Position numbers and translations under genes: made by a program. DNA of 64,000 nucleotides from Mycobacterium sp. UM_WGJ (GTDB taxonomy: Bacteria; Actinomycetota; Actinomycetes; Mycobacteriales; Mycobacteriaceae), in NCBI RefSeq assembly GCF_000455125.1, contig NZ_AUWR01000040.1, forward strand, positions 1 to 64,000, in the 5' to 3' direction. The notes under the pieces were generated by a model. The model saw only the letters and a list, made by a program, of their open reading frames with translations, searched no databases and was not told the DNA's origin. Below, piece by piece: positions 1 to 64,000 of the stretch. Within the stretch, counting starts at the first letter, position 1. Each line of letters begins with the position of its first letter.

Positions 1-34
1 CGCTTGCGGTCGCCCGGTCTGAAATGCTGTCCCC

Positions 35-895
35 ATGACCAGAATCGCGATCATCGGTGGCGGCAACATGGGCGAAGCGTTGCTGGCGGGGCTGCTGGCT
101 GCCGGCCGCCCGGTCAAGGACCTGGTGGTCGCTGAGCGGTACGGCGAGCGGGCCCGGCAGCTCTCGGAGAAGTACTCGGTCCTGGTGACTTCGGTCGCTG
201 ACGCGATCGAGAACGCCTCCGTCGTGATCGTCGCGGTGAAGCCACAGGATGTGGACGCCGTGGTCGAGGAGTTCGCCAAGAGCGTTACCGCTGCCTCCGG
301 GGACAGCGTGGAGCAGGTGCTGGTCACGATCGTCGCCGGTCTCACCACCGAGTACGTGGAGTCCAAGCTCCCCGCCGGAGCGGCCGTGGTGCGGGTGATG
401 CCCAACACCCCGGTCAAGGTCGGCGTCGGTGCCAGCGCGCTGGCCAAGGGCCGCTTCCCCAGCAACGAACAGGTCAGCGAGGTCGCGGCGCTGTTCGAGT
501 GCGTCGGGACGGTGGCGATCGTTCCGGAAGAGCAGATGGACGCCGTCACCGCGGTGTCGGGATCCGGGCCGGCGTACTTCTTCTTGGTGGTCGAGGCGCT
601 GGTGGATGCCGGGGTTGCCGCCGGATTGAGCAGGCAGGCGGCAACCGACTTGGCGGTTCAGACGATGGCCGGTTCGGCGCAGATGCTGCTGGAGGAGCGG
701 GACGCAGGCGATGGTGCGCCCAATGCTGGCATCGACACCGCCCCGACCCACCTGAGAGCGATGGTGACTTCGCCTGGGGGGACCACTGCGGCCGCACTGC
801 GTGAATTGGAGGCCGGTGGCCTGCGGACCTCGCTCGATCGGGCGGTGCAGGCCGCAAAAACACGCTCTGAGCAGCTAAGAATTACATCAGAGTAA
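35..895 (+). CDS. proC: Pyrroline-5-carboxylate reductase
   Basis: Last step of proline synthesis: NAD(P)H-dependent reduction of 1-pyrroline-5-carboxylate to L-proline in the cytosol. The 286-residue length is normal for ProC. The N-terminal Rossmann motif IGGGNMGEALL is at about residues 7-17. The family signatures SGSGPAY (about 173-179) and MVTSPGGTT (about 243-251) lie in the C-terminal helical dimerisation domain. The ATG at 35 gives the expected TRIAIIGGG start; an AATGCT hexamer ends 6 nt upstream, so the message may be leaderless. The downstream HTH gene and bS22 match the H37Rv Rv0500-Rv0500B order. Confidence 0.96.
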   Translation: MTRIAIIGGGNMGEALLAGLLAAGRPVKDLVVAERYGERARQLSEKYSVLVTSVADAIENASVVIVAVKPQDVDAVVEEFAKSVTAASGDSVEQVLVTIVAGLTTEYVESKLPAGAAVVRVMPNTPVKVGVGASALAKGRFPSNEQVSEVAALFECVGTVAIVPEEQMDAVTAVSGSGPAYFFLVVEALVDAGVAAGLSRQAATDLAVQTMAGSAQMLLEERDAGDGAPNAGIDTAPTHLRAMVTSPGGTTAAALRELEAGGLRTSLDRAVQAAKTRSEQLRITSE

Positions 896-1034
896 TTCAC
901 TTATTTTTCACATATTGGCTCTCACTAGTCGCAGGAACCCCATCCGTCCCGCTATTCTCCTCTATGTCTGTGCGTGTGGGCGCAGCGGAGGGGAAGCCGC
1001 TGGGACTGCACGTGCCTGATTGAAATGGGTAACG

Positions 1035-1244
1035 ATGACGTCTGCGAACGGGCCTTCGGCGCGTGACACGACACAATTTCTCACCGTGGCCGAGGTGGCT
1101 GCGTTGATGCGGGTCAGCAAGATGACGGTGTACCGCCTGGTGCACAACGGCGAGCTGCCCGCGGTGCGGGTGGGACGGTCTTTCCGGGTGCACGCCAAGG
1201 CGGTGCACGACCTGCTGGAGACCTCCTTCTTCGACGCGGGCTAA
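1035..1244 (+). CDS. Small helix-turn-helix DNA-binding protein (Rv0500A-like, excisionase/MerR-type fold)
   Basis: A 69-residue protein made almost entirely of one winged-helix motif of the excisionase type: FLTVAEVAALMRVSKMTVYR, then a wing ending RSFRVHAKAVHDLL. It probably binds DNA as a small regulator; its target cannot be read from the sequence. A TTG at 1020 would add five residues, but the ATG at 1035 gives an MTSANGPSARD start like the H37Rv protein as I remember it. It lies 139 bp after proC and is followed at once by a strong hairpin, so it is probably its own short transcript. Confidence 0.85.
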   Translation: MTSANGPSARDTTQFLTVAEVAALMRVSKMTVYRLVHNGELPAVRVGRSFRVHAKAVHDLLETSFFDAG

Positions 1245-1268
1245 AGAGCCGGTCGACAGGTAAGCGCC

Positions 1269-1300
1269 CCCCGGGCGTCGCCGCACGGCGACGCCCGGGG
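1269..1300 (+). terminator. Hairpin terminator after the HTH gene
   Basis: Perfect 15-bp inverted repeat, 1269-1283 against 1286-1300, with arms beginning CCCCGGGCGTCGCCG and only two unpaired bases listed between them (effectively a tight 4-nt loop). It starts 25 nt after the HTH stop codon. There is no U-tract, which is common for mycobacterial intrinsic terminators. Confidence 0.75.
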
Positions 1301-1437
1301 TCGGCTGTCCTGGTTGCGTCGTGGTCGGGGCCAGGTGCGGTTTTCCGGTCCGTGCCCGCCTACGGGTAAAGTAGCCGGGTCGATCAAGTTCAGCAGCGCC
1401 CAATCGTCGGCGCGGGCAGAAGCAGATAGCGGAGTTC

Positions 1438-1539
1438 ATGGGTTCAGTCATCAAGAAGCGGCGCAAGCGCATGTCGAAGAAGAAGCACCGCAAGCTGCTT
1501 CGCCGTACCCGCGTGCAGCGCAGAAAACTCGGTAAGTAA
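1438..1539 (+). CDS. Small ribosomal subunit protein bS22 (AURKAIP1/COX24-domain, 33 aa)
   Basis: A 33-codon gene, too short for most ORF callers: [19 protein letters not shown], then a basic tail ending RRKLGK. More than half the residues are Lys or Arg. The sequence matches the short basic protein Rv0500B, known from mycobacterial ribosome structures as bS22, which binds rRNA in the 30S subunit. The GGAG at 1430-1433 is a suitable ribosome binding site for the ATG at 1438. A candidate -10 (TAAAGT, about 1367) lies upstream, and a hairpin follows at 1575. Recognition is by sequence, and the name rests on the mycobacterial family. Confidence 0.92.
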
Positions 1540-1574
1540 CTCCGCCCGGGTCCGTCCAGGCCCCCGAGCCGTGC

Positions 1575-1600
1575 CGAGCGTGAAGTCGGCTTCACGCTCG
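1575..1600 (+). terminator. Hairpin terminator after bS22
   Basis: An 11-bp perfect stem, 1575-1585 with 1590-1600 (arm CGAGCGTGAAG), and a TCGG tetraloop, 35 nt after the bS22 stop codon and before galE2. No U-tract. It separates bS22 from the next transcript. Confidence 0.7.
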
Positions 1601-1643
1601 CGTACCGGGCCGATCGCCGGTATTGCTTTTCCGGCGTGGCCGT

Positions 1644-1649
1644 TAGGCT
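1644..1649 (+). promoter_or_regulatory. -10 element (TAGGCT) of galE2, leaderless arrangement
   Basis: TAGGCT ends 6 nt before the ATG at 1656, so transcription would begin at or next to the start codon. A TTGCTT at 1623-1628 could be a weak -35 with a short 15-nt spacer. No ribosome binding site is seen, which fits leaderless translation. Inferred from spacing only. Confidence 0.5.
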
Positions 1650-1655
1650 GACCGA

Positions 1656-2771
1656 ATGGACGAGGCCGGACCCCCGAGCGACGGCACGCGCAGTGACGCC
1701 CGGCATTACCCCAAGGTTGTGTTGGTCACCGGTGCGTGCCGGTTCCTGGGTGGATTCCTCACCGCAAGGCTCACGCAGAACCCGTTGATCAACCGGGTGA
1801 TCGCTGTGGATGCGGTCATGCCGAGCAAGGACATGCTGCGCCGTATGGGGCGCGCTGAGTTTGTCCGTGCCGACATCCGTAACCCCTTTATCGCCAAGGT
1901 GATTCGAAACAGCGAAGTCGACACCGTCGTGCACGCAGCGGCGGCGTCGTACGTGCCGAGGTCCGGCGGTGGGGCGGCGCTCAAAGAGTTCAACGTGATG
2001 GGCGCGATGCAGTTGTTCGCCGCCTGTCAGAAGGCGCCTTCGGTGCGGCGGGTGGTGCTCAAGTCGACCTCGGAGGTCTACGGGTCGTGCTCGCGCGACC
2101 CGGTGTTGTTCTCCGAGGACAGCACCAGTCGCCGTCCTCCGACGCAGGGGTTCCCCCGCGACAGCATCGACATCGAGGGTTATGCCCGTGGGCTGGGCCG
2201 GCGTCGGCCCGACATCGCGGTCACGATCCTGCGGATGGCCAACATGATCGGCCCGGCCATGGACACCGCCTTGTCCCGCTACCTCGCTGGCCCGCTGGTT
2301 CCGATGGTGCTGGGACGAGACGCGCGCCTGCAGCTGCTGCACGAGCAGGACGCGCTGGGGGCCTTGGAGCGGGCCACCATGGCCGGCAAGGCCGGCACCT
2401 TCAACATCGGCGCCGACGGGATCATCATGATGTCGCAGGCAATCCGCAGGTCAGGGCGCGTTCCGATGCCACTGCCCGGTGTCGGGCTGTGGGTCATAGA
2501 TTCGCTGCGCCGGGCCAACAATTACACCGAGATCAACCGGGAACAGCTGAATTATCTGAGCTTTGGCCGGGTGATGGACACGACTAGAATGCGAACCGAA
2601 CTCGGGTACAGCACCAAGTGGACCACCGCCGAGGCGTTTGACGACTACGTGCGGGGTCGGGGACTGCACCCGATCGTCGATCCCAAGTGGGTCCGTTCGG
2701 TGGAACAGCGAGCAGTGAGCGCAGCGCAGCGCATGGGGGATATCGGCTTCAACAGGGTGCGGGGAGGTTAG
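1656..2771 (+). CDS. galE2: NAD-dependent epimerase/dehydratase-family SDR (GalE2-like, Rv0501)
   Basis: Extended short-chain dehydrogenase of 371 residues. The nucleotide-binding motif VLVTGACRFLGGFL is near residues 22-35, followed by the acidic IAVDAV strand. The serine motif VLKSTSEVYGS is near 130-140. Where classical epimerases have YxxxK, this protein has YARGL, so the catalytic lysine appears absent; the label UDP-galactose epimerase inherited from galE2 is therefore doubtful and a non-catalytic or altered role is possible. Four bases separate it from the acyltransferase gene, implying one operon. Confidence 0.88.
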   Translation: MDEAGPPSDGTRSDARHYPKVVLVTGACRFLGGFLTARLTQNPLINRVIAVDAVMPSKDMLRRMGRAEFVRADIRNPFIAKVIRNSEVDTVVHAAAASYVPRSGGGAALKEFNVMGAMQLFAACQKAPSVRRVVLKSTSEVYGSCSRDPVLFSEDSTSRRPPTQGFPRDSIDIEGYARGLGRRRPDIAVTILRMANMIGPAMDTALSRYLAGPLVPMVLGRDARLQLLHEQDALGALERATMAGKAGTFNIGADGIIMMSQAIRRSGRVPMPLPGVGLWVIDSLRRANNYTEINREQLNYLSFGRVMDTTRMRTELGYSTKWTTAEAFDDYVRGRGLHPIVDPKWVRSVEQRAVSAAQRMGDIGFNRVRGG

Positions 2772-2775
2772 CGCT

Positions 2776-3804
2776 ATGGCTGATGATTCGAAGGCGAAAG
2801 TCATTCCGCTGCACAAGCATTCGAACTCGGTGCGCAGGCATCCGTCGGCGTTGGCGGGTCCGGCCGAACGGGTCTCGGCCAAGCAGGCCGCCGCGGTGGT
2901 CCGTGAACTCGGCGACCGCCGCGGCACCGCGTCGGCCACCAGCGCCGCCGCGCCCACCCCGAGCGAATTCACCCGCCGGGTGAGCGCGGTCGCCGCGTTC
3001 CTGCGGGAGCGGATCACTGGCGATTACCAGGTGGACGAATTCGGGTTCGACCCGCACTTCAACGAGGCAGTGGTGCTGCCGTTGCTGCGGGTGTTCTTCA
3101 ACGACTGGTTCCGCGTCGAGGTCAGCGGCATCGAGAACCTTCCGATCGATGGGCCCGCACTGGTGGTGGCCAACCACGCCGGGGTGTTGCCGATGGACGC
3201 GCTGATGCTCTCGGTGGCGGTGCGTGACCATCACCCCGAACACCGGAACCTGCGGATGCTCGCCGCCGACCTGGTATTCGACCTGCCGATGATCGGCCCG
3301 ACCGCCCGCAAGGCGGGCCACACCATGGCCTGCACCTCCGACGCCAACCGGTTACTGGAGGCAGGGGAGCTGACCGCCGTCTTCCCGGAGGGCTACAAGG
3401 GCCTGGGCAAGCGGTTCAAGGACCGCTACAAGCTGCAGCGGTTCGGTCGCGGCGGCTTCGTCTCGGCGGCGCTGCGCACCAAGGCGCCGATCGTGCCCTG
3501 CTCGATCGTCGGCTCGGAGGAGATCTACCCGATGATCGCCGACGTCAAGCTGTTGGCCCGACTGCTCGGCGTGCCCTATTTCCCCATCACGCCGCTGTTT
3601 CCGCTGGCCGGTCCCGCCGGCCTGGTGCCGATGCCGTCGAAGTGGCACATCGCCTTTGGTGAACCGATTGAGACCACCGACTACGAGGCCGGTGCCGCCG
3701 ACGACCCGATGGTCACCTTCGAGCTGACCGACCAGGTGCGCGAGACCATTCAGCAGACGCTGTACCGGCTGCTCGCCGGTCGCCGCAACACGTTCTTCGG
3801 CTGA
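2776..3804 (+). CDS. PlsC-type lysophospholipid acyltransferase (Rv0502-like)
   Basis: Membrane-associated 1-acyl-glycerol-phosphate-type acyltransferase, 342 residues. The catalytic HX4D motif is NHAGVLPMDA near residue 135, followed by the substrate-binding FPEGYKGLGK block near 201 and a conserved PIVPCSIVGSEE. The first about 70 residues are Ala/Pro-rich and not conserved in PlsC. It transfers an acyl chain to a lysophospholipid or other lipid acceptor, which cannot be specified. Operon with the GalE2-like gene. In H37Rv cmaA2 follows; here it does not, and the next gene is convergent. Confidence 0.87.
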   Translation: MADDSKAKVIPLHKHSNSVRRHPSALAGPAERVSAKQAAAVVRELGDRRGTASATSAAAPTPSEFTRRVSAVAAFLRERITGDYQVDEFGFDPHFNEAVVLPLLRVFFNDWFRVEVSGIENLPIDGPALVVANHAGVLPMDALMLSVAVRDHHPEHRNLRMLAADLVFDLPMIGPTARKAGHTMACTSDANRLLEAGELTAVFPEGYKGLGKRFKDRYKLQRFGRGGFVSAALRTKAPIVPCSIVGSEEIYPMIADVKLLARLLGVPYFPITPLFPLAGPAGLVPMPSKWHIAFGEPIETTDYEAGAADDPMVTFELTDQVRETIQQTLYRLLAGRRNTFFG

Positions 3805-3926
3805 CGTTCGCGACTCCGCCACCTCATCCAGCACCGACAGGTGCAGCCGCTCCTTGAGATTGCCGTCAGGGCTGTGGATGGCGCCGCGTCCACGACCCTG
3901 GACGCAATCTCGATGAGCTTGGACGG

Positions 3927-4454
3927 CTACTTCTTGCCCAGCGCCCGATCGCGCATCGCCTCAAGGGCGGCGATTGTCTTGGCCTCGGTGTCGGCGTCCT
4001 GGTTGACCGACTCGCCGAGCATGGTCACCACGCTGGTCACCACCGGCTCGCCGTTCTCGTCGGTGACCTCGCTGCGGACCTCACTGACCACCGTGCCGTG
4101 CGACTCGATCACCGAGTCCAAGTAGGTGTCGAAGAACAGCTTGTCACCGGCCACGATCGGCCGGTGGAAGGTGAACTTCTGGTCGCGGTGCAGCACCCGG
4201 GAGATGTTGATCGGGAGGTCGAACTTGTCGAAGATCTCCAGTTGCACCTGGCGTCCGGCAACCGCCAGGAACGTCAGCGATGCCACCAGTCCCGGATGCC
4301 CGGCTTCGCCGGCGGCGGCCTCGTCGAAGTGGGCCGGGTGGTCGTCTTTGACGGAGCGGGCGAACTCGCGGATCTTCTCCCGGCCGACCTCGAAATAATC
4401 CGGGAACCGGTAGTGGGCTCCGATCATCCGCTGCGACTCGGTGTGTACTGACAT
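3927..4454 (-). CDS. HadA-like (R)-hydratase, MaoC N-terminal domain (Rv0504c-like, UPF0336)
   Basis: A 175-residue single hotdog-fold protein of the HadA/HadC and FAS1 dehydratase family. Family blocks visible are [21 protein letters not shown] near the N-terminus, a [10 protein letters not shown] segment, and [18 protein letters not shown] in the central strand. HadA-type subunits lack the full catalytic hydratase-2 motif and usually work with a partner, but no partner gene lies here. It may act in fatty or mycolic acid elongation by family analogy. The 122 bp between it and the acyltransferase hold no supported gene. Confidence 0.85.
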
Positions 4455-4520
4455 GCCGGTTTACCCCTCCGCTCGCCGTGGTGTACGGCGGCGGAAGTTT
4501 ATCAGCGAGCAAGTCAGGTG

Positions 4521-4611
4521 CGCTCGTTCCGGTGCGCCACGGTGCCTGATGCGGTCGACCGGTCCTCGCGTACTCCGCTGCGCTACGTTCGCTCGTTCCG
4601 GTGCGCCACGG
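4521..4611. repeat. 22-bp direct repeat, 69 bp apart, spanning the serB1 stop codon
   Basis: The same 22 bp, beginning CGCTCGTTCCGGTGCG, occur at 4521-4542 and 4590-4611. On the minus strand the second copy encodes the last residues of SerB1 (VAHRNERT, then TAG). The first copy encodes the same octapeptide followed by TGA. The 69-bp offset is a multiple of three, and the interval is open after the TAG, so it looks like a duplicated gene end. Confidence 0.8.
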
Positions 4612-5482
4612 CTGCGGCCAGGGCCCCGCCGACGGCGCCCAGCGCCAGCGCCGACGGCACGCCGATCCGCGCCGCCCGCCGTGCGGTACGGAAGTCACGG
4701 ATCTCCCAGCCCCGCTTTCGCGCCGTCTCCCGCAACGCGGCGTCGGGGTTGATCGCCACCGCCGTGCCGACCAGCGAGAGCATCGGCACGTCGTTGAAGC
4801 TGTCGGAGTAGGCCGTGCAACGCCGCAGGTTCAGCCCCTCCCGGATCGCCAGCGACCGCACCGCGTGGGCTTTGCCGGGCCCGTGCAGGATCTCGCCGAC
4901 CAGTCGACCGGTGAACACCCCGTCGACCGACTCCGCGACGGTGCCCAGCGCGCCGGTCAATCCGAGCCGGCGGGCGATGGTCTCGGCCAGCTCGTAGGGG
5001 GTCGCGGTGACCAGCCACACCTGCTGGCCGGCGTCGAGATGCATCTGGGCCAGCTCCCGGGTACCGGGCCAGATCTTGTCGGCGATGATCTCGTCGTAGA
5101 TCTCCTCGCCCAGATCGACCAGCTCGGACACCGGCCGGCCCTCGATGAACGCCAGCGCTTTGCGCCGCCCGGCCGCGACGTCGTCGCTGTTCTCCTTGCC
5201 GGTGAGCTGAAATTTGGCTTGCGCGTACACGAATCCGATGACATCGCGGTAGGTGAAGTAGTTGCGGGCGGCCAGCCCGCGGCCGAAGTGCACCATCGAG
5301 GAGCCCTGAACCAGGGTGTTGTCGACGTCGAAGAACGCGGCGGCGGTCAGGTCGACCGGTGCGGGAGTGTCGGCGTCGGCCACATTGGCCAGCGCCCGCT
5401 CCGCGCTGGCTGCGAAATCCCCGTCGGTCGGCGATGCCACATCGGCTGCGGATGCCCGGTCGGCCGGGCCCGGTGATGCCAT
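4583..5482 (-). CDS. serB1: HAD-superfamily IB phosphatase (SerB1-like, Rv0505c)
   Basis: A 299-residue HAD-IB hydrolase. Motif I FFDVDNTL is near residues 50-57, a TATP motif II near 159, and motif III/IV lysine-acidic region [11 protein letters not shown] near 222. The family includes phosphoserine phosphatases, but substrate is not proven by sequence. A C-terminal hydrophobic segment ([19 protein letters not shown]) could be a membrane anchor. The ATG at 5482 is preferred over GTG 5485, since AGGAG lies about 7 nt upstream. The last codons are part of a duplicated 22-bp sequence. Confidence 0.88.
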
Positions 5483-5537
5483 CACCCGACTCCTTCCGCG
5501 TCTGGGCTCAGGGCCGGTATTCCGGCCGTGATCAACC

Positions 5538-5993
5538 CTATCCGGCTGCCGGGCCGATGACCCTCAGGTGATCGCGTAGATCACCTTTGAGGTCGAACAT
5601 CGAGTAGTCGCGGAAACTGAACCGCCAGACGTCGTCGACCCGCTCGAACGAGTCGTGATAGCGCCCCGCGGCGATCACCTGTAGTGCCACGGCCTCGGTC
5701 TGCTGCAGCACCGTGTAGTAGGACCGGCAGGTTGCGGTCCCGGCGACCTCGTCGATGTCCAGGATCGGGTTGGTGATCACGTGCTTGGTGCGCGGCGTGC
5801 CGTCGGCGTGAAGGGTGACGAGCCCGCGCCACAGCTGCAGGATCCCGGCGTGATCGAGGATGACCGTGCCTTCGGGGTCGGCTTTGATCCGGGCATGGGC
5901 GAACAGCGCCGCAGCGCCGTCCAGGTCGCCGGAGTCCATCAATTCCGCGTAGCGATACAGCAGGTTGGTGATCGACACAGCGCTGGAAGTCAT
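5538..5993 (-). CDS. SnoaL-like / nuclear transport factor 2-fold protein
   Basis: A 151-residue protein with the cone-shaped NTF2-like fold pattern. The N-terminal helix is [20 protein letters not shown], followed by a variable middle with THVITNP-like [12 protein letters not shown], and [20 protein letters not shown] at the end. This is typical of the SnoaL_4 / ring-hydroxylating dioxygenase beta-like group. The longer reading frame upstream of 5993 has no conserved content, so the ATG at 5993 is chosen. Enzymatic function is unknown. Confidence 0.8.
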
Positions 5994-6134
5994 GGCTTGC
6001 TCTGTCCGCCCGGGGTGAAGGAGATGCGGCTTGTGGCCGGTCACACCGTAATTCAATTCGGTTGAGGACGTCGCGACAATGCAGCGAACCCGGTGGCCAC
6101 GGCGGGCCGGCGCCGGCCCTGCGACACTGGAAGC

Positions 6135-6395
6135 ATGACCCGCCACCAGGTACAGCTGCTCACCCGCGAGGGTTGCCCGGTCTGCGTGCAGGTATACGAC
6201 CAGTTGACCCGGCTGGCGGGCGAACTCGAGTTCGACCTGCAGGCGGTCGATGTCGACGCCGCCGCGGCGGCCGGCGACACCGGCCCGCGCGCCGAATTCG
6301 GCGACCGGTTGCCGGTGGTGCTGCTCGACGGACGAGAGCACAGCTACTGGGAGGTCGACGAGTCCCGGCTACGTGCTGATTTGGCGGGTTCATAA
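6135..6395 (+). CDS. Glutaredoxin-like thioredoxin-fold protein (Rv0508-like)
   Basis: An 86-residue thioredoxin-fold protein with a CPVC redox motif at about residues 13-16, a conserved cis-proline segment (LPVVLLDG), and a final YWEVDESRL helix; this is the DUF836/glutaredoxin-2-like family. It is probably a cytosolic thiol-disulfide reductase. The ATG at 6135 gives a normal length; a GACACT hexamer ends 6 nt upstream. Its TAA stop falls within the first unit of the downstream tandem repeat, so the repeat provides the gene end. Confidence 0.82.
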   Translation: MTRHQVQLLTREGCPVCVQVYDQLTRLAGELEFDLQAVDVDAAAAAGDTGPRAEFGDRLPVVLLDGREHSYWEVDESRLRADLAGS

Positions 6396-6608
6396 GGCGG
6401 TTCCAGCTCTTCTCCGTCGAGCCTCGCTGAACCGCTCGCTCATACGGCGGTTCCAGCTTCGCCTCTTCTCCGTCGAGCCTCGCTGAACCGCTCGCTCATA
6501 CGGCGGTTCCAGCTTCGCCTCTCCTGCGTCGAGCCTCGCTGAACCGCTCACTCATTCGGCGGTTCCAGCTTCGCCTCTCCTGCGTCGAGCCTCGCTGAAC
6601 CGCCGAAT
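6391..6608. repeat. 56-bp tandem repeat array, about 3.9 units
   Basis: Units begin at 6391 (50 bp, missing 6 bp), 6441, 6497 and 6553. Each starts CATAC or a variant, then GGCGGTTCCAGC, and ends GCTGAACCGC. The ends are nearly self-complementary, so each unit could fold as a hairpin with one bulge. The array fills most of the 295-bp gap between the glutaredoxin-like gene and hemA. A related repeat is found inside the coding sequence at 54884-54997. Resembles MIRU or REP-type interspersed repeats in size and position; not identified with a named family. Confidence 0.9.
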
Positions 6609-6690
6609 TTGGTAGGCCAGCGCTTTAGCCTCTACCGTGGAGAGAAGTTTCTTCACGGTGACAGCAAGGAGCGGACCAGGTGATATTGCC

Positions 6691-8082
6691 GTGAGCGTCC
6701 TGCTCTTCGGGGTCTCGCACCGCAGCGCCCCCGTCTCCGTACTCGAGCAGCTCAGCACCGCTGAATCCGATCAGGTAAAGATCGTCGAGCAAGTGCTGCA
6801 ATCGCCGCTCGTCACCGAAGCGATGATCCTGTCGACCTGCAACCGGGTCGAGATCTACGCCGTCGTCGAGGCTTTCCACGCCGGGTTGTCGGCGATCGGG
6901 CAGGTGCTCTCGGAACACTCCGGCATGTCGATGGCCGACCTGACCAAATACGCCTACGTCCGCTACAGCGAGGCCGCCGTCGAGCACCTGTTTTCGGTGG
7001 CCAGCGGCTTGGACTCCGCGGTGGTGGGCGAACAGCAGGTGCTTGGCCAGGTGCGGCGCGCCTACGCCTCCGCCGAGGCCAACAGCAGTGTCGGCCGGGT
7101 GCTGCACGAACTGGCACAGCGCGCGTTGTCGGTGGGCAAGCGGGTGCACTCCGAAACCGGAATCGACGCCGCCGGCGCGTCGGTGGTCTCGGTCGCCCTG
7201 GGCATCGCAGCCAAGCAACTGGGCTCTGAGTTCGGCACTGATGCGCTGCACGGCCGGACCGCAGTGGTGATCGGTGCCGGGTCGATGGGCGCGCTGTCCG
7301 CGGCACATCTGGTGCGCGCCGGCGTCCAGCACATCGACGTCATCAACCGTTCGCTGCCGCGCGCTCAACGGTTGGCCCGCAAGATCCGCGAGAGCGGTGT
7401 CACGGCCGACGCCGTCGCCTTGGATCGGATGGCTGCCAGCCTGACCAGCGCGGACATCGTGGTGTCCTCCACCGGAGCGGTCAGCCCGGTCGTCTCGCTG
7501 GCCGATGTGCACCACGCGCTGGCCGGGGGCAACCGTGACGAGGCGACCGAACCGCTGGTGATCTGCGACCTGGGCATGCCCCGCGACGTCGACGCCGCGG
7601 TCGCCGGATTGCCCGGGGTGCGGGTCATCGACATGGACCGGATCCAGCGCGAGCCGTCGGCGCAGGTCGCCACCTCCGACACCGAGGCCGCACGCAACAT
7701 CGTGGCCCGCGAGGTCGCCACCTATCTGGCCGGGCAACGGATGGCCGAGGTCACCCCCACCGTGACCGCGCTGCGCCAGCGTGCCGCCGACGTGGTCACC
7801 GCGGAATTGTTGCGGCTGGATCACCGGCTGCCGGACCTGGAGACCGCCCAGCGTGAGGAGGTGGCGCGCACCGTGCGCCGCGTCGTCGACAAGCTGCTGC
7901 ACGCCCCCACTGTGCGGGTCAAACAGCTGGCCAGCTCGCCCGGCGGCGACAGCTACGCCGAGGCGTTACGCGAGCTGTTCGAGCTCGATCCGACCGCGGT
8001 GGACGCCGTTGCGACCGCCGGTGAACTGCCAGTAGTGCCGGGAGGGCTTGATGTCAGCGCCGAAACCGGGTCGGCCGGGTAG
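6691..8082 (+). CDS. hemA: Glutamyl-tRNA reductase
   Basis: First committed step of C5 tetrapyrrole synthesis: glutamyl-tRNA to glutamate-1-semialdehyde with NADPH. The 463-residue reading from GTG 6691 begins [14 protein letters not shown] like other mycobacterial HemA. The catalytic cysteine is in [11 protein letters not shown] near residue 50, the NADP-binding [14 protein letters not shown] near 192, and a C-terminal dimerisation helix follows. The AAGGAG at 6666-6671 is about 20 nt from the GTG, farther than usual. An in-frame GTG at 6637 lies 5 nt after TAGCCT and is an alternative leaderless start. The operon continues with hemC. Confidence 0.95.
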
Positions 8083-8087
8083 ACGTT

Positions 8088-9023
8088 TTGGGTGAAGTAA
8101 TCCGCATCGGTACCCGGGGTAGCTTGTTGGCCACCACCCAGGCTGGGACCATTCGCGATGCCCTGGTGGCTGCCGGGCATCCCGCCGAGTTGGTGGTGAT
8201 CAGCACCGCCGGCGACGTCACCTCCGGGCCCATCGCCAACATCGGGGTCGGCGTGTTCACCGCCGAGCTGCGCGAGGCCATTCTCGACGGCCGGGTCGAC
8301 GCCGCCGTGCACTCCCACAAGGACCTGCCGACCGCTGCCGACTCCCGGTTCCTGATCGCCGCCACACCGCGCCGTGAGGACCCGCGAGACGCGCTGGTGG
8401 CACGCGACGGACTGGTGCTCGGAGAGTTGCCGGCGGGTGCCGTGGTGGGGACGTCGTCGCCGCGACGGGCGGCACAGCTTAGAGCACTGGGTCTCGGTTT
8501 GGAAATTCGCCCCCTACGAGGCAACCTAGATAGCAGGTTGAACAGGGTAAGCAGCGGCGAACTCGACGCCATCGTGGTAGCCCGGGCGGGTCTGGCCCGG
8601 CTGGGACGCCTCGACGCGGTCACCGAGACGTTGGAACCGGTACAGATGTTGCCGGCTCCGGCTCAAGGGGCACTGGCGGTGGAGTGCCGCTCCGGTGACA
8701 CGGCACTGGCGGCGCTGCTAGCGGAGTTGGACGACGCCGACACCCGCCTGGCGGTTACCGCCGAGCGGACCCTGCTCGCCGAACTGGAGGCGGGTTGTTC
8801 CGCACCGGTGGGCGCGATCGCCGAAGTGGTCGAGTCTATCGATGAGGACGGCCGGGTCTTCGAGGAGGTGTCGCTGCGCGCCTGCGTAGCGGCGCTGGAC
8901 GGATCCGACGTGATCCGCGCGTCTGGCATCGGCAGTCCGGACCGAGCCCGGGAACTGGGTGTGTCGGTCGCAACGGAACTGTTCGAGTTGGGTGCGCGCG
9001 AGCTGATGGCGGACGCACGGTGA
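8088..9023 (+). CDS. hemC: Porphobilinogen deaminase (hydroxymethylbilane synthase)
   Basis: Polymerises four porphobilinogens into hydroxymethylbilane. Conserved blocks are [11 protein letters not shown] at the N-terminus, VHSHKDLPT near residue 74, [21 protein letters not shown]-type substrate-binding arginines near 125-140, and [10 protein letters not shown] near 240 carrying the cysteine that holds the dipyrromethane cofactor. The only standard start after the hemA stop in this frame is TTG 8088; homologues often begin at the MIRIGTR methionine, here replaced by GTA-ATC. 311 residues. Five bases after hemA. Confidence 0.94.
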
Positions 9024-9066
9024 AAACGTGCGTCGGAAGTGAGTGAGAAGTGACGGGGAGTACGGA

Positions 9067-10773
9067 ATGGCTCGCCAAGTGAGCGTGCGAGGGCAGAAGC
9101 CCAAGCCGGGTCGCATCGTTTTCGTCGGCTCGGGTCCCGGTGACCCGGGTCTGCTGACGACGCGGGCACGGACGGCGCTGACGAATGCCGCGCTGGTGTT
9201 CATCGACCCGGATGTGCCCGAGGCGGTGCTGGCGCTGGTCGGCACGGACCTGCCTCCGATCGCCGGTCCGATGCCCGCGGCCCCCAAGGCCGACAAGGCG
9301 GACGACGACGCGGCCCACAACGCCGATGACGCCGCCGACGAGGCCGCGGCGACCGTTCCGGGCGGCCCCGACATTCGCCCGGCACTAGGCGAGCCGGCCG
9401 AGGTGGCCAAGACCCTGGCGGCCGAGGCGCGCTCGGGCAGCGACGTGGTGCGCCTGGTCGCTGGCGACCCGCTGTCGATCGACGCGGTGATCACCGAGGT
9501 CAACGCGGTGGCCCGCACCAACGTTGCGTTTGAGATCGTGCCGGGACTGCCCGCCACCAGTGCGGTGCCCACCTACGCCGGTCTGCCGCTCGGCTCCTCG
9601 CACACGGTGGCCGACGTCCGCGACCCGAATGTGGACTGGGGTGCGCTGGCCGCCGCTCCGGGCCCGCTGATCTTGCAGGCCACCACCTCGCACCTGCCGG
9701 ACGCGGCCCGCACGCTGATCGAGTACGGCCTGTCGGACGGCACGCCCTGCGTGGTCACCACCTCGGGCACCACCTGCGCGCAGCGATCGGTCGAGTCCAG
9801 CCTCGGCGGCCTGACCGAGGCGTCGGCGCTGGCCAGCATCGACCCGGTCATCCTGCCCAACGGCCAGGAGACCTCGGCCGGTCCGCTGGTGGTGACCATC
9901 GGCAAGACCGTGAATAACCGGGCCAAGCTGAACTGGTGGGAGAGCCGCGCACTGTACGGCTGGACGGTTCTGGTGCCGCGCACCAAGGATCAGGCCGGGG
10001 AGATGAGCGACCGGCTGATCGGGCACGGCGCCTCACCGATCGAGGTCCCGACCATCGCGGTGGAGCCGCCACGCAGCCCCGCCCAGATGGAAAGGGCCGT
10101 CAAGGGTTTGGTGGACGGCCGCTACCAGTGGGTGGTATTCACCTCGACCAACGCGGTGCGCGCCGTGTGGGAGAAGTTCGCCGAGTTCGGTCTGGACGCG
10201 CGGGCGTTCTCCGGGGTGAAGATCGCCTGCGTGGGCGAGGCTACCGCGGAGCGTGTGCGGGCGTTCGGGATCAGCCCCGAGCTGGTGCCGTCCGGTGAGC
10301 AGTCCTCGCTGGGCCTGCTGGACGAATTCCCGCCCTACGACGATGTTTTCGACCCGGTGAACCGAGTGCTGCTGCCGCGCGCCGACATTGCCACCGAGAC
10401 GCTGGCCGAAGGGCTGCGCGAGCGGGGCTGGGAGATCGAGGACGTCACCGCCTACCGGACCGTGCGGGCTGCTCCGCCGCCGGCGACCATCCGCGAGATG
10501 ATCAAGACCGGCGGGTTCGACGCGGTGTGCTTCACCTCGAGCTCGACCGTGCGCAACCTGGTCGGCATCGCCGGCAAGCCGCACGCCCGGACCCTGGTGG
10601 CCTGCATCGGCCCCAAGACCGCCGAGACGGCAGCCGAATTCGGGCTGCGGGTCGATGTGCAGCCGGAGACCGCTGCGGTGGGTCCGCTGGTCGACGCGCT
10701 GGCCGAGCACGCGGCGCGACTGCGTGCCGAGGGTGCGTTGCCCCCGCCGCGTAAGAAGAGCCGCAGGCGCTAA
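9067..10773 (+). CDS. hemD: Fused uroporphyrinogen-III methyltransferase-like / uroporphyrinogen-III synthase
   Basis: A two-domain protein of 568 residues. The N-terminal half is a CobA/SUMT-type tetrapyrrole methylase domain: VFVGSGPGDPGLLTTRA near residue 19, and PGLPATSAVPTYAGLPLG near 160. An Ala/Asp-rich linker (about 75-105) interrupts it. The C-terminal half is HemD, which closes hydroxymethylbilane to uroporphyrinogen III (WTVLVPRTKDQAGEMS, then VVFTSTNAVRAVWEKF and VCFTSSSTVRNL). The fusion is standard in mycobacteria. It ends in a basic KKSRRR tail. The ATG at 9067 is chosen over an upstream in-frame GTG. Confidence 0.94.
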   Translation: MARQVSVRGQKPKPGRIVFVGSGPGDPGLLTTRARTALTNAALVFIDPDVPEAVLALVGTDLPPIAGPMPAAPKADKADDDAAHNADDAADEAAATVPGGPDIRPALGEPAEVAKTLAAEARSGSDVVRLVAGDPLSIDAVITEVNAVARTNVAFEIVPGLPATSAVPTYAGLPLGSSHTVADVRDPNVDWGALAAAPGPLILQATTSHLPDAARTLIEYGLSDGTPCVVTTSGTTCAQRSVESSLGGLTEASALASIDPVILPNGQETSAGPLVVTIGKTVNNRAKLNWWESRALYGWTVLVPRTKDQAGEMSDRLIGHGASPIEVPTIAVEPPRSPAQMERAVKGLVDGRYQWVVFTSTNAVRAVWEKFAEFGLDARAFSGVKIACVGEATAERVRAFGISPELVPSGEQSSLGLLDEFPPYDDVFDPVNRVLLPRADIATETLAEGLRERGWEIEDVTAYRTVRAAPPPATIREMIKTGGFDAVCFTSSSTVRNLVGIAGKPHARTLVACIGPKTAETAAEFGLRVDVQPETAAVGPLVDALAEHAARLRAEGALPPPRKKSRRR

Positions 10774-10798
10774 CAGTGACGGCGAGCGCGGTGGCCCG

Positions 10799-11782
10799 AT
10801 GACGGCATTTCCTCGCCAACGTCCCCGTAGGCTGCGTTCCACTCCGGCGCTGCGCCGGCTGGTGGCTGAAACATCGCTGGAGCCCAGGCATCTGGTGTTG
10901 CCGATGTTCGTCGCCGACGGCATCGACGAGCCGAGGCCGATCGCTTCTATGCCCGGGGTGTATCAGCACACGCGCGATTCGCTGCGCGCCGCGGCCGCCG
11001 AGGCGGTGGCGGCCGGCGTCGGCGGGTTGATGTTGTTCGGGGTTCCGGCAGCGGCGGACAAAGACAGCACAGGGTCGGCCGGCGCGGCCCCCGACGGCGT
11101 GCTCAACACCGCCCTGCGTGACCTCGCCGCCGACCTCGGGGATTCCACGGTGTTGATGGCCGACACCTGCCTGGACGAGTTCACCGATCACGGCCACTGC
11201 GGGGTGCTGGATGAACGGGGTCGGGTCGATAACGACGCCACCCTGAAGTGCTACGTGGAACTGGCTGTAGCCCAGGCAGATTCGGGGGCCCACGTGGTGA
11301 GCCCGAGCGGAATGATGGACGGGCAGGTGGCCGCGATCCGCGACGGCCTGGATGCCGCCGGACACAGCGACGTGGTGATCCTGGCTTATGCGGCAAAGTT
11401 CGCGTCGGCTTTCTACGGGCCGTTCCGCGACGCGGTTGCCTCGACCTTGGCCGGGGACCGTCGCACTTACCAGCAGGAACCCGGCAACGCCCGGGAGGCG
11501 CTGCGTGAGGTCGCCCTCGACCTCGCGGAGGGTGCCGACATCGTCATGGTCAAACCCGCCATGGGCTACCTCGACGTGATCGCGGCGACCGCCGCGGTGT
11601 CCTCGGTTCCAGTCGCCGCCTACCAGGTCTCCGGCGAGTACGCGATGATCGCGGCGGCCGCTGCCAACGGCTGGATCGACGGGCGGTCTGCGGTGCTGGA
11701 GTCCCTCATCGGGATCCGGCGGGCCGGCGCCGACATCGTGCTGAGTTACTGGGCGGCCGAAGCGGCCGGTTGGCTGGCGTGA
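10799..11782 (+). CDS. hemB: Delta-aminolevulinic acid dehydratase (porphobilinogen synthase)
   Basis: Condenses two 5-aminolevulinates into porphobilinogen, 327 residues. Both active-site lysines are visible: YAAKFASAFYGP near residue 200 and the Schiff-base lysine in VMVKPAMGYLD near 253. The DTCLDEFTDHGHCG segment supplies metal-site residues. It lies 25 bp after hemD, ending the run hemA-hemC-hemD-hemB. The longer reading frame from 10655 lies inside hemD, so the ATG at 10799 (sequence MTAFPRQRPRRLRSTPALR) is used. Confidence 0.95.
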   Translation: MTAFPRQRPRRLRSTPALRRLVAETSLEPRHLVLPMFVADGIDEPRPIASMPGVYQHTRDSLRAAAAEAVAAGVGGLMLFGVPAAADKDSTGSAGAAPDGVLNTALRDLAADLGDSTVLMADTCLDEFTDHGHCGVLDERGRVDNDATLKCYVELAVAQADSGAHVVSPSGMMDGQVAAIRDGLDAAGHSDVVILAYAAKFASAFYGPFRDAVASTLAGDRRTYQQEPGNAREALREVALDLAEGADIVMVKPAMGYLDVIAATAAVSSVPVAAYQVSGEYAMIAAAAANGWIDGRSAVLESLIGIRRAGADIVLSYWAAEAAGWLA

Positions 11783-12219
11783 CGACTCCACCCGACGGGC
11801 CGCGGCCCCCGGTCCAGGCTCCGCCTGACCGTCCCGCGGACGTCGACACCGCGTTCTGGCTGTGGCTGGCCGCCCTGCCCTTGATGACGTGCGGCTATGT
11901 GGTGAACCTGCTGACCGCTCCGGAGATCCCCGCAACCGCGATCATCTACCCGGTCACCGCGCTGACGGCGATCGTGGTGGTCGTGGTGGTGGCGACGTTT
12001 CTGATGCTGATGCGTTCCGGGTATCGCTGGGCGCGCACCGTGTTGACCGGCGGAGGGATCGCCGCGATGGTCAATGCGGTCAGTGCGCTGTGGCATGCCG
12101 ATGCGAGGCCTGCGGTCGCGATGGTTGTGGCGATCACCGGCATTGTCGGATCGGTGCTGATCGCCGCGGGAACCTTCCTGCTGCACCGGTCCGAGGCGCA
12201 CGCCTACTTCACCCGGTAG
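11779..12219 (+). CDS. Small integral membrane protein (Rv0513-like)
   Basis: A 146-residue membrane protein with a proline-rich N-terminal tail of about 25 residues, then four predicted transmembrane segments: FWLWLAALPLMTCGYVVNLL, IYPVTALTAIVVVVVVATFL, a third around GGGIAAMVNAVSAL and a fourth near VVAITGIVGSVLIAAGTFLL. The GTG start overlaps the hemB stop (GTGA at 11779-11782), so it is probably translationally coupled to the hem operon. Function unknown. It is convergent with the PGRS-GH5 gene, leaving 6 bp between stops. Confidence 0.82.
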   Translation: MTTPPDGPRPPVQAPPDRPADVDTAFWLWLAALPLMTCGYVVNLLTAPEIPATAIIYPVTALTAIVVVVVVATFLMLMRSGYRWARTVLTGGGIAAMVNAVSALWHADARPAVAMVVAITGIVGSVLIAAGTFLLHRSEAHAYFTR

Positions 12220-12225
12220 CCGACT

Positions 12226-14427
12226 CTACGAACTGCCCGCGGGGGTCACGGTCACGTTGACGGTGCCGGGACCGTCCGAGGCGATGATCAGGATCGGGTC
12301 TCCGGGCGCGGACACGATGTGCCCGCCGGTGACACTTACCTGGTAGCCGTCCGGGTATTGGATGGGCGGTACCGAGATCTGGGTCTGGCTGCCGGCGGCG
12401 AAGTGGCCGGAGCCGTTGGCCATCTCGGTGGTGTAGCTGAGTTGGTAGGTGCCCGACGCGAACGACCAGGAGGTCGGGGTGCCGGCGATGGCCTGCGCGT
12501 AGGGCGCCGACGAGACCTCCAGCCTGGACCAGTCGACATTGTCGCCAACGGGTGGCTTGCTCGGGTCGAAGACCAGCGCATTGCCCGGCGCGGTGCCGGT
12601 GATAGCGGGAACGCCGTTGTAGGCCCATTGCGACCAGCCCCACATGCGCTGGTCGGCGGCGTTCATCACCTGGCTGATCTCGGCCGCGCCGTTTGCGGAG
12701 CCGAACTCCGAGATCAGACCCGGGAGGCCGTACTTGCTGGTGTACGCCTCGCCGTTGCTGGCGACGAGTTCGAGGTAGTCCGGGCACCACGGCATGAAGA
12801 TGGAGCCGAAGACGTTCAACATGCAGTAGTCGTGGAATGCGAAGACACCGTGCGGGTCGTCGACCTCACCGAGCTGCGTCGGCAGCGACTGGTTGAACAG
12901 GGCGCTCGGCTCGTAGATGAACGGAGTGGTGGGGTCAACGGAGCGGATCGCCGCGCTCACCTGGTTGTAGAACGGCGTCAGCTGTTGAGCCTCGTAGTAG
13001 GAATTGCCGAATATCGTTGACAGCCAGGAGGAACCCGCCCACGGTTCGTTGATGATCTCGTAGCCGGCGATGTTGGGGTCGTCCTTGAAGTAGTCCGCGA
13101 CGGCTTGGGCCATCCGCGCGTAGTGGTTCAGCAGTCCCACGCCGTCGGGACCTTTGGCGTTGGACCAGAACATGTCCCAGGCGTGATTCTGGGCGGGGTT
13201 CAGCGGGTAGTTGAGCCCGAAGCCGAAGTCGGGGTTGGGCAGTCCGCCGGTCTGGGTGGCCCACTCCGGTGCGCCTTCGCCGCCGAAGACCGGGCTGTAG
13301 TCGTCCTGGTGGAAGTCGATGATGCTGACGATGCCGTACTTGGCCAGGATCTGCACGGTCTGGTCGATCGAGGCCAGATAGTTGTAGTCGATGACGCCGG
13401 GCCGCGGCTCCACGCCCGCCCAGATGACGCCCAGGCGTACCGAGTTGAAGCCGTTGGCGGCCAGGAACGCCGCGTCGTCCTCGTCGAATCCGCCTGCCGA
13501 CGGTTCATAAGGCGCAATCTTGTAGACCTCGTTGAACCCGTGCATGACCAGTACCCGGCCATCGGCATCGGTGATCCAGGTTCCCGCGGTGCTGATCCCC
13601 GCGACGGCTGCCGGTGCGCCGTCAAGAACGCCGAACTGGCCGTGGTCGCCGTGGGCGCCCAGCAGCAGACCGGCGTTGCCGCCCGCGCCGCCGAGGGCGG
13701 GGAGGTCGCCGGGACCGTTGTAGACGCCGTCGCCGGCGTTGCCGCCGAGGCCACCGATGCCCATCAGCCAGCCGCCGTTGCCGCCGTCCCCGCCGTTACC
13801 CCCGAGGTCGCCGTCTGCGCCGTCGCCGCCGTCGCCGCCGTTGCCGACCATGCCGGCGTTGCCTCCGGCACCGCCCATGCCGCCGGAGTCGGTGTTGTCC
13901 CAGCCGTCGCCGCCGTCGCCGTACAGCCAGCCGCCGTGCCCGCCGTTAGGTTGTGCGGCGGTTCCATCGGCGCCGTCGCCGATCAGGGGGCGGCCGGTGA
14001 GCAGCAGCGTGGGTTGGTTGACCAGTCCGAGGAGCAGTTGGCCGAGATCGCTGTTGATCGCCTCTTCGAGGCCGTCGTGGATCGGAGTGTAGAAGTGCTG
14101 CAACAACCAGGTGTTGGGGTCGGCGACGGCGGGGCCGGCTAGGGCGGCGCCGCTCAGTTCGGTCAGGACAGTGTCCCAGTGGGTCGGTGCCAGGAAGGTG
14201 TTCCAGGCCGACGGTGAGAGCATCGCGTCCCAGTCGAGGGTGTTGGTCGTCGCGTCCACGAAGGGTGCGAGGACAGCGTCGAGCGCGTCATCGAAGTCGG
14301 CCTGGGCCGCAGGCGCGGCGGCCAGCGGTGCCATTCCGAAAGTCAGCAGCGCCCCGGTCGAGGCGGCCAGACAGACGACATGTCGGCGCATGGCCGGCTT
14401 TGCTGCGGTGCTGTCGCGACGCATCAT
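12226..14427 (-). CDS. Secreted PGRS protein fused to an endoglycoceramidase-like GH5 domain
   Basis: A 733-residue exported protein without a PE domain. It has a signal peptide (RRHVVCLAASTGALLTFGMA, cleavage after AQA near residue 44), an alpha-helical N-terminal stretch, then a Gly-Gly-X PGRS block (about 140-260, GGNGGDGG-type). A glycoside hydrolase family 5 domain follows (about 290-620) with DFHQDDYSPVF, YEIINEPWAG (acid/base Glu about 461) and LISEFGSANG (nucleophile Glu about 574). A beta-sandwich ends the protein (PYAQAIAGTPTSWSF). HQD, NEPW and this C-terminal block match endoglycoceramidases. Substrate, glycosphingolipid or another glycoside, is inferred. GGAGAGGGG precedes the start. 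Confidence 0.85.
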   Translation of the reverse strand: MMRRDSTAAKPAMRRHVVCLAASTGALLTFGMAPLAAAPAAQADFDDALDAVLAPFVDATTNTLDWDAMLSPSAWNTFLAPTHWDTVLTELSGAALAGPAVADPNTWLLQHFYTPIHDGLEEAINSDLGQLLLGLVNQPTLLLTGRPLIGDGADGTAAQPNGGHGGWLYGDGGDGWDNTDSGGMGGAGGNAGMVGNGGDGGDGADGDLGGNGGDGGNGGWLMGIGGLGGNAGDGVYNGPGDLPALGGAGGNAGLLLGAHGDHGQFGVLDGAPAAVAGISTAGTWITDADGRVLVMHGFNEVYKIAPYEPSAGGFDEDDAAFLAANGFNSVRLGVIWAGVEPRPGVIDYNYLASIDQTVQILAKYGIVSIIDFHQDDYSPVFGGEGAPEWATQTGGLPNPDFGFGLNYPLNPAQNHAWDMFWSNAKGPDGVGLLNHYARMAQAVADYFKDDPNIAGYEIINEPWAGSSWLSTIFGNSYYEAQQLTPFYNQVSAAIRSVDPTTPFIYEPSALFNQSLPTQLGEVDDPHGVFAFHDYCMLNVFGSIFMPWCPDYLELVASNGEAYTSKYGLPGLISEFGSANGAAEISQVMNAADQRMWGWSQWAYNGVPAITGTAPGNALVFDPSKPPVGDNVDWSRLEVSSAPYAQAIAGTPTSWSFASGTYQLSYTTEMANGSGHFAAGSQTQISVPPIQYPDGYQVSVTGGHIVSAPGDPILIIASDGPGTVNVTVTPAGSS

Positions 14428-14531
14428 CGAGCCCCTCTCCACGACAGGGAAACCTGTGTAAAACATGTATGCAGGCCAAAATCTAACTCAACGTACTTTC
14501 GGTAAGGCAAGGATCGCCCAAACGCGAGGGA

Positions 14532-14551
14532 CGCCGCAGTCATGTGCGGCG
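14532..14551. promoter_or_regulatory. Short dyad between divergent genes
   Basis: Inverted repeat CGCCGCA / TGCGGCG with a 6-nt spacer, in the 154-bp region between the PGRS-GH5 gene (start 14427, minus) and the DUF3093 gene (start 14582, plus). Could be an operator or a hairpin; position favours regulation. A TAGGCT at 14568-14573 is the likely -10 of the plus-strand gene, ending 8 nt before its ATG. Confidence 0.3.
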
Positions 14552-14581
14552 CGATTGCGCGCCGCGTTAGGCTGACCCGAC

Positions 14582-15121
14582 ATGTCTGATCCCCGGCCGC
14601 AATCCGCACCGCTGTTCTTCGAGCGTGGTGCCAGCTGGTATTGGGTGCTGTTCGGCCCGATCTCCGCGGGACTGCTGGTGGCGATCCAGAACTCTGGCGG
14701 CTACGGCTTTCAGCCCTTGGTCCCGACCGTGTTGTTGGTGCTGGTCTCCACGATGCTCGCCATCCAGGTGAAGGCGGCGCGTATCCACACCTCGGTCGAA
14801 CTGACGGCAGATACATTGCGGCAGGGCACCGAAACGATCCGGGTCGCCGACATCCTGGCGATCTACCCGGAGGCGGAGCGGCCCACCGGGTGGGGCAAGC
14901 AGGAACCGAAGAAGTGGCAGGAATCCCGCGCGCTGGGTGAGCTGAGCGGGGTGCCCCGGCGCCGAGTGGGTGTCGGATTGAGGCTGACCGGGCGGCGCAC
15001 CGTGCAGGCCTGGGCGCGTGACCATCGCAGGCTTCGTGCCGTGCTCAGCGAACTCATTCCGGAGACGGTCCCGCCCGGGGGGCCTGCTGACACCGATGTC
15101 GAGGACGGATCGTCCTGGTGA
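14582..15121 (+). CDS. DUF3093-family membrane protein
   Basis: A 179-residue protein with two hydrophobic segments near the N-terminus (WYWVLFGPISAGLLVAI and LVPTVLLVLVSTMLAI), then a soluble domain. The conserved ESRALGELSGVPRRRVGVGL and VQAWARDHRRLRAVL blocks are typical of DUF3093, an uncharacterised actinobacterial membrane family. TAGGCT ends 8 nt before the ATG, suggesting a short-leader or leaderless promoter. Its stop overlaps the next gene's GTG start, so the two are coupled. Confidence 0.8.
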   Translation: MSDPRPQSAPLFFERGASWYWVLFGPISAGLLVAIQNSGGYGFQPLVPTVLLVLVSTMLAIQVKAARIHTSVELTADTLRQGTETIRVADILAIYPEAERPTGWGKQEPKKWQESRALGELSGVPRRRVGVGLRLTGRRTVQAWARDHRRLRAVLSELIPETVPPGGPADTDVEDGSSW

Positions 15122-15396
15122 GGGCCGCCCCGATTCTGCGGGCCGTGGTCGAGCTGGCGTTGGCCGCCGCCGCGGCGGCGGGCTGCGCGCTCAGCTGGCT
15201 GCAGGTGCGCTATCTGGTACTGGTCGCGCCGGTCATCGACGGTGAGCCGGCTACCACCTCGGTGACGTACCACCCACGGCTGCTGCTGCTGGCGTGGGTA
15301 TTGGCGACGGTCGCCGGGGTGCTGGCAGTGGTCGGCGTCGCGCGCCTGCGCCGCGCCCGTCACATCCCAGCGGTCAAATACCCCACGGGGGTATAG
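15118..15396 (+). CDS. Two-transmembrane small protein upstream of copper ATPase
   Basis: A 92-residue hydrophobic protein with TM segments around residues 8-30 (VVELALAAAAAAGCALSWL) and 54-76 (LLLLAWVLATVAGVLAVVGVA), separated by an extracytoplasmic-type loop with DGEPATTSVTYHP. It overlaps the DUF3093 gene by GTGA, and its last codons lie within the copper-type operator of the next gene. Small membrane genes often precede CtpV-type ATPases, but this one is not recognised as DUF1490. Function unknown. Confidence 0.7.
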   Translation: MRAAPILRAVVELALAAAAAAGCALSWLQVRYLVLVAPVIDGEPATTSVTYHPRLLLLAWVLATVAGVLAVVGVARLRRARHIPAVKYPTGV

Positions 15397-15397
15397 T
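15378..15397 (+). promoter_or_regulatory. Copper-type operator overlapping a leaderless promoter
   Basis: A perfect 7+3+7 dyad, ATACCCC-ACG-GGGGTAT (15378-15394). This resembles the C-tract/G-tract palindromes bound by CsoR/RicR-family copper sensors. The -10 hexamer TATAGT (15392-15397) overlaps its right arm and ends 7 nt before the ATPase GTG start (15405), so a bound repressor would block the promoter. The sensor gene is not in this window. Regulator identity is inference. Confidence 0.72.
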
Positions 15398-15404
15398 CGT
15401 CGGG

Positions 15405-17528
15405 GTGACCACCACCGATCTCGAACTGCGGGGAATGACCTGTGCGTCGTGCGCGGCGCGGGTGGAGCGCGGCTTGAACGCGCTTGACGGGGTGCATGCC
15501 ACGGTGAACTTCGCGGTCGAACGGGCCCGCGTGGAACACGATCCGAACGTCTCGGCAGCCGACCTGGTGCGCGCCGTGGAAAGCACCGGTTATCAGGCCA
15601 CCGTGGCCGGTGCGGCTCACGAACACCCGGCCGGGCACGGCTCCGAACACGTCGATGTGCCGGCCGCCCAACTGCGCCCGCGGCTGGTCGGCTCCGCCTT
15701 GCTGGCCGCGCCGGTGGTGGCGCTGTCGATGGTGATGGCCTGGCAGTTCAGCGGCTGGCAGTGGGTGGTGTTCGCGCTGACCACCCCGATCGTGGCGTGG
15801 GGCGGCTATCCCTTCCACCGCGCCGCGCTGCGGACCGCCGCCCACCGCGCCGCCACGATGGACACCCTGGTTTCGCTGGGCACCCTGGCGGCCTATCTGT
15901 GGTCGGCGGTTGCGGTCTTCACCGGGGCGGGCCACCTGTACTTCGAGGTGGCGGCCGTTGTCACGGTCTTCCTGCTGGCCGGTCGCTACGCCGAAGCGCA
16001 CGCGAAACGTTCGGCCGGCGCGGCGCTGCGGGAACTGCTGGAGCTCGGGGCCAAGGACGCCGCGGTCATGCGCCGCGAGGACGGCAAGTTGACCGAGGTC
16101 CGGGTGCCGATCGCCGACCTGCGGGTGGGCGACGTCATCGTGGTCCGGCCGGGGGAGCGGGTCGCCGCCGACGGCGTGGTCATCGACGGCGCCACCGCCC
16201 TGGACACCTCGGCGATGACCGGCGAATCACTGCCGGTAGATGTCGCCGACGGCGACGCGGTGCTGGGCGGCTCGCTCAACACCACCGGACTGGTGCTGGT
16301 CCGCGCCGCTAAGGTCGGCGCCGACACACAGCTGGCCCGGATGGCCACCATGGTCGCCGACGCCCAAGCCGGCAAGGCATCAGTGCAGCGGCTCGCCGAT
16401 CGGGTCTCGGCGGTGTTCGTGCCCGCGGTGCTGGGGATCGCCGCGCTCACCCTGGCCGGTTGGCTGCTGAGCGGTGCATCCGTCGCGGCGGCGTTCACCG
16501 CGGCCGTCGCGGTGCTGATCATCGCCTGCCCGTGCGCGCTCGGGCTGGCCACCCCGACCGCCATCCTGGTGGGCACCGGCCGCGGCGCACAGCTCGGCAT
16601 TCTGATCAAGAACCCTCAGGTCCTGGAGGCCGTCAAGGACATCGACACCGTCGTGCTGGACAAGACCGGTACGGTCACCACCGGTGTCATGGCTGTCGGT
16701 GGTCTCGCGGTCGCCCGCGGCGAAGACCCCAACACCGTGCTGGCCCGAGCCGCTGCCGTCGAATCGGGGTCCGAGCACCCGATCGCCGCGGCCATCGTCG
16801 CCGGAGCCAAGGCAGGCGGACTGGAGGTCGGCAAGGTGACCGAGTTCGCCAGCAGGCCCGGCCACGGTGTGACCGGGGTGGTCGACGGTGTTCGCGTCGA
16901 GGTCACGCGATCGGCCGCCGCGCACGAGACCGGGACCGCCGTCGAAGTCTCCTGGGACGGCCGGGCGCGCGGGACGATCACCTTGACCGACACCGTGCGG
17001 CCCACCAGCGCAGCCGCGGTGGCCGAGCTCAAGGCCATGGGCATCACCCCCATGCTGCTCACCGGCGACGGTGCGGCGGTGGCGCGTACAGTGGCCGGCG
17101 CCGTCGGCATCGACCCGGCCAACGTCATCGCCGATGTCTTGCCGGCGGACAAGGCCGAGGCGGTCAAGCGGCTACAGGCGCAGGGCAGACTGGTGGCCAT
17201 GGTCGGCGACGGTGTCAATGATTCGGTGGCACTGGCCACTGCCGATATCGGGATGGCGATGGGAACCGGCACCGACGCCGCCATCGAAGCCGGAGACGTG
17301 ACGCTGGTGCGTGGTGACCTCGGCACCGTTCCAACGGCGCTGCGGCTCTCGGCACGCACGCTGCGGATCATCCGGCAGAACCTCGTGTGGGCGTTCGGCT
17401 ACAACATCGCCGCGATCCCGCTGGCGGCGGCCGGGCTGCTCAACCCGATGATCGCGGGCGCGGCGATGGCGGCCTCGTCGGTTCTGGTGGTGACCAATAG
17501 CCTGCGGCTTCGACGATTCGCGCGGTAA
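15405..17528 (+). CDS. Copper-type P1B-ATPase (CtpA/CtpB/CtpV-like)
   Basis: Membrane metal-exporting ATPase of 707 residues. It has an N-terminal heavy-metal domain with MTCASCAAR (CxxC near 12-15), then a His-rich linker (HEHPAGHGSEH, about 70-80) and eight predicted TM helices. The metal-site motif is CPCALGLATPTA near residue 375, the phosphorylation motif DKTGTVTTG near 422, a SEHPIAAAI HP motif, and the hinge GDGVNDSVAL, where the usual NDSPAL has V for P. The CPC motif indicates Cu(I). The copper-type operator directly upstream supports this. GTG 15405 agrees with a leaderless start. Confidence 0.9.
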   Translation: MTTTDLELRGMTCASCAARVERGLNALDGVHATVNFAVERARVEHDPNVSAADLVRAVESTGYQATVAGAAHEHPAGHGSEHVDVPAAQLRPRLVGSALLAAPVVALSMVMAWQFSGWQWVVFALTTPIVAWGGYPFHRAALRTAAHRAATMDTLVSLGTLAAYLWSAVAVFTGAGHLYFEVAAVVTVFLLAGRYAEAHAKRSAGAALRELLELGAKDAAVMRREDGKLTEVRVPIADLRVGDVIVVRPGERVAADGVVIDGATALDTSAMTGESLPVDVADGDAVLGGSLNTTGLVLVRAAKVGADTQLARMATMVADAQAGKASVQRLADRVSAVFVPAVLGIAALTLAGWLLSGASVAAAFTAAVAVLIIACPCALGLATPTAILVGTGRGAQLGILIKNPQVLEAVKDIDTVVLDKTGTVTTGVMAVGGLAVARGEDPNTVLARAAAVESGSEHPIAAAIVAGAKAGGLEVGKVTEFASRPGHGVTGVVDGVRVEVTRSAAAHETGTAVEVSWDGRARGTITLTDTVRPTSAAAVAELKAMGITPMLLTGDGAAVARTVAGAVGIDPANVIADVLPADKAEAVKRLQAQGRLVAMVGDGVNDSVALATADIGMAMGTGTDAAIEAGDVTLVRGDLGTVPTALRLSARTLRIIRQNLVWAFGYNIAAIPLAAAGLLNPMIAGAAMAASSVLVVTNSLRLRRFAR

Positions 17529-17561
17529 GGTCCGAAAAAGTCGAACAGAGGGGTTTGCTCT

Positions 17562-17906
17562 ATGTATGCACGCAGCGTTTCTCACGGTGCGATCGCCAAG
17601 GCAGCGGCGGTGTGCGCGGGTCTGGCGGCATTTGCTCTGGCGGTATCCGGGCCGGCTGGTGGGGACCCGGCCAATCCCGACCCATTCAGTCCCAACGACT
17701 GCATCGCCAACGCGAATGCGGTCTGTAACGCCGGTCCTTACGGCCCCGACAGCCTGACCAATCCGGCCAACATCAACAGCCCGCTGAACCCGGCGAACCC
17801 GGACAACCCGGCGAATCCGATGAACCCGGCGAACCCGGAAAGTCCGATGAACCCGATGAATCCGGCGAACCCGGCCAGCCCGATGAACCCCATGAATCAG
17901 GCCTAG
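17562..17906 (+). CDS. Secreted NPxNP-repeat protein
   Basis: A 114-residue protein. The N-terminus is a signal peptide (AAAVCAGLAAFALAVSGPAGG), followed by two cysteines (DCIANANAVCN) that could pair. From about residue 66 the chain is a degenerate repeat of NPANP and NPMNP units up to the C-terminus (NPMNQA). The low-complexity, Asn/Pro-rich tail is unlike neighbouring genes. It is probably exported or cell-wall located. Function is not recognised. GAGGGG at 17547-17552 is a plausible ribosome binding site, 34 bp after the copper ATPase, so co-transcription is possible. Confidence 0.72.
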   Translation: MYARSVSHGAIAKAAAVCAGLAAFALAVSGPAGGDPANPDPFSPNDCIANANAVCNAGPYGPDSLTNPANINSPLNPANPDNPANPMNPANPESPMNPMNPANPASPMNPMNQA

Positions 17907-17931
17907 GTTTCGCGGGGTTGATGCGCTGGAA

Positions 17932-18753
17932 TCAGGAATCCAGCCAGGCCAACTGGGCCGGAAGCCGCTCTCGCCAATAGTCCACGTCATGGCCGCCGGG
18001 GGAGAACCCGCCGGCCGGTGGCGGATTCAGCTGGCCGATGAAACTCTTGGTCGCGTACGCAAAGGGGTCCGCGGTCCCGCAGTCGACGCGCAGCGGGAAC
18101 GGGGCCAGGCGCGGCACCAGGTTGAACACTGAGTTCGTCCGCCAGTCATCAACGCTGTCAAAGGCGCCGGCGGGGGCGCCGAAGTAGGTCATGTAGATCG
18201 CGGGGCTGATGGCACAGATCCCTGCGGTGCGCGACGGACCCAGGCGAGTGCCCAGCTGCAGTGCCCCGTAGCCACCCATCGACCAGCCCATGAACCCGAC
18301 TCGGGTGATGTCGATGCCCTTCTCCGGCAGCATCGGGATCAGCTCACCCAGCACCATCGCACCGGCGTCCTCCCCGGAGCTGTGCCGGCGCCAGTAGGTG
18401 TTGCCGCCGTCGACGGCCACCACCGCGAACGGCGGCCGGCCTGCCGCGGTCAGCTTCGCGAGCTCCTCTTCCACGCCCAGATCCATCACCCAGGCCGCGT
18501 CGCCGTCCTTGCAGTGCAAGGCGATCACCGGCCGCAGTGGAGCGGTCTGCCCCGGCGGCCGGGCGATGATCCAGTTGGTCTCCACCCCGCCGCGGGCCGC
18601 GGACACGAATGAGCCGGATTCGCGGGTCGGATAGCTACTGCCGGTCGCCCGCGACTCGGCCGGGTGCCGCCCCGCACCCACGCCGAACAGCCCTACAGCC
18701 CCCGCGGCACCGACCCCGAGGCGCAAAGCAGCCCGGCGGGTCAAATCTGCCAT
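17932..18753 (-). CDS. Secreted alpha/beta-hydrolase esterase (Rv0519c/antigen 85-like fold)
   Basis: A 273-residue hydrolase with a Tat-like N-terminus (LTRRAALRLGVGAAGAVGLF). The nucleophile elbow GWSMGG is near residue 160, a later aspartate is in DCGTADPF, and the catalytic His is in PGGHDVDYW near the end. The family includes esterase D / mycolyltransferase-like folds, so a carboxyl-ester or cell-wall lipid substrate is possible, but not shown. ATG 18753 starts the Tat motif; ATGs at 18762 and 18765 would add three or four residues. Convergent with the NPxNP gene. Confidence 0.8.
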   Translation of the reverse strand: MADLTRRAALRLGVGAAGAVGLFGVGAGRHPAESRATGSSYPTRESGSFVSAARGGVETNWIIARPPGQTAPLRPVIALHCKDGDAAWVMDLGVEEELAKLTAAGRPPFAVVAVDGGNTYWRRHSSGEDAGAMVLGELIPMLPEKGIDITRVGFMGWSMGGYGALQLGTRLGPSRTAGICAISPAIYMTYFGAPAGAFDSVDDWRTNSVFNLVPRLAPFPLRVDCGTADPFAYATKSFIGQLNPPPAGGFSPGGHDVDYWRERLPAQLAWLDS

Positions 18754-18809
18754 GGAGAGCATCATCGCGTGGTGCACGCTCGGTTGGACCCGGCACGCCG
18801 CGGTGTTGA

Positions 18810-19799
18810 TCAGGTCGATGCCGGTTCGTTAGGAACTTCGGGCACCGGTGGGCGGCCGAACTGCCGGCGAAACGCGTCCACCGTGTAACTCACGACGGTG
18901 GCTTCGCGGGGGGCACGGACCGTCGCCGAGCGGGGGATCCGCACCATGGGGCCGAGCTGACCGGCGTACTGGTCCGGTTTGCCGATTTTGAGCAGGCCGT
19001 CGCCGGCGCCGGCCGAGTCGGGCGCGATCTCCACCTCGCCTTCGGTGACGACGTAGATCAGGTCCTCGACCGTGCCCTGCTCCAGCAGTACCGAGCCCGG
19101 CCCCAGCAGGACCGGCGCCTGCTGCGGGCGCGTCGGTACGGCGGTCGGCGACAGCTGAATGACGATGTCGGCCAGTGGGACGATCCGGGTGTCGTGGGTC
19201 GCGACCACCACCACGCGGTCGCCGGCCGCCAGCACCCGCAGCAGTTGCACGACTTCGCCGGCCCGGACGTAGTCCAGTTGCGCGGTGGGTTCGTCGGCCA
19301 GGATCAGCGGCGGATCCAGGGCCAGGGCACGCGCCACCGCCACCCGCTGTTGCTGGCCACCACTGAGCTGGCCCGGGTGGTGGGAGGTCCGATCGGCCAG
19401 TCCGACCCGGGTCAGCAGATCCCGGGCGCGTTCCTGGGCGGACCACTGGGTCCATCCGGCCGCCCACATCGGCACCATCACGTTCTCCAGTGCGGTCAGG
19501 CTCGGCACCAAGTTGAACGACTGGAAGACGATGCCGACCGTGCGCCGACGGTAGGAGGTGATGTCGCGCCGGCCCAGCGCGGTCACGTCGGTGGCGCCGA
19601 ACAGGATCTGGCCGCTGGTCGGGCTCAAGATGCCACCCAAACACGAGAGCAGCGTGGTTTTGCCGCAGCCGCTGGGACCGAGCACCACCACCAGCGAGCC
19701 GGCTGGGATGTCCAGGCTCAGACCGTGGATGGGACGGATCGGTTCCCCGCCGCCGGTGGCGTATTCGATGACCAGATCACGGATCCGCAGGTCTCCCAT
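18810..19799 (-). CDS. ABC transporter ATPase with C-terminal cyclic-nucleotide-binding-like domain (Rv0073-like)
   Basis: A 329-residue protein. The N-terminal LolD/MacB-type ATPase domain has Walker A GPSGCGKTT near 40-48, signature LSGGQQQR near 143, Walker B LILADEPT near 163 and the H-loop ATHD. After about residue 225 comes a cNMP-binding-like beta-roll (PVLLGPGSVLLEQGTVEDLI, then RSATVRAPREATVVSY). This would allow transport activity to respond to a small ligand, although the phosphate-binding-cassette Gly-Glu is not obvious. It follows the FtsX-type permease gene by 3 bp, in one operon. Confidence 0.87.
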   Translation of the reverse strand: MGDLRIRDLVIEYATGGGEPIRPIHGLSLDIPAGSLVVVLGPSGCGKTTLLSCLGGILSPTSGQILFGATDVTALGRRDITSYRRRTVGIVFQSFNLVPSLTALENVMVPMWAAGWTQWSAQERARDLLTRVGLADRTSHHPGQLSGGQQQRVAVARALALDPPLILADEPTAQLDYVRAGEVVQLLRVLAAGDRVVVVATHDTRIVPLADIVIQLSPTAVPTRPQQAPVLLGPGSVLLEQGTVEDLIYVVTEGEVEIAPDSAGAGDGLLKIGKPDQYAGQLGPMVRIPRSATVRAPREATVVSYTVDAFRRQFGRPPVPEVPNEPAST

Positions 19800-19802
19800 G
19801 CG

Positions 19803-20852
19803 TTACGGCCCTCCGAACGCCAGTACCGGGTCCACCGCGACGGCGTGGCGCAGACCCGCAAGGCTGGCCAGCAGGCCGATCCCCACCGCGGTCAACACCA
19901 GCAGGGCGAACGAGGACCCGGTCACCGCCACCAGCATCGGAAACGCCGGCCCAATCGATACCGCCAAGACGCCGCCGAGCACCGCCGCGGCCACCGCGAC
20001 GACCACCGCCTGCAGGGCTAGCCCGGCCAGCACCATCCAGGTGGTGACTCCGAGGGCCTTGAACACCGCGAAGTCGCGGGTGCGTTCCAGCGCAGACAGG
20101 TAGATCAGGGAGCCCACGATCAGCGCAGCGACCCCCCACAGCAGCACCGACATGTACGACAGGGCCATCTGCGCGCCCGCCAGCGGGCGCACCATGTCGT
20201 CGACGGCGGCGGTCCGGTCCACCACCCGGTAGCCCTTCGGCACGTGCGCGGGCGTGCCCCGCACGCCGATCGCGGAGACCACCGGCTGGCCCGAATACAT
20301 CAGACGTTGAGCGCCTGCCACGGTCAGGAAGCCATTGGGTTGTCCGGCCAACGTGGTCGACTTCTCCACCAGGCCGACGATCCGCAGCTTGTCCGCGCCC
20401 AGTTCGATCTCATCCCCGACGGCGCGCTTGAGCGTGGTCGACATCGCGATCTCATTGGGTTCGGTCGGAGCTCGCCCCTCGGTCAGTGGCGGCATCGCGG
20501 CCTTGGGCACGCCGTAGATGTTCACGTTCAGCGGTGCCTCACCGTCCTGCAGGATGGTGTTGCCGTAGACCACCGGCAATGCGGCGTCCACGCCGGAAAT
20601 TCGGGCAACATCGCCGGCTTCGGCCTGCGGGAAGCGCGATGAACCCATGAACGGTCCTACCGCAGCCGTCTGGATCAGGTAGCCGTCGATGTTCAGCGAA
20701 TCGACGACGTGCTCCGCCTCGACCCGGAACCCGTGGGTCAGCCCGGCCAGCACCAGGGTCAGGGCGAACACCATCGCGGTGCCCACCGCGGCAACGATGA
20801 ACCGGCGCAGGCGCCACTGCAGATCGCGAAAAGCGGTGATTAACATCCGCAC
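19803..20852 (-). CDS. FtsX/MacB-type ABC permease (Rv0072-like)
   Basis: A 349-residue permease. An N-terminal TM (AAVGTAMVFALTLVLAGL) is followed by a roughly 190-residue extracytoplasmic MacB periplasmic-core-like domain, then three C-terminal TM helices (LLWGVAALIVGSLIYLSAL, and two more) that make the FtsX domain. It pairs with the cNMP-domain ATPase downstream. Such pairs export or move envelope lipids and peptides, or act as mechanotransmitters; substrate unknown. GTG 20852 start; an ATG at 20846 is an alternative. Confidence 0.87.
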   Translation of the reverse strand: MRMLITAFRDLQWRLRRFIVAAVGTAMVFALTLVLAGLTHGFRVEAEHVVDSLNIDGYLIQTAAVGPFMGSSRFPQAEAGDVARISGVDAALPVVYGNTILQDGEAPLNVNIYGVPKAAMPPLTEGRAPTEPNEIAMSTTLKRAVGDEIELGADKLRIVGLVEKSTTLAGQPNGFLTVAGAQRLMYSGQPVVSAIGVRGTPAHVPKGYRVVDRTAAVDDMVRPLAGAQMALSYMSVLLWGVAALIVGSLIYLSALERTRDFAVFKALGVTTWMVLAGLALQAVVVAVAAAVLGGVLAVSIGPAFPMLVAVTGSSFALLVLTAVGIGLLASLAGLRHAVAVDPVLAFGGP

Positions 20853-21015
20853 GGGCGCATGTTATCGCAGCGTCCGGCTGTGATCGCCGTCTCGACGGCA
20901 GGCCGGAAGGGCCTCCGCAAATCCGGAATGCCCGGTCAACCGCTAGCTTTTGGGCTACAAATACACACACGCCGCTTTGATGCGCCCGGTGTACGCCCCA
21001 GGGAGGGGATCGGTG

Positions 21016-22389
21016 ATGAATTACGCTGCCCTGCCACCGGAGATCAACTCGTTGCGGATCTACACCGGGCCGGGTTCCGCTCCGATGCGCGCCGCGGCCG
21101 CCGCCTGGGGTGGACTCTCCGCCGAACTGCATTCGGCGGTCGCGTCGTACGAATCGGTGATAGCCGAACTGACGGCCCAGGCCTGGCTGGGGCCGGCCTC
21201 GGAGGCACTGACGCGGGCCGGCGCGCTGTACGTGGCCTGGATGAGCGCCACCGCGACCCAGATCGACCACACGACCGCACAGGCGAACGCGGCGGCGGCA
21301 GCCTATGAGGCCGCGCACAGTGCGACGGTGCCGCCGTCGGTGGTGGCGGCCAACAGAGCTCAGCTGATGCTGTTGATCGCTACCAATGTCTTGGGCACCA
21401 ACACCGCGGCGATCGCGGCCAACGAGGCCGAATACGGCGAGATGTGGGCGCAGGATGCGGCTGCGATGTATGCCTACGCCGCGGGGTCGGCGGCCGCCAC
21501 CGGGCTCGCGCCGTTCCAGAAGCCGCCGCAGACCAGCAATCCCGCCGGCCCGGCCAGTCAGGCCGCCTCGGTCGCGACCTCCGAGGCCAGCTCGTCGTCG
21601 TCGGAAGTCCAGTCCCTGCTGGGCCAGCTGGCCTCGGGGATCTTCGGGTCGCAGAACAACTCCCTGCTGCAGACGGCGGCCGCCACGCTGCCCGGGATAG
21701 CGCAGGGTCCCGAGGACCTGCTCACCTGGCCGAGCCTGTCCGACCTGCTGGGCGTGAGCGCGGTGTCGGGGGTGGGGCTGGTCATGGCGGCCGGCGCCTG
21801 GGCGGCGGGGGACGCCAGCACCCGGGAGATTCTGGCCGAGCAGGACCAGTTGCAGCGGGTGGAGTACGAGATCCTGCGCAACATCGACCTGTTCTCCCCG
21901 TTGACCCCGTCGCGGCCGATGGTGCCCGGGGCGTCAACGATGTCGGCGGCGATGGGCGAGGCGATCACCGCGGGCAACCTGTCGGTGCCGATCAACTGGG
22001 CAGCCAACGCGCCGGAGATTCGGAGCCTGTCCTACTCCAAACCGCTGGCCGGACCGGGCCTCGGCGGTGCGCCGGCGGCATCGCTGGGCGCGGCCGGCAC
22101 CGCGTTCAGCCAGATGGCGCTGGCGGGCATGGGGGGCAGCGCCTTGGCCGGCTCGGTCAGCCGCGGCCGCGGGGGCGCTGATGCGGAATCGTCTGCGAGA
22201 GTGCAGATGCCGCAGCGTGCGGCGGCCGACGCGGTGGCTGATTCGCCGGCCGGCGACACCGAGGGCGCCCCCGGGCCGTCGATTATGGGTATCGCCGCCG
22301 AGATCCGCGAATTCGCCGAGCTGCGAGACCGTGGGTTGATCACCAACGACGAGTACAACGAACAGAAGATGCGCCTGTTGGGCCGGTGA
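21016..22389 (+). CDS. PPE-family protein, SVP subgroup, with C-terminal SHOCT-like domain
   Basis: A 457-residue PPE protein. The PPE domain covers about residues 1-180 (MNYAALPPEINSLRIYTGPG, with the AWxGPxS-type WLGPAS near 55). The SVP signature GNLSVPINWA is near 322. The last 32 residues (EIREFAELRDRGLITNDEY, then NEQKMRLLGR) match the SHOCT helical hairpin, not usual in PPE proteins. PPE proteins are exported by ESX type VII systems, usually with a PE partner; no PE gene lies here. The start follows GGGAGGGG at 21001-21008; GTG 21013 is an alternative. Confidence 0.9.
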   Translation: MNYAALPPEINSLRIYTGPGSAPMRAAAAAWGGLSAELHSAVASYESVIAELTAQAWLGPASEALTRAGALYVAWMSATATQIDHTTAQANAAAAAYEAAHSATVPPSVVAANRAQLMLLIATNVLGTNTAAIAANEAEYGEMWAQDAAAMYAYAAGSAAATGLAPFQKPPQTSNPAGPASQAASVATSEASSSSSEVQSLLGQLASGIFGSQNNSLLQTAAATLPGIAQGPEDLLTWPSLSDLLGVSAVSGVGLVMAAGAWAAGDASTREILAEQDQLQRVEYEILRNIDLFSPLTPSRPMVPGASTMSAAMGEAITAGNLSVPINWAANAPEIRSLSYSKPLAGPGLGGAPAASLGAAGTAFSQMALAGMGGSALAGSVSRGRGGADAESSARVQMPQRAAADAVADSPAGDTEGAPGPSIMGIAAEIREFAELRDRGLITNDEYNEQKMRLLGR

Positions 22390-22507
22390 GCGTGTTCCGT
22401 ATTTGCGGCTGATTTTCCTCTCAAGTTCCGCCCTTGTGGATCCATGCCTCGATCGCTAAGCTCCGGCTACTCAGTAGTTGCTCAGGGGTGAGGTCGGGGG
22501 TCGGGAA

Positions 22508-24061
22508 ATGGTCGATCGGGGCAGTAAGGGGCGTCTGGGCAGGAACCGCCATACCCTCGCGGGCGCCTGCCTGGCGCTGGTGGTGGCGCCCACGGCGCCC
22601 GCACACGCCGATTTCGACGACCTGTTCGGGTTCGATCAGCTCTTCGACGCAGCGGATCTGGCTGCCTCCGCGCCGCCCGGTCCGCTCGATGCCACTGAGG
22701 CGCTGGATCTTTCGCAGCTGGTGGGCAACGACATCTACACCTGGGCATCGGTGGTGGAGGTCGTCTTCGCCGGACTGTTCCAGAACCAGCTCTACGCGAC
22801 CGTTCATGACCTCGGCGAGCTGTGGATTCAAGGACCAGGCGTGCTGTTGGATCCGATCATCAACCCGCTCTTCGCTTTTGACGGCGCGTGCGGCTTGATC
22901 TGCAATGGCGTCAACGGCACGGTGGATCACCCGGACGGTGGCGACGGCGGCTGGTTGTTCGGTGACGGTGGCAACGGTTACAACCCGGGCGCCTCCGAAG
23001 ACACCGAACTCGGCGTCAGTGGTGGGGACGGCGGCGACGCGAAGATGCTCGGCAACGGCGGCTGGGGCGGCGACGGTGGAGCCAGTGCCGACGGCGGTGT
23101 CGGCGGGATCGGCGGCTGGCTGATGGGCAACGGCGGTGACGGCGGTTGGGGCGGTGATGGATTGGACAGCATCTCGGGTACCGCCGGCAACGGTGGCGCC
23201 GGCGGGCTCGGGGGCGACGCCATCTCGCTATTCGGCGCGGGCGGGCGTGGTGGTGACGGCGGTGACGGCGGTTGGGGCAACAACGGCGGTGACGGCGGTA
23301 ACGGCGGCGCCGCGGGTGATGGCGGAAACGCGGTGGCCGGCTTCGGTGGCCCCGGCGGCTCCGGAGGCTACGGCGGCAACGGCGGCGACGGCACCGCCGA
23401 ACATCCGAGCGGCGGTAACGGCGGCGACGGCGGGGCCTCTGGAAACGCCGGCAACCTGGTGTTCATGGGCAATGCGGGACCAGGCGGCTTCAGCGCTCCC
23501 GGCGGCAACGGAGGAGACGGCCTGGCCGGGTCTTCCGACGGCAACGGCGGCAACGGCGGCCGCGGCGGCGACAGTGGTTCCGGTGGCTACGGCGGCAACC
23601 CGAGCCACGCTCGCGCCGGCGGTGCCGGCGGCAACGGTGGCGCGGCCGGATCGGCCACCGCCATCGCAGGCAATGGCGGTGCCGGCGGCGATGGCGGTGA
23701 CGGCATGCTCGGCCATCCCAACGGCGGTGAAGCAGGCGGAGGCGGCAAGGGCGGCACCGGTGGCGCCGGCGGCGCCGGAACGGCCGCTCACCCCGATGGC
23801 GGAGCCGGCGGTAAGGGCGGAAACGGTGGCAATGCCGGAGACGGAAACGCCGCGGCGGCCGGTGGCGACGGGGGCTCCGGGGGCGCCGGAGGGGCTGCGG
23901 TCGGGAGCGGATCGGTTGGGCCGGGTGGCCCGGGAGGCAGTGGCGGCGACGGGGGGCAAGGTGTCCCGGGTGGCGCGGGCGGCAAAGCTGGTAGTGGCGG
24001 CGCCGGCGATCCGAATGGTGCTGCCGGCCAACCGGGCAGTCCCGGTGACTCCTTCGGCTAG
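22508..24061 (+). CDS. Secreted PGRS-type glycine-rich protein without PE domain
   Basis: A 517-residue protein. It has a signal peptide (TLAGACLALVVAPTAPAHA), a mature N-terminus DFDDLFGFDQLF, a roughly 100-residue amphipathic region, then from about residue 135 a Gly-Gly-Asn/Asp/Ala PGRS tract to the end, introduced by a GGWLFGDGGNGY block as in PE_PGRS proteins. It lacks the PE domain, so export is probably by Sec rather than ESX. Its N-terminal layout matches the PGRS-GH5 protein. Codon use is dominated by GGC/GGN. Function unknown, probably surface exposed. Confidence 0.85.
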   Translation: MVDRGSKGRLGRNRHTLAGACLALVVAPTAPAHADFDDLFGFDQLFDAADLAASAPPGPLDATEALDLSQLVGNDIYTWASVVEVVFAGLFQNQLYATVHDLGELWIQGPGVLLDPIINPLFAFDGACGLICNGVNGTVDHPDGGDGGWLFGDGGNGYNPGASEDTELGVSGGDGGDAKMLGNGGWGGDGGASADGGVGGIGGWLMGNGGDGGWGGDGLDSISGTAGNGGAGGLGGDAISLFGAGGRGGDGGDGGWGNNGGDGGNGGAAGDGGNAVAGFGGPGGSGGYGGNGGDGTAEHPSGGNGGDGGASGNAGNLVFMGNAGPGGFSAPGGNGGDGLAGSSDGNGGNGGRGGDSGSGGYGGNPSHARAGGAGGNGGAAGSATAIAGNGGAGGDGGDGMLGHPNGGEAGGGGKGGTGGAGGAGTAAHPDGGAGGKGGNGGNAGDGNAAAAGGDGGSGGAGGAAVGSGSVGPGGPGGSGGDGGQGVPGGAGGKAGSGGAGDPNGAAGQPGSPGDSFG

Positions 24062-24097
24062 CCGATATTGGCCCTGGAGGACCGTGCGCGCCCGGAC

Positions 24098-25546
24098 TCA
24101 GCTGAGCTGATCGCGTGCTTCGGGAGCCTCCCAGGTGTGTGGCAGCATCGGCATGCTGGGACCCGCGGCGCTCTCGGTCACGGTGATCAAACCGGTTGCC
24201 GCGGAATCGTTTCCATGGCGCATTGCTCCCGGTAATCCCATCTGTCCCGCGCCGTGTTGTGCGGCCAGAGCGGCTGCTGAGTCGAGGTACTCATAACGGT
24301 TGCCGGGATCGGTCAGGGCTTTGCGCTGCCGGCGGCGGCGGGGTTGGCTCGCGGGAGTGGTGCTGGTTGCCCCCGTCTCGGCCGCATGGCGGCGCTGAAC
24401 CTGCGTGGGCGTGCTCGCGCGCGTTTTCATTCGCGCCCCGCTGGCCGGGCCGGCGCCCACGAGGTAGGGGACGAATGCTGCTGCCTCGGTGCCGGTGAAC
24501 GGCGGCGGAAGTGGCGGGGCGCCACCGGTAACGGTGGCGGCCGGGGCCAGCGCCGGCGGGGCCATAGCCGGGGGAGCTGCCGGAGCGGGAGCCGGCGGGG
24601 CCGGCAGCGCCGGTGGCGCAGCGGTGGCCGCGGGCACCGGCTGTTGCGGGTTCAGGGCGGGCGGCGCCGGTGCGGTGGGGGCGTTGATGCCCGCCAGCCC
24701 GGCGGCTCCGACGAGGCCGACCAGCGGCGACGCGGGTGCGACCAAGCCGAGCATGGTCTCGGTCAGCGCCGTGACCGTCGGTGCCATCCCGAGCACGATC
24801 TCACCCGCGTAGTGCGGGGCGATCGTCATCAGCACCGGATCGCTGATCAGGCTGGTGAGGGGATTGTTGCTGGACAGGTCGGCCTGGATGGCCTCGTTGA
24901 TCTCGGCGATGCGGGTGGTCCACCAGCTCTCCTGGTAGATATTGCCGAAGTCCTGGGTGGGCGCCTGGCCGGTCCGATGCTGGTGGTCGCGATGTTGCGG
25001 GGGGTTGGGATTGAGCACCGTCGGCGCGGTCGACGCTGCCGGAGACGACGCCACCGCGGCGCCGGCCACCACCTGATACGTGGACATCGTGGTGGCCGCC
25101 TGGATCCACATCCGGGTGTAGTCGGCCTCGTTGAGGGCGATCGGAATCGCGTTGATCCCAAAGAAGTTCGTCGCCACCAGCATGGTGTGCAGGGTGTGGT
25201 TGGCGGCCAGCTCGGCCAGTGTGGGCATGGCCGCCAGCGCGGAGGTGTAGGCGGTGGCGGCGGCCTGGTGCTGAGCCGCCAGCGTCATGCTGTCCGCGCC
25301 GGCTTTCGTCAGCCAGGATAGATACGGAACGTTCGCGGCCACATAGGATTCCGCACTCGGACCCTGCCATGATCCCGCCTGCACGGCCGAAAGCATGGCC
25401 GAAAGTTCCTGTGCCACTTCGGTGTATTCCGTGCTCAAGTCGGCCCACATCGCCGCTGCGGCCAGCAATGAGCCCGCGCCCGGGCCGCTACTCAGCAGGG
25501 CTGAGTGCACCTCGGGGGGTGATGCCATCCAGATGGGCTCGGTCAT
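24098..25546 (-). CDS. PPE-family protein, PPW subgroup
   Basis: A 482-residue PPE protein starting [20 protein letters not shown]. The PPE domain (about 1-175) has a [10 protein letters not shown] segment near 58. A Pro/Ala-rich middle follows (about 280-350). The C-terminal subgroup motifs are [19 protein letters not shown] near 355 and PMLPHTW near 470, the latter fitting PxxPxxW. Convergent with the PGRS gene. AAAGGCGG precedes the ATG. No PE gene is adjacent, so its secretion partner must be elsewhere. Confidence 0.88.
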
Positions 25547-25681
25547 TGCCGCCTTTCACGGGGTGGTGAATAGACGAATCGTAAACCTCAAATCGTGACG
25601 TTTCCCTGGAAAGTTCCTCGGAATGCGGATTCAGAGTGTGGATTAGTCCGCAGTTATGGAACGCCATGTACCTCGGCGGGT

Positions 25682-26884
25682 TTATCGGGCGGCGGGACGC
25701 ACCAGAAAGCCGCTCATGATCAGACTGCGGGCCAGCTCGATCTGTTGCGCGGCGGCCAGTCCGGGCAGCTCGCCGACCCGGAACGGCTCGGTGCCGTCGC
25801 AGACGAATCGCATCGCGGCCTCGTGGTCCGGTCGGGCGCTGACGATCAGCTGGGCGAACTGCAGGCCGACCCCGTCGGCCGTCGTGGTCACTCGGGCGTA
25901 CAGCGGTTGCTGCTTGCGCACCCAGGTGTCGGTGTCGAGCCCGACGGTGTCGGCGACCTGTCCGACGACCGGACAGCGGGCACGCCGCAGCAGGAAATCC
26001 TGCATGGCGCCAAGGCCTTCCGTGAGGGAGTCGGAGGTTTCCACGGCGGACAGGCCGGCATGGATCAGTGCGCTCAGGCTTGCCCGCACGTGCGGGTCAT
26101 CGAGGTGCCGTGCGGGCAATCGGGTGTGCACCACGTCGTCGCGCAGACTCAGCTGGTGCAGGGCGTGGGTCAGCAGCGTGAGCACCGTCGGGACGTGGAT
26201 GCCGACGGTCAGGTGCACCGACGGTTCGCCTCCGGTCTCGGCGGAATGCACTCGGCCTCGCGGCAGGTAGAGGGTGTCCCCAGCGTCCAGGTGCAGACTC
26301 GTCGGCTCGGGAAGACCAGCCGGGTCAACCTCGTACAGCTGTTGCATCAGGTGTGGTGGCACCGGATCGTCGCCGTAGAGATACCAGGTCTTGCTGCCGT
26401 GGATCTGCAACACCAGCACGTCGTGGTGGTCGTAGTGCGGTAGGAAGCCGGTGGCGGCCGGCGGGGTGACGTAGGCGTTGACGTGGGTCGGAAAGTTCAG
26501 CTCGACCTCGACGCCGTGGGTCAGCGTCGACATCGTGCGCAGGTATTTCTCGATGTTGTTGCAGATGATCGTGTAGCCGCTGCCGGTCGCGGCGCGCACC
26601 CGCGCCACATCGAGGGTGCCGTCGGGCAGCGTGTACTGCTCGGGCTCCAGGTGATCGGCGCCGCGCACCAGGCGCACCGCGGACGGCTCGGTGACCAGTG
26701 CCGTGAGCAGCTGCTCGAGCGCCGACGGGCCGGCCAGCAGGCGGTCGAAGTAGTCGGTGCGGCCCCGGGCGATGTGGTGCGGGGCGGCTCCCCACAGCTC
26801 GTCGAGGAAGGTGTGCACCGTCACCGGCGCCAGCAGCCAGGCGAGCGGGGCTTCCGGGAGCTGCGGAACTTCGAAGCCCGACAC
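25682..26884 (-). CDS. JmjC-type cupin 2-oxoglutarate/Fe(II) oxygenase (ribosomal-oxygenase-like)
   Basis: A 400-residue cupin_4 protein. The Fe(II)-binding HxD is in LPHYDHHDVLVLQ near residue 175, with the second His in LPRGRVHSAE near 238; a KTWYLY segment precedes a conserved substrate pocket. The C-terminal half resembles the helical dimerisation plus winged-helix region of ROX/MINA/YcfD-type protein hydroxylases, which modify ribosomal proteins. Substrate is unproven. GTG 26884 has GAGG just upstream and begins 5 nt before the end of the DDN-like gene. A longer reading from 26950 would overlap that gene by 60 bp. Confidence 0.8.
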   Translation of the reverse strand: MSGFEVPQLPEAPLAWLLAPVTVHTFLDELWGAAPHHIARGRTDYFDRLLAGPSALEQLLTALVTEPSAVRLVRGADHLEPEQYTLPDGTLDVARVRAATGSGYTIICNNIEKYLRTMSTLTHGVEVELNFPTHVNAYVTPPAATGFLPHYDHHDVLVLQIHGSKTWYLYGDDPVPPHLMQQLYEVDPAGLPEPTSLHLDAGDTLYLPRGRVHSAETGGEPSVHLTVGIHVPTVLTLLTHALHQLSLRDDVVHTRLPARHLDDPHVRASLSALIHAGLSAVETSDSLTEGLGAMQDFLLRRARCPVVGQVADTVGLDTDTWVRKQQPLYARVTTTADGVGLQFAQLIVSARPDHEAAMRFVCDGTEPFRVGELPGLAAAQQIELARSLIMSGFLVRPAAR

Positions 26885-26889
26885 CGGCC

Positions 26890-27270
26890 TCAAGCGCGGG
26901 TCAGCAACAAGGTGTGCGGCACCCCGGCGCGTCCGAGCAGCTGGCGCCACGGCGCTTTCAGCAGACCCACTGCGTCCTCGGTAGCCACCACCTGCGGGTT
27001 CGTGACAGCGAACGTCTTCCCGGCGACCTTGACCCGCCCGCCGTCGGCGGCCTGCAGATTCTTCACCCAGTCACGCTCGGTTCCGTACGGAAGCAGCACC
27101 GCGACGCCGTCGGTGGTGTGGAACATCGAGACCGGGGTGCGGTATGTCGCGCCGGAGCGCCGGCCGGTGTGCTCGACGATCGACCACAGCGGCACCCATC
27201 CGCAGATCGGGCGAAACAGCGGGTTCGTCACGACCCGGTTGAACCGAGCGCGTCTCTCAGAGAACTGCAC
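26890..27270 (-). CDS. Deazaflavin (F420)-dependent nitroreductase-family protein (Rv0523c-like)
   Basis: A 126-residue DDN-like split beta-barrel protein. Conserved features are RFNRVVTNPLFRP near the N-terminus, IVEHTGRRSGATYRTPV (phosphate/deazaflavin-binding RRSG...RTP) near residue 35, and a DWVKNLQAADGG block. The family uses F420H2 for reductions of quinones or nitro compounds, or binds haem/FAD. GTG start. It is two bases from its upstream paralogue and runs into the JmjC gene. Confidence 0.84.
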   Translation of the reverse strand: MQFSERRARFNRVVTNPLFRPICGWVPLWSIVEHTGRRSGATYRTPVSMFHTTDGVAVLLPYGTERDWVKNLQAADGGRVKVAGKTFAVTNPQVVATEDAVGLLKAPWRQLLGRAGVPHTLLLTRA

Positions 27271-27272
27271 CG

Positions 27273-27656
27273 CTAACCCTGCCTGGTGAGCAGCACCGCC
27301 TGCTCGAACGGCAGCCTGGCGAAGACCCTGCGGGTACGCGGGTTCACGTGCTCGGCTGCTTCGGCCTTGCTGACCACCCGCGGTTCGGTGACACCGATGG
27401 TCTTGCCATGCCGGCGCATCGTGCCACCGCCGGCGGCGGTGATGTTCTTCAGCCAGTCCCGGTCCGGGCCGTAGGTGAGCAGGATGGCCACGCCATCATT
27501 GGTGCTGAACACGGTCAGCGGGGTCCGATAGGGCTTGCCGGAGCGCCGTCCGACGTGCTCGAGGATCCCGAACGTCGGCGCCCAGCCTGCCCACATTCGC
27601 TGGATCGGGTTGGTGACATGCCGGTTGAACCGGGCCAGCCGCTGGGGTAGTTGCAT
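27273..27656 (-). CDS. Deazaflavin (F420)-dependent nitroreductase-family protein, tandem paralogue
   Basis: A 127-residue protein aligned end to end with the next gene: QLPQRLARFNRHVTNPIQR, then ILEHVGRRSGKPYRTPLTV and DWLKNITAAGGG. The pair is a tandem duplication of a DDN-like gene. ATG 27656 is picked because it matches the start of the paralogue; ATG 27665 would add MAV. A dyad at 27695-27717 lies in the 92-bp region shared with hemL. Confidence 0.82.
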   Translation of the reverse strand: MQLPQRLARFNRHVTNPIQRMWAGWAPTFGILEHVGRRSGKPYRTPLTVFSTNDGVAILLTYGPDRDWLKNITAAGGGTMRRHGKTIGVTEPRVVSKAEAAEHVNPRTRRVFARLPFEQAVLLTRQG

Positions 27657-27694
27657 GACTGCCATCCAACTCCGGCCGCCCACTCACTTCAACC

Positions 27695-27717
27695 CTCAAC
27701 TACACCCTGTAGTCGAG
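27695..27717. promoter_or_regulatory. Dyad operator candidate between DDN-like genes and hemL
   Basis: Two 10-bp arms, CTCAACTACA and TGTAGTCGAG, separated by CCC; nine of ten positions pair. Its centre is 43 bp upstream of the hemL GTG, which itself is 7 nt after a GACACT hexamer. Symmetry and size fit a TetR- or MarR-type repressor site controlling one or both divergent transcripts. No regulator gene is adjacent. Confidence 0.55.
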
Positions 27718-27748
27718 TGATGTCGCGCGAGCTGGGACACTGGTCGCC

Positions 27749-29077
27749 GTGGGTAATGCGGATCGAGCCACGGCGGTATCGGAGCGGTTGTTCTCCGAGG
27801 CCTGCGCGGTGATCCCCGGCGGCGTCAACTCACCGGTCAGGGCTTTCGCGGCGGTGGGCGGCACCCCCCGTTTCATCGCCGAGGCGCAAGGCTGCTGGCT
27901 CACCGACGCCGACGGCAACCGCTATGTGGACCTGGTCTGCTCCTGGGGGCCGATGATCCTGGGCCACGCCCACCCCGCGGTGGTCGAAGCGGTCCGCGAC
28001 GCCGTGGGGACCGGCCTGTCATTCGGGGCGCCGACCCGCGGTGAGACCGATCTGGTGACCGAGATCATCGCCCGGGTGCCGACCGTGGACAAGGTCCGGC
28101 TGGTCAACTCCGGCACCGAAGCCACCATGAGCGCGTTGCGGCTGGCACGCGGCTTCACCGGCCGAGCCAAGGTCATCAAGTTCTCCGGCTGCTATCACGG
28201 CCACGTGGACGCCTTGCTCGCCGACGCCGGCTCCGGGGTGGCCACCTTGGCGCTGCCGTCGTCGCCCGGGGTCACCGGCGCCACCGCGGCCGACACGATC
28301 GTGCTGCCCTACAACGACATCAACGCCGTCCGTAAGGCATTCGCCGAGTTCGGCGACCAGATCGCCGCCGTCATCACCGAGGCCAGCCCCGGCAACATGG
28401 GGGTGGTGCCGCCGGTTCCGGGCTTCAACGCCGAACTGCGCACGATCACCGCCGAGCACGGGGCGCTGCTGATCGTCGACGAGGTGATGACCGGTTTCCG
28501 GGTGAGCAGAAGCGGCTGGTGTGGAGAAGGTGGTATCGATCCCGTCCCTGCCGACCTGTTCACCTTCGGCAAGGTGATCAGCGGGGGGCTGCCGGCCGCG
28601 GCGTTCGGCGGCCGTGCCGAGGTGATGGACCGACTCGCGCCGCTGGGGCCGGTCTACCAAGCCGGCACGCTGTCGGGGAATCCGGTGGCCACCGCTGCCG
28701 GCCTGGCTACGCTGCGAGCCGCCGACGACGACGTCTACGCCGCACTGGACAAGAATGCCGACCGGCTGACCGCGATGCTGGCCGAAGCGCTGACCGAGGC
28801 CGGTGTGCCGCACCAGATTCCGCGAGCCGGAAACATGTTCAGCGTGTTCTTCGCCGACGAGCCCGTCACCGACTTCGCTGCCGCCCGCGCGAGTGCGACC
28901 TGGCGCTTCCCGGCGTTCTTCCACGCCCTGCTGGAGGCCGGGGTCTACCTGCCCTGCAGTGCCTTCGAGGCCTGGTTCGTCTCGGCCGCCCTCACCGACG
29001 AGGCTTTCGACCAGATCGCCGCGGCGCTACCTGCCGCGGCACGTGCCGCCGCCACCACCGGAGAGCCGAAAACCTGA
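27749..29077 (+). CDS. hemL: Glutamate-1-semialdehyde 2,1-aminomutase
   Basis: PLP enzyme converting glutamate-1-semialdehyde to 5-aminolevulinate, the step between HemA and HemB. Class III aminotransferase features are [10 protein letters not shown] near residue 25, [15 protein letters not shown] near 120, the cofactor aspartate in [13 protein letters not shown] near 245 and the PLP lysine in [18 protein letters not shown] near 273. 442 residues, normal. Its stop overlaps the ATG of the next phosphatase gene (TGATG), so they are coupled. It is 16 kb from the rest of the hem genes because of the accessory block. Confidence 0.95.
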
Positions 29078-29685
29078 TGGCAGAAGAAACCCGCGTCCAC
29101 TTGATCCGCCACGGCGAGGTCCACAACCCCGACGGCATTCTGTACGGCCGGCTGCCGGGATTCCGGCTCTCCGACACCGGTCGCGCGCAGGCGGTCGCCG
29201 CCGCCGACCTGCTGGCCGGCCGCGACATCGTCGCGGTGATCGCCTCGCCGCTACAGCGTGCCCAGGAGACCGCCGCCCCGATCGCCGCCCGGCACAACCT
29301 GCCCATCGACACCGACGAGAACCTGATCGAGTCGGCCAACTTTTTTGAGGGCAAGCGGGTTTCACCCGGGGACGGCGCCTGGCGCAAACCGCGGTTCTGG
29401 TGGCACCTGCGCAACCCGTTCACCCCGTCGTGGGGCGAGCCCTACGACCAGATCGCGGCCCGGATGGCCGCCGCGGTGAGCAAGGCCCGCGCGCGCGCCG
29501 CCGGCCGCGAGGTGGTGTGCGTCAGCCACCAGTTGCCGGTCTGGACTGCGCGCCAGCACCTCACCGGCAACCGGCTCTGGCACGACCCACGCCGGCGCGA
29601 ATGCGGTGTGGGTTCGGTGACCACGTTGATCTACGACGGTGACCGTCTCGTCGACGTCGATTACCAGGTTCCGGCCGGCGGCTGA
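29077..29685 (+). CDS. Histidine phosphatase superfamily protein (Rv0525-like)
   Basis: A 202-residue phosphoglycerate-mutase-like phosphatase. The catalytic LIRHGEVHNPDG is near residue 9, ASPLQRAQETA gives the second arginine near 60, and CVSHQLPVW the second histidine near 150. Substrate is unknown. The ATG overlaps the hemL stop codon and only 2 bp separate it from the thioredoxin lipoprotein gene, so it belongs to the hemL-ccs transcript. Confidence 0.9.
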   Translation: MAEETRVHLIRHGEVHNPDGILYGRLPGFRLSDTGRAQAVAAADLLAGRDIVAVIASPLQRAQETAAPIAARHNLPIDTDENLIESANFFEGKRVSPGDGAWRKPRFWWHLRNPFTPSWGEPYDQIAARMAAAVSKARARAAGREVVCVSHQLPVWTARQHLTGNRLWHDPRRRECGVGSVTTLIYDGDRLVDVDYQVPAGG

Positions 29686-29687
29686 CG

Positions 29688-30278
29688 ATGCGGGCAGTGC
29701 TGATCGTCGGGGCAGTGCTGGCCGCGCTGATCTCGGGCTGCTCGGTCGGCGACGACGCCGTCACCCACGGCGGCACCTTCGAGTTCGTCTCGCCCGGCGG
29801 CAAGACCGACATCTTCTACGATCCCCCCGAGGCCCGCGGCCGGCCCGGCCCGATCTCCGGGCCCGACCTGATGGACCCGTCGCGCACCATCGGCGTCGAC
29901 GACTTCGGTGGCAAGGTCGTCGTCGTCAACGTGTGGGGCCAGTGGTGCGGGCCCTGCCGTACCGAAATCAGCCAACTGCAAAAGGTTTACGACGACACCC
30001 GGGCCCAGGGTGTGGCGTTCTTGGGCATCGACGTCCGCGATCCCGAGCCGCAGGCCTCCCGCGACTTCATCGCCGACCGTCGGATCACCTATCCCTCGAT
30101 CTACGACCCGGCGATGCGCACCATGATCGCGTTCGGCGGTCGCTATCCCTCGTCGGTGATCCCGGCAACCATGGTGCTCGATCGGCAGCATCGGGTCGCG
30201 GCGGTGTTCCTGCGCGAAGTACTGGCCGAAGACCTGCAGCCGGTTGTGCAGCGGCTGGCTGCCGAGGCGGCGTCGTGA
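29688..30278 (+). CDS. Thioredoxin-like lipoprotein of cytochrome c maturation (Rv0526, ResA/CcsX-like)
   Basis: A 196-residue envelope lipoprotein. Lipobox LISGC ends at Cys 18. The thioredoxin domain carries WGQWCGPCRTE near residue 84 (CGPC redox pair) and a cis-Pro segment SVIPATMVLD near 153. It should reduce the haem-binding cysteines of apocytochrome c outside the membrane, taking electrons from CcdA, encoded next. GTGA overlap with ccdA. Confidence 0.92.
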   Translation: MRAVLIVGAVLAALISGCSVGDDAVTHGGTFEFVSPGGKTDIFYDPPEARGRPGPISGPDLMDPSRTIGVDDFGGKVVVVNVWGQWCGPCRTEISQLQKVYDDTRAQGVAFLGIDVRDPEPQASRDFIADRRITYPSIYDPAMRTMIAFGGRYPSSVIPATMVLDRQHRVAAVFLREVLAEDLQPVVQRLAAEAAS

Positions 30279-31054
30279 GCGGCTTCACCGCCACCGCCAC
30301 CACCGGTCCGCTGCTGTTGGCCGTCGCCGTCTCGACCTTGGCCGGACTGGTGTCGTTCGCCTCGCCGTGTGTGGTGCCGCTGGTGCCGGGCTATCTGTCC
30401 TACCTGGCAGCAGTGGTGGGTGTCGACGAACGGCCTGACCCCGACACCCGCAAACCCCCGCCCGGCGCGCGGTGGCGTGTCGCCGGGTCGGCGGCGCTGT
30501 TCGTTGCCGGGTTCACCGCGGTGTTCCTGCTGGGCTCGGTGGCCGTGCTGGGTATGACCACCACGTTGATCACCAACCAGGTACTGCTGCAACGGGTCGG
30601 CGGCGCGGTGACGATTCTGATGGGATTGGTGTTCATCGGGTTCGTTCCCGCACTGCAGCGCCAAGTCCGCTTCTCCCCCCAGCAGCTGTCCACCGTGCTC
30701 GGCGCACCGCTGCTGGGCGCGGTGTTCGCGCTGGGTTGGACGCCGTGCCTGGGACCGACCCTGACCGGGGTCATCGCAGTCGCCTCGACCACCGACGGTG
30801 CCGGGGTGGCCCGGGGCGTGGTGCTGGTGATCGCCTACTGCCTGGGCTTGGGCATTCCGTTCGTGGCGCTGGCCTTCGGGTCGGCCAGCGCGGTGGCCGG
30901 GCTGGGTTGGCTGCGCCGGCACACCCGGGCGATCCAGGTCCTGGGCGGGGTGTTGCTGATCGCGGTCGGGCTCGCTCTGGTGACCGGGGTGTGGGACCAC
31001 TTCGTGGCCGCGATTCGCGACGGTCTGGTCTCTGATGTCAGGCTGCCGATCTGA
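30275..31054 (+). CDS. ccdA: Cytochrome c biogenesis thiol-disulfide transporter CcdA
   Basis: A 259-residue membrane protein with six TM helices that carries reducing equivalents across the membrane to the thioredoxin lipoprotein. Both conserved cysteines are visible: FASPCVVPLVPGYLSYL near residue 30 and GWTPCLGPTLTG near 155. The GTG at 30275 overlaps the upstream stop and the TGA overlaps resB (TGATG). Middle member of the system II gene set. Confidence 0.93.
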   Translation: MSGFTATATTGPLLLAVAVSTLAGLVSFASPCVVPLVPGYLSYLAAVVGVDERPDPDTRKPPPGARWRVAGSAALFVAGFTAVFLLGSVAVLGMTTTLITNQVLLQRVGGAVTILMGLVFIGFVPALQRQVRFSPQQLSTVLGAPLLGAVFALGWTPCLGPTLTGVIAVASTTDGAGVARGVVLVIAYCLGLGIPFVALAFGSASAVAGLGWLRRHTRAIQVLGGVLLIAVGLALVTGVWDHFVAAIRDGLVSDVRLPI

Positions 31055-32718
31055 TGACCACCACCTCTCCACCGTCCCCACCACGAGCAGACGCGAAGGC
31101 CCCCACATCAGCGCGTTTGAGGGGGACGTTGCGTCTGCTCGCCGGCAAGGTCCGCAACACCTGGCGGGCGCTGACGTCGATGGGCACCGCGCTGGTGCTG
31201 CTGGTGCTGCTCGCATTGGCCGCCATTCCCGGGGCATTGCTGCCGCAACGCAGCCTCAACGCCGCCAAAGTCGACGAATACCTGGCGCTGCATCCGAAAC
31301 TGGGTCCCTGGCTGAACCGGCTGGAGGCATTCGACGTCTTCTCCAGCTTCTGGTTCACCGCCATCTACGTGCTGCTGTGCGTGTCGCTGATCGGCTGCCT
31401 GACCCCGCGGACCTTTGAGCATCTGCGCAACCTGCGCGCCAGCCCGGTCGCCGCACCGCGCAACCTGTCTCGGCTGCCCAAACACGCCACGACGCAGCTG
31501 GCCGGTGACGTCGACGAGCTCGGTGCCCGGATGGCCGCAGAGTTGCGCGGCTGGCGTCGGATCATCCGTTCCTCGGACGGGCGCAGCGAGTCGCCACCGG
31601 AAGGCACCGCCGGGGGCATGGAGATCTCGGCGGAGAAGGGCTACCTGCGCGAATTCGGCAATCTGACCTTCCATTTCGCGCTGCTGGGGCTGCTGGCCGC
31701 CGTCGCCCTGGGCCGCATGTTCGGCTACGAGGGCAACGTGATGGTCATCGCCGACGGCGGACCCGGATTCTGCTCGGCGTCGCCGGCCGCGTTCGACTCG
31801 TTCCGGGCGGGCGCCACCGTCGACGGAACCAAGCTGCACCCGCTGTGCGTGCGGGTCAACGACTTCACCGCCGACTACCTGGCCTCCGGTCTGGCGACCT
31901 CTTTCACCGCGCATATCGACTACCAGGCCGGCGAGGACCTGCGCACCGATGAGTGGCGGCCCTACCTGCTGGAGGTCAACCATCCGCTGCGGGTCGGGGG
32001 CGTGCGGGCCTACCTGCAGGGCCACGGCTACGCCCCCACCTTCACCGTGATCTTCCCGGACGGCCAGACCCGCACCCAGACGGTGCAGTTCCGCCCGGAC
32101 AACCCGCTGACCCTGCTGTCGTCGGGCGCGATCCGCATCGACCCGCCGGCCGGGGTCTATCCCGACGCCGCCGAGCGCCGCAAGCACCAGATCGGCATCC
32201 AGGGCCTGTTCGCTCCGACCGAACAGCTCGACGACCGGCTGCTCTCGTCGGCATTCCCCGCGATGAACGACCCCGCGGTGGCGATCGACGTCTATCGCGG
32301 CGATACCGGGCTCGACACCGGCCGGCCGCAGAGCCTGTTCACGCTGGATTCCCGGTTGATCGACCAGGGCCGGCTGACCAAGGTGGCCCGGTCCAACCTG
32401 AAGGCCGGTGAACAGATCCGCCTCGATGACGGCACGAGGGTGCGATTCGACGGTGCGGTGCCGTTTGTCAACATCCAGGTGTCGCACGACCCGGCTGAGA
32501 TCTGGGTGCTGGTGTTCGCGATGACGATGATGGCGGGGCTGGTGGTGTCGCTGGTGGTGCGCCGCCGTCGGATCTGGATTCGGCTCACGCCAGCGGAGGC
32601 GGTGGGGCAGGCCGGTACGGTGAACGTCGAGCTCGGCGGGCTGGCCCGCACCGACAACTCCGGCTGGGGTGACGAGTTCGAGCGCTTGAGCACGAAGCTC
32701 TTCGGCAAGGAGACGTAG
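31054..32718 (+). CDS. resB: Cytochrome c maturation protein ResB/CcsB-type
   Basis: A 554-residue system II protein. Three TM helices lie in the N-terminal third (LVLLVLLALAAIPGALLP, then FTAIYVLLCVSLIGCL, and FHFALLGLLAAVALGRMFGY), followed by a large extracytoplasmic domain and a last TM near 495 (WVLVFAMTMMAGLVVSLVV). It works with CcsA as haem-handling synthetase that attaches haem to apocytochrome c. ATG overlaps the ccdA stop; ccsA begins directly after the stop codon. Confidence 0.92.
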   Translation: MTTTSPPSPPRADAKAPTSARLRGTLRLLAGKVRNTWRALTSMGTALVLLVLLALAAIPGALLPQRSLNAAKVDEYLALHPKLGPWLNRLEAFDVFSSFWFTAIYVLLCVSLIGCLTPRTFEHLRNLRASPVAAPRNLSRLPKHATTQLAGDVDELGARMAAELRGWRRIIRSSDGRSESPPEGTAGGMEISAEKGYLREFGNLTFHFALLGLLAAVALGRMFGYEGNVMVIADGGPGFCSASPAAFDSFRAGATVDGTKLHPLCVRVNDFTADYLASGLATSFTAHIDYQAGEDLRTDEWRPYLLEVNHPLRVGGVRAYLQGHGYAPTFTVIFPDGQTRTQTVQFRPDNPLTLLSSGAIRIDPPAGVYPDAAERRKHQIGIQGLFAPTEQLDDRLLSSAFPAMNDPAVAIDVYRGDTGLDTGRPQSLFTLDSRLIDQGRLTKVARSNLKAGEQIRLDDGTRVRFDGAVPFVNIQVSHDPAEIWVLVFAMTMMAGLVVSLVVRRRRIWIRLTPAEAVGQAGTVNVELGGLARTDNSGWGDEFERLSTKLFGKET

Positions 32719-33696
32719 GTGAACACGAGTCATATCGACATCGGACTGGCGCGCTACTCCGACTGGGCTTTCACCTCGGCAATGATTGTGCTGGTCATCG
32801 CGCTGCTGCTGCTGGCCGTCGAGCTGGCCTCCGGCCGTGCCCGCAGCTCCGCCGAGGCCGAGCTGGTGTCGGCCGGCGGTGTGCGCGCCGACAGTGCCAC
32901 CCCGGGGGTGGTGGCCCCGGTGCAGCGGCGCCCCCTGGGCGAGCGGGTGGGCCGCGCCGGCCTGGCGCTGGTCTATCTGGGCATCGCTCTGCTGCTGGCC
33001 TGCATCGTGTTCCGCGGCGCGGCCACGCTGCGCCCGCCGTGGGGCAACATGTATGAGTTCATCAACCTGACCTGCTTCTCGGGGCTGGCGGCTGCCGCCG
33101 TCGCGCTGCGCCGGCCACAGCACCGCAGTCTGTGGGTGTTCGTGCTGCTGCCGGTGCTGATCCTGCTGACGGTCTCCGGGCGCTGGCTCTACGCCACGGC
33201 AGCGCCGGTGATGCCCGCGCTGCAGTCCTACTGGCTGCCGATCCACGTATCGGTGGTCAGCATCGGCTCGGGGGTGTTCTTGGTGGCCGGAGTGGCCAGC
33301 ATCCTGTTTCTGATCCGCTCGTCGCACCTGAGTGACCCCGACGCCCCGGGGGCCCTGGCGCGTATGGTGCGCCGGCTGCCCGATGCGCAGACCCTGGACC
33401 GCATCGCCTACCGCACGACGATCTTCGCTTTCCCGGTGTTCGGTTTCGGTGTGATCTTCGGCGCGATCTGGGCCGAGGGAGCATGGGGCCGCTACTGGGG
33501 CTGGGACCCCAAAGAGACGGTGTCGTTCATCGCCTGGGTCGTCTACGCCGCCTATCTCCATGCCAGGTCGACGGCCGGGTGGCGTGACTACAAGGCGGCG
33601 TGGATCAACGTGGTGGGGTTCGCGGCGATGATTTTCAATCTGTTTTTCGTCAACTTGGTGACCGTCGGTCTGCACTCGTATGCCGGAGTCGGCTAA
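32719..33696 (+). CDS. ccsA: Haem lyase subunit CcsA (system II cytochrome c synthase)
   Basis: A 325-residue membrane protein. It includes the tryptophan-rich haem-binding WWD-type motif WGRYWGWDPKETVSFIAW near residue 258, flanked by TM helices and conserved histidines (IHVSVVSIGSG, YLHARST). It transfers and attaches haem to apocytochromes c with ResB. GTG start immediately after the resB stop. Last gene of the ccs operon; 91 bp follow before the MinD-like gene. Confidence 0.93.
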   Translation: MNTSHIDIGLARYSDWAFTSAMIVLVIALLLLAVELASGRARSSAEAELVSAGGVRADSATPGVVAPVQRRPLGERVGRAGLALVYLGIALLLACIVFRGAATLRPPWGNMYEFINLTCFSGLAAAAVALRRPQHRSLWVFVLLPVLILLTVSGRWLYATAAPVMPALQSYWLPIHVSVVSIGSGVFLVAGVASILFLIRSSHLSDPDAPGALARMVRRLPDAQTLDRIAYRTTIFAFPVFGFGVIFGAIWAEGAWGRYWGWDPKETVSFIAWVVYAAYLHARSTAGWRDYKAAWINVVGFAAMIFNLFFVNLVTVGLHSYAGVG

Positions 33697-33787
33697 TCCA
33701 GCTGACAGATTCCTTTATGACAGCTGCGCTACCCTGCGGTTACCGACGTCCATTGACGTCCTAACCAGTGTGACAGGGGAGATAGAA

Positions 33788-35122
33788 GTGTCCGACCATG
33801 CACCCGGTGATGTCACTGCGAGCCATGACGTGACGGATCATCCGACCACCCAGTTCCGGCCGCTCCAGCACGTCAGCGAGGCGGCTGATGGCCCCGCGGA
33901 TGCTGCGGCGTCCGGGGCCTCCGGGTCGTTCAACCAGCGGCCCGGAGGCGAGGAGACCCGCTCCTTCGGAGGTTTCCGCACCGAGCGCCGGTTCTCCGAA
34001 CCGGTCGACCCGTGGCCGCCGGCGCCCGCGGAAACCTCGTCTGCGCAGCAGTCGTGGAACCCGGGCACATCGACCACCTGGGTTCCGCAGCCGATGGAGA
34101 ACCCGGCGCCGGTCTACTTCGGCGGCAACGCCGGCGGTGGTGCCGGGCAGCCGCCGTATCGCGCCACCGAGCCCATCGCCCCGTTCTCGGACCTGTCCAC
34201 CACCTCGTTGTTGCGACAGGTCAAGCCGCCACCGACGTCGGGCTGGCGCCGCCTGCTCTACGTGCTGTCCGGCCAGCTGATCAACGTCGGCGAGAGCCCG
34301 CGGACCATCCGCTTCAACGACTTGGTGGTCCAGGTGAACCGGCCGCTGCAGGGCTGCCACCGGATCGCGGTGCTGTCGCTGAAGGGCGGGGTCGGCAAGA
34401 CCACCATCACCGCGACCCTGGGGGCCACATTCGCCTCGATCCGAGGTGACCGGGTGGTCGCCGTGGACGCCAACCCCGACCGCGGCACGCTGAACCAGAA
34501 GGTGCCGATGGAGACCTCGGCGACGGTGCGGCACCTGCTGCGCGACGCTGACGGCATCCAGCGCTACAGCGATGTCCGCAGCTACACCAACCAGGGCCCC
34601 AGTCGCTTGGAGGTGCTCGCCTCCGACAGCGACCCGGCGGTCTCGGAGGCGTTCAGCGCCGAGGACTACGCCAGCACACTGCAGGTGTTGGAGCGGTTCT
34701 ACAGCCTGGTCCTCACCGACTGCGGCACCGGTCTGATGCACTCCGCCATGTCGGCGGTGCTCGCCAAGGCCGACACCATGATCGTGGTGAGTTCGGGCTC
34801 AGTTGATGGCGCCCGCAGCGCCTCGGCGACGCTGGACTGGCTCGACGCGCACGGTCATGAAGACCTGGTGCGCAACTCGATCGCGGTGATCAACGCGGTG
34901 CGGCCACGCTCGGGCAAGGTCGACATGCAGAAGGTGGTCGATCACTTTTCCCGGCGCTGCCGCGCCGTGCGGTTGGTGCCGTTCGACCCGCACCTGGAAG
35001 AAGGCGCGGAGATCGATCTGATGCGGCTGAAGCGAGAGACCCGCGAGGCGCTCGTCGAGCTGGCTGCGGTGGTTGCCGAGGCGTTCCCCGGCGACGATCG
35101 GTTCAACCAGCACTTCGTCTAG
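33788..35122 (+). CDS. MinD/ParA-like ATPase with proline-rich N-terminus (Rv0530-like)
   Basis: A 444-residue protein. The first about 150 residues are Ser/Pro/Gly-rich and probably disordered. The deviant Walker A motif LSLKGGVGKTT is near residue 195, followed by VVAVDANPDRGTL, then LVLTDCGTG Walker B-like near 312. Such fusions resemble the MinD/EspI-type ATPases associated with type VII secretion and envelope positioning in actinobacteria; the exact role is unknown. GTG 33788 has GGGGAGAT upstream; the in-frame region before it overlaps the end of ccsA. Confidence 0.85.
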   Translation: MSDHAPGDVTASHDVTDHPTTQFRPLQHVSEAADGPADAAASGASGSFNQRPGGEETRSFGGFRTERRFSEPVDPWPPAPAETSSAQQSWNPGTSTTWVPQPMENPAPVYFGGNAGGGAGQPPYRATEPIAPFSDLSTTSLLRQVKPPPTSGWRRLLYVLSGQLINVGESPRTIRFNDLVVQVNRPLQGCHRIAVLSLKGGVGKTTITATLGATFASIRGDRVVAVDANPDRGTLNQKVPMETSATVRHLLRDADGIQRYSDVRSYTNQGPSRLEVLASDSDPAVSEAFSAEDYASTLQVLERFYSLVLTDCGTGLMHSAMSAVLAKADTMIVVSSGSVDGARSASATLDWLDAHGHEDLVRNSIAVINAVRPRSGKVDMQKVVDHFSRRCRAVRLVPFDPHLEEGAEIDLMRLKRETREALVELAAVVAEAFPGDDRFNQHFV

Positions 35123-35151
35123 ATCGGGGGCTGACTCGAAGGTGGGGCAGC

Positions 35152-35301
35152 TTAGGGCTGGTTGTCGCCGTGGCTGATCCGCCAGAGGAAATCCGGATCG
35201 TCGTCCGGCCCGATCACGCGCGTCTTCGGCCGCGCGCGGCTGGCGCGCAGACCGAGGTAGATCAGGGTCCCTAGGGTCAGGACGAGGAGCAGGTAGAGCA
35301 C
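35152..35301 (-). CDS. 49-residue membrane protein (Rv0530A-like)
   Basis: A short gene missed by length cut-offs. It encodes VLYLLLVLTLGTLIYLGLRA (single TM), a basic RARPKTRV stretch and an acidic end with IGPDDDPDFLWRISHGD. The GTG at 35301 is 8 nt from a perfect AGGAGG (plus-strand CCTCCT, 35310-35315). A GTG at 35310 overlaps that site and is unlikely. The DDDPDFLWR tail is conserved in mycobacterial homologues as I remember them. Function unknown. Convergent with the MinD-like gene. Confidence 0.8.
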   Translation of the reverse strand: MLYLLLVLTLGTLIYLGLRASRARPKTRVIGPDDDPDFLWRISHGDNQP

Positions 35302-35371
35302 TCGCGACACCTCCTGGCGCCGAATATACCGTTAGTGCCGTTCGCGCCGGTCCGTCCCGCCAGTAGGCTTG

Positions 35372-35674
35372 ATGACCGTGGCGACAGGTCGGGCCCCCGT
35401 GGGTCGTGCGGTAGTCGATGTGGCGGTGTACACGGCGGCGCGGCTCGCGCTGGTGGTCGCGCTGACGGCGGCGATCTACGGAGTGGGCCGGCTGCTCGGG
35501 CTCAGCGATTTTCCGCCGATCATCGCGGCGATGCTCGCGCTGATCGTCGCGCTGCCGTTGGGGATGTGGCTCTTCACGCCGCTGCGTAAGCGCGCGACCG
35601 AGAGCTTGACCGTGGCCGGCGAACGTCGCCGCCGGGAACGGGAGCAATTGCAGGCGCGGCTGCGCGGGGAGTAA
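35372..35674 (+). CDS. DUF4229 membrane protein (Rv0531-like)
   Basis: A 100-residue protein with two TM helices (ARLALVVALTAAIYGVGRLL and PPIIAAMLALIVALPLGMWL) and a basic, coiled C-terminal tail (ERRRREREQLQARL). This is the actinobacterial DUF4229 family, of unknown function. Start is ATG 35372, or GTG 35378, which lies 8 nt after a TAGGCT hexamer and would fit a leaderless message. Convergent with menA, with 9 bp between stops. Confidence 0.78.
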   Translation: MTVATGRAPVGRAVVDVAVYTAARLALVVALTAAIYGVGRLLGLSDFPPIIAAMLALIVALPLGMWLFTPLRKRATESLTVAGERRRREREQLQARLRGE

Positions 35675-35683
35675 CCGCCGCCC

Positions 35684-36562
35684 TCAGCGCAGCGTCAGCG
35701 CCAAGGCCTCCGCGATCGACCACACCAGCATGGTCAGCCCGGTGTCGCGCAGCACCGGAATCAACGCGGCCCCGCTCTGCCCGGAGCGCACGGGGGTCAG
35801 CGCCCGCAGCGCCAGCGGCGTGGCGATGAACCCGACCGCGCACCACGGGGTGGCCCGCATCAGGGCCAGCGTCATCAGACCGGTCAACGTCAGCAGCAGC
35901 GCGTAGAGGATCCGCGTGCTTCCGTCGCCCAGCCGGACCGCGAGGGTGATCTTGCCGGCCGGTTTGTCGGTGGCGATGTCGCGCAGATTGTTGGCCACCA
36001 GCACCGCCGACGACAGGGCGCCGACGCCCACCGCCAGCGCGCCGCCGACCCAATCCACCCGCAGGGCCTGGGTGTACTGGGTGCCCAGCACCGCGACCAG
36101 GCCGAAGAACACGAACACCGCGATCTCGCCGAAGCCGGCGTAGCCGTACGGCCGCGACCCGCCGGTGTACAGCCAGGCCCCGGCGATGCAGGCCGCGCCC
36201 ACCACCAGCAGCCACGGCGCGCTGACCAGGGCCAGGGCCAAACCCGCGAGCGCTCCGACCGACAGGGCGGCGAGCGCGGCCGTCAGCACCGCGCGCGGGC
36301 TCGCCAGCCCGGCGCCCACCAGACGCAGCGGGCCGGTGCGGTCGTCGTCGGTGCCGCGGATGCCGTCGGAGTAGTCGTTGGCGTAGTTGACCCCGATGAT
36401 CAGCGCCAATGCGACGGTCAGCGCCAGCAGCGCCTTCCACCACACCGCGGCGCCCAGCCATGCTGCCGCGCCGGTTCCGGCGATCACCGGAGCGATCGCG
36501 TTGGGCAGGGTGCGGGGACGAGCACCCTCGATCCACTGTGCGAAGCTGGCCTTTGCAGACAT
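35684..36562 (-). CDS. menA: 1,4-dihydroxy-2-naphthoate polyprenyltransferase
   Basis: Integral membrane UbiA-family enzyme, 292 residues. It joins the polyprenyl chain (made by GrcC1-type synthase) to dihydroxynaphthoate, forming demethylmenaquinone. First Asp-rich motif [17 protein letters not shown] is near residue 60. About eight or nine TM helices follow, with a second motif region [14 protein letters not shown] near 180. ATG 36562 starts [20 protein letters not shown], as in other actinobacteria; the longer frame upstream is antisense to the MTA phosphorylase gene. Only 15 bp lie between the two divergent starts. Confidence 0.94.
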
Positions 36563-36577
36563 GGGCACGATCCTTGC

Positions 36578-37372
36578 ATGCGGGAGGAGCAGAACTTGCT
36601 CGGCGTGATCGGCGGTAGCGGTTTCTACTCGTTCTTCGGCGGGGACGCGCGTCGCATCAGTTGCGACACCCCCTACGGGGCGCCCAGTGCGGAGATCACC
36701 ATCGGTGCCGTCGGCGGGCACGAAGTGGCCTTTCTGCCGCGGCACGGGGCCGCCCACGAGTATTCGGCCCACACGGTGCCCTATCGGGCGAACATGTGGG
36801 CGTTGCGGACGCTGGGAGTGCGGCGGATCCTTGCGCCGTGCGCGGTCGGCAGCCTGACGCCGGAACTGCCCCCAGGTTCGGTGGTGGTGCCCGATCAGCT
36901 GGTCGATCGCACCTGGGGCCGCGCCGACACCTACTTCGACGACGGCGGTGTGCACGTCGAGTTCGCCGACCCGTACTGCCCGACGCTGCGGACCGCGGTC
37001 ACCGGCCTGCCCGACGTGGTCGACGGCGCGACGATGGTGGTGATTCAGGGGCCGCGATTCTCCACTCGCGCCGAAAGCCAATGGTTCGCCGCAGCCGGAT
37101 TCCGGCTGATCAACATGACCGGATATCCCGAGTCGGTTTTGGCTCGTGAACTGGAAATGTGTTATGCCGCAGTAGCTTTAGTCACCGATTTGGATGCAGG
37201 TGTCGACGTCGGCAGTGGCGTGAAGGCTGTCGATGTATTCGCGGAGTTCCAGAAGAACATCGAGCCATTCAAAAGGCTGGTGCACCAAGCCATCGAGCAG
37301 ATGGGCCAAGAGCGGACCTGCACGCACTGCTTGGCGCACGAAGGCATTCAGTTGCCCTTCGAGCTGCCCTGA
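36578..37372 (+). CDS. mtnP: S-methyl-5'-thioadenosine phosphorylase
   Basis: A 264-residue PNP/MTAP-family enzyme that cleaves methylthioadenosine with phosphate in methionine salvage. Phosphate-binding and substrate blocks visible: [11 protein letters not shown] near residue 8, [20 protein letters not shown] near 50-70, [11 protein letters not shown] near 162 and [13 protein letters not shown] near 180. An Rv0535 homologue, named pnp in H37Rv. A segment around 37130-37290 has lower GC and a rare TTA codon. Convergent with the cutinase gene. Confidence 0.92.
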
Positions 37373-37387
37373 ATCGGCGGGGCGCGC

Positions 37388-38134
37388 TCAGAGACGGGCG
37401 GCCGCGTACTCGGCGCCCTGCTCGGTCATCCCGTTGACGCCGTACGACGCGTGCGCGAAAGGCGGTCCGCCGGCCGGGGCGCCGTTGCAGATGGTGTCGC
37501 CGTCGGCGCAGAGCTCCATGGTCTTGTTGGCATATAGCGGTCCGATCCGCACCGGTGGCGCGCCGTTTGGTGCGAGAAACTCCGCCGAGGGCGTGCCGAA
37601 CAAGACAACTGCGGCAACGTGGTTGGCCACCGACGGCGGCATCGGCTCGGGAATGTACGCGAGGTAGTCGGCGGGGACTTCCTTGGGGATCTCGGCCGAT
37701 GTGGTGTAGCCGGCCAGCGCCGCACCTTGCGAGAAGCCGCCCAGCACGATTCGGGTGTTGGGGCAGTTCGCCGCGGTGCTCTCGACGTGGGTGGCGGCAT
37801 CTCGGATGCCGTCGACGACGGTGCGGGCGAAGTCGACACCGCCGCCGAAATCGCTGCTGGCGGCGTAGTTGACCGGATACACCTCGAAGGAACGCTCACC
37901 CACCTTGGCATGCAGTGCATCGACAAACGATTGACCGATGCCACCGACGCCGGGGGGTTCGCCGGTGCCGCGGGCGAACACCACCTGCACGTCGGGGCAG
38001 GGTTGCGCCGCGACGGACGGGACGCCTGGGGCCAGCAGTGTGGCACCGCCCATCGCCAGCGCCGCACCCAGGTGCCGGGTAGTGCGCCGTGCCTTCGTTA
38101 CAACCAGTGTGGTGCTGTGCATCGTGACCTTCAT
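37388..38134 (-). CDS. Secreted cutinase-family esterase
   Basis: A 248-residue exported serine esterase/lipase. Signal peptide (HLGAALAMGGATLLAPGVPSV, cleavage after VAA), then PCPDVQVVFARGTGEPPG (oxyanion region), the nucleophile in LGGFSQGAALAGY near residue 128, and an ADGDTICNG aspartate/disulfide region near 210 with a C-terminal HASYG histidine. Mycobacterial cutinase-like proteins act on fatty esters and phospholipids. In H37Rv this position holds galE3. Start ATG 38134; ATG 38122 also possible. Confidence 0.88.
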   Translation of the reverse strand: MKVTMHSTTLVVTKARRTTRHLGAALAMGGATLLAPGVPSVAAQPCPDVQVVFARGTGEPPGVGGIGQSFVDALHAKVGERSFEVYPVNYAASSDFGGGVDFARTVVDGIRDAATHVESTAANCPNTRIVLGGFSQGAALAGYTTSAEIPKEVPADYLAYIPEPMPPSVANHVAAVVLFGTPSAEFLAPNGAPPVRIGPLYANKTMELCADGDTICNGAPAGGPPFAHASYGVNGMTEQGAEYAAARL

Positions 38135-38236
38135 TCGTATCGTTCATCCACGTTCAGGAGCAGAAACGCAGTTTCGGCTACCCGTCGGCGGCGTCCGATA
38201 AACGCTGTGATGCCGTGCTTGGCCGCACGAAGGCCT

Positions 38237-39706
38237 TCAGTTGACTTTCGGGCTGTCCTGAACCGTTTCGCCGTTCGCGGCCGAATCGTCGCTTCCCCGA
38301 TAGATCTTCGGTCCACCCGCGGGTGCGACAGTGGCTGAGTCCGCTGACCGGAAGATGCGCGGTGTGCCGGGCTCGCCGGGTTTGGGGCGGTCGTCGGCCG
38401 GCACCGGCAGACGTCCGACGACGATCGCCACCACCAGGCCGCACAACGCCAGGCCGCACAAAACCACGTCGAACGTGCTGGTGATCTGCTGCGCGAGTCC
38501 GTTGCCATACACCGGATTCGCCCACGCGCTGGCGCGCTGGGCTTCCGCGACCCGCGGAGCCAGGCCGACGCCCACCACGACGCGGGCGATCGTGAACCCG
38601 AACAGGACGGCGCTCGCCGACCAGACGGCCGCCGCCGGAAGGAAGCGATTGCCCATGGTGAGCCGTAGCCAGAGCGCGATGACCGCAGTCACCACATCGA
38701 AGGACGCCATCGCAGCGCTGTCGTACGGCGAATACGGCAGGTCCAGACCGACCGCGACGCTGAGATCGATGATGCGCATGAGGGCCGACCCGAGGCTCCA
38801 GATCGCGATCAGCAACAACGTGTTCCGGGTGGCGCCCAGCCACGTCGTCGCGGACGCGTCGCGCGCGGCCGCCACCGCGAACAGTGCCGCGGCGGCCACC
38901 CACACCAAGTAGCCCTCGAAGCCGACCCCAGCGGTGGACGTATTCTGCGCGATCCCGTGAAAGCCGTCGATGGCGCGGCCGACCGGCAGCACCCATACCA
39001 GGGTTCCGGCGATCAGAGTGGCCCCGCCGAGCAACACGACAGCGAGCTGGGATGCCTTGTCGCGCCGCAGAACCCACCTCGAGGCTAGGACTACGGTAGC
39101 CCACGCCACCGCTCCGTACACCAGGGCGGTCGCAATGATCGCGACCTGCTGCCGGCCGAAGCCGGTCGTGGAATCGGCGTCCGGCAGGGCGTAGCGCACC
39201 CGCCAATACAGGTTGAACAGCACGCTCAACGTGGCGCCGACGATCGATGCGTAGCCGAGCGCGCGAACCGTGCGCCACCACAGCCGCACCGGCCCGGCGA
39301 GCACCGGCTGCGCGGCGAGCAACGCACCTGCGGCGCCCAGCAACGCGCCCGGCCCGACGCCACCGGGCGGCTGCGGGCTTCCGCCGTAGCGGATGGTCTG
39401 CACCACGTCGGCGGCCACCACCCCGAGCAGCAACACCAGATACGGTGCGCTGAGCAACAGCCGCAGCCTTCCCGCGACGGCGGGATGGTTGACCCGCAAG
39501 ATCCCCCAGGGACCGACGTAGGTCGCGGCGATCGCCGTCAGCGCGAGCACGGTGGCCACCGCCAGCGCGACGAACAGTCCGGGCTCGCTGCCCGGAACGC
39601 CGGCGCCGAAGTACAGGCTCCACGGCAACGCCGGCGCCGCGAGCAGCAGTGCCGCAGCGGTCGCATCGCGGCCGATATTCCAGCTCCTGGTCGACTCGGC
39701 GATCAC
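38237..39706 (-). CDS. Polytopic membrane protein (Rv0537c-like)
   Basis: A 489-residue membrane protein with about twelve hydrophobic segments (for example AAALLLAAPALPWSLYFGAG, LVLLLGVVAADVV and WVAAAALFAVAAA) and a hydrophilic C-terminal tail of about 70 residues (PADDRPKPGEPGTPRIF onward). No recognised catalytic motif. GTG 39706 begins the conserved hydrophobic region; the longer frame upstream covers the divergent neighbour and has no membrane pattern. Function unknown. The 117 bp to the next start should hold promoters for both. Confidence 0.8.
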   Translation of the reverse strand: MIAESTRSWNIGRDATAAALLLAAPALPWSLYFGAGVPGSEPGLFVALAVATVLALTAIAATYVGPWGILRVNHPAVAGRLRLLLSAPYLVLLLGVVAADVVQTIRYGGSPQPPGGVGPGALLGAAGALLAAQPVLAGPVRLWWRTVRALGYASIVGATLSVLFNLYWRVRYALPDADSTTGFGRQQVAIIATALVYGAVAWATVVLASRWVLRRDKASQLAVVLLGGATLIAGTLVWVLPVGRAIDGFHGIAQNTSTAGVGFEGYLVWVAAAALFAVAAARDASATTWLGATRNTLLLIAIWSLGSALMRIIDLSVAVGLDLPYSPYDSAAMASFDVVTAVIALWLRLTMGNRFLPAAAVWSASAVLFGFTIARVVVGVGLAPRVAEAQRASAWANPVYGNGLAQQITSTFDVVLCGLALCGLVVAIVVGRLPVPADDRPKPGEPGTPRIFRSADSATVAPAGGPKIYRGSDDSAANGETVQDSPKVN

Positions 39707-39823
39707 CTGCTCACCATAACCGCGGGAGGGGCATGCGCCATTGAACTGCGAAGATCGGTCCGCTCGCCGGTCGATCCGCGCGGCTAAACTGGCTAATCGA
39801 GTGGCCGCGAAAGGAGACGCGCA

Positions 39824-41668
39824 ATGGATGTCGCGCTCGGAGTCTCGGTTACCGGCGCGCTCGCCCGCTTGGCGCTCGTCGAATCGGATGCCTATGGCGA
39901 TGCTGTGCTCGACGAGTCGATGCTCGATCTGACGCGCAATCCGGTCGAAACGCTGATCGAGACCGTGACCGGAACCCACCGCATGCTGGCCGAAGAGGGC
40001 CACCGGCTAGCTGCTACCCGACTGTGCTGGTCGGATTCGGAGTTGATGGCAGAGGTTCGCCGCGGCCTCGAGGATGCGGGCGTTGAGAACGTTTCCGAGC
40101 AGCCTCAGGCGCGCTCGGCAGTGGCGTTGGCGCGCAACGCCTCGGGTGAGGACGGCGAGACGACGTGGCTGCCTGCTCCGGCGGCCGACGCGACCATGGC
40201 TGCGCCGGCGCTGCCGGACGCCGGTGCCCCGGACGGAACGGCCACGGTGCTGGCCCCCGCGGCCGAGGGCGAGCAGCCGGAACAGCAGCTGGCGTACTCG
40301 ATGACTGACGATGACTCCGAACTGTTGCCGGTGGAGTACGCCGAGGGCGACTACGAAGGTTATGAAGGCTACGACGCCGAATACGGCTCCGAAGATGGGG
40401 GAGACGACGGCGAATCCGACGAGCGGGCGGCGCCGCCGCCGGTGGGGCGCGCACTGCTGATTGGCAGTTCGGTCGGCGGGATTCTGGTGGCCGGGTGCGC
40501 GGCGTTGGCCGTCGCCGTGACAATAGGCATTCGTCCCACGGCCGCCTCCACGCCCTCGCAGCCTCCGGTGGTGGCGCAGCCGCCGCAGGCCCAGCCGGTG
40601 CCCGGTAACTTCATGCCGGTGTTGCCGGCCCCGAAGCCGGTGCGGTTGCCCGTTCTGCAGTCCCCGGCCCCGAATCCTGTTGTAGCCCCGTCAAACCCGG
40701 CTCCGGCCGTCGTTGCCCCCGCGCCGGTAGTGCCCGCCCTTCCGGCTGCGCCCGCCCCCGCACCGCCCGCGGTGATTCCGTTCCCGATACCGATACCGAT
40801 CATCACCGGACCCGTCGGTGGTGGCGGCGGCTGGCTGCCCGGATCGGGCGGCAGTGGCAGCGGTGGCAGCGGGTCCGGTAGCGATCAGGGCGGCGGCAGT
40901 CATTCCGGCGGCGATGCCGGTTCGGGCGGCACTGGTTCGGGTAGCAACGGTGCCGGCGGTAATGGCTCCGGTGGCACCGGCACAGGCGGCAGCGGTTCGG
41001 GGGGCACTGGTTCGGATGGCGCTGGTTCGGATGGCGCTGGTTCCGGCGATAACGGTTCCGGCAGTGGACATCCCGGCGGCAACGAGCCGGGTACCGGCCA
41101 TTCCGGCGGTACCGGTGCGGGTGACGGTAGTACGGGAGGTTCCGGCAGCAACCCGGGCGGATCGGGCGGTGGTTCGGGTAGCTCCGGCGAGACCGGTTCG
41201 GGTGGTCAGTCCGGCGGGTCCGGTGGAACCTCGGGCGGCTCCGATGAGAGCGGTTCGGGCGGTACCGGAGCGGGAAGTGATTCGGGCGGAACCAGTTCGG
41301 GAGGATCCGGCGGCGACGCGGGTGGCTCCGGGGGTGCCGGCTCGGGCGCGTCGGGGTCGGGCAGCGGCAGTTCGGGCGGCTCTGGCAGCAGTGCAGGTGG
41401 TGATGGCGGCGGCGCCGGGGGCGCGTCGTCTGGTTCCGGCAGCAGCTCTGGCGGTTCTGCCGGTAGTTCCGGTGGCGGCAGCAGCTCTGGCGGTTCTGCC
41501 GGTAGTTCCGGTGGCGGTTCCAGCTCGTCGGGTTCGAGTGGTGACTCCGGGGGCAGTTCCGGAGGCGGCGGTAGTGGCGGATCGAGCGGTGGCTCCAGCG
41601 GTGGCTCCGGTGGTTCGGGCGGTGGCTCCGGCGGCGGGTCCGGTGGTTCGGGCGGCGGAGGCGACTGA
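39824..41668 (+). CDS. Rv0538-like membrane-anchored protein with long Gly/Ser repeat tail
   Basis: A 614-residue protein. An N-terminal globular region (1-100, MDVALGVSVTGALARLALVE) of the DUF7159 type is followed by an acidic stretch, one TM helix near 210-230 (LLIGSSVGGILVAGCAALAV), a Pro/Ala/Val-rich stalk, and from about 328 to the end a nearly pure Gly/Ser/Thr repeat (GSGGTGSG-type, about 285 residues). Topology suggests a cytosolic head and an extracytoplasmic spacer crossing the wall. AAAGGAG precedes the ATG and TAAACT (39785-39790) is a candidate -10. Confidence 0.82.
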   Translation: MDVALGVSVTGALARLALVESDAYGDAVLDESMLDLTRNPVETLIETVTGTHRMLAEEGHRLAATRLCWSDSELMAEVRRGLEDAGVENVSEQPQARSAVALARNASGEDGETTWLPAPAADATMAAPALPDAGAPDGTATVLAPAAEGEQPEQQLAYSMTDDDSELLPVEYAEGDYEGYEGYDAEYGSEDGGDDGESDERAAPPPVGRALLIGSSVGGILVAGCAALAVAVTIGIRPTAASTPSQPPVVAQPPQAQPVPGNFMPVLPAPKPVRLPVLQSPAPNPVVAPSNPAPAVVAPAPVVPALPAAPAPAPPAVIPFPIPIPIITGPVGGGGGWLPGSGGSGSGGSGSGSDQGGGSHSGGDAGSGGTGSGSNGAGGNGSGGTGTGGSGSGGTGSDGAGSDGAGSGDNGSGSGHPGGNEPGTGHSGGTGAGDGSTGGSGSNPGGSGGGSGSSGETGSGGQSGGSGGTSGGSDESGSGGTGAGSDSGGTSSGGSGGDAGGSGGAGSGASGSGSGSSGGSGSSAGGDGGGAGGASSGSGSSSGGSAGSSGGGSSSGGSAGSSGGGSSSSGSSGDSGGSSGGGGSGGSSGGSSGGSGGSGGGSGGGSGGSGGGGD

Positions 41669-41734
41669 GTCTCGGTGCGGCGGGTCTTCGTTGCGGCGCA
41701 TCGAGCGTCCGCATCGACGCCGTGGACCGGTGGT

Positions 41735-42895
41735 CTAAGCGGGTGCGGTGCCGCCAGAAGAAAACTGTTGCGCCAGTGCTTTTCGGTCCAGCTTGCCGAT
41801 TCCGCGGCGGGGGAGCGCAGTAACGACATGCAGTTCGCGCGGCGCCGCCGTGATGTCCAGTGTCTCCGCGACGTGGGCGCGTAACGCCTCCAGTGTCGGT
41901 GGCGTCGCGCCCGCCACCACGATCGCGGCGGCGACGCGCTGCCCCAGCCGGTCGTCGTCGATCCCGAAAACGGCGCACTCGGCCACTGCGGGATGCGTCG
42001 ACAACACCGCCTCCACCGGACCGGGCAGAACGGTCAATCCACCGGTGCTGATCGCGTCGTCGGCCCGGCCGAGCACGGTCAGGCGGCCTGCTGAATCAAG
42101 GGCACCAAGGTCATTGGTCGTGAACCAGCCCGGCTCGGCGAATGGGTCCGGTTCGACGGGGTCGCGATAACCCTGCGCGAGAATCGGGCCGGCGATCGCG
42201 ATCCGTCCATCGTCTCCGATGCGTAACCGGACGCCCGACAACGGCAGCCCGTCATAGACACAACCGCCGGCGGTCTCACTCATGCCGTAGGTGCGCACCA
42301 CCGTCACGCCGGCGGCCGTCGCCGCGTCCAGGATCGGTTGCGGTGCAGGACCTCCACCCAACAACACCGCATCCAGTTCGGCCAGTGCGGCCGCGGCCGC
42401 GGGGACCGCCAGCGCCTTGGCCAACTGGGTGGCGACCAGCGAGGTATAGCGCCGCCCGGAACCGAGCGCCGCCACCGCTGCGGGAAGCTGCGCGACGTCG
42501 AATCCCTCGGTGACGTCGAGCTGCACGGGTGTCGTGCCGGCCACCAAACTTCGTACCAGCACTTGGATTCCGGCGATGTGGTGTGCAGGCAACGCCAGTA
42601 GCCAGCTGCCCGGGCCGCCCAACCGGTCGTGCGTGGCCGTGGCGCTGGCCGCCAGCGCCGCACCGGTCAACAGAGCGCCTTTGGGCAAGCCGGTGGTTCC
42701 CGACGTCGCCACCACCAGTGCGATATCACCGTGGATGGGATCGCCCACCCGCAGCGCGGTCAGGGCCGACGGATCGGTGTCGGGGCCTACCGGTGTGAAC
42801 GCGGCGTGGCGACCTTCCAGAACACCCTGCAAGACGGGCAGCAGCGTCGCGACGGCATCACCGCGTGGGATGGCCAGCGCACGCAGGCGTGCTAT
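41735..42895 (-). CDS. menE: O-succinylbenzoate-CoA ligase, probable AUA start
   Basis: Adenylates o-succinylbenzoate and joins it to CoA in menaquinone synthesis; about 386 residues. The AMP-binding P-loop VVATSGTTGLPKGALL is near residue 62, YGMSETAGG near 205, and the hinge and catalytic lysine block RRGIGKLDRKAL is near the C-terminus. No ATG, GTG or TTG occurs in frame between 43204 and TTG 42832, yet MenE-like sequence (ARLRALAIPRGDAV) lies upstream of that TTG. An ATA at 42895 overlaps the DUF3349 stop and has GGAGGG 5 nt upstream, so it is taken as start with caution. Confidence 0.85.
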   Translation of the reverse strand: MARLRALAIPRGDAVATLLPVLQGVLEGRHAAFTPVGPDTDPSALTALRVGDPIHGDIALVVATSGTTGLPKGALLTGAALAASATATHDRLGGPGSWLLALPAHHIAGIQVLVRSLVAGTTPVQLDVTEGFDVAQLPAAVAALGSGRRYTSLVATQLAKALAVPAAAAALAELDAVLLGGGPAPQPILDAATAAGVTVVRTYGMSETAGGCVYDGLPLSGVRLRIGDDGRIAIAGPILAQGYRDPVEPDPFAEPGWFTTNDLGALDSAGRLTVLGRADDAISTGGLTVLPGPVEAVLSTHPAVAECAVFGIDDDRLGQRVAAAIVVAGATPPTLEALRAHVAETLDITAAPRELHVVTALPRRGIGKLDRKALAQQFSSGGTAPA

Positions 42896-43194
42896 GGGTT
42901 CCCTCCGTTGGTGGGAGCGTCGTCGAGCAGCCAGCCCTTTGCCGCCAACCGTTCTCGCACTCTTTCGACATCCTCCGGAGCGGGCAGTTCGTTGGTCAAG
43001 CGGGCGATCAGCACTCCGATGTCGACGCGGTCGAACTCGCCGCGGCCGATCAATTCCCGGGCAACGTCTTTGACCTCGTCGTTGGTCAGCCGCCGCGACA
43101 GCAGCGCCAACAGCGGAACGTAGTCGTTTTGCGGCACGCCATCGGGGTACCCGGCGCGCAGCCAGGCGACGATCGAGGTAAGAAATTTGTTCAT
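42892..43194 (-). CDS. DUF3349 protein (Rv0543c-like)
   Basis: A 100-residue all-helical protein: NKFLTSIVAWLRAGYPDGVP near the start and VERVRERLAAKGWLLDD near the end. This is the DUF3349 family known structurally from mycobacteria as a small helical protein, function unknown. ATG 43194. Its TAG stop overlaps the proposed menE start, so MenE translation is probably coupled to it. Confidence 0.85.
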   Translation of the reverse strand: MNKFLTSIVAWLRAGYPDGVPQNDYVPLLALLSRRLTNDEVKDVARELIGRGEFDRVDIGVLIARLTNELPAPEDVERVRERLAAKGWLLDDAPTNGGNP

Positions 43195-43252
43195 ACTGCG
43201 TCAACTTCCCCGCGCCGACACCGGAAGGAACATGTCAGCTGCAATATTACGT

Positions 43253-43423
43253 CTAATCAACGCCTAACACCTCGTCCCAGTTGCCCCAGTCATCGCACTG
43301 CCAGCCGGATGCGTGCTCGATGAAATCGCGGGCGATGAACAGCACGCCGGTGCCGACCAGCAGGCCGAAGACCAGGATCTTGCCGGTGGCCGCGTAGTCG
43401 AACCAGGTGCTCACGGCGTTCAC
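43253..43423 (-). CDS. Small single-TM protein downstream of Pit transporter (Rv0544c-like)
   Basis: A 56-residue membrane protein: VNAVSTWFDYAATGKILVFG, a TM helix (LVFGLLVGTGVLFIA), then an acidic end (QCDDWGNWDEVLG). The GTG overlaps the Pit stop codon (GTGA, 43420-43423). A longer version with the same FDYAATGKILVFGLLVG-type motif follows the second pit gene, so the small protein belongs to the duplicated transporter module. Function unknown; a Pit accessory subunit is an inference. Confidence 0.75.
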   Translation of the reverse strand: MNAVSTWFDYAATGKILVFGLLVGTGVLFIARDFIEHASGWQCDDWGNWDEVLGVD

Positions 43424-44625
43424 GCACGGTCCCCCTCCGCGCGGATCTCGCGAGACGGGCCAGAGGTAGTGGGTTGCGGTGCAATCACTTCGAGGCCATC
43501 GGTCATATGTGCACCCCACTCGGCGGTGACATTGGTGTGGTCGACCGGGACTTTGCGGGACTGCAGCCAGATGAGTGCGGAGACGCCCACCAGCAGCGTC
43601 ACTCCGGTGATCGTGCCGGGGTAGCCGCCGATGCGATGGATCAAGTGGTAGGTGCCCGCGCCGATGGCCCCGGCCAGCGGCAGGGTGATCACCCACGCGG
43701 TCGCCATCCGGCGCGCGACTCCCCAGCGCACGGTGGCGCCGGGCTTCCCCAGGCCCGAACCCAGCACGGATCCCGTCACCACCTGGGTGGTCGACAGCGA
43801 GTAGCCGAAGTGGCTGGACAGCAAAATGATGGCCGCCGAGGATGATTCGGCGGCCATGCCCTGGGGGGATTCGATTTCGACGAGCCCCTTGCCCAGGGTG
43901 CGGATGACTCGCCATCCACCGAAATAGGTGCCGGCGGCCATTGCCACCGCACACGACACGATCACCCACAGCGGCGGCGTGACGTCGGTCTTGTAGGCCG
44001 CGCCGTAGGAGATCAGCGCGAGGAAGATCACGCCCATGGTCTTCTGGGCATCGTTGGTGCCGTGCGCCAGCGACATCAGGGCAGCAGAGAACACTTGACC
44101 CCGCCGGAAGTCGCGCAGGGCGCGCCCACGGGAGACTCCCCGCGTCAGCCGGTAGACCAGCCAGGTTCCGACGGTGGCGACCAGGGTGGCGGCGAGCACG
44201 GCGATCACCGTCGGCACCAGCACCTTCGATACCACCCCGGGCCACCGCACCCCGGCGGTGCCGGCCGCGGCCAGCATGGCCCCCACCACGCCGCCGATCA
44301 GGGCGTGCGAGGAACTCGACGGGATACCGAACAACCAGGTCGCCAGGTTCCAGATGATGCCGCCGACCAAACCGGCGAACATGACCTCCAGCGTCACCAG
44401 GTTGGTGACCACCAGGTCCTTGGCCACCGTGGCCGCCACCTGGGTCGACATGAACGCCCCGACAAGGTTGAGCGTGGCGCAGAGCGTTACCGCGGTCTTC
44501 GGCTTGAGCGCACCGCTGGCGATCCCGGTGGCGACAGCGTTGCCGGTGTCATGGAAGCCGTTGGTGAAGTCGAAAGCCAGGGCGGTGATCACGACCGTGA
44601 TCAACAGGAACAGCTCCAAGGTCAC
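43420..44625 (-). CDS. pitA: Low-affinity inorganic phosphate transporter, copy 1
   Basis: A 401-residue PiT-family permease (Rv0545c-like). The duplicated family signature is seen as FDFTNGFHDTGNAVATGIAS near residue 20 and SLAHGTNDAQKTMGVIF near 188. About ten TM helices. It imports metal-phosphate using the proton gradient. GTG 44625. Convincingly homologous along its whole length to the second pit gene just upstream, with 43 bp between the modules. Confidence 0.92.
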   Translation of the reverse strand: MTLELFLLITVVITALAFDFTNGFHDTGNAVATGIASGALKPKTAVTLCATLNLVGAFMSTQVAATVAKDLVVTNLVTLEVMFAGLVGGIIWNLATWLFGIPSSSSHALIGGVVGAMLAAAGTAGVRWPGVVSKVLVPTVIAVLAATLVATVGTWLVYRLTRGVSRGRALRDFRRGQVFSAALMSLAHGTNDAQKTMGVIFLALISYGAAYKTDVTPPLWVIVSCAVAMAAGTYFGGWRVIRTLGKGLVEIESPQGMAAESSSAAIILLSSHFGYSLSTTQVVTGSVLGSGLGKPGATVRWGVARRMATAWVITLPLAGAIGAGTYHLIHRIGGYPGTITGVTLLVGVSALIWLQSRKVPVDHTNVTAEWGAHMTDGLEVIAPQPTTSGPSREIRAEGDRA

Positions 44626-44668
44626 CGTGCGGATTTTTGCAGTCGCACGCCTGGCTTGTCGAACCGGG

Positions 44669-44965
44669 TCAGGGGCGCTTGGCCCCGAGCAAGTACCAGC
44701 CCAGGTGGTGACCGAGGAAGTCGCGGGCGATGAAGAGCACGCCGAGGACCGCCACGGCCAGCACCAGCAGGAAGATCGCCCAGCTCACGGCGAGCAGCAA
44801 TGGTCGGCGCTCGCTCGCGGCACCGCCGGGGACCGCGGAGACACCGCTGCTACCGGCCACGTTGACTCGGACCCCTACCGCGAACAGCGCCGGCAACAAC
44901 CCACCCACCAGCAGCCCGAAAACCAGGATCTTGCACGTTGCTGCGAGGTTGAACCACTGGCTCAT
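44669..44965 (-). CDS. Small two-TM protein of second Pit module (Rv0544c-like)
   Basis: A 98-residue protein: NLAATCKILVFGLLVGGLLP (TM1), a loop with GVSAVPGGAASERR, then a second TM (AVSWAIFLLVLAVAVLGVLF) and IARDFLGHHLGWYL at the end. It shares the ATxKILVFGLLVG and LFIARDF segments with the shorter protein at 43253. The ATG overlaps the pit stop codon (ATGA). Probably works with the transporter; not proven. Confidence 0.78.
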   Translation of the reverse strand: MSQWFNLAATCKILVFGLLVGGLLPALFAVGVRVNVAGSSGVSAVPGGAASERRPLLLAVSWAIFLLVLAVAVLGVLFIARDFLGHHLGWYLLGAKRP

Positions 44966-46239
44966 GATCGGATGACCTCACGCGAGTTGGGGCCGTCAGT
45001 GTCGACGAGGGTCAACTTGGCGCCGTCATGGCCGGTCCCGAAGGCCGATCGGAGGGCGTTCTCGACTTCGCGGCCCGCTTCGTCGGGTTGCACGCCGGGT
45101 GCGTCGAGACCGCCGGTGAGGGTGCCGTCCCAGTCGGCGTTGACGTTGTTGTGGTCGATGCGGGCCCGGCGTGACCGCAGCCAGATCGCCAGGACCGTGG
45201 TGATCAGCAGCACCACACCGATGGTGATGCCGGGGTAGCCGCCGATCCCGTGGACCAGGCCGTATGCGCCCGAACCGACCCCACCGGCCATCGGCAGCGT
45301 CACCAGCCAAGCGGCCACCATCCGTCCGGCGACACTCCAGCGCACCTGCGCGCCCGGCTTGCCGACGCCGCTGCCCAGCACCGACCCGGTGGCGACCTGG
45401 GTGGTCGACAGTGAGTAACCGAAGTGGCTGGAGAGGAGGATGACCGCGGCTGCGGAGGACTCGGCGGCCATGCCCTGCGGCGACTTGATTTCGACGAGGC
45501 CCTTGCCCAGGGTGCGGATGATCCGCCAGCCGCCGGTGTAGGTGCCGGCCGCCATGGCCAGCGCGCAGCTGACGATCACCCAAAGGGGCGGCAGTGTGGC
45601 CGAGGTGCTCACCGCGCCGTAGGACATCAGCGCGAGGAAGATCACCCCCATGGTCTTCTGAGCGTCGTTGGTGCCGTGGGCCAGCGACACCAGCGCGGCC
45701 GAGCCGATCTGGCCGTGCCGGAACACCTTCTCCGACCGCTTCTCGTCGACGCCCCGGGTGATGCGGTAGACCAGCCAGGTGCCGACCGAGGCGATGACGG
45801 TGGCGATCACGGTGGCCAGGATCGCGGGGACCAGCACCTTGGAGACCACCCCTTGCCAGATCACCCCGTGCCCGCCGACCGCTGCGATCATCGCTCCGAC
45901 AATGCCCCCGATCAGGGCGTGTGAAGAGCTCGACGGGATTCCGAGCAGCCAGGTCAGCAGGTTCCACACGATGCCGCCGACCAGGCCGGCGAAGACGATC
46001 TCGAGGGTGACCAGGTGAGCATCGACCAGGCCTTTGGCGATCGTTGCGGCCACGGCGGTCGACAGGAAGGCGCCGATCAGGTTCAGGCACGCCGACAGCG
46101 TGACCGCTGCTTTGGGCTTGAGCGCTCCGCTGGCGATCGAGGTGGCCATCGCGTTGCCGGTGTCATGGAATCCGTTGGTGAAGTCGAAGGCCAAAGCCGT
46201 GATCACCACGATGATCAAAAGGAACAGATCAAGGCTCAC
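44962..46239 (-). CDS. Low-affinity inorganic phosphate transporter, copy 2
   Basis: A 425-residue PiT permease, a close paralogue of copy 1, with FDFTNGFHDTGNAMATSIAS and SLAHGTNDAQKTMGVIF signatures. It has a longer C-terminal cytosolic tail (GLDAPGVQPDEAGREVENAL onward). GTG start. The order pit-small protein repeats twice, so the whole two-gene unit was duplicated in tandem. The two copies may differ in affinity or expression. Confidence 0.92.
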   Translation of the reverse strand: MSLDLFLLIIVVITALAFDFTNGFHDTGNAMATSIASGALKPKAAVTLSACLNLIGAFLSTAVAATIAKGLVDAHLVTLEIVFAGLVGGIVWNLLTWLLGIPSSSSHALIGGIVGAMIAAVGGHGVIWQGVVSKVLVPAILATVIATVIASVGTWLVYRITRGVDEKRSEKVFRHGQIGSAALVSLAHGTNDAQKTMGVIFLALMSYGAVSTSATLPPLWVIVSCALAMAAGTYTGGWRIIRTLGKGLVEIKSPQGMAAESSAAAVILLSSHFGYSLSTTQVATGSVLGSGVGKPGAQVRWSVAGRMVAAWLVTLPMAGGVGSGAYGLVHGIGGYPGITIGVVLLITTVLAIWLRSRRARIDHNNVNADWDGTLTGGLDAPGVQPDEAGREVENALRSAFGTGHDGAKLTLVDTDGPNSREVIRS

Positions 46240-46352
46240 GAGAGCATCACGGCACTGATTCTGCGGCCTCGATGGGGCCGTTGTCTAACCATGGCCCCCG
46301 CGAAACGCCGGTGTATGTCGAGACGTATCGCATTGTTTCCCCGTCGTTAACC

Positions 46353-46757
46353 TCAAGGCTTGCGGGGGCTGTCCTGGCGGGTATCCCGGCGCAGCGGATG
46401 GTCTTCGGGAATCTCCACGAAGATCAACGTCAGGCCGTCGGGATCGGTGACGTGCATCTCACGCAGCCCCCACGGTTCCCGCAGCGCTTCCCGGGTGATG
46501 GGGACCCCGCGGCTCTGCAGTTCGGCTTGGGTCGCGGCGACGTCGCGGACCTGCAGCCACAGCGCCCCGGGGAAGTGCGCGCCGGACTGGTCGGGGTTAC
46601 CGTGCCCGGCGAGTTCGATCAGCGACTGGCCGGCGTAAAAGACCATTCCGGCGCCGTAGTCGCGGGCGATCGCCAATCCGATCTCGTCGCGGTAGAACCG
46701 CAGTGAGCGTTGATAGTCGGTGGGCCGGAGCAACACCCGGCTGGCCAGAATCTCCAT
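46353..46757 (-). CDS. Glyoxalase/bleomycin-resistance (VOC) family protein (Rv0546c-like)
   Basis: A 134-residue vicinal-oxygen-chelate protein: RVLLRPTDYQRSLRFYRDEI (metal-side strand-helix), a central LIELAGHGN, and EPWGLREMHVTDPDGLTLIF with a conserved terminal Glu. Typical of lyases or dioxygenases; the substrate is unknown. Its start overlaps the stop of the upstream SDR gene at 46757, so they form an operon. Confidence 0.87.
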   Translation of the reverse strand: MEILASRVLLRPTDYQRSLRFYRDEIGLAIARDYGAGMVFYAGQSLIELAGHGNPDQSGAHFPGALWLQVRDVAATQAELQSRGVPITREALREPWGLREMHVTDPDGLTLIFVEIPEDHPLRRDTRQDSPRKP

Positions 46758-47641
46758 CAGTCTTCGACCGGCTCGATCCGGTTCCGCTTGACCAGGGCGG
46801 TGGCCCAGCCCGCGTTGAGGTTGTCCAGAGCGCGGAACGCCAGCGCCAGCCGCGGCGCGATGCGGATCGGGCGATATCTGGCCGCGTCGATCATCCACGC
46901 GCCGGCCTCCTGCGCGGTGAGCCCCGGCTTGCCCTGGAACGCCGCGGTGGGCGCGATCATCGGGGTCTTCACCAGCGGGTAGTACAGCGTGGTGGACTGC
47001 ACGCCGTCGCGGGCCCACTCGCTGTCGATGACCCGGCTCACGGCACTCAGCGCGGACTTGGAGCCGTTGTAGACGCCGAACAGCGGCGAGGAGTCGGTGA
47101 ACACGCCCCAGGTGGCGACGTTGATGATGTGGCCGTCGCCGCGCTCGCGCATGGCGGGGGCGAACCCGCGAATCAGCCGCAGGGGCGAGTAGTAGTTGAG
47201 CTGCATGGTCCGCTCGACGTCGTGCCAGCGGTCGAGCGATTCGGCCAGCGGTCGGCGGATCGACCGGCCGGCGTTGTTGACCAGGATGTCCACTCCGCCG
47301 AACTGTTCGTCGACGTCCTTGACCAGGGCATCGATCGCGGTCAGGTCCGACAGGTCGCACGCGATCGCGTGCGCGGTGCCACCGGCGGCGGTGATCCGCT
47401 GAACCAGTGCGTCGAGGTTCTCCTGGCGGCGGGCCACCGCGATCACGGTGGCGCCCGCTGCTCCGAACTGTTCGGCGCCGGCCTCGCCGATACCCGAGGA
47501 TGCGCCGGTCACCAGCACCCGCTTGCCGGCGAGGTCGACGGGCTTGGCGCCGGGCCGGTGCATCAGCTGCGCGGCGACCGGGGGGCGCATGGTCGCGAGC
47601 GTGATCTGGTCGGACAGTCGGCGCAGCGGGCTTCGGCTCAT
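46757..47641 (-). CDS. Short-chain dehydrogenase/reductase (Rv0547c-like)
   Basis: A 294-residue classical SDR. NAD(P)-binding VLVTGASSGIGEAGAEQF is near residue 42, NNAG in ILVNNAGRSI near 120, and the active-site YNGSK near 192. The substrate is unknown; an oxidoreductase of lipid or ketone substrates is usual. It precedes the VOC gene with an overlapping stop/start and follows menB by 103 bp. Confidence 0.9.
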   Translation of the reverse strand: MSRSPLRRLSDQITLATMRPPVAAQLMHRPGAKPVDLAGKRVLVTGASSGIGEAGAEQFGAAGATVIAVARRQENLDALVQRITAAGGTAHAIACDLSDLTAIDALVKDVDEQFGGVDILVNNAGRSIRRPLAESLDRWHDVERTMQLNYYSPLRLIRGFAPAMRERGDGHIINVATWGVFTDSSPLFGVYNGSKSALSAVSRVIDSEWARDGVQSTTLYYPLVKTPMIAPTAAFQGKPGLTAQEAGAWMIDAARYRPIRIAPRLALAFRALDNLNAGWATALVKRNRIEPVED

Positions 47642-47744
47642 GGTTAGCCAGTCTATGCGGGGGTTCTTTGCGTGCCGAGGCTGTAGTTACCGTCGGCGCC
47701 ACTCGCACTTCTTCGCGCCAACCGCAGGCTCGAGGCGGTGGCGT

Positions 47745-48647
47745 CTAGAAGTAGCGGGGGAACCTGCTCCAGTCCGGATCGCGCTTCTCCAGGAAGGAAT
47801 CCCGGCCCTCGACGGCCTCATCGGTCATGTAGGCCAGCCGGGTGGCTTCGCCGGCGAACAACTGCTGGCCCACCAGCCCATCGTCGAGCAGATTGAAGGC
47901 GAACTTCAACATGCGTTGGGCCTGAGGCGATTTGCCGTTGATCTCCTTGGCCCACTGCACGCCGGTGGCTTCCAGCTCGGCATGGTCGACGACCTCGTTG
48001 ACCGCGCCCATCTGGTGCATCTGCTCGGCGGTGTAGGTGCGGCCCAGGAAGAAGATCTCGCGGGCGAACTTCTGGCCCACCTGCCGGGCCAGATAGGCGC
48101 TGCCGTACCCGCCGTCGAAGCTGCCCACGTCGGCGTCGGTCTGCTTGAACCTGGCGTGCTCGCGGCTGGCCAGGGTCAGGTCGCACACCACGTGCAGGCT
48201 GTGTCCGCCGCCGGCCGCCCAGCCGTTGACCAGGCAGATCACCGGTTTGGGCATGAACCGGATCAGCCGCTGCACCTCCAGGATGTGCAGCCGTCCGGCG
48301 CGGGCGACGTCGACGGTGTCGGCGGTTTCCCCGGAGGCGTACTGGTAGCCGCTGCGGCCGCGGATGCGCTGATCCCCGCCGGAGCAGAACGCCCAGCCGC
48401 CGTCCTTGGGCGCCGGCCCGTTACCGGTCAGCAGCACCACCCCGACGTCGGGAGACATCCGGGCATGGTCCAGCGCCTGGTACAGCTCGTCGACGGTGTG
48501 CGGCCGAAACGCGTTGCGCACCTCGGGACGGTTGAACGCCACCCGCACCGTCGCGTCGGTGACGTGGCGGTGATAGGTGATGTCGGTCAGGTCGGCGAAG
48601 CCGTCGACGGTGCGCCAGATGCTCTCGTCAAAGGGGTTGCTGCTCAC
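47745..48647 (-). CDS. menB: 1,4-dihydroxy-2-naphthoyl-CoA synthase
   Basis: Crotonase-fold enzyme that cyclises o-succinylbenzoyl-CoA, 300 residues. Characteristic blocks: VAFNRPEVRNAFRPHTVDEL near residue 35, FCSGGDQRIRG oxyanion hole near 95, VNGWAAGGGHSLHVVCDLT near 150, and DVGSFDGGYGSAYLARQVG near 180 with the catalytic Asp/Tyr. GTG 48647 lies 7 nt after a minus-strand TACGGT, which fits leaderless expression. MenE product is its substrate. Confidence 0.95.
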   Translation of the reverse strand: MSSNPFDESIWRTVDGFADLTDITYHRHVTDATVRVAFNRPEVRNAFRPHTVDELYQALDHARMSPDVGVVLLTGNGPAPKDGGWAFCSGGDQRIRGRSGYQYASGETADTVDVARAGRLHILEVQRLIRFMPKPVICLVNGWAAGGGHSLHVVCDLTLASREHARFKQTDADVGSFDGGYGSAYLARQVGQKFAREIFFLGRTYTAEQMHQMGAVNEVVDHAELEATGVQWAKEINGKSPQAQRMLKFAFNLLDDGLVGQQLFAGEATRLAYMTDEAVEGRDSFLEKRDPDWSRFPRYF

Positions 48648-48654
48648 GCTTGCG

Positions 48655-48660
48655 ACCGTA
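48655..48660 (-). promoter_or_regulatory. -10 element (TACGGT) of menB, leaderless
   Basis: On the minus strand TACGGT (48660-48655) ends 7 nt upstream of the menB GTG, so the first transcribed base would be in the start codon. No ribosome binding site is seen. Inferred from spacing. Confidence 0.5.
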
Positions 48661-48705
48661 CCGGGGCGGCGGCCTCAGGTTGCCCGTGACGCCGGTGTCG
48701 GCATC

Positions 48706-48729
48706 GAAGAGGCGAAGCTGGGACCGCCG
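48706..48729 (-). repeat. Partial copy of the 56/57-bp interspersed repeat
   Basis: The stretch at 48706-48729 contains GAGGCGAAGCTGGGACCG, identical over 18 bp to the minus-strand reading of the units at 54884-54997. Sequence on either side does not match. It lies in the region between menB and the amidohydrolase gene, in the opposite orientation to the other two sites. Confidence 0.6.
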
Positions 48730-48744
48730 CTTGACCGAGCTGTC

Positions 48745-48750
48745 TACGGT
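48745..48750 (+). promoter_or_regulatory. -10 element (TACGGT) of the amidohydrolase-menC operon, leaderless
   Basis: TACGGT ends 7 nt before the ATG at 48758. A GGAGG follows at 48751-48755, but it is only 2 nt from the ATG, too close for normal ribosome binding, so leaderless initiation is more plausible. Same hexamer as at the divergent menB promoter. Confidence 0.48.
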
Positions 48751-48757
48751 GGAGGCG

Positions 48758-49588
48758 ATGACCATCGACGTGTGGATGCAGCACCCGACCCGGCGGTTCC
48801 TCGACCACGACATGCTGGCGTCGCTGCGACGCTGGACCGGCGGGGCTATGCCCGACGAAGAGATCCCCATCGAGGCCACCGTGTCGGCGATGGACGCCGC
48901 GGGTGTGGATTTCGGGCTGCTCAGTGCCTGGCGCGGACCCAACGGCATGGACCTGGTCTCCAATGACGAAGTCGCGGGATGGGTCGCAGCGCACCCGAAT
49001 CGGTTCGCTGGATTGGCCACGGTCGACCTGGACCGCCCGATGGAGGCCGTCCGCGAACTGCGGCGCCGGGTTCGCGACGACGGATTCGTCGGCCTGCGTG
49101 TGGTGCCGTGGCTGTGGAACGCGCCTCCCACCGATCGGCGCTACTACCCGCTGTACGTCGAGTGCGTGGAACTCGGCGTGCCGTTCTGCACCCAGGTTGG
49201 GCATACCGGCCCGCTGCGACCGTCGGAAACCGGGCGCCCGATTCCCTACATCGACCAAGTGGCACTGGACTTTCCTGAGCTGGCAATCGTGTGCGGACAC
49301 GTCGGCTATCCGTGGACCGAGGAGATGGTCGCGGTGGCCCGCAAGCACGAGAACGTCTACATCGACACCTCCGCCTACACCACCAAGCGGCTCCCGGACG
49401 AGTTGATCCGTTTCATGCGAACCCGCACCGGGCAGCGAAAGGTGTTGTTCGGCACCAACTATCCGATGATCATGCACGGCCATGCACTCGACGGGCTCGA
49501 CGATCTCGGGCTCGATGATCAGGCGCGCGCGGATTACCTGCACGAGAATGCCGAGCGGGTGTTCAAGTTGGGGGGCGAGAGCGCATGA
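48758..49588 (+). CDS. Amidohydrolase_2-family metal-dependent hydrolase
   Basis: A 276-residue TIM-barrel protein of the amidohydrolase-2 group (ACMSD-like). Visible features: IDVWMQHPTRRF near the N-terminus, WVAAHPNRFAGLATVDL near 70, CTQVGHTG near 148, CGHVGYPW near 180 and the metal aspartate region FGTNYPMIMHGH near 236. The usual N-terminal HxH is only partly recognisable (one His in MQHP). Reaction unknown, perhaps a decarboxylase or hydrolase. Its TGA overlaps the menC ATG (ATGA), so it is co-transcribed with menC. Confidence 0.82.
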   Translation: MTIDVWMQHPTRRFLDHDMLASLRRWTGGAMPDEEIPIEATVSAMDAAGVDFGLLSAWRGPNGMDLVSNDEVAGWVAAHPNRFAGLATVDLDRPMEAVRELRRRVRDDGFVGLRVVPWLWNAPPTDRRYYPLYVECVELGVPFCTQVGHTGPLRPSETGRPIPYIDQVALDFPELAIVCGHVGYPWTEEMVAVARKHENVYIDTSAYTTKRLPDELIRFMRTRTGQRKVLFGTNYPMIMHGHALDGLDDLGLDDQARADYLHENAERVFKLGGESA

Positions 49589-50538
49589 CGCCGCCCCTCG
49601 ACGACATCCTTGACCGCCTACACGTGGTGGCGCTGCCGATGCGCGTCAAGTTCCGCGGCATCACGGTGCGCGAAGTGGCCCTGATCGACGGCCCGGAAGG
49701 CTGGGGCGAGTTCGGCGCCTTCGCGGAGTACGAACCGCCCGAGGCGGCGCACTGGCTGGCTGCCGCACTCGAGAGCGCCTATCGCCAACTCCCACAACCG
49801 CTCCGCGACCGCATTCCGATCAACGCAACCGTGCCCGCCGTCGACGCCGATCGGGTCCCCGAGGTGCTGGCGCGGTTCCCCGGCGCCCGCACCGCCAAAG
49901 TCAAAGTCGCCGAACCCGGACAGACCCTGGCCGACGATGTCGCCCGCGTCGAAGCCGTCCGCGCGCTCATCCCCACCGTGCGCGTCGATGCCAACGGCGG
50001 TTGGACGCTCGATCAGGCGGTCCAGGCGGCAACGGCATTGGGCGCACTGGAATATCTCGAACAACCCTGCGCCACCGTCGCCGAACTCGCGGAGCTGCGC
50101 CGTCGCATCGACACCCCGGTGGCCGCCGACGAGAGCATCCGCAAAGCCTCCGACCCCCTGGCCGTCACGAAAGCCGGCGCCGCCGATATCGCGGTGCTGA
50201 AAGTCGCTCCGCTGGGCGGCATTTCAGTACTGTTGACGATCGCTGAGCAGATCGGCATCCCGGTGGTGATCTCCAGCGCGATCGACTCGGCGGTCGGTAT
50301 CGCGACCGGCCTGCGGGCAGCGGCCGCGCTGCCGGAGCTGCAGCACGCCTGCGGGCTGGGCACAGGATCACTGTTCGTCGACGATATCGCCGAGACCACG
50401 GCACAAGAAGACGGCTACCTCCCGGTGCGGCCTGTGGTCCCGGACCCCGCCCGTTTGCACGCCCTGGCTGCTTCGCCGCAGCGGCGCCAGTGGTGGATCG
50501 ACCGGATCAAGGTCTGCCATCGACTGTTGCCGCGGTGA
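49585..50538 (+). CDS. menC: o-Succinylbenzoate synthase
   Basis: Enolase-superfamily dehydratase of menaquinone synthesis, 317 residues, converting SHCHC to o-succinylbenzoate. The proton-transfer lysine is in AKVKVAEPG near residue 106, metal ligands in VRVDANGGW near 135, EQPC near 160 and AADESIRKASD near 185, with the second lysine in AVLKVAPLGG near 208. Translation is coupled to the amidohydrolase. Convergent with the secreted PknH-like gene, leaving 4 bp between stops. Confidence 0.94.
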   Translation: MTPPLDDILDRLHVVALPMRVKFRGITVREVALIDGPEGWGEFGAFAEYEPPEAAHWLAAALESAYRQLPQPLRDRIPINATVPAVDADRVPEVLARFPGARTAKVKVAEPGQTLADDVARVEAVRALIPTVRVDANGGWTLDQAVQAATALGALEYLEQPCATVAELAELRRRIDTPVAADESIRKASDPLAVTKAGAADIAVLKVAPLGGISVLLTIAEQIGIPVVISSAIDSAVGIATGLRAAAALPELQHACGLGTGSLFVDDIAETTAQEDGYLPVRPVVPDPARLHALAASPQRRQWWIDRIKVCHRLLPR

Positions 50539-50542
50539 GCAC

Positions 50543-51235
50543 TCACACGCTGGGCAGCCGCGCGTCGATCCCGTTGGCGATCGTGACGGCTTCGTCGCTG
50601 ACATAGAGCTTGCACGCCAGCACGTCGATCGCAACGTTGTTGGTCACCCGCAGGGCCCGTTGACAGGACCAACCCGCGCTGTCGTCCTGATGCTGGGTCA
50701 TCCACACCGTTGAGTCGACGTCGGCGACGGTGTCGAACGTCCAAAACGTGTCTGGGTAGCCGTCCTTGGCGGTCGCGAATGTCCGCTCGCCGCAGGAGCT
50801 CCAAGCGCGGGCGGTGGCATCGAAGAAACTGCGTGCCGCATCCCGGGTGGCGAACACCGTGGCGGCCTGAATCACGAAGTGGTCTTGTGCGTTCTCGGTA
50901 AGGGTTTGGGTGAGGGTCGCGGTCCAGTCCGCATCGGTATACACCGACTTCTCGACGGGCATCCACGCCGCCAGGCAGCCATGGTCAGGGAACTGGCGAC
51001 CCGAATCGAACATCCGCGTGCGGGAGTCTTTGACCCGCATCCCGCGTGCGCCCATGATGTCGCTGACGGTAGTCGCCTTCAGCAGCAGTTCCGGCAGCAT
51101 CGCAGCCGTCACCGGGCGGGGTCCGTCCTGGTCGGCCGGCACCGCCACGCCGCCGGTCACCCGGGTGCAGTCGGCCATGAGCGCAGCGGCCAGCGCCAGC
51201 GTGCATGCCAACCCGACGCTCCGTATCCGTATCAC
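50543..51235 (-). CDS. Secreted PknH-like extracellular sensor-domain protein
   Basis: A 230-residue exported protein. N-terminus IRIRSVGLACTLALAAALMA is a signal sequence; the cysteine in MADC resembles a lipobox, but Asp at -1 is unusual, so lipidation is uncertain. The mature part matches the PknH-like extracellular domain: DHGCLAAWMPVEKSVY, WSSCGERTF, WSCQRALRVTNNVAIDVLAC, with four spaced cysteines that should form two disulfides. Ligand unknown. GTG 51235 has a weak GGGGA upstream; ATG 51271 would put a non-standard extension before the signal. Confidence 0.78.
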   Translation of the reverse strand: MIRIRSVGLACTLALAAALMADCTRVTGGVAVPADQDGPRPVTAAMLPELLLKATTVSDIMGARGMRVKDSRTRMFDSGRQFPDHGCLAAWMPVEKSVYTDADWTATLTQTLTENAQDHFVIQAATVFATRDAARSFFDATARAWSSCGERTFATAKDGYPDTFWTFDTVADVDSTVWMTQHQDDSAGWSCQRALRVTNNVAIDVLACKLYVSDEAVTIANGIDARLPSV

Positions 51236-51290
51236 CGTTCCCCAGCTGCGCAGTTGCGATCCTGACACCATAAAGCGTGGACGGGTCGCG

Positions 51291-51296
51291 TACCTT
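51291..51296 (+). promoter_or_regulatory. -10 element (TACCTT) of bpoC, leaderless
   Basis: TACCTT ends 7 nt before the GTG at 51304. This decides the start: the upstream in-frame start at 51277 would lie before the promoter. Confidence 0.5.
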
Positions 51297-51303
51297 CACT
51301 CTG

Positions 51304-52134
51304 GTGACCAACCTCGCCTACGATGACCGTAATCAGGATGGGGAGCCGGTTCTGTTCATCGCCGGGCGTGGCGGCGCCGGTCGCGGCTGGCACCTGCACC
51401 AGGTGCGCGAATTCCAGCTCGCCAGGTACCGTCCGATCACCTTCGACAACCGCGGCATCGGTGCCACCGAGAACGCCTCGGGGTTCACCACAGAAACCAT
51501 GGTGGCCGACACGGCCCAGCTCATCGAATCGCTGAACATCGGCCCGGTCCGCATCGTCGCGGTGTCGATGGGCTCGTTCATCGCTCAGGAATTGATGCTG
51601 GCCCGGCCCGAATTGGTGAAATCCGCTGTCCTGATGGCCACCCGTGGCCGCCACGACCGCGCCCGGGAGTTCTTTTATCAGGCCGAGGCGAAGCTCGCCG
51701 AAGCCGGTGTCGAACTTCCCGCCGAATATGAAGCCAAAGTGCTTCTGCTGGAGAGCTTTTCGCCGAAAACGCTCAGCGATAACGCCGCGATCAAGGACTG
51801 GATCGCGATGTTCACCATGTGGCCGGTCAAAAGCACCCCGGGGTTGCGCTGCCAGCTCGACGTGGCGCCATTGACCAACCGGCTGCCCGCTTACGCCAAC
51901 ATCACTCAGCCGGTGCTGGTGATCGGTTTCGGCGACGACGTCGTGACCCCGGCACACCTGAGCCGCGAGGTCGCCGACGCGATCCCGGGCGCGCGCTACC
52001 TGGAGATTCCCGACGCCGGGCACCTCGGATTCATCGAGAAACCGGACCAGGTCAACAAGGCAGCCTTGGAGTTTCTCGCCGAGGTCGACGGCAAGCCCTT
52101 CCGGTGGGCGCCGATGCCTCCGGCGCACGACTAA
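51304..52134 (+). CDS. bpoC: Alpha/beta-hydrolase BpoC-like (Rv0554), MenH candidate
   Basis: A 276-residue alpha/beta-hydrolase starting [20 protein letters not shown]. Nucleophile elbow VAVSMGSF near residue 86, acid GFGDDVVTP near 208 and His in DAGHLGF near 236 make a Ser-Asp-His triad. Historically called a non-haem bromoperoxidase. It sits between menC and menD, ten bases before menD, and no other SHCHC synthase is seen, so a MenH role is possible; this is inference. Confidence 0.85.
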
Positions 52135-52137
52135 CCT
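52132..52137 (+). promoter_or_regulatory. -10 element (TAACCT) of menD, leaderless
   Basis: TAACCT overlaps the bpoC stop codon and ends 7 nt before the menD ATG at 52145. menD may thus have its own leaderless transcript as well as read-through from bpoC. Confidence 0.45.
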
Positions 52138-52144
52138 GGTACCA

Positions 52145-53806
52145 ATGACCAACCCCTCGACGGCACAGGCCCGCATCGTCGTCGACGAGCTGATCCGCGG
52201 CGGTGTCCGCGACGTGGTGCTGTGCCCGGGATCGCGCAATGCGCCGCTGGCCTTCGCGCTGCACGACGCCGACCGGGCCGGCCGGCTGCGCCTGCATGTC
52301 CGTATCGACGAACGCACCGCCGGATACCTGGCGATCGGGCTGGCGGTGAGCGCCGGAGCCCCCGTCTGTGTGGCGATGACCTCGGGCACCGCGGTAGCCA
52401 ATCTGGGTCCGGCGGTGGTCGAGGCCAACTACGCGCGGGTGCCGCTGATCGTGCTGAGCGCCAACCGTCCCTACGAGCTGCTGGGTACCGGCGCCAACCA
52501 GACCATGGAGCAGCTCGGCTACTTCGGCACCCAGGTTCGCGCCGCCATCAGCCTGGGGCTGGCCGAGGACGCCCCCGAGCGGATGGATGCTCTCAACGCC
52601 ACCTGGCGGTCGGCGGTCTGCCGAGTATTGGTCGCTGCCACCGGATCTCGCACCGCGAACGCTGGGCCGGTGCAGTTCGACATTCCGCTGCGCGAACCGC
52701 TGGTGCCCGATCCCGATTCAGGGACGGGCACGGGCACGGGTCCGCCGGGCCGGCCGCACGGGCGTCCCTGGACTCTGACCCCGCCGGTCAGTTTCGACCA
52801 GCCGCTGGACATCGACCTGTCTGCAGACACCGTGGTGATCGCCGGGCACGGTGCCGGGCCGCACCCGAATCTCGCGGCACTGCCCACCGTCGCCGAGCCG
52901 ACGGCCCCGATGCCGGAGAATCCACTGCACCCGCTGGCCCTGCCGCTGTTGCGTCCGCAGCAGGTGATCATGGCCGGCCGGCCCACCCTGCATCGTCCGG
53001 TGTCGGCCCTGCTGGCCGACCCGAGCGTGCCGGTCTATGCGCTGACCACCGGGCCACGCTGGCCGGACGTTTCGGGTAACTCGCAGGCCACCGGCACCCG
53101 AGCCGTCACCTCCGGCGAACCGGACCCGGCCTGGCTGCGCCGCTGCGCGGAGCTGAACTCCCAGGCAAACGCCGCGGTGCGCGACCAGCTGGCGGCGCAT
53201 CCGCTCACCACCGGCCTGCACGTGGCCGCCGCCGTGGCCGACGCGCTGCGTCCCGGCGATCAGTTGGTGTTGGGCGCCTCGAACCCGGTACGCGACGCCG
53301 CCTTGGTTGGGCTGGGTAACGCCACGAGCGCCCGAGGCGTCACCGTGCGATCCAATCGCGGGGTCGCCGGTATCGACGGCACGGTGTCCACCGCTGTCGG
53401 TGCGGCCCTGGCGCACGAGCAGCAGAACCCCGACGGCCGCACCATCGCGCTAATCGGGGACCTGACGTTCGTCCACGACAGCTCCGGGCTGCTGATCGGG
53501 CCCACCGAGCCGCGGCCACAGGAGCTGACGATCGTGGTCTCCAACGACAACGGCGGCGGCATCTTCGAGCTGCTCGAGCAAGGAGATCCACGGTTCGCCG
53601 ACGTCTCGTCGCGAATCTTCGGCACCCCGCACGACGTCGACATCGCCGCGTTGTGCCACGCCTATCACGTCGAATTTCAGCGGATCGAGGCCGATGCCCT
53701 GGCCGGCGCGCTCGCCGAGCCCGCCGGTGGGGTGCGGGTGCTCGAGGTCAAAGCCGACCGCTCATCGTTGCGGGCACTGCACGCCGCGATCAAGGCCGCA
53801 TTGTGA
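52145..53806 (+). CDS. menD: SEPHCHC synthase (2-succinyl-5-enolpyruvyl-6-hydroxy-3-cyclohexene-1-carboxylate synthase)
   Basis: Thiamine-diphosphate enzyme, 553 residues, joining isochorismate and 2-oxoglutarate in the first committed menaquinone step. N-terminal PYR domain: [20 protein letters not shown] near residue 25, with the activating Glu in [10 protein letters not shown] near 53 and [17 protein letters not shown] near 78. C-terminal PP domain: [16 protein letters not shown] near 435 and [16 protein letters not shown] near 460 for metal-ThDP binding. Overlaps the next gene by GTGA. Confidence 0.95.
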
Positions 53807-54327
53807 GACTGCCCGATGGCCGGTCCGGCAGGGCCTATCAGAAGTCGAAACAGTTGCTGCGCAGGCTGTTTCGGGGTAACGGCGCGCTTCCGCGCAACAC
53901 CTGGGCCGCACGTGTGCTGCGGTGGGCGCGCACCGCGGTGGTGATCCTGGTGGCGTTGGTGACATTGCAGTCGGTGCTGTTGGTGGCGGGGGCGTGGCGC
54001 AACGACATCACCATCGAACGTGACATGGGGGTGGCCGAGGCCGAGGTGCTCAACGCAGGCTTTAGGCGCTCCACCATCGAGTTCGTCACACCGGAGCGGA
54101 TCACCTATCGCCCGGAGCTCGGCGTGCTCTACCCATCTGAATTGGCAACCGGGATGAGGATTTACGTCGAATACGACAAGTCCGATCCGGATCTGGTGCG
54201 GGTCCAGCACCGTACCGCGGTGCTCGCGGTCATCCCGGCCGGATCCGTGGCGGTGATCGCCTGGTTGATCGGGATAGCGGCACTGGCGGGATGCAATGTC
54301 GCCGAACGACGCTGGGCCAACCGCTAG
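53803..54327 (+). CDS. Membrane protein (Rv0556-like)
   Basis: A 174-residue protein with a basic N-terminus, one TM near 40-62 ([19 protein letters not shown]), an extracytoplasmic domain ([18 protein letters not shown]) and a second TM near 148-168 ([20 protein letters not shown]). DUF3592-like arrangement. Its GTG overlaps the menD stop. Its TAG stop shares the CTAG at 54324-54327 with the convergent DsbA-like gene. Function unknown. Confidence 0.82.
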
Positions 54328-55088
54328 CGCTCGTGCACCAGCCGGTCGAGCCAGCCGGCGTCGTCGGTGTCCACCACGGTCTTGGTGGTCAGGTGGTACA
54401 CCGTCGGGGTGCCGGGGCTCTCCGGGTTCGCCGACAGCAGCTGCACGCGGTTGAAGGCGTTCATCGATGTGGCGTCCACCACCTGCTGCCCGGCGGCGAT
54501 TCGATCCACCACGTGGCCGGGCAGGCCGCTTTCGCGAGCCGTCGTCGCGATCTCCTCCACGGTGGGCGTGCCGCCCTTGCGGTACAGGTCGGCCACGAAC
54601 GTTTGGTAGGCACCGGCGGTGGTCGCCGGATCTGCCGCTGCCATCAGCGCGTTGCCGACGCGCGCGGAGGTGTCGTTCTTGCGCCGGGCATCCAGAAACG
54701 TCATCCACCGGTAGGTCACCGCGACGTCGCCGGCGACCAGGTGCCGGCCCAGGGCGTCACTGGAGGCCGCCTCGAACTTCGCGCACTCGGAGCACTGCGG
54801 GTCACAGAAGACCTCCAACTGCACCGGGGCAGAGGCCGTTCCGACCAGCACACCGAAGTGGTCTGCGCTCCACACCGTCCCGGCTTCATGCGCCGGTCCC
54901 AGCTTCGTCTCTCCTCCGTCGAGGCTCGCTGAACCGCCGGCTTCTTGCGCCGGTCCCAGCTTCGCCTCTCCTCCGTCGAGGCTCGCTGAACCGCCGGGCT
55001 CATGCGCTTCCGGGTCGGCTGCTGCCGGCCCCGCCAAGGCCCCGCCGAATACCACCAGTGCTGCAAATGTGCCCAGCCAAGACCGCAT
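54324..55088 (-). CDS. Secreted DsbA/thioredoxin-fold protein with repeat-encoded insert
   Basis: A 254-residue exported protein. Signal peptide ([20 protein letters not shown]), then about 38 residues made of two copies of a 19-residue unit ([19 protein letters not shown] and [19 protein letters not shown]), then a DsbA-like thioredoxin domain with CSEC near residue 98 and a C-terminal GTPTVYHL cis-Pro motif. It should form or shuffle disulfides outside the membrane. The insert is encoded by the interspersed repeat, in frame. H37Rv has mgtA here instead. Confidence 0.85.
54884..54997. repeat. Two in-frame copies of the interspersed repeat (57-bp period) inside a CDS
   Basis: Units at 54884-54940 and 54941-54997 differ at few positions. 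Both contain CCCAGCTTCGTCTCTCC-type sequence followed by CGTCGAGGCTCGCTGAACCG, as in the intergenic 56-bp array at 6391-6608. Here the period is 57 bp, one base longer, so the reading frame is kept and 19 residues are added per unit. Confidence 0.88.
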
Positions 55089-55112
55089 TCCAGTAACCCT
55101 ATCGGAGGCGGG

Positions 55113-55118
55113 TACCGT
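55113..55118 (+). promoter_or_regulatory. -10 element (TACCGT) of menG/ubiE, leaderless
   Basis: TACCGT ends 7 nt before the GTG at 55126. The gap to the divergent DsbA-like start (55088) is only 37 bp. Confidence 0.48.
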
Positions 55119-55125
55119 CGACCGG

Positions 55126-55815
55126 GTGAGCCGCGCCAGCCTGGACAAAGACCCGCACGCGGTGGCGTCGATGTTCGACGGCGTCGCACGACGCTACGAC
55201 CTGACCAACACGGTGCTGTCGCTGGGAAGAGACCGCTCCTGGCGTAAGGCCACCCGGAAAGCACTGGAGTTGCAGCCGGGGGAGAAGGTGCTCGACCTGG
55301 CCGCCGGTACCGCGGTGTCGACGGTGGAGTTGGCCCGCTCGGGTGCCTGGTGTGTGGCCGCGGACTTCTCGGTGGGGATGCTGGCGGCCGGTGCCGGCCG
55401 GCCGGTGCCCAAGGTCGCCGGTGACGCCACCAAGCTGCCCTTCAGTGACGAGGCGTTCGACGCCGTGACGATCAGCTTCGGGTTGCGCAATGTCGTCGAC
55501 CACACGGCGGGCCTGCGGGAGATGGCCCGGGTGACGCGGCCCGGGGGCCGGCTGGTGGTGTGCGAGTTCTCCACCCCGACGGTGCCGGTGTTCGCCACCG
55601 CCTACAAGGAGTACCTGATGCGGGCGCTGCCGGCGGTGGCGCGCGCGGTGTCATCGAACCCGGAGGCCTACGTCTACCTCGCAGAGTCGATCCGCGCCTG
55701 GCCGGATCAGGCCGCGCTGGCCGAGCAGATCGGCGCGTCGGGCTGGTCGGATGTGAGCTGGCGCAACCTCACCGGGGGCATCGTCGCGCTGCACTCGGCG
55801 AAAAAACCCGGTTAG
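55126..55815 (+). CDS. menG: Demethylmenaquinone methyltransferase (MenG/UbiE, menH in H37Rv naming)
   Basis: SAM-dependent C-methyltransferase, 229 residues, final step of menaquinone synthesis. [19 protein letters not shown] near residue 16 is the UbiE signature, [17 protein letters not shown] near 57 is the SAM-binding loop, and [15 protein letters not shown] plus [19 protein letters not shown] follow. GTG 55126 begins SRASLDKDP as in other mycobacteria. Confidence 0.94.
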
Positions 55816-55823
55816 TCGCGCCC

Positions 55824-56267
55824 TCAAGAAGCCGGGTCGAACCGGAACACCGGGATCCGCCCGGCGAGCGCCTCGACCTCGTCGGGGGTGCCCTTGTCCA
55901 CCAGGCCCGCCTGCTTGAGGAAGCGGGCGCCTACCGGCACCTGCACCGGGAATGCTCGCAGCACCGGGCGGGCCGCCTCCGCCGACAGCTCGACGATGCG
56001 GACCGGCCGTTCGCTGCGGCCGTGGCGCAGCAGGCCCGCGCCGGCTGCCCGGGCATTGAGCGCCCAATCGGCCTTGGGGAACCCCGCCACCGTGTAGAGC
56101 TGCCCGTCGACGGTGAACGGTGTCATCGGGGTGCTGCGCGGCTGACCGGACTTGCGGCCCGGCACCGTCAGCACCATCGGTGGGCCCGTCGGGATACCCA
56201 GCTTCTGCAGGCCGATCATCAATTTGTTGACCGGTTTGAGCCAGCGCGGCGGCTTCGGGTCACTCAT
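55824..56267 (-). CDS. Deazaflavin (F420)-dependent nitroreductase-family protein
   Basis: A 147-residue DDN-like protein, more distant from the pair at 27 kb. PRWLKPVNKLMIGLQKLG, then VLTVPGRKSGQPRSTPMTPF (the RKSG...RSTP cofactor-binding segment) and YTVAGFPKADWALNARAAG are visible. Probable F420-dependent quinone or lipid reductase; substrate unknown. It follows the methyltransferase gene by 14 bp, so they may be co-transcribed. Confidence 0.83.
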   Translation of the reverse strand: MSDPKPPRWLKPVNKLMIGLQKLGIPTGPPMVLTVPGRKSGQPRSTPMTPFTVDGQLYTVAGFPKADWALNARAAGAGLLRHGRSERPVRIVELSAEAARPVLRAFPVQVPVGARFLKQAGLVDKGTPDEVEALAGRIPVFRFDPAS

Positions 56268-56281
56268 GGCGTGGCTCCCTT

Positions 56282-58251
<1,970 letters not shown>

Positions 58252-58272
58252 AGTGACCAGTATGTTGGAGCC
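58252..58272. promoter_or_regulatory. Compact divergent promoter region of menJ and grcC1
   Basis: The 21 bp between the GTG of menJ (58251, minus) and the GTG of grcC1 (58273, plus). TATGTT (58261-58266) ends 6 nt before grcC1; CATACT on the minus strand (58264-58259) ends 7 nt before menJ. The two -10 elements overlap by four bases, so polymerase can probably occupy only one at a time. Confidence 0.5.
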
Positions 58273-59289
58273 GTGAGGACACCGGCGAACGTGGTGGCGG
58301 GGTTGGATTTCGGCGGGTTGGGAGACCCGGGTTTCGCGGACCGGGTTCGCGACGGGGTTTCGCGTATCGAAGAGCTGATGGACACCGAGTTGCGCGGTGG
58401 AGACGGCCTGATGACCGAGGCCGTGACGCACTTGTTCGACGCCGGCGGAAAGCGGTTCCGTCCGCTGTTCACAGTGCTGTCGGCGCAGCTGGGGCCTGAG
58501 CCGGACGCCTGGCAGGTGACGGTGGCCGGTGCGGTGATCGAGCTGGTGCACCTGGCCACGCTGTACCACGACGACGTGATGGATGAGGCGCAGATCCGCC
58601 GCGGGGCGCCCAGCGCCAACGCCCGGTGGGGCAACAACATTGCGATCCTGGCCGGTGACTACCTGTTCGCCACCGCCTCACGCCTGGTGTCGCGGCTGGG
58701 GCCGGATGCGGTGCGGATCATTGCCGAGACCTTTGCCCAGCTGGTGACCGGACAGATGCGCGAGACCCGCGGGGCGGCCGACGGTGTGGACGCGATAGAG
58801 CACTACCTCAAGGTCGTCTATGAGAAGACGGCCTGTTTGATCTCGGCGTCGGGCCGCTTCGGTGCGACGTTCTCCGGTGCCGACGATGACCAGATCGAGC
58901 GGCTGGCCCGCCTCGGCGGGATCGTGGGCACTGCCTTCCAGATCTCCGACGACATCATCGACATCGATTCCGACCCCGACGAGTCCGGCAAGCTGCCCGG
59001 CACGGATCTGCGCGAGGGTGTGCACACGCTGCCGGTGCTCTATGCACTGCAGGAGACCGGCGCCGACGCCGAGCGGCTGCGAGTGCTGCTGGCCGGACCG
59101 GTCACCGAGGACGCGGCGGTCGAGGAGGCGCTGGGGCTGTTGCGCGCCTCGGCCGGCATGGTCAGGGCCAAGCAGACGGTGGCCGACTATGCCGCGCAGG
59201 CCCGCGCGGAGCTGGCCGCGCTGCCCGACTGTGTCGGACGGGCGGCATTGGCCAGCCTGGTCGACTACACCGTGACCCGGCACGGCTGA
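58273..59289 (+). CDS. grcC1: Polyprenyl diphosphate synthase (GrcC1, menaquinone side chain)
   Basis: Trans-prenyltransferase of 338 residues making the long isoprenoid diphosphate for MenA. First aspartate-rich motif [15 protein letters not shown] is near residue 98, with [12 protein letters not shown] before it near 58; second motif [11 protein letters not shown] is near 225. GTG 58273 starts [13 protein letters not shown]. Placed back to back with menJ, and so both side-chain genes adjoin. Confidence 0.93.
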
Positions 59290-59362
59290 CCACGATTGCG
59301 GAACTCGTGCGAGCTCGTCGGCGTTTAATGAGCACGATGGTCGTTCTCCAAGGAGGAAGTCG

Positions 59363-60211
59363 ATGACCTGGCACCCGCACCACAACACGGCGAAGACGTT
59401 CTTTCTGCTGTTCCTGATGTCGGCGTTGATCGTGTTGGTGGGCCGGGCGTTTGGACCGCAGATGATGTGGGTGGCGGTGCTGTTCGCGGTGGGGATGAAC
59501 GCCTACACCTACTTCAACAGCGACAAGCTGGCGCTGCGGGCGATGCGGGCCCAGCCGGTGACCGAGGTTCAGGCGCCGGAGATCTACCGGATTGTGCGCG
59601 AGCTGGCCACCACCGCCCATCAGCCGATGCCCCGACTGTACGTCAGCGACACCAACGCGCCCAACGCGTTCGCCACCGGCCGCGACCCGCGGCACGCCGC
59701 GGTGTGCTGCACCAGTGGAATCCTGCGGCTGCTCAACGAGCGTGAGTTGCGCGCGGTGCTGGCCCACGAGCTGTCGCACGTCTACAACCGCGACATTCTG
59801 ATCTCGTGTGTGGCCGGCGCGCTGGCCTCAGTGATCACCGGTCTGGCCAATATGGCGATGTTCATGGGCAACCGCCGCGACGGCAACCCGCTGGCGATGC
59901 TGCTGGTCGCCTTGGTCGGGCCGCTGGCGGCCTCGGTGGTCCGGATGGCCGTGTCGCGGTCGCGCGAGTACCAGGCCGACGAATCCGGCGCGGTGCTCTC
60001 GGGGGACCCGTTGGCGCTGGCGTCGGCGCTGCGCAAGATCTCCGACGGTGTCCAGGCCGCCCCGCTGCCGCCCGAGCCGGAACTGGCCAGCCAGTCGCAC
60101 CTGATGATCGCCAACCCGTTCCGCGCGGGGGAGAAGGTGGGTCAACTGTTCGCCACCCACCCCCCGATGGCCGACCGGATTCGGCGCCTGGAGGACATGG
60201 CCCGCGGCTAA
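59363..60211 (+). CDS. htpX: Membrane zinc metalloprotease HtpX
   Basis: A 282-residue M48 peptidase for quality control of membrane proteins. Two N-terminal TM helices ([19 protein letters not shown] and [18 protein letters not shown]), the zinc site [10 protein letters not shown] near residue 134, two more TM segments, and the third ligand in [11 protein letters not shown] near 206. AAGGAGGA stands 6 nt before the ATG. This is a strong site compared with the leaderless neighbours. Confidence 0.94.
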
Positions 60212-60290
60212 CGCGGTCCGCCTGCTGGCCCCCCACACCCCGGCGCCCCATCTGCCACTTTCGCACCCGCGCTTGGGGATAGGTGTCTTG

Positions 60291-60314
60291 TCGAATCGGA
60301 TAGCGCATGCGCTA
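60291..60314. promoter_or_regulatory. Palindromic operator candidate, left arm of inverted repeat around HicB-like gene
   Basis: TAGCGCATGCGCTA (60301-60314) is a perfect 14-bp palindrome, 9 bp before the HicB-like ATG. The overlapping 18 bp at 60291-60308 recur inverted at 60669-60686. HicB antitoxins with ribbon-helix-helix domains bind palindromes in their own promoters, so this is a plausible operator. Confidence 0.65.
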
Positions 60315-60323
60315 CTACCGGGC

Positions 60324-60662
60324 ATGAACCACTACACCTACCGCGCTGAGTGGTCGCGCGAGCACGACGAATACATCGGCCGCTGCCTGGAATTGCCCTT
60401 CCTGAAGCATTGGGCACCGACGCTGCGAGAGGCTATCGCCGGTGTTGAGCAAGCCGTTGATGAGCACCTGGCCGAGTGTGAAGGCGAAGACGTACCGCCT
60501 CCCATCACCGACCGGAACTTCAGTGGCAACTTCGTGGTCCGGACCTCACCGTCGCTGCATGCCCGGCTCGCCGTCGAGGCCGCTGATCAGCGTGTGTCGA
60601 TGAACCACTGGATCGTGCAGAAGTTGGCTGACCGGCCGCCGAGTGGTCTGCTCGACTGGTGA
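60324..60662 (+). CDS. Orphan HicB-like antitoxin-family protein
   Basis: A 112-residue protein. The N-terminal HicB partial RNase H-like fold is YTYRAEWSREHDEYIGRCLE, then LREAIAGVEQAVDEHL. The C-terminal ribbon-helix-helix is NFVVRTSPSLHARLAVEAAD, then QRVSMNHWIVQKL. HicB normally neutralises the HicA mRNA interferase encoded beside it; no HicA-sized frame is recognised within 100 bp on either side, so it may be solitary. ATG 60324 is taken. The gene stands between a palindrome and its inverted half copy and is not at this place in H37Rv. Confidence 0.85.
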   Translation: MNHYTYRAEWSREHDEYIGRCLELPFLKHWAPTLREAIAGVEQAVDEHLAECEGEDVPPPITDRNFSGNFVVRTSPSLHARLAVEAADQRVSMNHWIVQKLADRPPSGLLDW

Positions 60663-60668
60663 TACCGG

Positions 60669-60686
60669 ATGCGCTATCCGATTCGA
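60669..60686. repeat. Right arm of 18-bp inverted repeat framing the HicB-like gene
   Basis: ATGCGCTATCCGATTCGA, 6 bp after the HicB-like stop codon, is the exact reverse complement of 60291-60308. Separation of the arms is 360 bp, just the length of the gene and its operator. Confidence 0.9.
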
Positions 60687-60693
60687 ACTCCTC

Positions 60694-62220
60694 TCACCCC
60701 CGCCTCGATGGTGCGCACGTGACGCATGCGTCGGCTGCGCGCGCTGTGGAGCCGGATTCACTGGGCACCAGCACCGTGCCGCCGGTAGCGCAATGCTGCC
60801 GCAGCCAATCTTCAATGGCCTGCTCGGCGGCGTGATCGAGATAGGTGGTGTTGATGGCGAGCGTGACGTGCGTGCCGGCGGGAATCTGTGCCAGCACGTT
60901 GGTCAGCCGGGGCAGTGCCAGGAAGGTGCACGTGCCCGACACGGTCACCAGCCACTCGTCGTCGCTCTGTGTGGCGGTGACCTTCACCCGGATCACCCGC
61001 CACCCGGTCAACACCATCGCCAGCGCCAGCCCGATCAGCACCCCGTGCAGCAGGTTGAGGAACACCACGCCGGCCGCCGTCACCACGTAGACGATGAGAT
61101 CGCCGCTGCGCCAAGCCGTCTCGATGTGAATCATCTTGATCAGTTGGACTCCGATGGTGATGAGCAGACCCGCCAGCGCGGCAGTCGGAATCTGCTGCAC
61201 CAAGCCGGCGAACGGCAGGGCGAACAGCAGGATCCACACGCCGTGCAGGAACGCCGACGCCCGCGACTTCGCGCCGGCGTTGACGTTGGTGGCGCTGCGG
61301 ACGATCACCCCGGTGATCGGCAGTCCACCGAGCAAGCCCGAGGCGACGTTGGCGGTGCCTTGCCCGATCAGTTCGCGGTTGAAATCGGTACGCCGCCCGG
61401 TGTGCATCCGGTCCACCGACACCGCCGAGAGCAGGCTTTCCACGCTGGCGATCAACGCCACGGTGAGCACCCCGATGAAGGCGGCGGCCCAGTTGCCCTC
61501 CGGCAGCGCCGGCAGTTGCACGGCATCCAGCAGTGATCCGTCCAGGGTGATGCGATGCACGTCCAGCGAGAAGACCAAGGACAGCACCGTTGCTCCGGCA
61601 ATGGCGACCAGCGGCCCGGGAATCCGGCCCAGCGGTCCCGTCACCGATCGCCAGGCGAGCATGATGATGATCACCAGGATGCCCAGGACCGGCTCGGCTC
61701 CATGGGACTCGATCAGCCCTTCGGGCAGGCTGGCGAGGTTTTCCCAGGCCGAACTCGCCGACCGGCCGCCGAGGAGGACGAGCAGCTGCTGCAGCGTGAT
61801 CGTGATGCCGATTCCGGCCAGCATCGCGTGCACCACGACCGGCGAGATCGCCAGCGCGGCCCGCGCCACCCGGCTCAACCCGAATAGGACCTGCAGCACC
61901 CCGGCGCCGACGGTGATAGCGCACGTCACCTTCCAGCCGAAGCGCCCGACCAGATCCGCGACGACGACCGTCAGCCCGGCCGCCGGCCCGCTGACCTGCA
62001 GCGGAGACCCGCCCATGGCGCCGACGACGAGACCGCCGACGATTGCGGCGATCAGACCGGCCAGCACCGGTGCGCCGGAGGCCACGGCGATACCCAATGA
62101 CAGCGGCAGAGCGACCAGGAACACCACCAGGGAGGCGGGCAGGTCATACCGCAGTACCGAACGGGACCAGCCCATTCGTGGTTTGACGCGTGATTTGCCG
62201 TCGGCTTGCGCGGTCAGCAT
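60694..62220 (-). CDS. SulP-family anion transporter
   Basis: A 508-residue membrane transporter. It starts RYDLPASLVVFLVALPLSLG and has ten or more TM helices, with SGPAAGLTVVVADLV near 80 and NVASGLLGGLPITGVIVRSA near 290 as family blocks. A C-terminal STAS-like domain covers about 400-490 (VSGTCTFLALPRLTNVLAQI). Related to the membrane half of Rv3273-type SulP-carbonic anhydrase fusions, but no carbonic anhydrase domain follows, so bicarbonate or sulfate transport is possible. Its stop is 31 bp from the HicB-like gene, convergent. Confidence 0.88.
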   Translation of the reverse strand: MLTAQADGKSRVKPRMGWSRSVLRYDLPASLVVFLVALPLSLGIAVASGAPVLAGLIAAIVGGLVVGAMGGSPLQVSGPAAGLTVVVADLVGRFGWKVTCAITVGAGVLQVLFGLSRVARAALAISPVVVHAMLAGIGITITLQQLLVLLGGRSASSAWENLASLPEGLIESHGAEPVLGILVIIIMLAWRSVTGPLGRIPGPLVAIAGATVLSLVFSLDVHRITLDGSLLDAVQLPALPEGNWAAAFIGVLTVALIASVESLLSAVSVDRMHTGRRTDFNRELIGQGTANVASGLLGGLPITGVIVRSATNVNAGAKSRASAFLHGVWILLFALPFAGLVQQIPTAALAGLLITIGVQLIKMIHIETAWRSGDLIVYVVTAAGVVFLNLLHGVLIGLALAMVLTGWRVIRVKVTATQSDDEWLVTVSGTCTFLALPRLTNVLAQIPAGTHVTLAINTTYLDHAAEQAIEDWLRQHCATGGTVLVPSESGSTARAADACVTCAPSRRG

Positions 62221-62360
62221 CCGGTAGTTCCCCTGCCCTCATAAGATATTGCTGAGATACAGGGAAGTTATTCGTGTCTTATTGCCAAATGCAGAATGCG
62301 ACATGTCCGGGAAGTAAACACAAGTTACACATTCGGAGTGAATACACAGGAACTAGGCAG
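62221..62360. other. AT-rich intergenic region upstream of SulP gene
   Basis: A 140-bp stretch with clearly lower GC than its surroundings (for example ATAAGATATTGCTGAGATAC). It should contain the SulP promoter on the minus strand and the 3' end of gpdA1. No gene or clear hairpin was seen. Confidence 0.5.
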
Positions 62361-63386
62361 TTAAAAGCCAGAGCCGGTCACCTCATGTCCGGGCGTCTCG
62401 GCGATCAGGCCACGGTAGGCCTGCTCCACCGTCGAACCGTGGTTGATCACGCCATCGACCTCGCGCGCGATCGGCATACTCAGCCCGTACTGCGCGGCGA
62501 ACTTCATGATCACGCTCGCGGCCCGCACACCCTCGGCCACCTGATTCATCGACGCGATGATCTCGTCGATGGGCTTGCCGGAGCCCAGCTGCTCGCCGAC
62601 ATAGCGGTTGCGGCTGCGCTGGCTGGTGCAGGTGACGATCAGGTCGCCCATCCCCGCCAGGCCCGCGAAGGTGTCGCGGGCTCCGCCCATCGCCTCGCCG
62701 AGCTTGGACATCTCGCGCACCGAACGTGACATCACCATAGCCCGGGTGTTCTCCCCGATGCCCAGCGAGTAGCCCATGCCGACCGCGATCGCATACACGT
62801 TCTTCAGCGCGCCGGCCATCTCGACCCCGACCACGTCGTCGGTGGTGTACACCCGGAATCGCTTGGTGCGGAACAGCGACGCCAGCTCACACGCCAGGCC
62901 CGGGTCGGGCATGGCCAGCACCGCCGCCGCGGCATAACCTTCGGCGACCTCGCGGGCGATGTTCGGCCCGGCCAGGATGCCGGCCGGATGCCCGGGCAAC
63001 ACCTCGTCGACGATCTGCGACATCCGCATGTTGGTGCCCTGCTCCAGGCCCTTGACCAGCGACACCACCGGCACCCAGGGGCGCAGCTCGGTGGCCAACT
63101 CCTCGAGCACTCCCCGGAAGCCGTGTGACGGTACGGCCATCACGACGACGTCGGCGCAGTGCGCGGCTTCGGCGAAATCGGTGGTGGCACGCAGCGTGCT
63201 GCTGAGTTCGACATCGTTGCCCAGGTAGCGACTGTTGCGGTGGTTGTCGTTGATGTCGGCGGCGGTCGCCTCCGACCGCACCCACTGCAGCGTCGGCGCG
63301 CGGCGCGAGCAGATGGACGCCACCGTGGTACCGAACGATCCGCCTCCGAGCACGACAACATTGGGTGTACGAGTAGCAGCTGGCAT
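62361..63386 (-). CDS. gpdA1: NAD(P)-dependent glycerol-3-phosphate dehydrogenase
   Basis: A 341-residue enzyme making sn-glycerol-3-phosphate for phospholipids (Rv0564c-like). NAD-binding VVVLGGGSFGTTVASIC is near residue 11, VMAVPSHGFRGVL near 80, VSLVKGLEQGTNMRMSQIV near 108, and the catalytic lysine in EMAGALKNVYAIAVG near 195, with RSRNRYVG later. ATG 63386 is 7 nt after a minus-strand TACGCT, which fits a leaderless message. Confidence 0.94.
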   Translation of the reverse strand: MPAATRTPNVVVLGGGSFGTTVASICSRRAPTLQWVRSEATAADINDNHRNSRYLGNDVELSSTLRATTDFAEAAHCADVVVMAVPSHGFRGVLEELATELRPWVPVVSLVKGLEQGTNMRMSQIVDEVLPGHPAGILAGPNIAREVAEGYAAAAVLAMPDPGLACELASLFRTKRFRVYTTDDVVGVEMAGALKNVYAIAVGMGYSLGIGENTRAMVMSRSVREMSKLGEAMGGARDTFAGLAGMGDLIVTCTSQRSRNRYVGEQLGSGKPIDEIIASMNQVAEGVRAASVIMKFAAQYGLSMPIAREVDGVINHGSTVEQAYRGLIAETPGHEVTGSGF

Positions 63387-63393
63387 GTGCGAC

Positions 63394-63399
63394 AGCGTA
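63394..63399 (-). promoter_or_regulatory. -10 element (TACGCT) of gpdA1, leaderless
   Basis: Minus-strand TACGCT ends 7 nt upstream of the gpdA1 ATG (63386). No ribosome binding site precedes the ATG. Confidence 0.5.
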
Positions 63400-63441
63400 T
63401 TGCCGTCGCCGCCGCCGCACCGGCAGTTGGCGAACTCGGTG

Positions 63442-64000
63442 CTATCCAGCCAGCGGTACGGGCTCCCCGGCCCGTCCGAACACCATCGATTCGGTGATCT
63501 GGTCGAACCGGAAGTCCAAGGCGTCGGCGAAGTAGTTCTGGCGCACATTCCACGGTCGTTTGGTGCCCGACCGCGGGAGCGCATGCGGCGCGCGGAGCAC
63601 ATAACCGGCCTGGATGTCCCAGGCCGACTTCTCGGCCATCGGCTCGTCGCCGAGGTGCGGATAGGCGTGGGTGTAACCGCGAGAAGCCATGTATGCCAGT
63701 AGTTTGGCGGTGGCCCGGGCGGTGATGTCGGCGCGCAGCGTCCAAGACGCATTGGTGTAGCCGACGCACCAGAACAGGTTCGGCACGTCTTCGAGCATGT
63801 GCGCCTTGTAGACGAATCGATCGGTGGACTTGATCTCGGTGCCATCCAAGCTGATCCGCACCCCGCCGAGCGCCTGCAGTTGCAAGCCGGTGGCGGTGAC
63901 GATGATGTCGGCGTCCAGATGCGCCTCGGACCGCAACACGATCCCGGTGGCGTCGAAGCGATCGATCCGGTCGGTGACCATCTCGACCCGGCCGGCGCTG
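63442..64000 (-). CDS. Flavin-containing monooxygenase, C-terminal part (Rv0565c-like), truncated by window edge
   Basis: About 186 C-terminal residues of a Baeyer-Villiger/FMO-type flavoprotein; the gene continues past base 64000. Visible: ADIIVTATGLQLQALGG (the second dinucleotide-associated ATG motif), YKAHMLEDVPNLFWCVGYTN, and a C-terminal NYFADALDFRFDQITES. H37Rv paralogues include EthA. The N-terminal FAD and NADP motifs lie outside the window. The ATG at 63981 is internal, since coding sequence is open beyond it. Confidence 0.88.
   Translation of the reverse strand, partial: SAGRVEMVTDRIDRFDATGIVLRSEAHLDADIIVTATGLQLQALGGVRISLDGTEIKSTDRFVYKAHMLEDVPNLFWCVGYTNASWTLRADITARATAKLLAYMASRGYTHAYPHLGDEPMAEKSAWDIQAGYVLRAPHALPRSGTKRPWNVRQNYFADALDFRFDQITESMVFGRAGEPVPLAG

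Follow-up and report, generated by a model that had tools for sequence, protein, structure and literature searches.

PE_PGRS proteins are usually described as typical of pathogens and as PE/ESX-dependent, with the role of PGRS being a long-standing question. In the available text of two papers, nine Mycobacterium tuberculosis PE_PGRS proteins are described as having large C-terminal domains, with PE_PGRS11 containing an active phosphoglycerate mutase (PMC7550000), and PE_PGRS35 is reported to carry a protease domain (PMC9436101). These examples speak against an earlier reading of the DNA considered here (the first-pass annotation), according to which PGRS normally has no enzyme attached. In the "sailing" model of PE_PGRS proteins, as given in the available text, PE is lost after export, the hydrophobic edge of PGRS lies in the outer leaflet and the C-terminal module is found outside (PMC9436101); in an alternative model, the linker is transmembrane and PGRS lies outside (PMC7550000). 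PGRS anchoring is itself, as such, a model. A precedent for swapping of the export module is offered by LipY, in which the enzyme domain lies behind PE, PPE or a signal peptide, depending on the species (PMC7550000); LipY is, however, a lipase, for which PGRS is not mentioned in the available text. PGRS outside of pathogens is seen in M. smegmatis and other Mycolicibacterium, although the available text of a 2025 review calls the N-termini of these proteins questionable and the link to PE in need of confirmation (PMC11939664). The main text of that review contains none of the terms signal peptide, hydrolase, cellulase, glycosyl and glycoside. Judging from the available text of these sources, published precedents exist for attachment of an enzyme to PGRS, for exchange of the export module, as in LipY, and for PGRS in non-pathogens.

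The protein addressed here is encoded in a 64,000-nucleotide stretch of the Mycobacterium sp. UM_WGJ genome, referred to as the window. A frame of 733 residues with zero internal stops runs from 14427 to 12226 on the minus strand (entire gene, 12226..14427), a strand that the first-pass annotation had not given. GGAGAGG lies six bases 5' of the ATG at 14427, and an alternative in-frame ATG at 14466 would yield 746 residues. Residues 1-43 (14299..14427; all features of the gene are on the minus strand) are basic, then hydrophobic, and end in AQA, with D44 next, such that, by inspection, the N-terminus is a putative signal peptide, probably Sec-type but possibly Tat-type, that ends in a predicted signal peptidase I cleavage site (AQA/D). 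An acidic variable segment (residues 44-126; 14050..14298) is followed by an L-GRPLI linker (residues 127-156; 13960..14049) and a PGRS tract (residues 149-262; 13642..13983), in which the Pfam PGRS model (PF21526) matches residues 149-221 (E 4e-12, 46.7 bits, cut-off 27), in agreement with the search of the source genome for PGRS. The remainder comprises the GH5 catalytic domain (PF00150; residues 315-604; 12616..13485; E 7e-24, 85.2 bits, cut-off 23.5) and the C-terminal domain Glyco_hydro_5_C (PF18564; residues 642-727; 12247..12504; E 8e-13). The first-pass annotation had correctly read and numbered the DFHQDD (371-376), INEPW and ISEFG motifs, the latter two containing the acid/base glutamate E461 (13045..13047) and the nucleophile glutamate E574 (12706..12708), respectively. 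Its description of a putative signal peptide, PGRS, an endoglycoceramidase-like GH5 enzyme and a C-terminal domain is likewise borne out by Pfam and sequence, as is the absence of PE, with Pfam not detecting the PE domain PF00934 in the protein.

The GH5 part of the window protein is 81-97% identical in nine loci of at least eight other records of Mycolicibacter, to which the source probably belongs, the closest named record with the gene being M. arupensis DSM 44942 (97%), and 66% identical in M. shimoidei; one extra match corresponds to a 35-residue piece. Orthologues of the gene present dN/dS values of 0.10-0.28 (10 pairs, Nei-Gojobori), reflecting purifying selection; identities and dN/dS values together place the frame far beyond chance. 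That the frame is an artefact was ruled out by these orthologues and their dN/dS values. By Pfam, one flank of the gene comprises a run of hemA, hemC, hemD and hemB, together with a small ORF that matches nothing in Pfam, while the opposite flank contains another such small ORF and a P-type ATPase. Of 14 loci in relatives, some of which correspond to identical or near-identical strains, eight (L036, L040, L041, L042, L044, L122, L123 and L124) retain this order of both flanks, with between one and four PGRS-GH5 copies in the middle. In L039, both small ORFs are present and the sequence stops before hemB, a single flank is seen in L034, L035, L037 and L038, with L037 lacking the hemB side despite approximately 4 kb of sequence there, and neither flank is seen in L043, a short M. 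shimoidei contig.

When the source genome was searched with the window protein, 30 matches were obtained. Two further GH5 copies (C45 and C26) are intact, giving three together with that of the window, while other copies are defective or partial, with C2 being interrupted by a stop, C23 ending at a contig end and C72 being a C-terminal piece. In all 20 N-termini of the family that were aligned from this genome, including that of the window, a hydrophobic segment and A-x-A are present (sites set by pattern), with A41 and A43 being invariant. Next come an acidic segment that varies between members, an Asn conserved throughout (N137) and a glycine-rich lead-in to PGRS, mostly of the form LIG(D/N)GxDG and reading GRPLIGDGADG in the window protein. 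The L-GRPLI linker with its conserved Asn, a hallmark of PE_PGRS proteins, is present in the window protein and matches the linkers of the PE_PGRS proteins L174 and L175, as seen when LVNQPTLLLTGRPLIGDGADG (window) is compared with AVNAPTQALLGRPLIGNGADG (L174). On visual inspection, variation is greater among the N-terminal export parts than in the linker-PGRS-GH5 part, the former including a Mycolicibacter type and, in other genomes, a GRVGGLAVALGIGAALA type that has a long stretch rich in Ser, Thr and Pro.

The same arrangement was seen beyond the source genome. In genome G336, a hydrophobic segment and A-x-A were found in 32 of the 32 PGRS ORFs inspected, the 42 PGRS matches of this genome also including six PGRS-GH5 genes treated separately and four long ones left out. 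Weaker evidence comes from genomes G322, G337 and G343, where A-x-A lies near a hydrophobic segment in 15 of 17 ORFs (L176-L192), L179 and L182 being the exceptions. PE_PGRS11 and PE_PGRS35/PecA have an L-GRPLI linker, PGRS and a C-terminal enzyme in common with the window protein, which differs in bearing a signal peptide rather than PE and in its endoglycoceramidase-like GH5 cargo. What is odd about the window protein is the signal peptide where PE would be, and not the enzyme behind PGRS.

The absence of PE was considered at several levels. Pfam found PGRS, GH5 and GH5_C in all 54 PGRS-GH5 proteins scanned, including that of the window, and PE in none (set A2, 54 of 87 PGRS-GH5 rows), while BLASTP with two PE domains yielded no PE match in 119 GH5 ORFs. 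As these ORFs extend from stop to stop, the idea that PE was overlooked through a wrong gene start was rejected. N-termini are visible in 81 of the 87 rows, with the remaining six ending 5' inside the gene. In eight genomes with PGRS-GH5, none of 134 PGRS matches, which include some under the Pfam cut-off and ORFs matched twice, starts less than 2.9 kb from any of 63 PE matches; the source genome is spread over 116 contigs, such that a PE domain past a contig end would be missed. As positive controls, two other genomes of the genus (G256 and G387) were treated likewise. Now, among the matches listed, PE was found directly 5' of PGRS in one frame, as exemplified by the matches at G256:C1:204542 and 204896 in the same 693-residue frame. 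PE was also found in none of the 49 ORFs of L142-L192 once the PE_PGRS controls L174 and L175 were set aside. As a separate observation, G256 and G387, with PE_PGRS, carry plain GH5, and the eight PGRS-GH5 genomes showed no PE_PGRS, a split between genomes that possibly reflects phylogeny alone. It was also noted that in the E. coli control genome, the PE Pfam model yields matches above its cut-off.

GH5 is not the sole cargo of signal-peptide PGRS proteins. DUF2599 was found in L021 and L172 (in the source genome, it is carried by the family member C51), a carboxymuconolactone decarboxylase-family domain (CMD) was found in L142, and the aspartyl peptidase-like PE-PGRS_C domain was found in L150, L176 and L177, hence in G336, G337 and G343, with the linkers of L176 and L177 reading GRPL(V/I)GNG. 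PE-PGRS_C, a Pfam family named for PE_PGRS proteins, was matched in 36 of 98 genomes, and a PE-bearing ORF, not always demonstrably the peptidase's own ORF, was present at 16 of 33 PE-PGRS_C loci. Taken with the signal peptides of L150, L176 and L177, this indicates that one cargo can be found with either export signal.

To place the window protein among its relatives, the distribution of the enzyme was addressed. A match to endoglycoceramidase-like GH5 at E 1e-20 was found in 52 of 201 genomes of the family, representing 14 of 31 genera, and in 56 of the 248 genomes sampled from the GTDB genus. These 56 comprised 39 with PGRS-GH5 (at least 400 aligned residues), nine with plain GH5 and eight with shorter pieces that were dropped; not all copies were fetched and only the best six or fewer candidates per genome were scored, such that copies are under-counted, with G336 holding at least two further copies (L144 and L152). 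The architecture noted in the first-pass annotation accordingly recurs in other mycobacteria, namely, in 39 of the 248 genus genomes. A search with the N-terminal part (A1), scoring the best 13 candidates per genome, matched 112 of the 248 genomes, a number that does not equate to a count of signal-peptide PGRS proteins since PE_PGRS linkers can match the query.

In a quick tree of 117 rows containing several long branches, the 87 PGRS-bearing GH5 rows formed one clade (SH-aLRT 99). Its sister group (support 97) consisted of nine rows from this genus in which a signal peptide precedes GH5 and PGRS is lacking; the 21 rows fetched from other genera, which likewise lack PGRS, fell outside. A one-off fusion is ruled out by the 87-row clade. 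The tree included 117 of the 119 GH5 ORFs, the truncated duplicates L007 and L010 having been left out. The 87 rows derive from 39 of the 248 sampled genus genomes and five named records, with records overlapping between sets (e.g., L034 and L123), and their PGRS label reflects a glycine-motif count, Pfam-confirmed in 54.

The solved structure nearest to the window GH5 domain is that of endoglycoceramidase I (EGCase I; PDB 5ccu; E 1e-56, 196 bits), followed by that of endoglycoceramidase II (EGCase II; 2osw; E 4e-36, 128 bits). Sterylglucosidase SglA (8exd), which we take to be a GH5_12 member, gave only a weak partial match (E 2e-6 over 75 residues). In this PDB sequence comparison, the window domain is nearer to EGCase I and II than to SglA, which lends no support to the GH5_12 branch name earlier attached to it. 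Residues at both catalytic positions differ among the solved chains, with A opposite E461 in 2osy where 2osx and 2osw have E, and S opposite E574 in 5j14/5j7z where 5ccu has E; 2osy and 5j14/5j7z are presumably active-site mutants of the solved enzymes. Across 117 aligned GH5 domains, nine of them from EGCase I-like rows, the E461 position is E in all, the E574 position is E in 110 and G in the other seven, and H373, Q374, D375, W389, E461, W598, W601 and Y603 are common to at least 95%. The window protein resembles EGCase I in having a GH5 domain with the two catalytic glutamates, a C-terminal domain and predicted secretion, but differs in that 5ccu lacks PGRS and belongs to a separate clade, scoring 196 bits with the window domain as opposed to 702 bits with the EGCase I-like L070. 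EGCase II, of which 2osx is listed under GH5_28 (PMC3526467), shares GH5 with an aligned acid/base glutamate and a C-terminal domain, yet is more distant (128 bits) and likewise has no PGRS.

These likenesses bear on the possibility that the window protein is a true endoglycoceramidase by which the bacterium would feed on glycosphingolipids from amoebae, fungi, plants or animals, freeing the oligosaccharide and leaving the ceramide to be split by a neutral ceramidase. EGCase I and II being the nearest solved relatives and the eight residues so widely held in common would fit such activity, as would the one neutral ceramidase found in the source genome, which is compatible with sphingolipid use, if weakly so, the search having covered the source genome. 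By contrast, with the endoglycoceramidase I equivalog NF051847 (EndGlycCerase), the window protein scored 271.8 bits, below the 700-bit cut-off, as did five other proteins that are not EGCase I-like (L065, L057, L061, L052 and L053), whereas the control, L070, scored 823 bits. Moreover, 17 alignment positions consistently separate mycobacterial from EGCase I-like rows, four of these being gaps in the latter. No characterized member of the PGRS-GH5 clade was found, such that polysaccharides or other beta-glucosides may also be substrates. A true endoglycoceramidase is, as such, a possibility with perhaps one chance in three. Given the NF051847 score below cut-off, together with EGCase I/II being closer than the GH5_12 relative, any substrate is a guess; the endoglycoceramidase likeness earlier proposed stands at the level of the domain (5ccu, 2osw), not at that of the equivalog, and the substrate had rightly been marked as inferred.

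The Pfam name of the domain, Cellulase, and the available text of a paper describing PE proteins of other mycobacteria with predicted glucanase domains (PMC4758615) raise the prospect of a surface-bound beta-glucanase or diglycosidase that digests oligosaccharides of plant or fungal origin and has nothing to do with lipids. Such a role appears improbable, with endoglucanase matches being local and far weaker (3nco E 3e-5, relative to E 1e-56 for 5ccu) and the GH5_C domain being present in 54 of 54 proteins.

Our favored and, in our estimation, probable reading is that the window protein is a PGRS-tethered GH5 beta-glycosidase of the mycomembrane that acts on glycosylated lipids, although export route, anchoring, activity and substrate are all inferred. 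A Sec-type signal peptide would export the protein, with cleavage after residue 43, leaving a mature protein consisting of linker, PGRS and enzyme. The L-GRPLI linker and the PGRS sandwich would then anchor this protein in the outer mycomembrane, in the manner suggested for PE_PGRS proteins after removal of PE. PGRS would thereby display a retaining beta-glycosidase, with E461 as acid/base and E574 as nucleophile, at a lipid surface, where it may cut a beta-linked sugar-lipid bond. A tether at a lipid surface would suit an endoglycoceramidase-like enzyme, and candidate substrates include environmental, protist, host or own lipids, with a glycosylceramide-like class seeming the most likely.

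Were the substrate instead a beta-glycosylated lipid of the cell's own envelope, trimmed by an enzyme kept beside it by PGRS, a mycomembrane tether would fit a resident substrate, and the presence of PGRS-GH5 in 39 of 248 genomes, the purifying selection and the three intact copies in the source genome would also be in keeping. Yet most sampled genomes are without PGRS-GH5, Pfam detected no lipid-synthesis gene among nine neighboring ORFs, three of which lack any match, and no own substrate was identified. Trimming of an own lipid is, accordingly, deemed unlikely, if only a little more so than activity as a true endoglycoceramidase.

Seven of the 87 PGRS-GH5 rows share the complete set of R331Q, D371Y, N460A, H532Q, Y534F and E574G changes, while retaining E461. 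These form a monophyletic sub-clade (support 100) supplied by five genomes, namely, the source genome (L011, i.e., C2), G264 and G412 with two copies each, G360 and G367; in terms of loci, L127 and L129 contribute two copies each and L130 and L134 complete the group. Pairwise dN/dS values in the sub-clade are 0.12-0.30 (21 pairs, Nei-Gojobori), indicating that the GH5 domain has been kept despite loss of the nucleophile. Judged from these residues, the E574G sub-clade is a conserved pseudoenzyme, in which the domain would bind rather than cleave. As a separate matter, the source-genome copy (C2:9812-12139) is split by an in-frame stop, with the GH5 frame being open in six relatives. The pseudoenzyme clade offers a separate handle on which glycolipid gets bound.

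Whether the window protein could also be chiefly a binder, serving as a lectin or adhesin with catalysis being incidental, as is apparently so in the E574G sub-clade, was considered in this light. A sub-clade with six active-site changes under purifying selection lends the idea some sense, but at each of the eight positions compared, the window copy carries the usual residue, making such a role very improbable for this protein. Returning to the favored reading of a tethered, active glycosidase, a broader and more tentative proposal, to which we assign slightly less than even chances, can be put forward. PGRS and L-GRPLI may together comprise a portable surface-display platform without PE, exported via a signal peptide and bearing diverse enzyme cargo, with the PE_PGRS proteins of pathogens having arisen by PE replacing the signal peptide, and with one PGRS-GH5 lineage having turned into a conserved pseudoenzyme that probably serves as a glycolipid receptor at the surface.

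Among the literature matches listed, considered by title and the start of the abstract, nothing dealt with PGRS-GH5 proteins, with endoglycoceramidases of mycobacteria, with genomes in which PGRS occurs solely in signal-peptide form or with the pseudoenzyme clade. Some genomes of the present set hold as many as 42 PGRS matches, none of them with a PE match nearby, and pair PGRS with signal peptides and enzymes. This pattern predicts that the N-termini of M. smegmatis PGRS proteins will prove to be signal peptides with no PE, and renders PGRS anchoring testable in a laboratory strain.

Finally, the window encodes a second signal-peptide PGRS protein on the plus strand (22478..24061), for which PGRS was the sole domain found by Pfam and which was also identified in the search of the source genome for PGRS. 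This ORF sits between two ORFs (20950-22389 and 24098-25546) that, judged by eye, are PPE-like.
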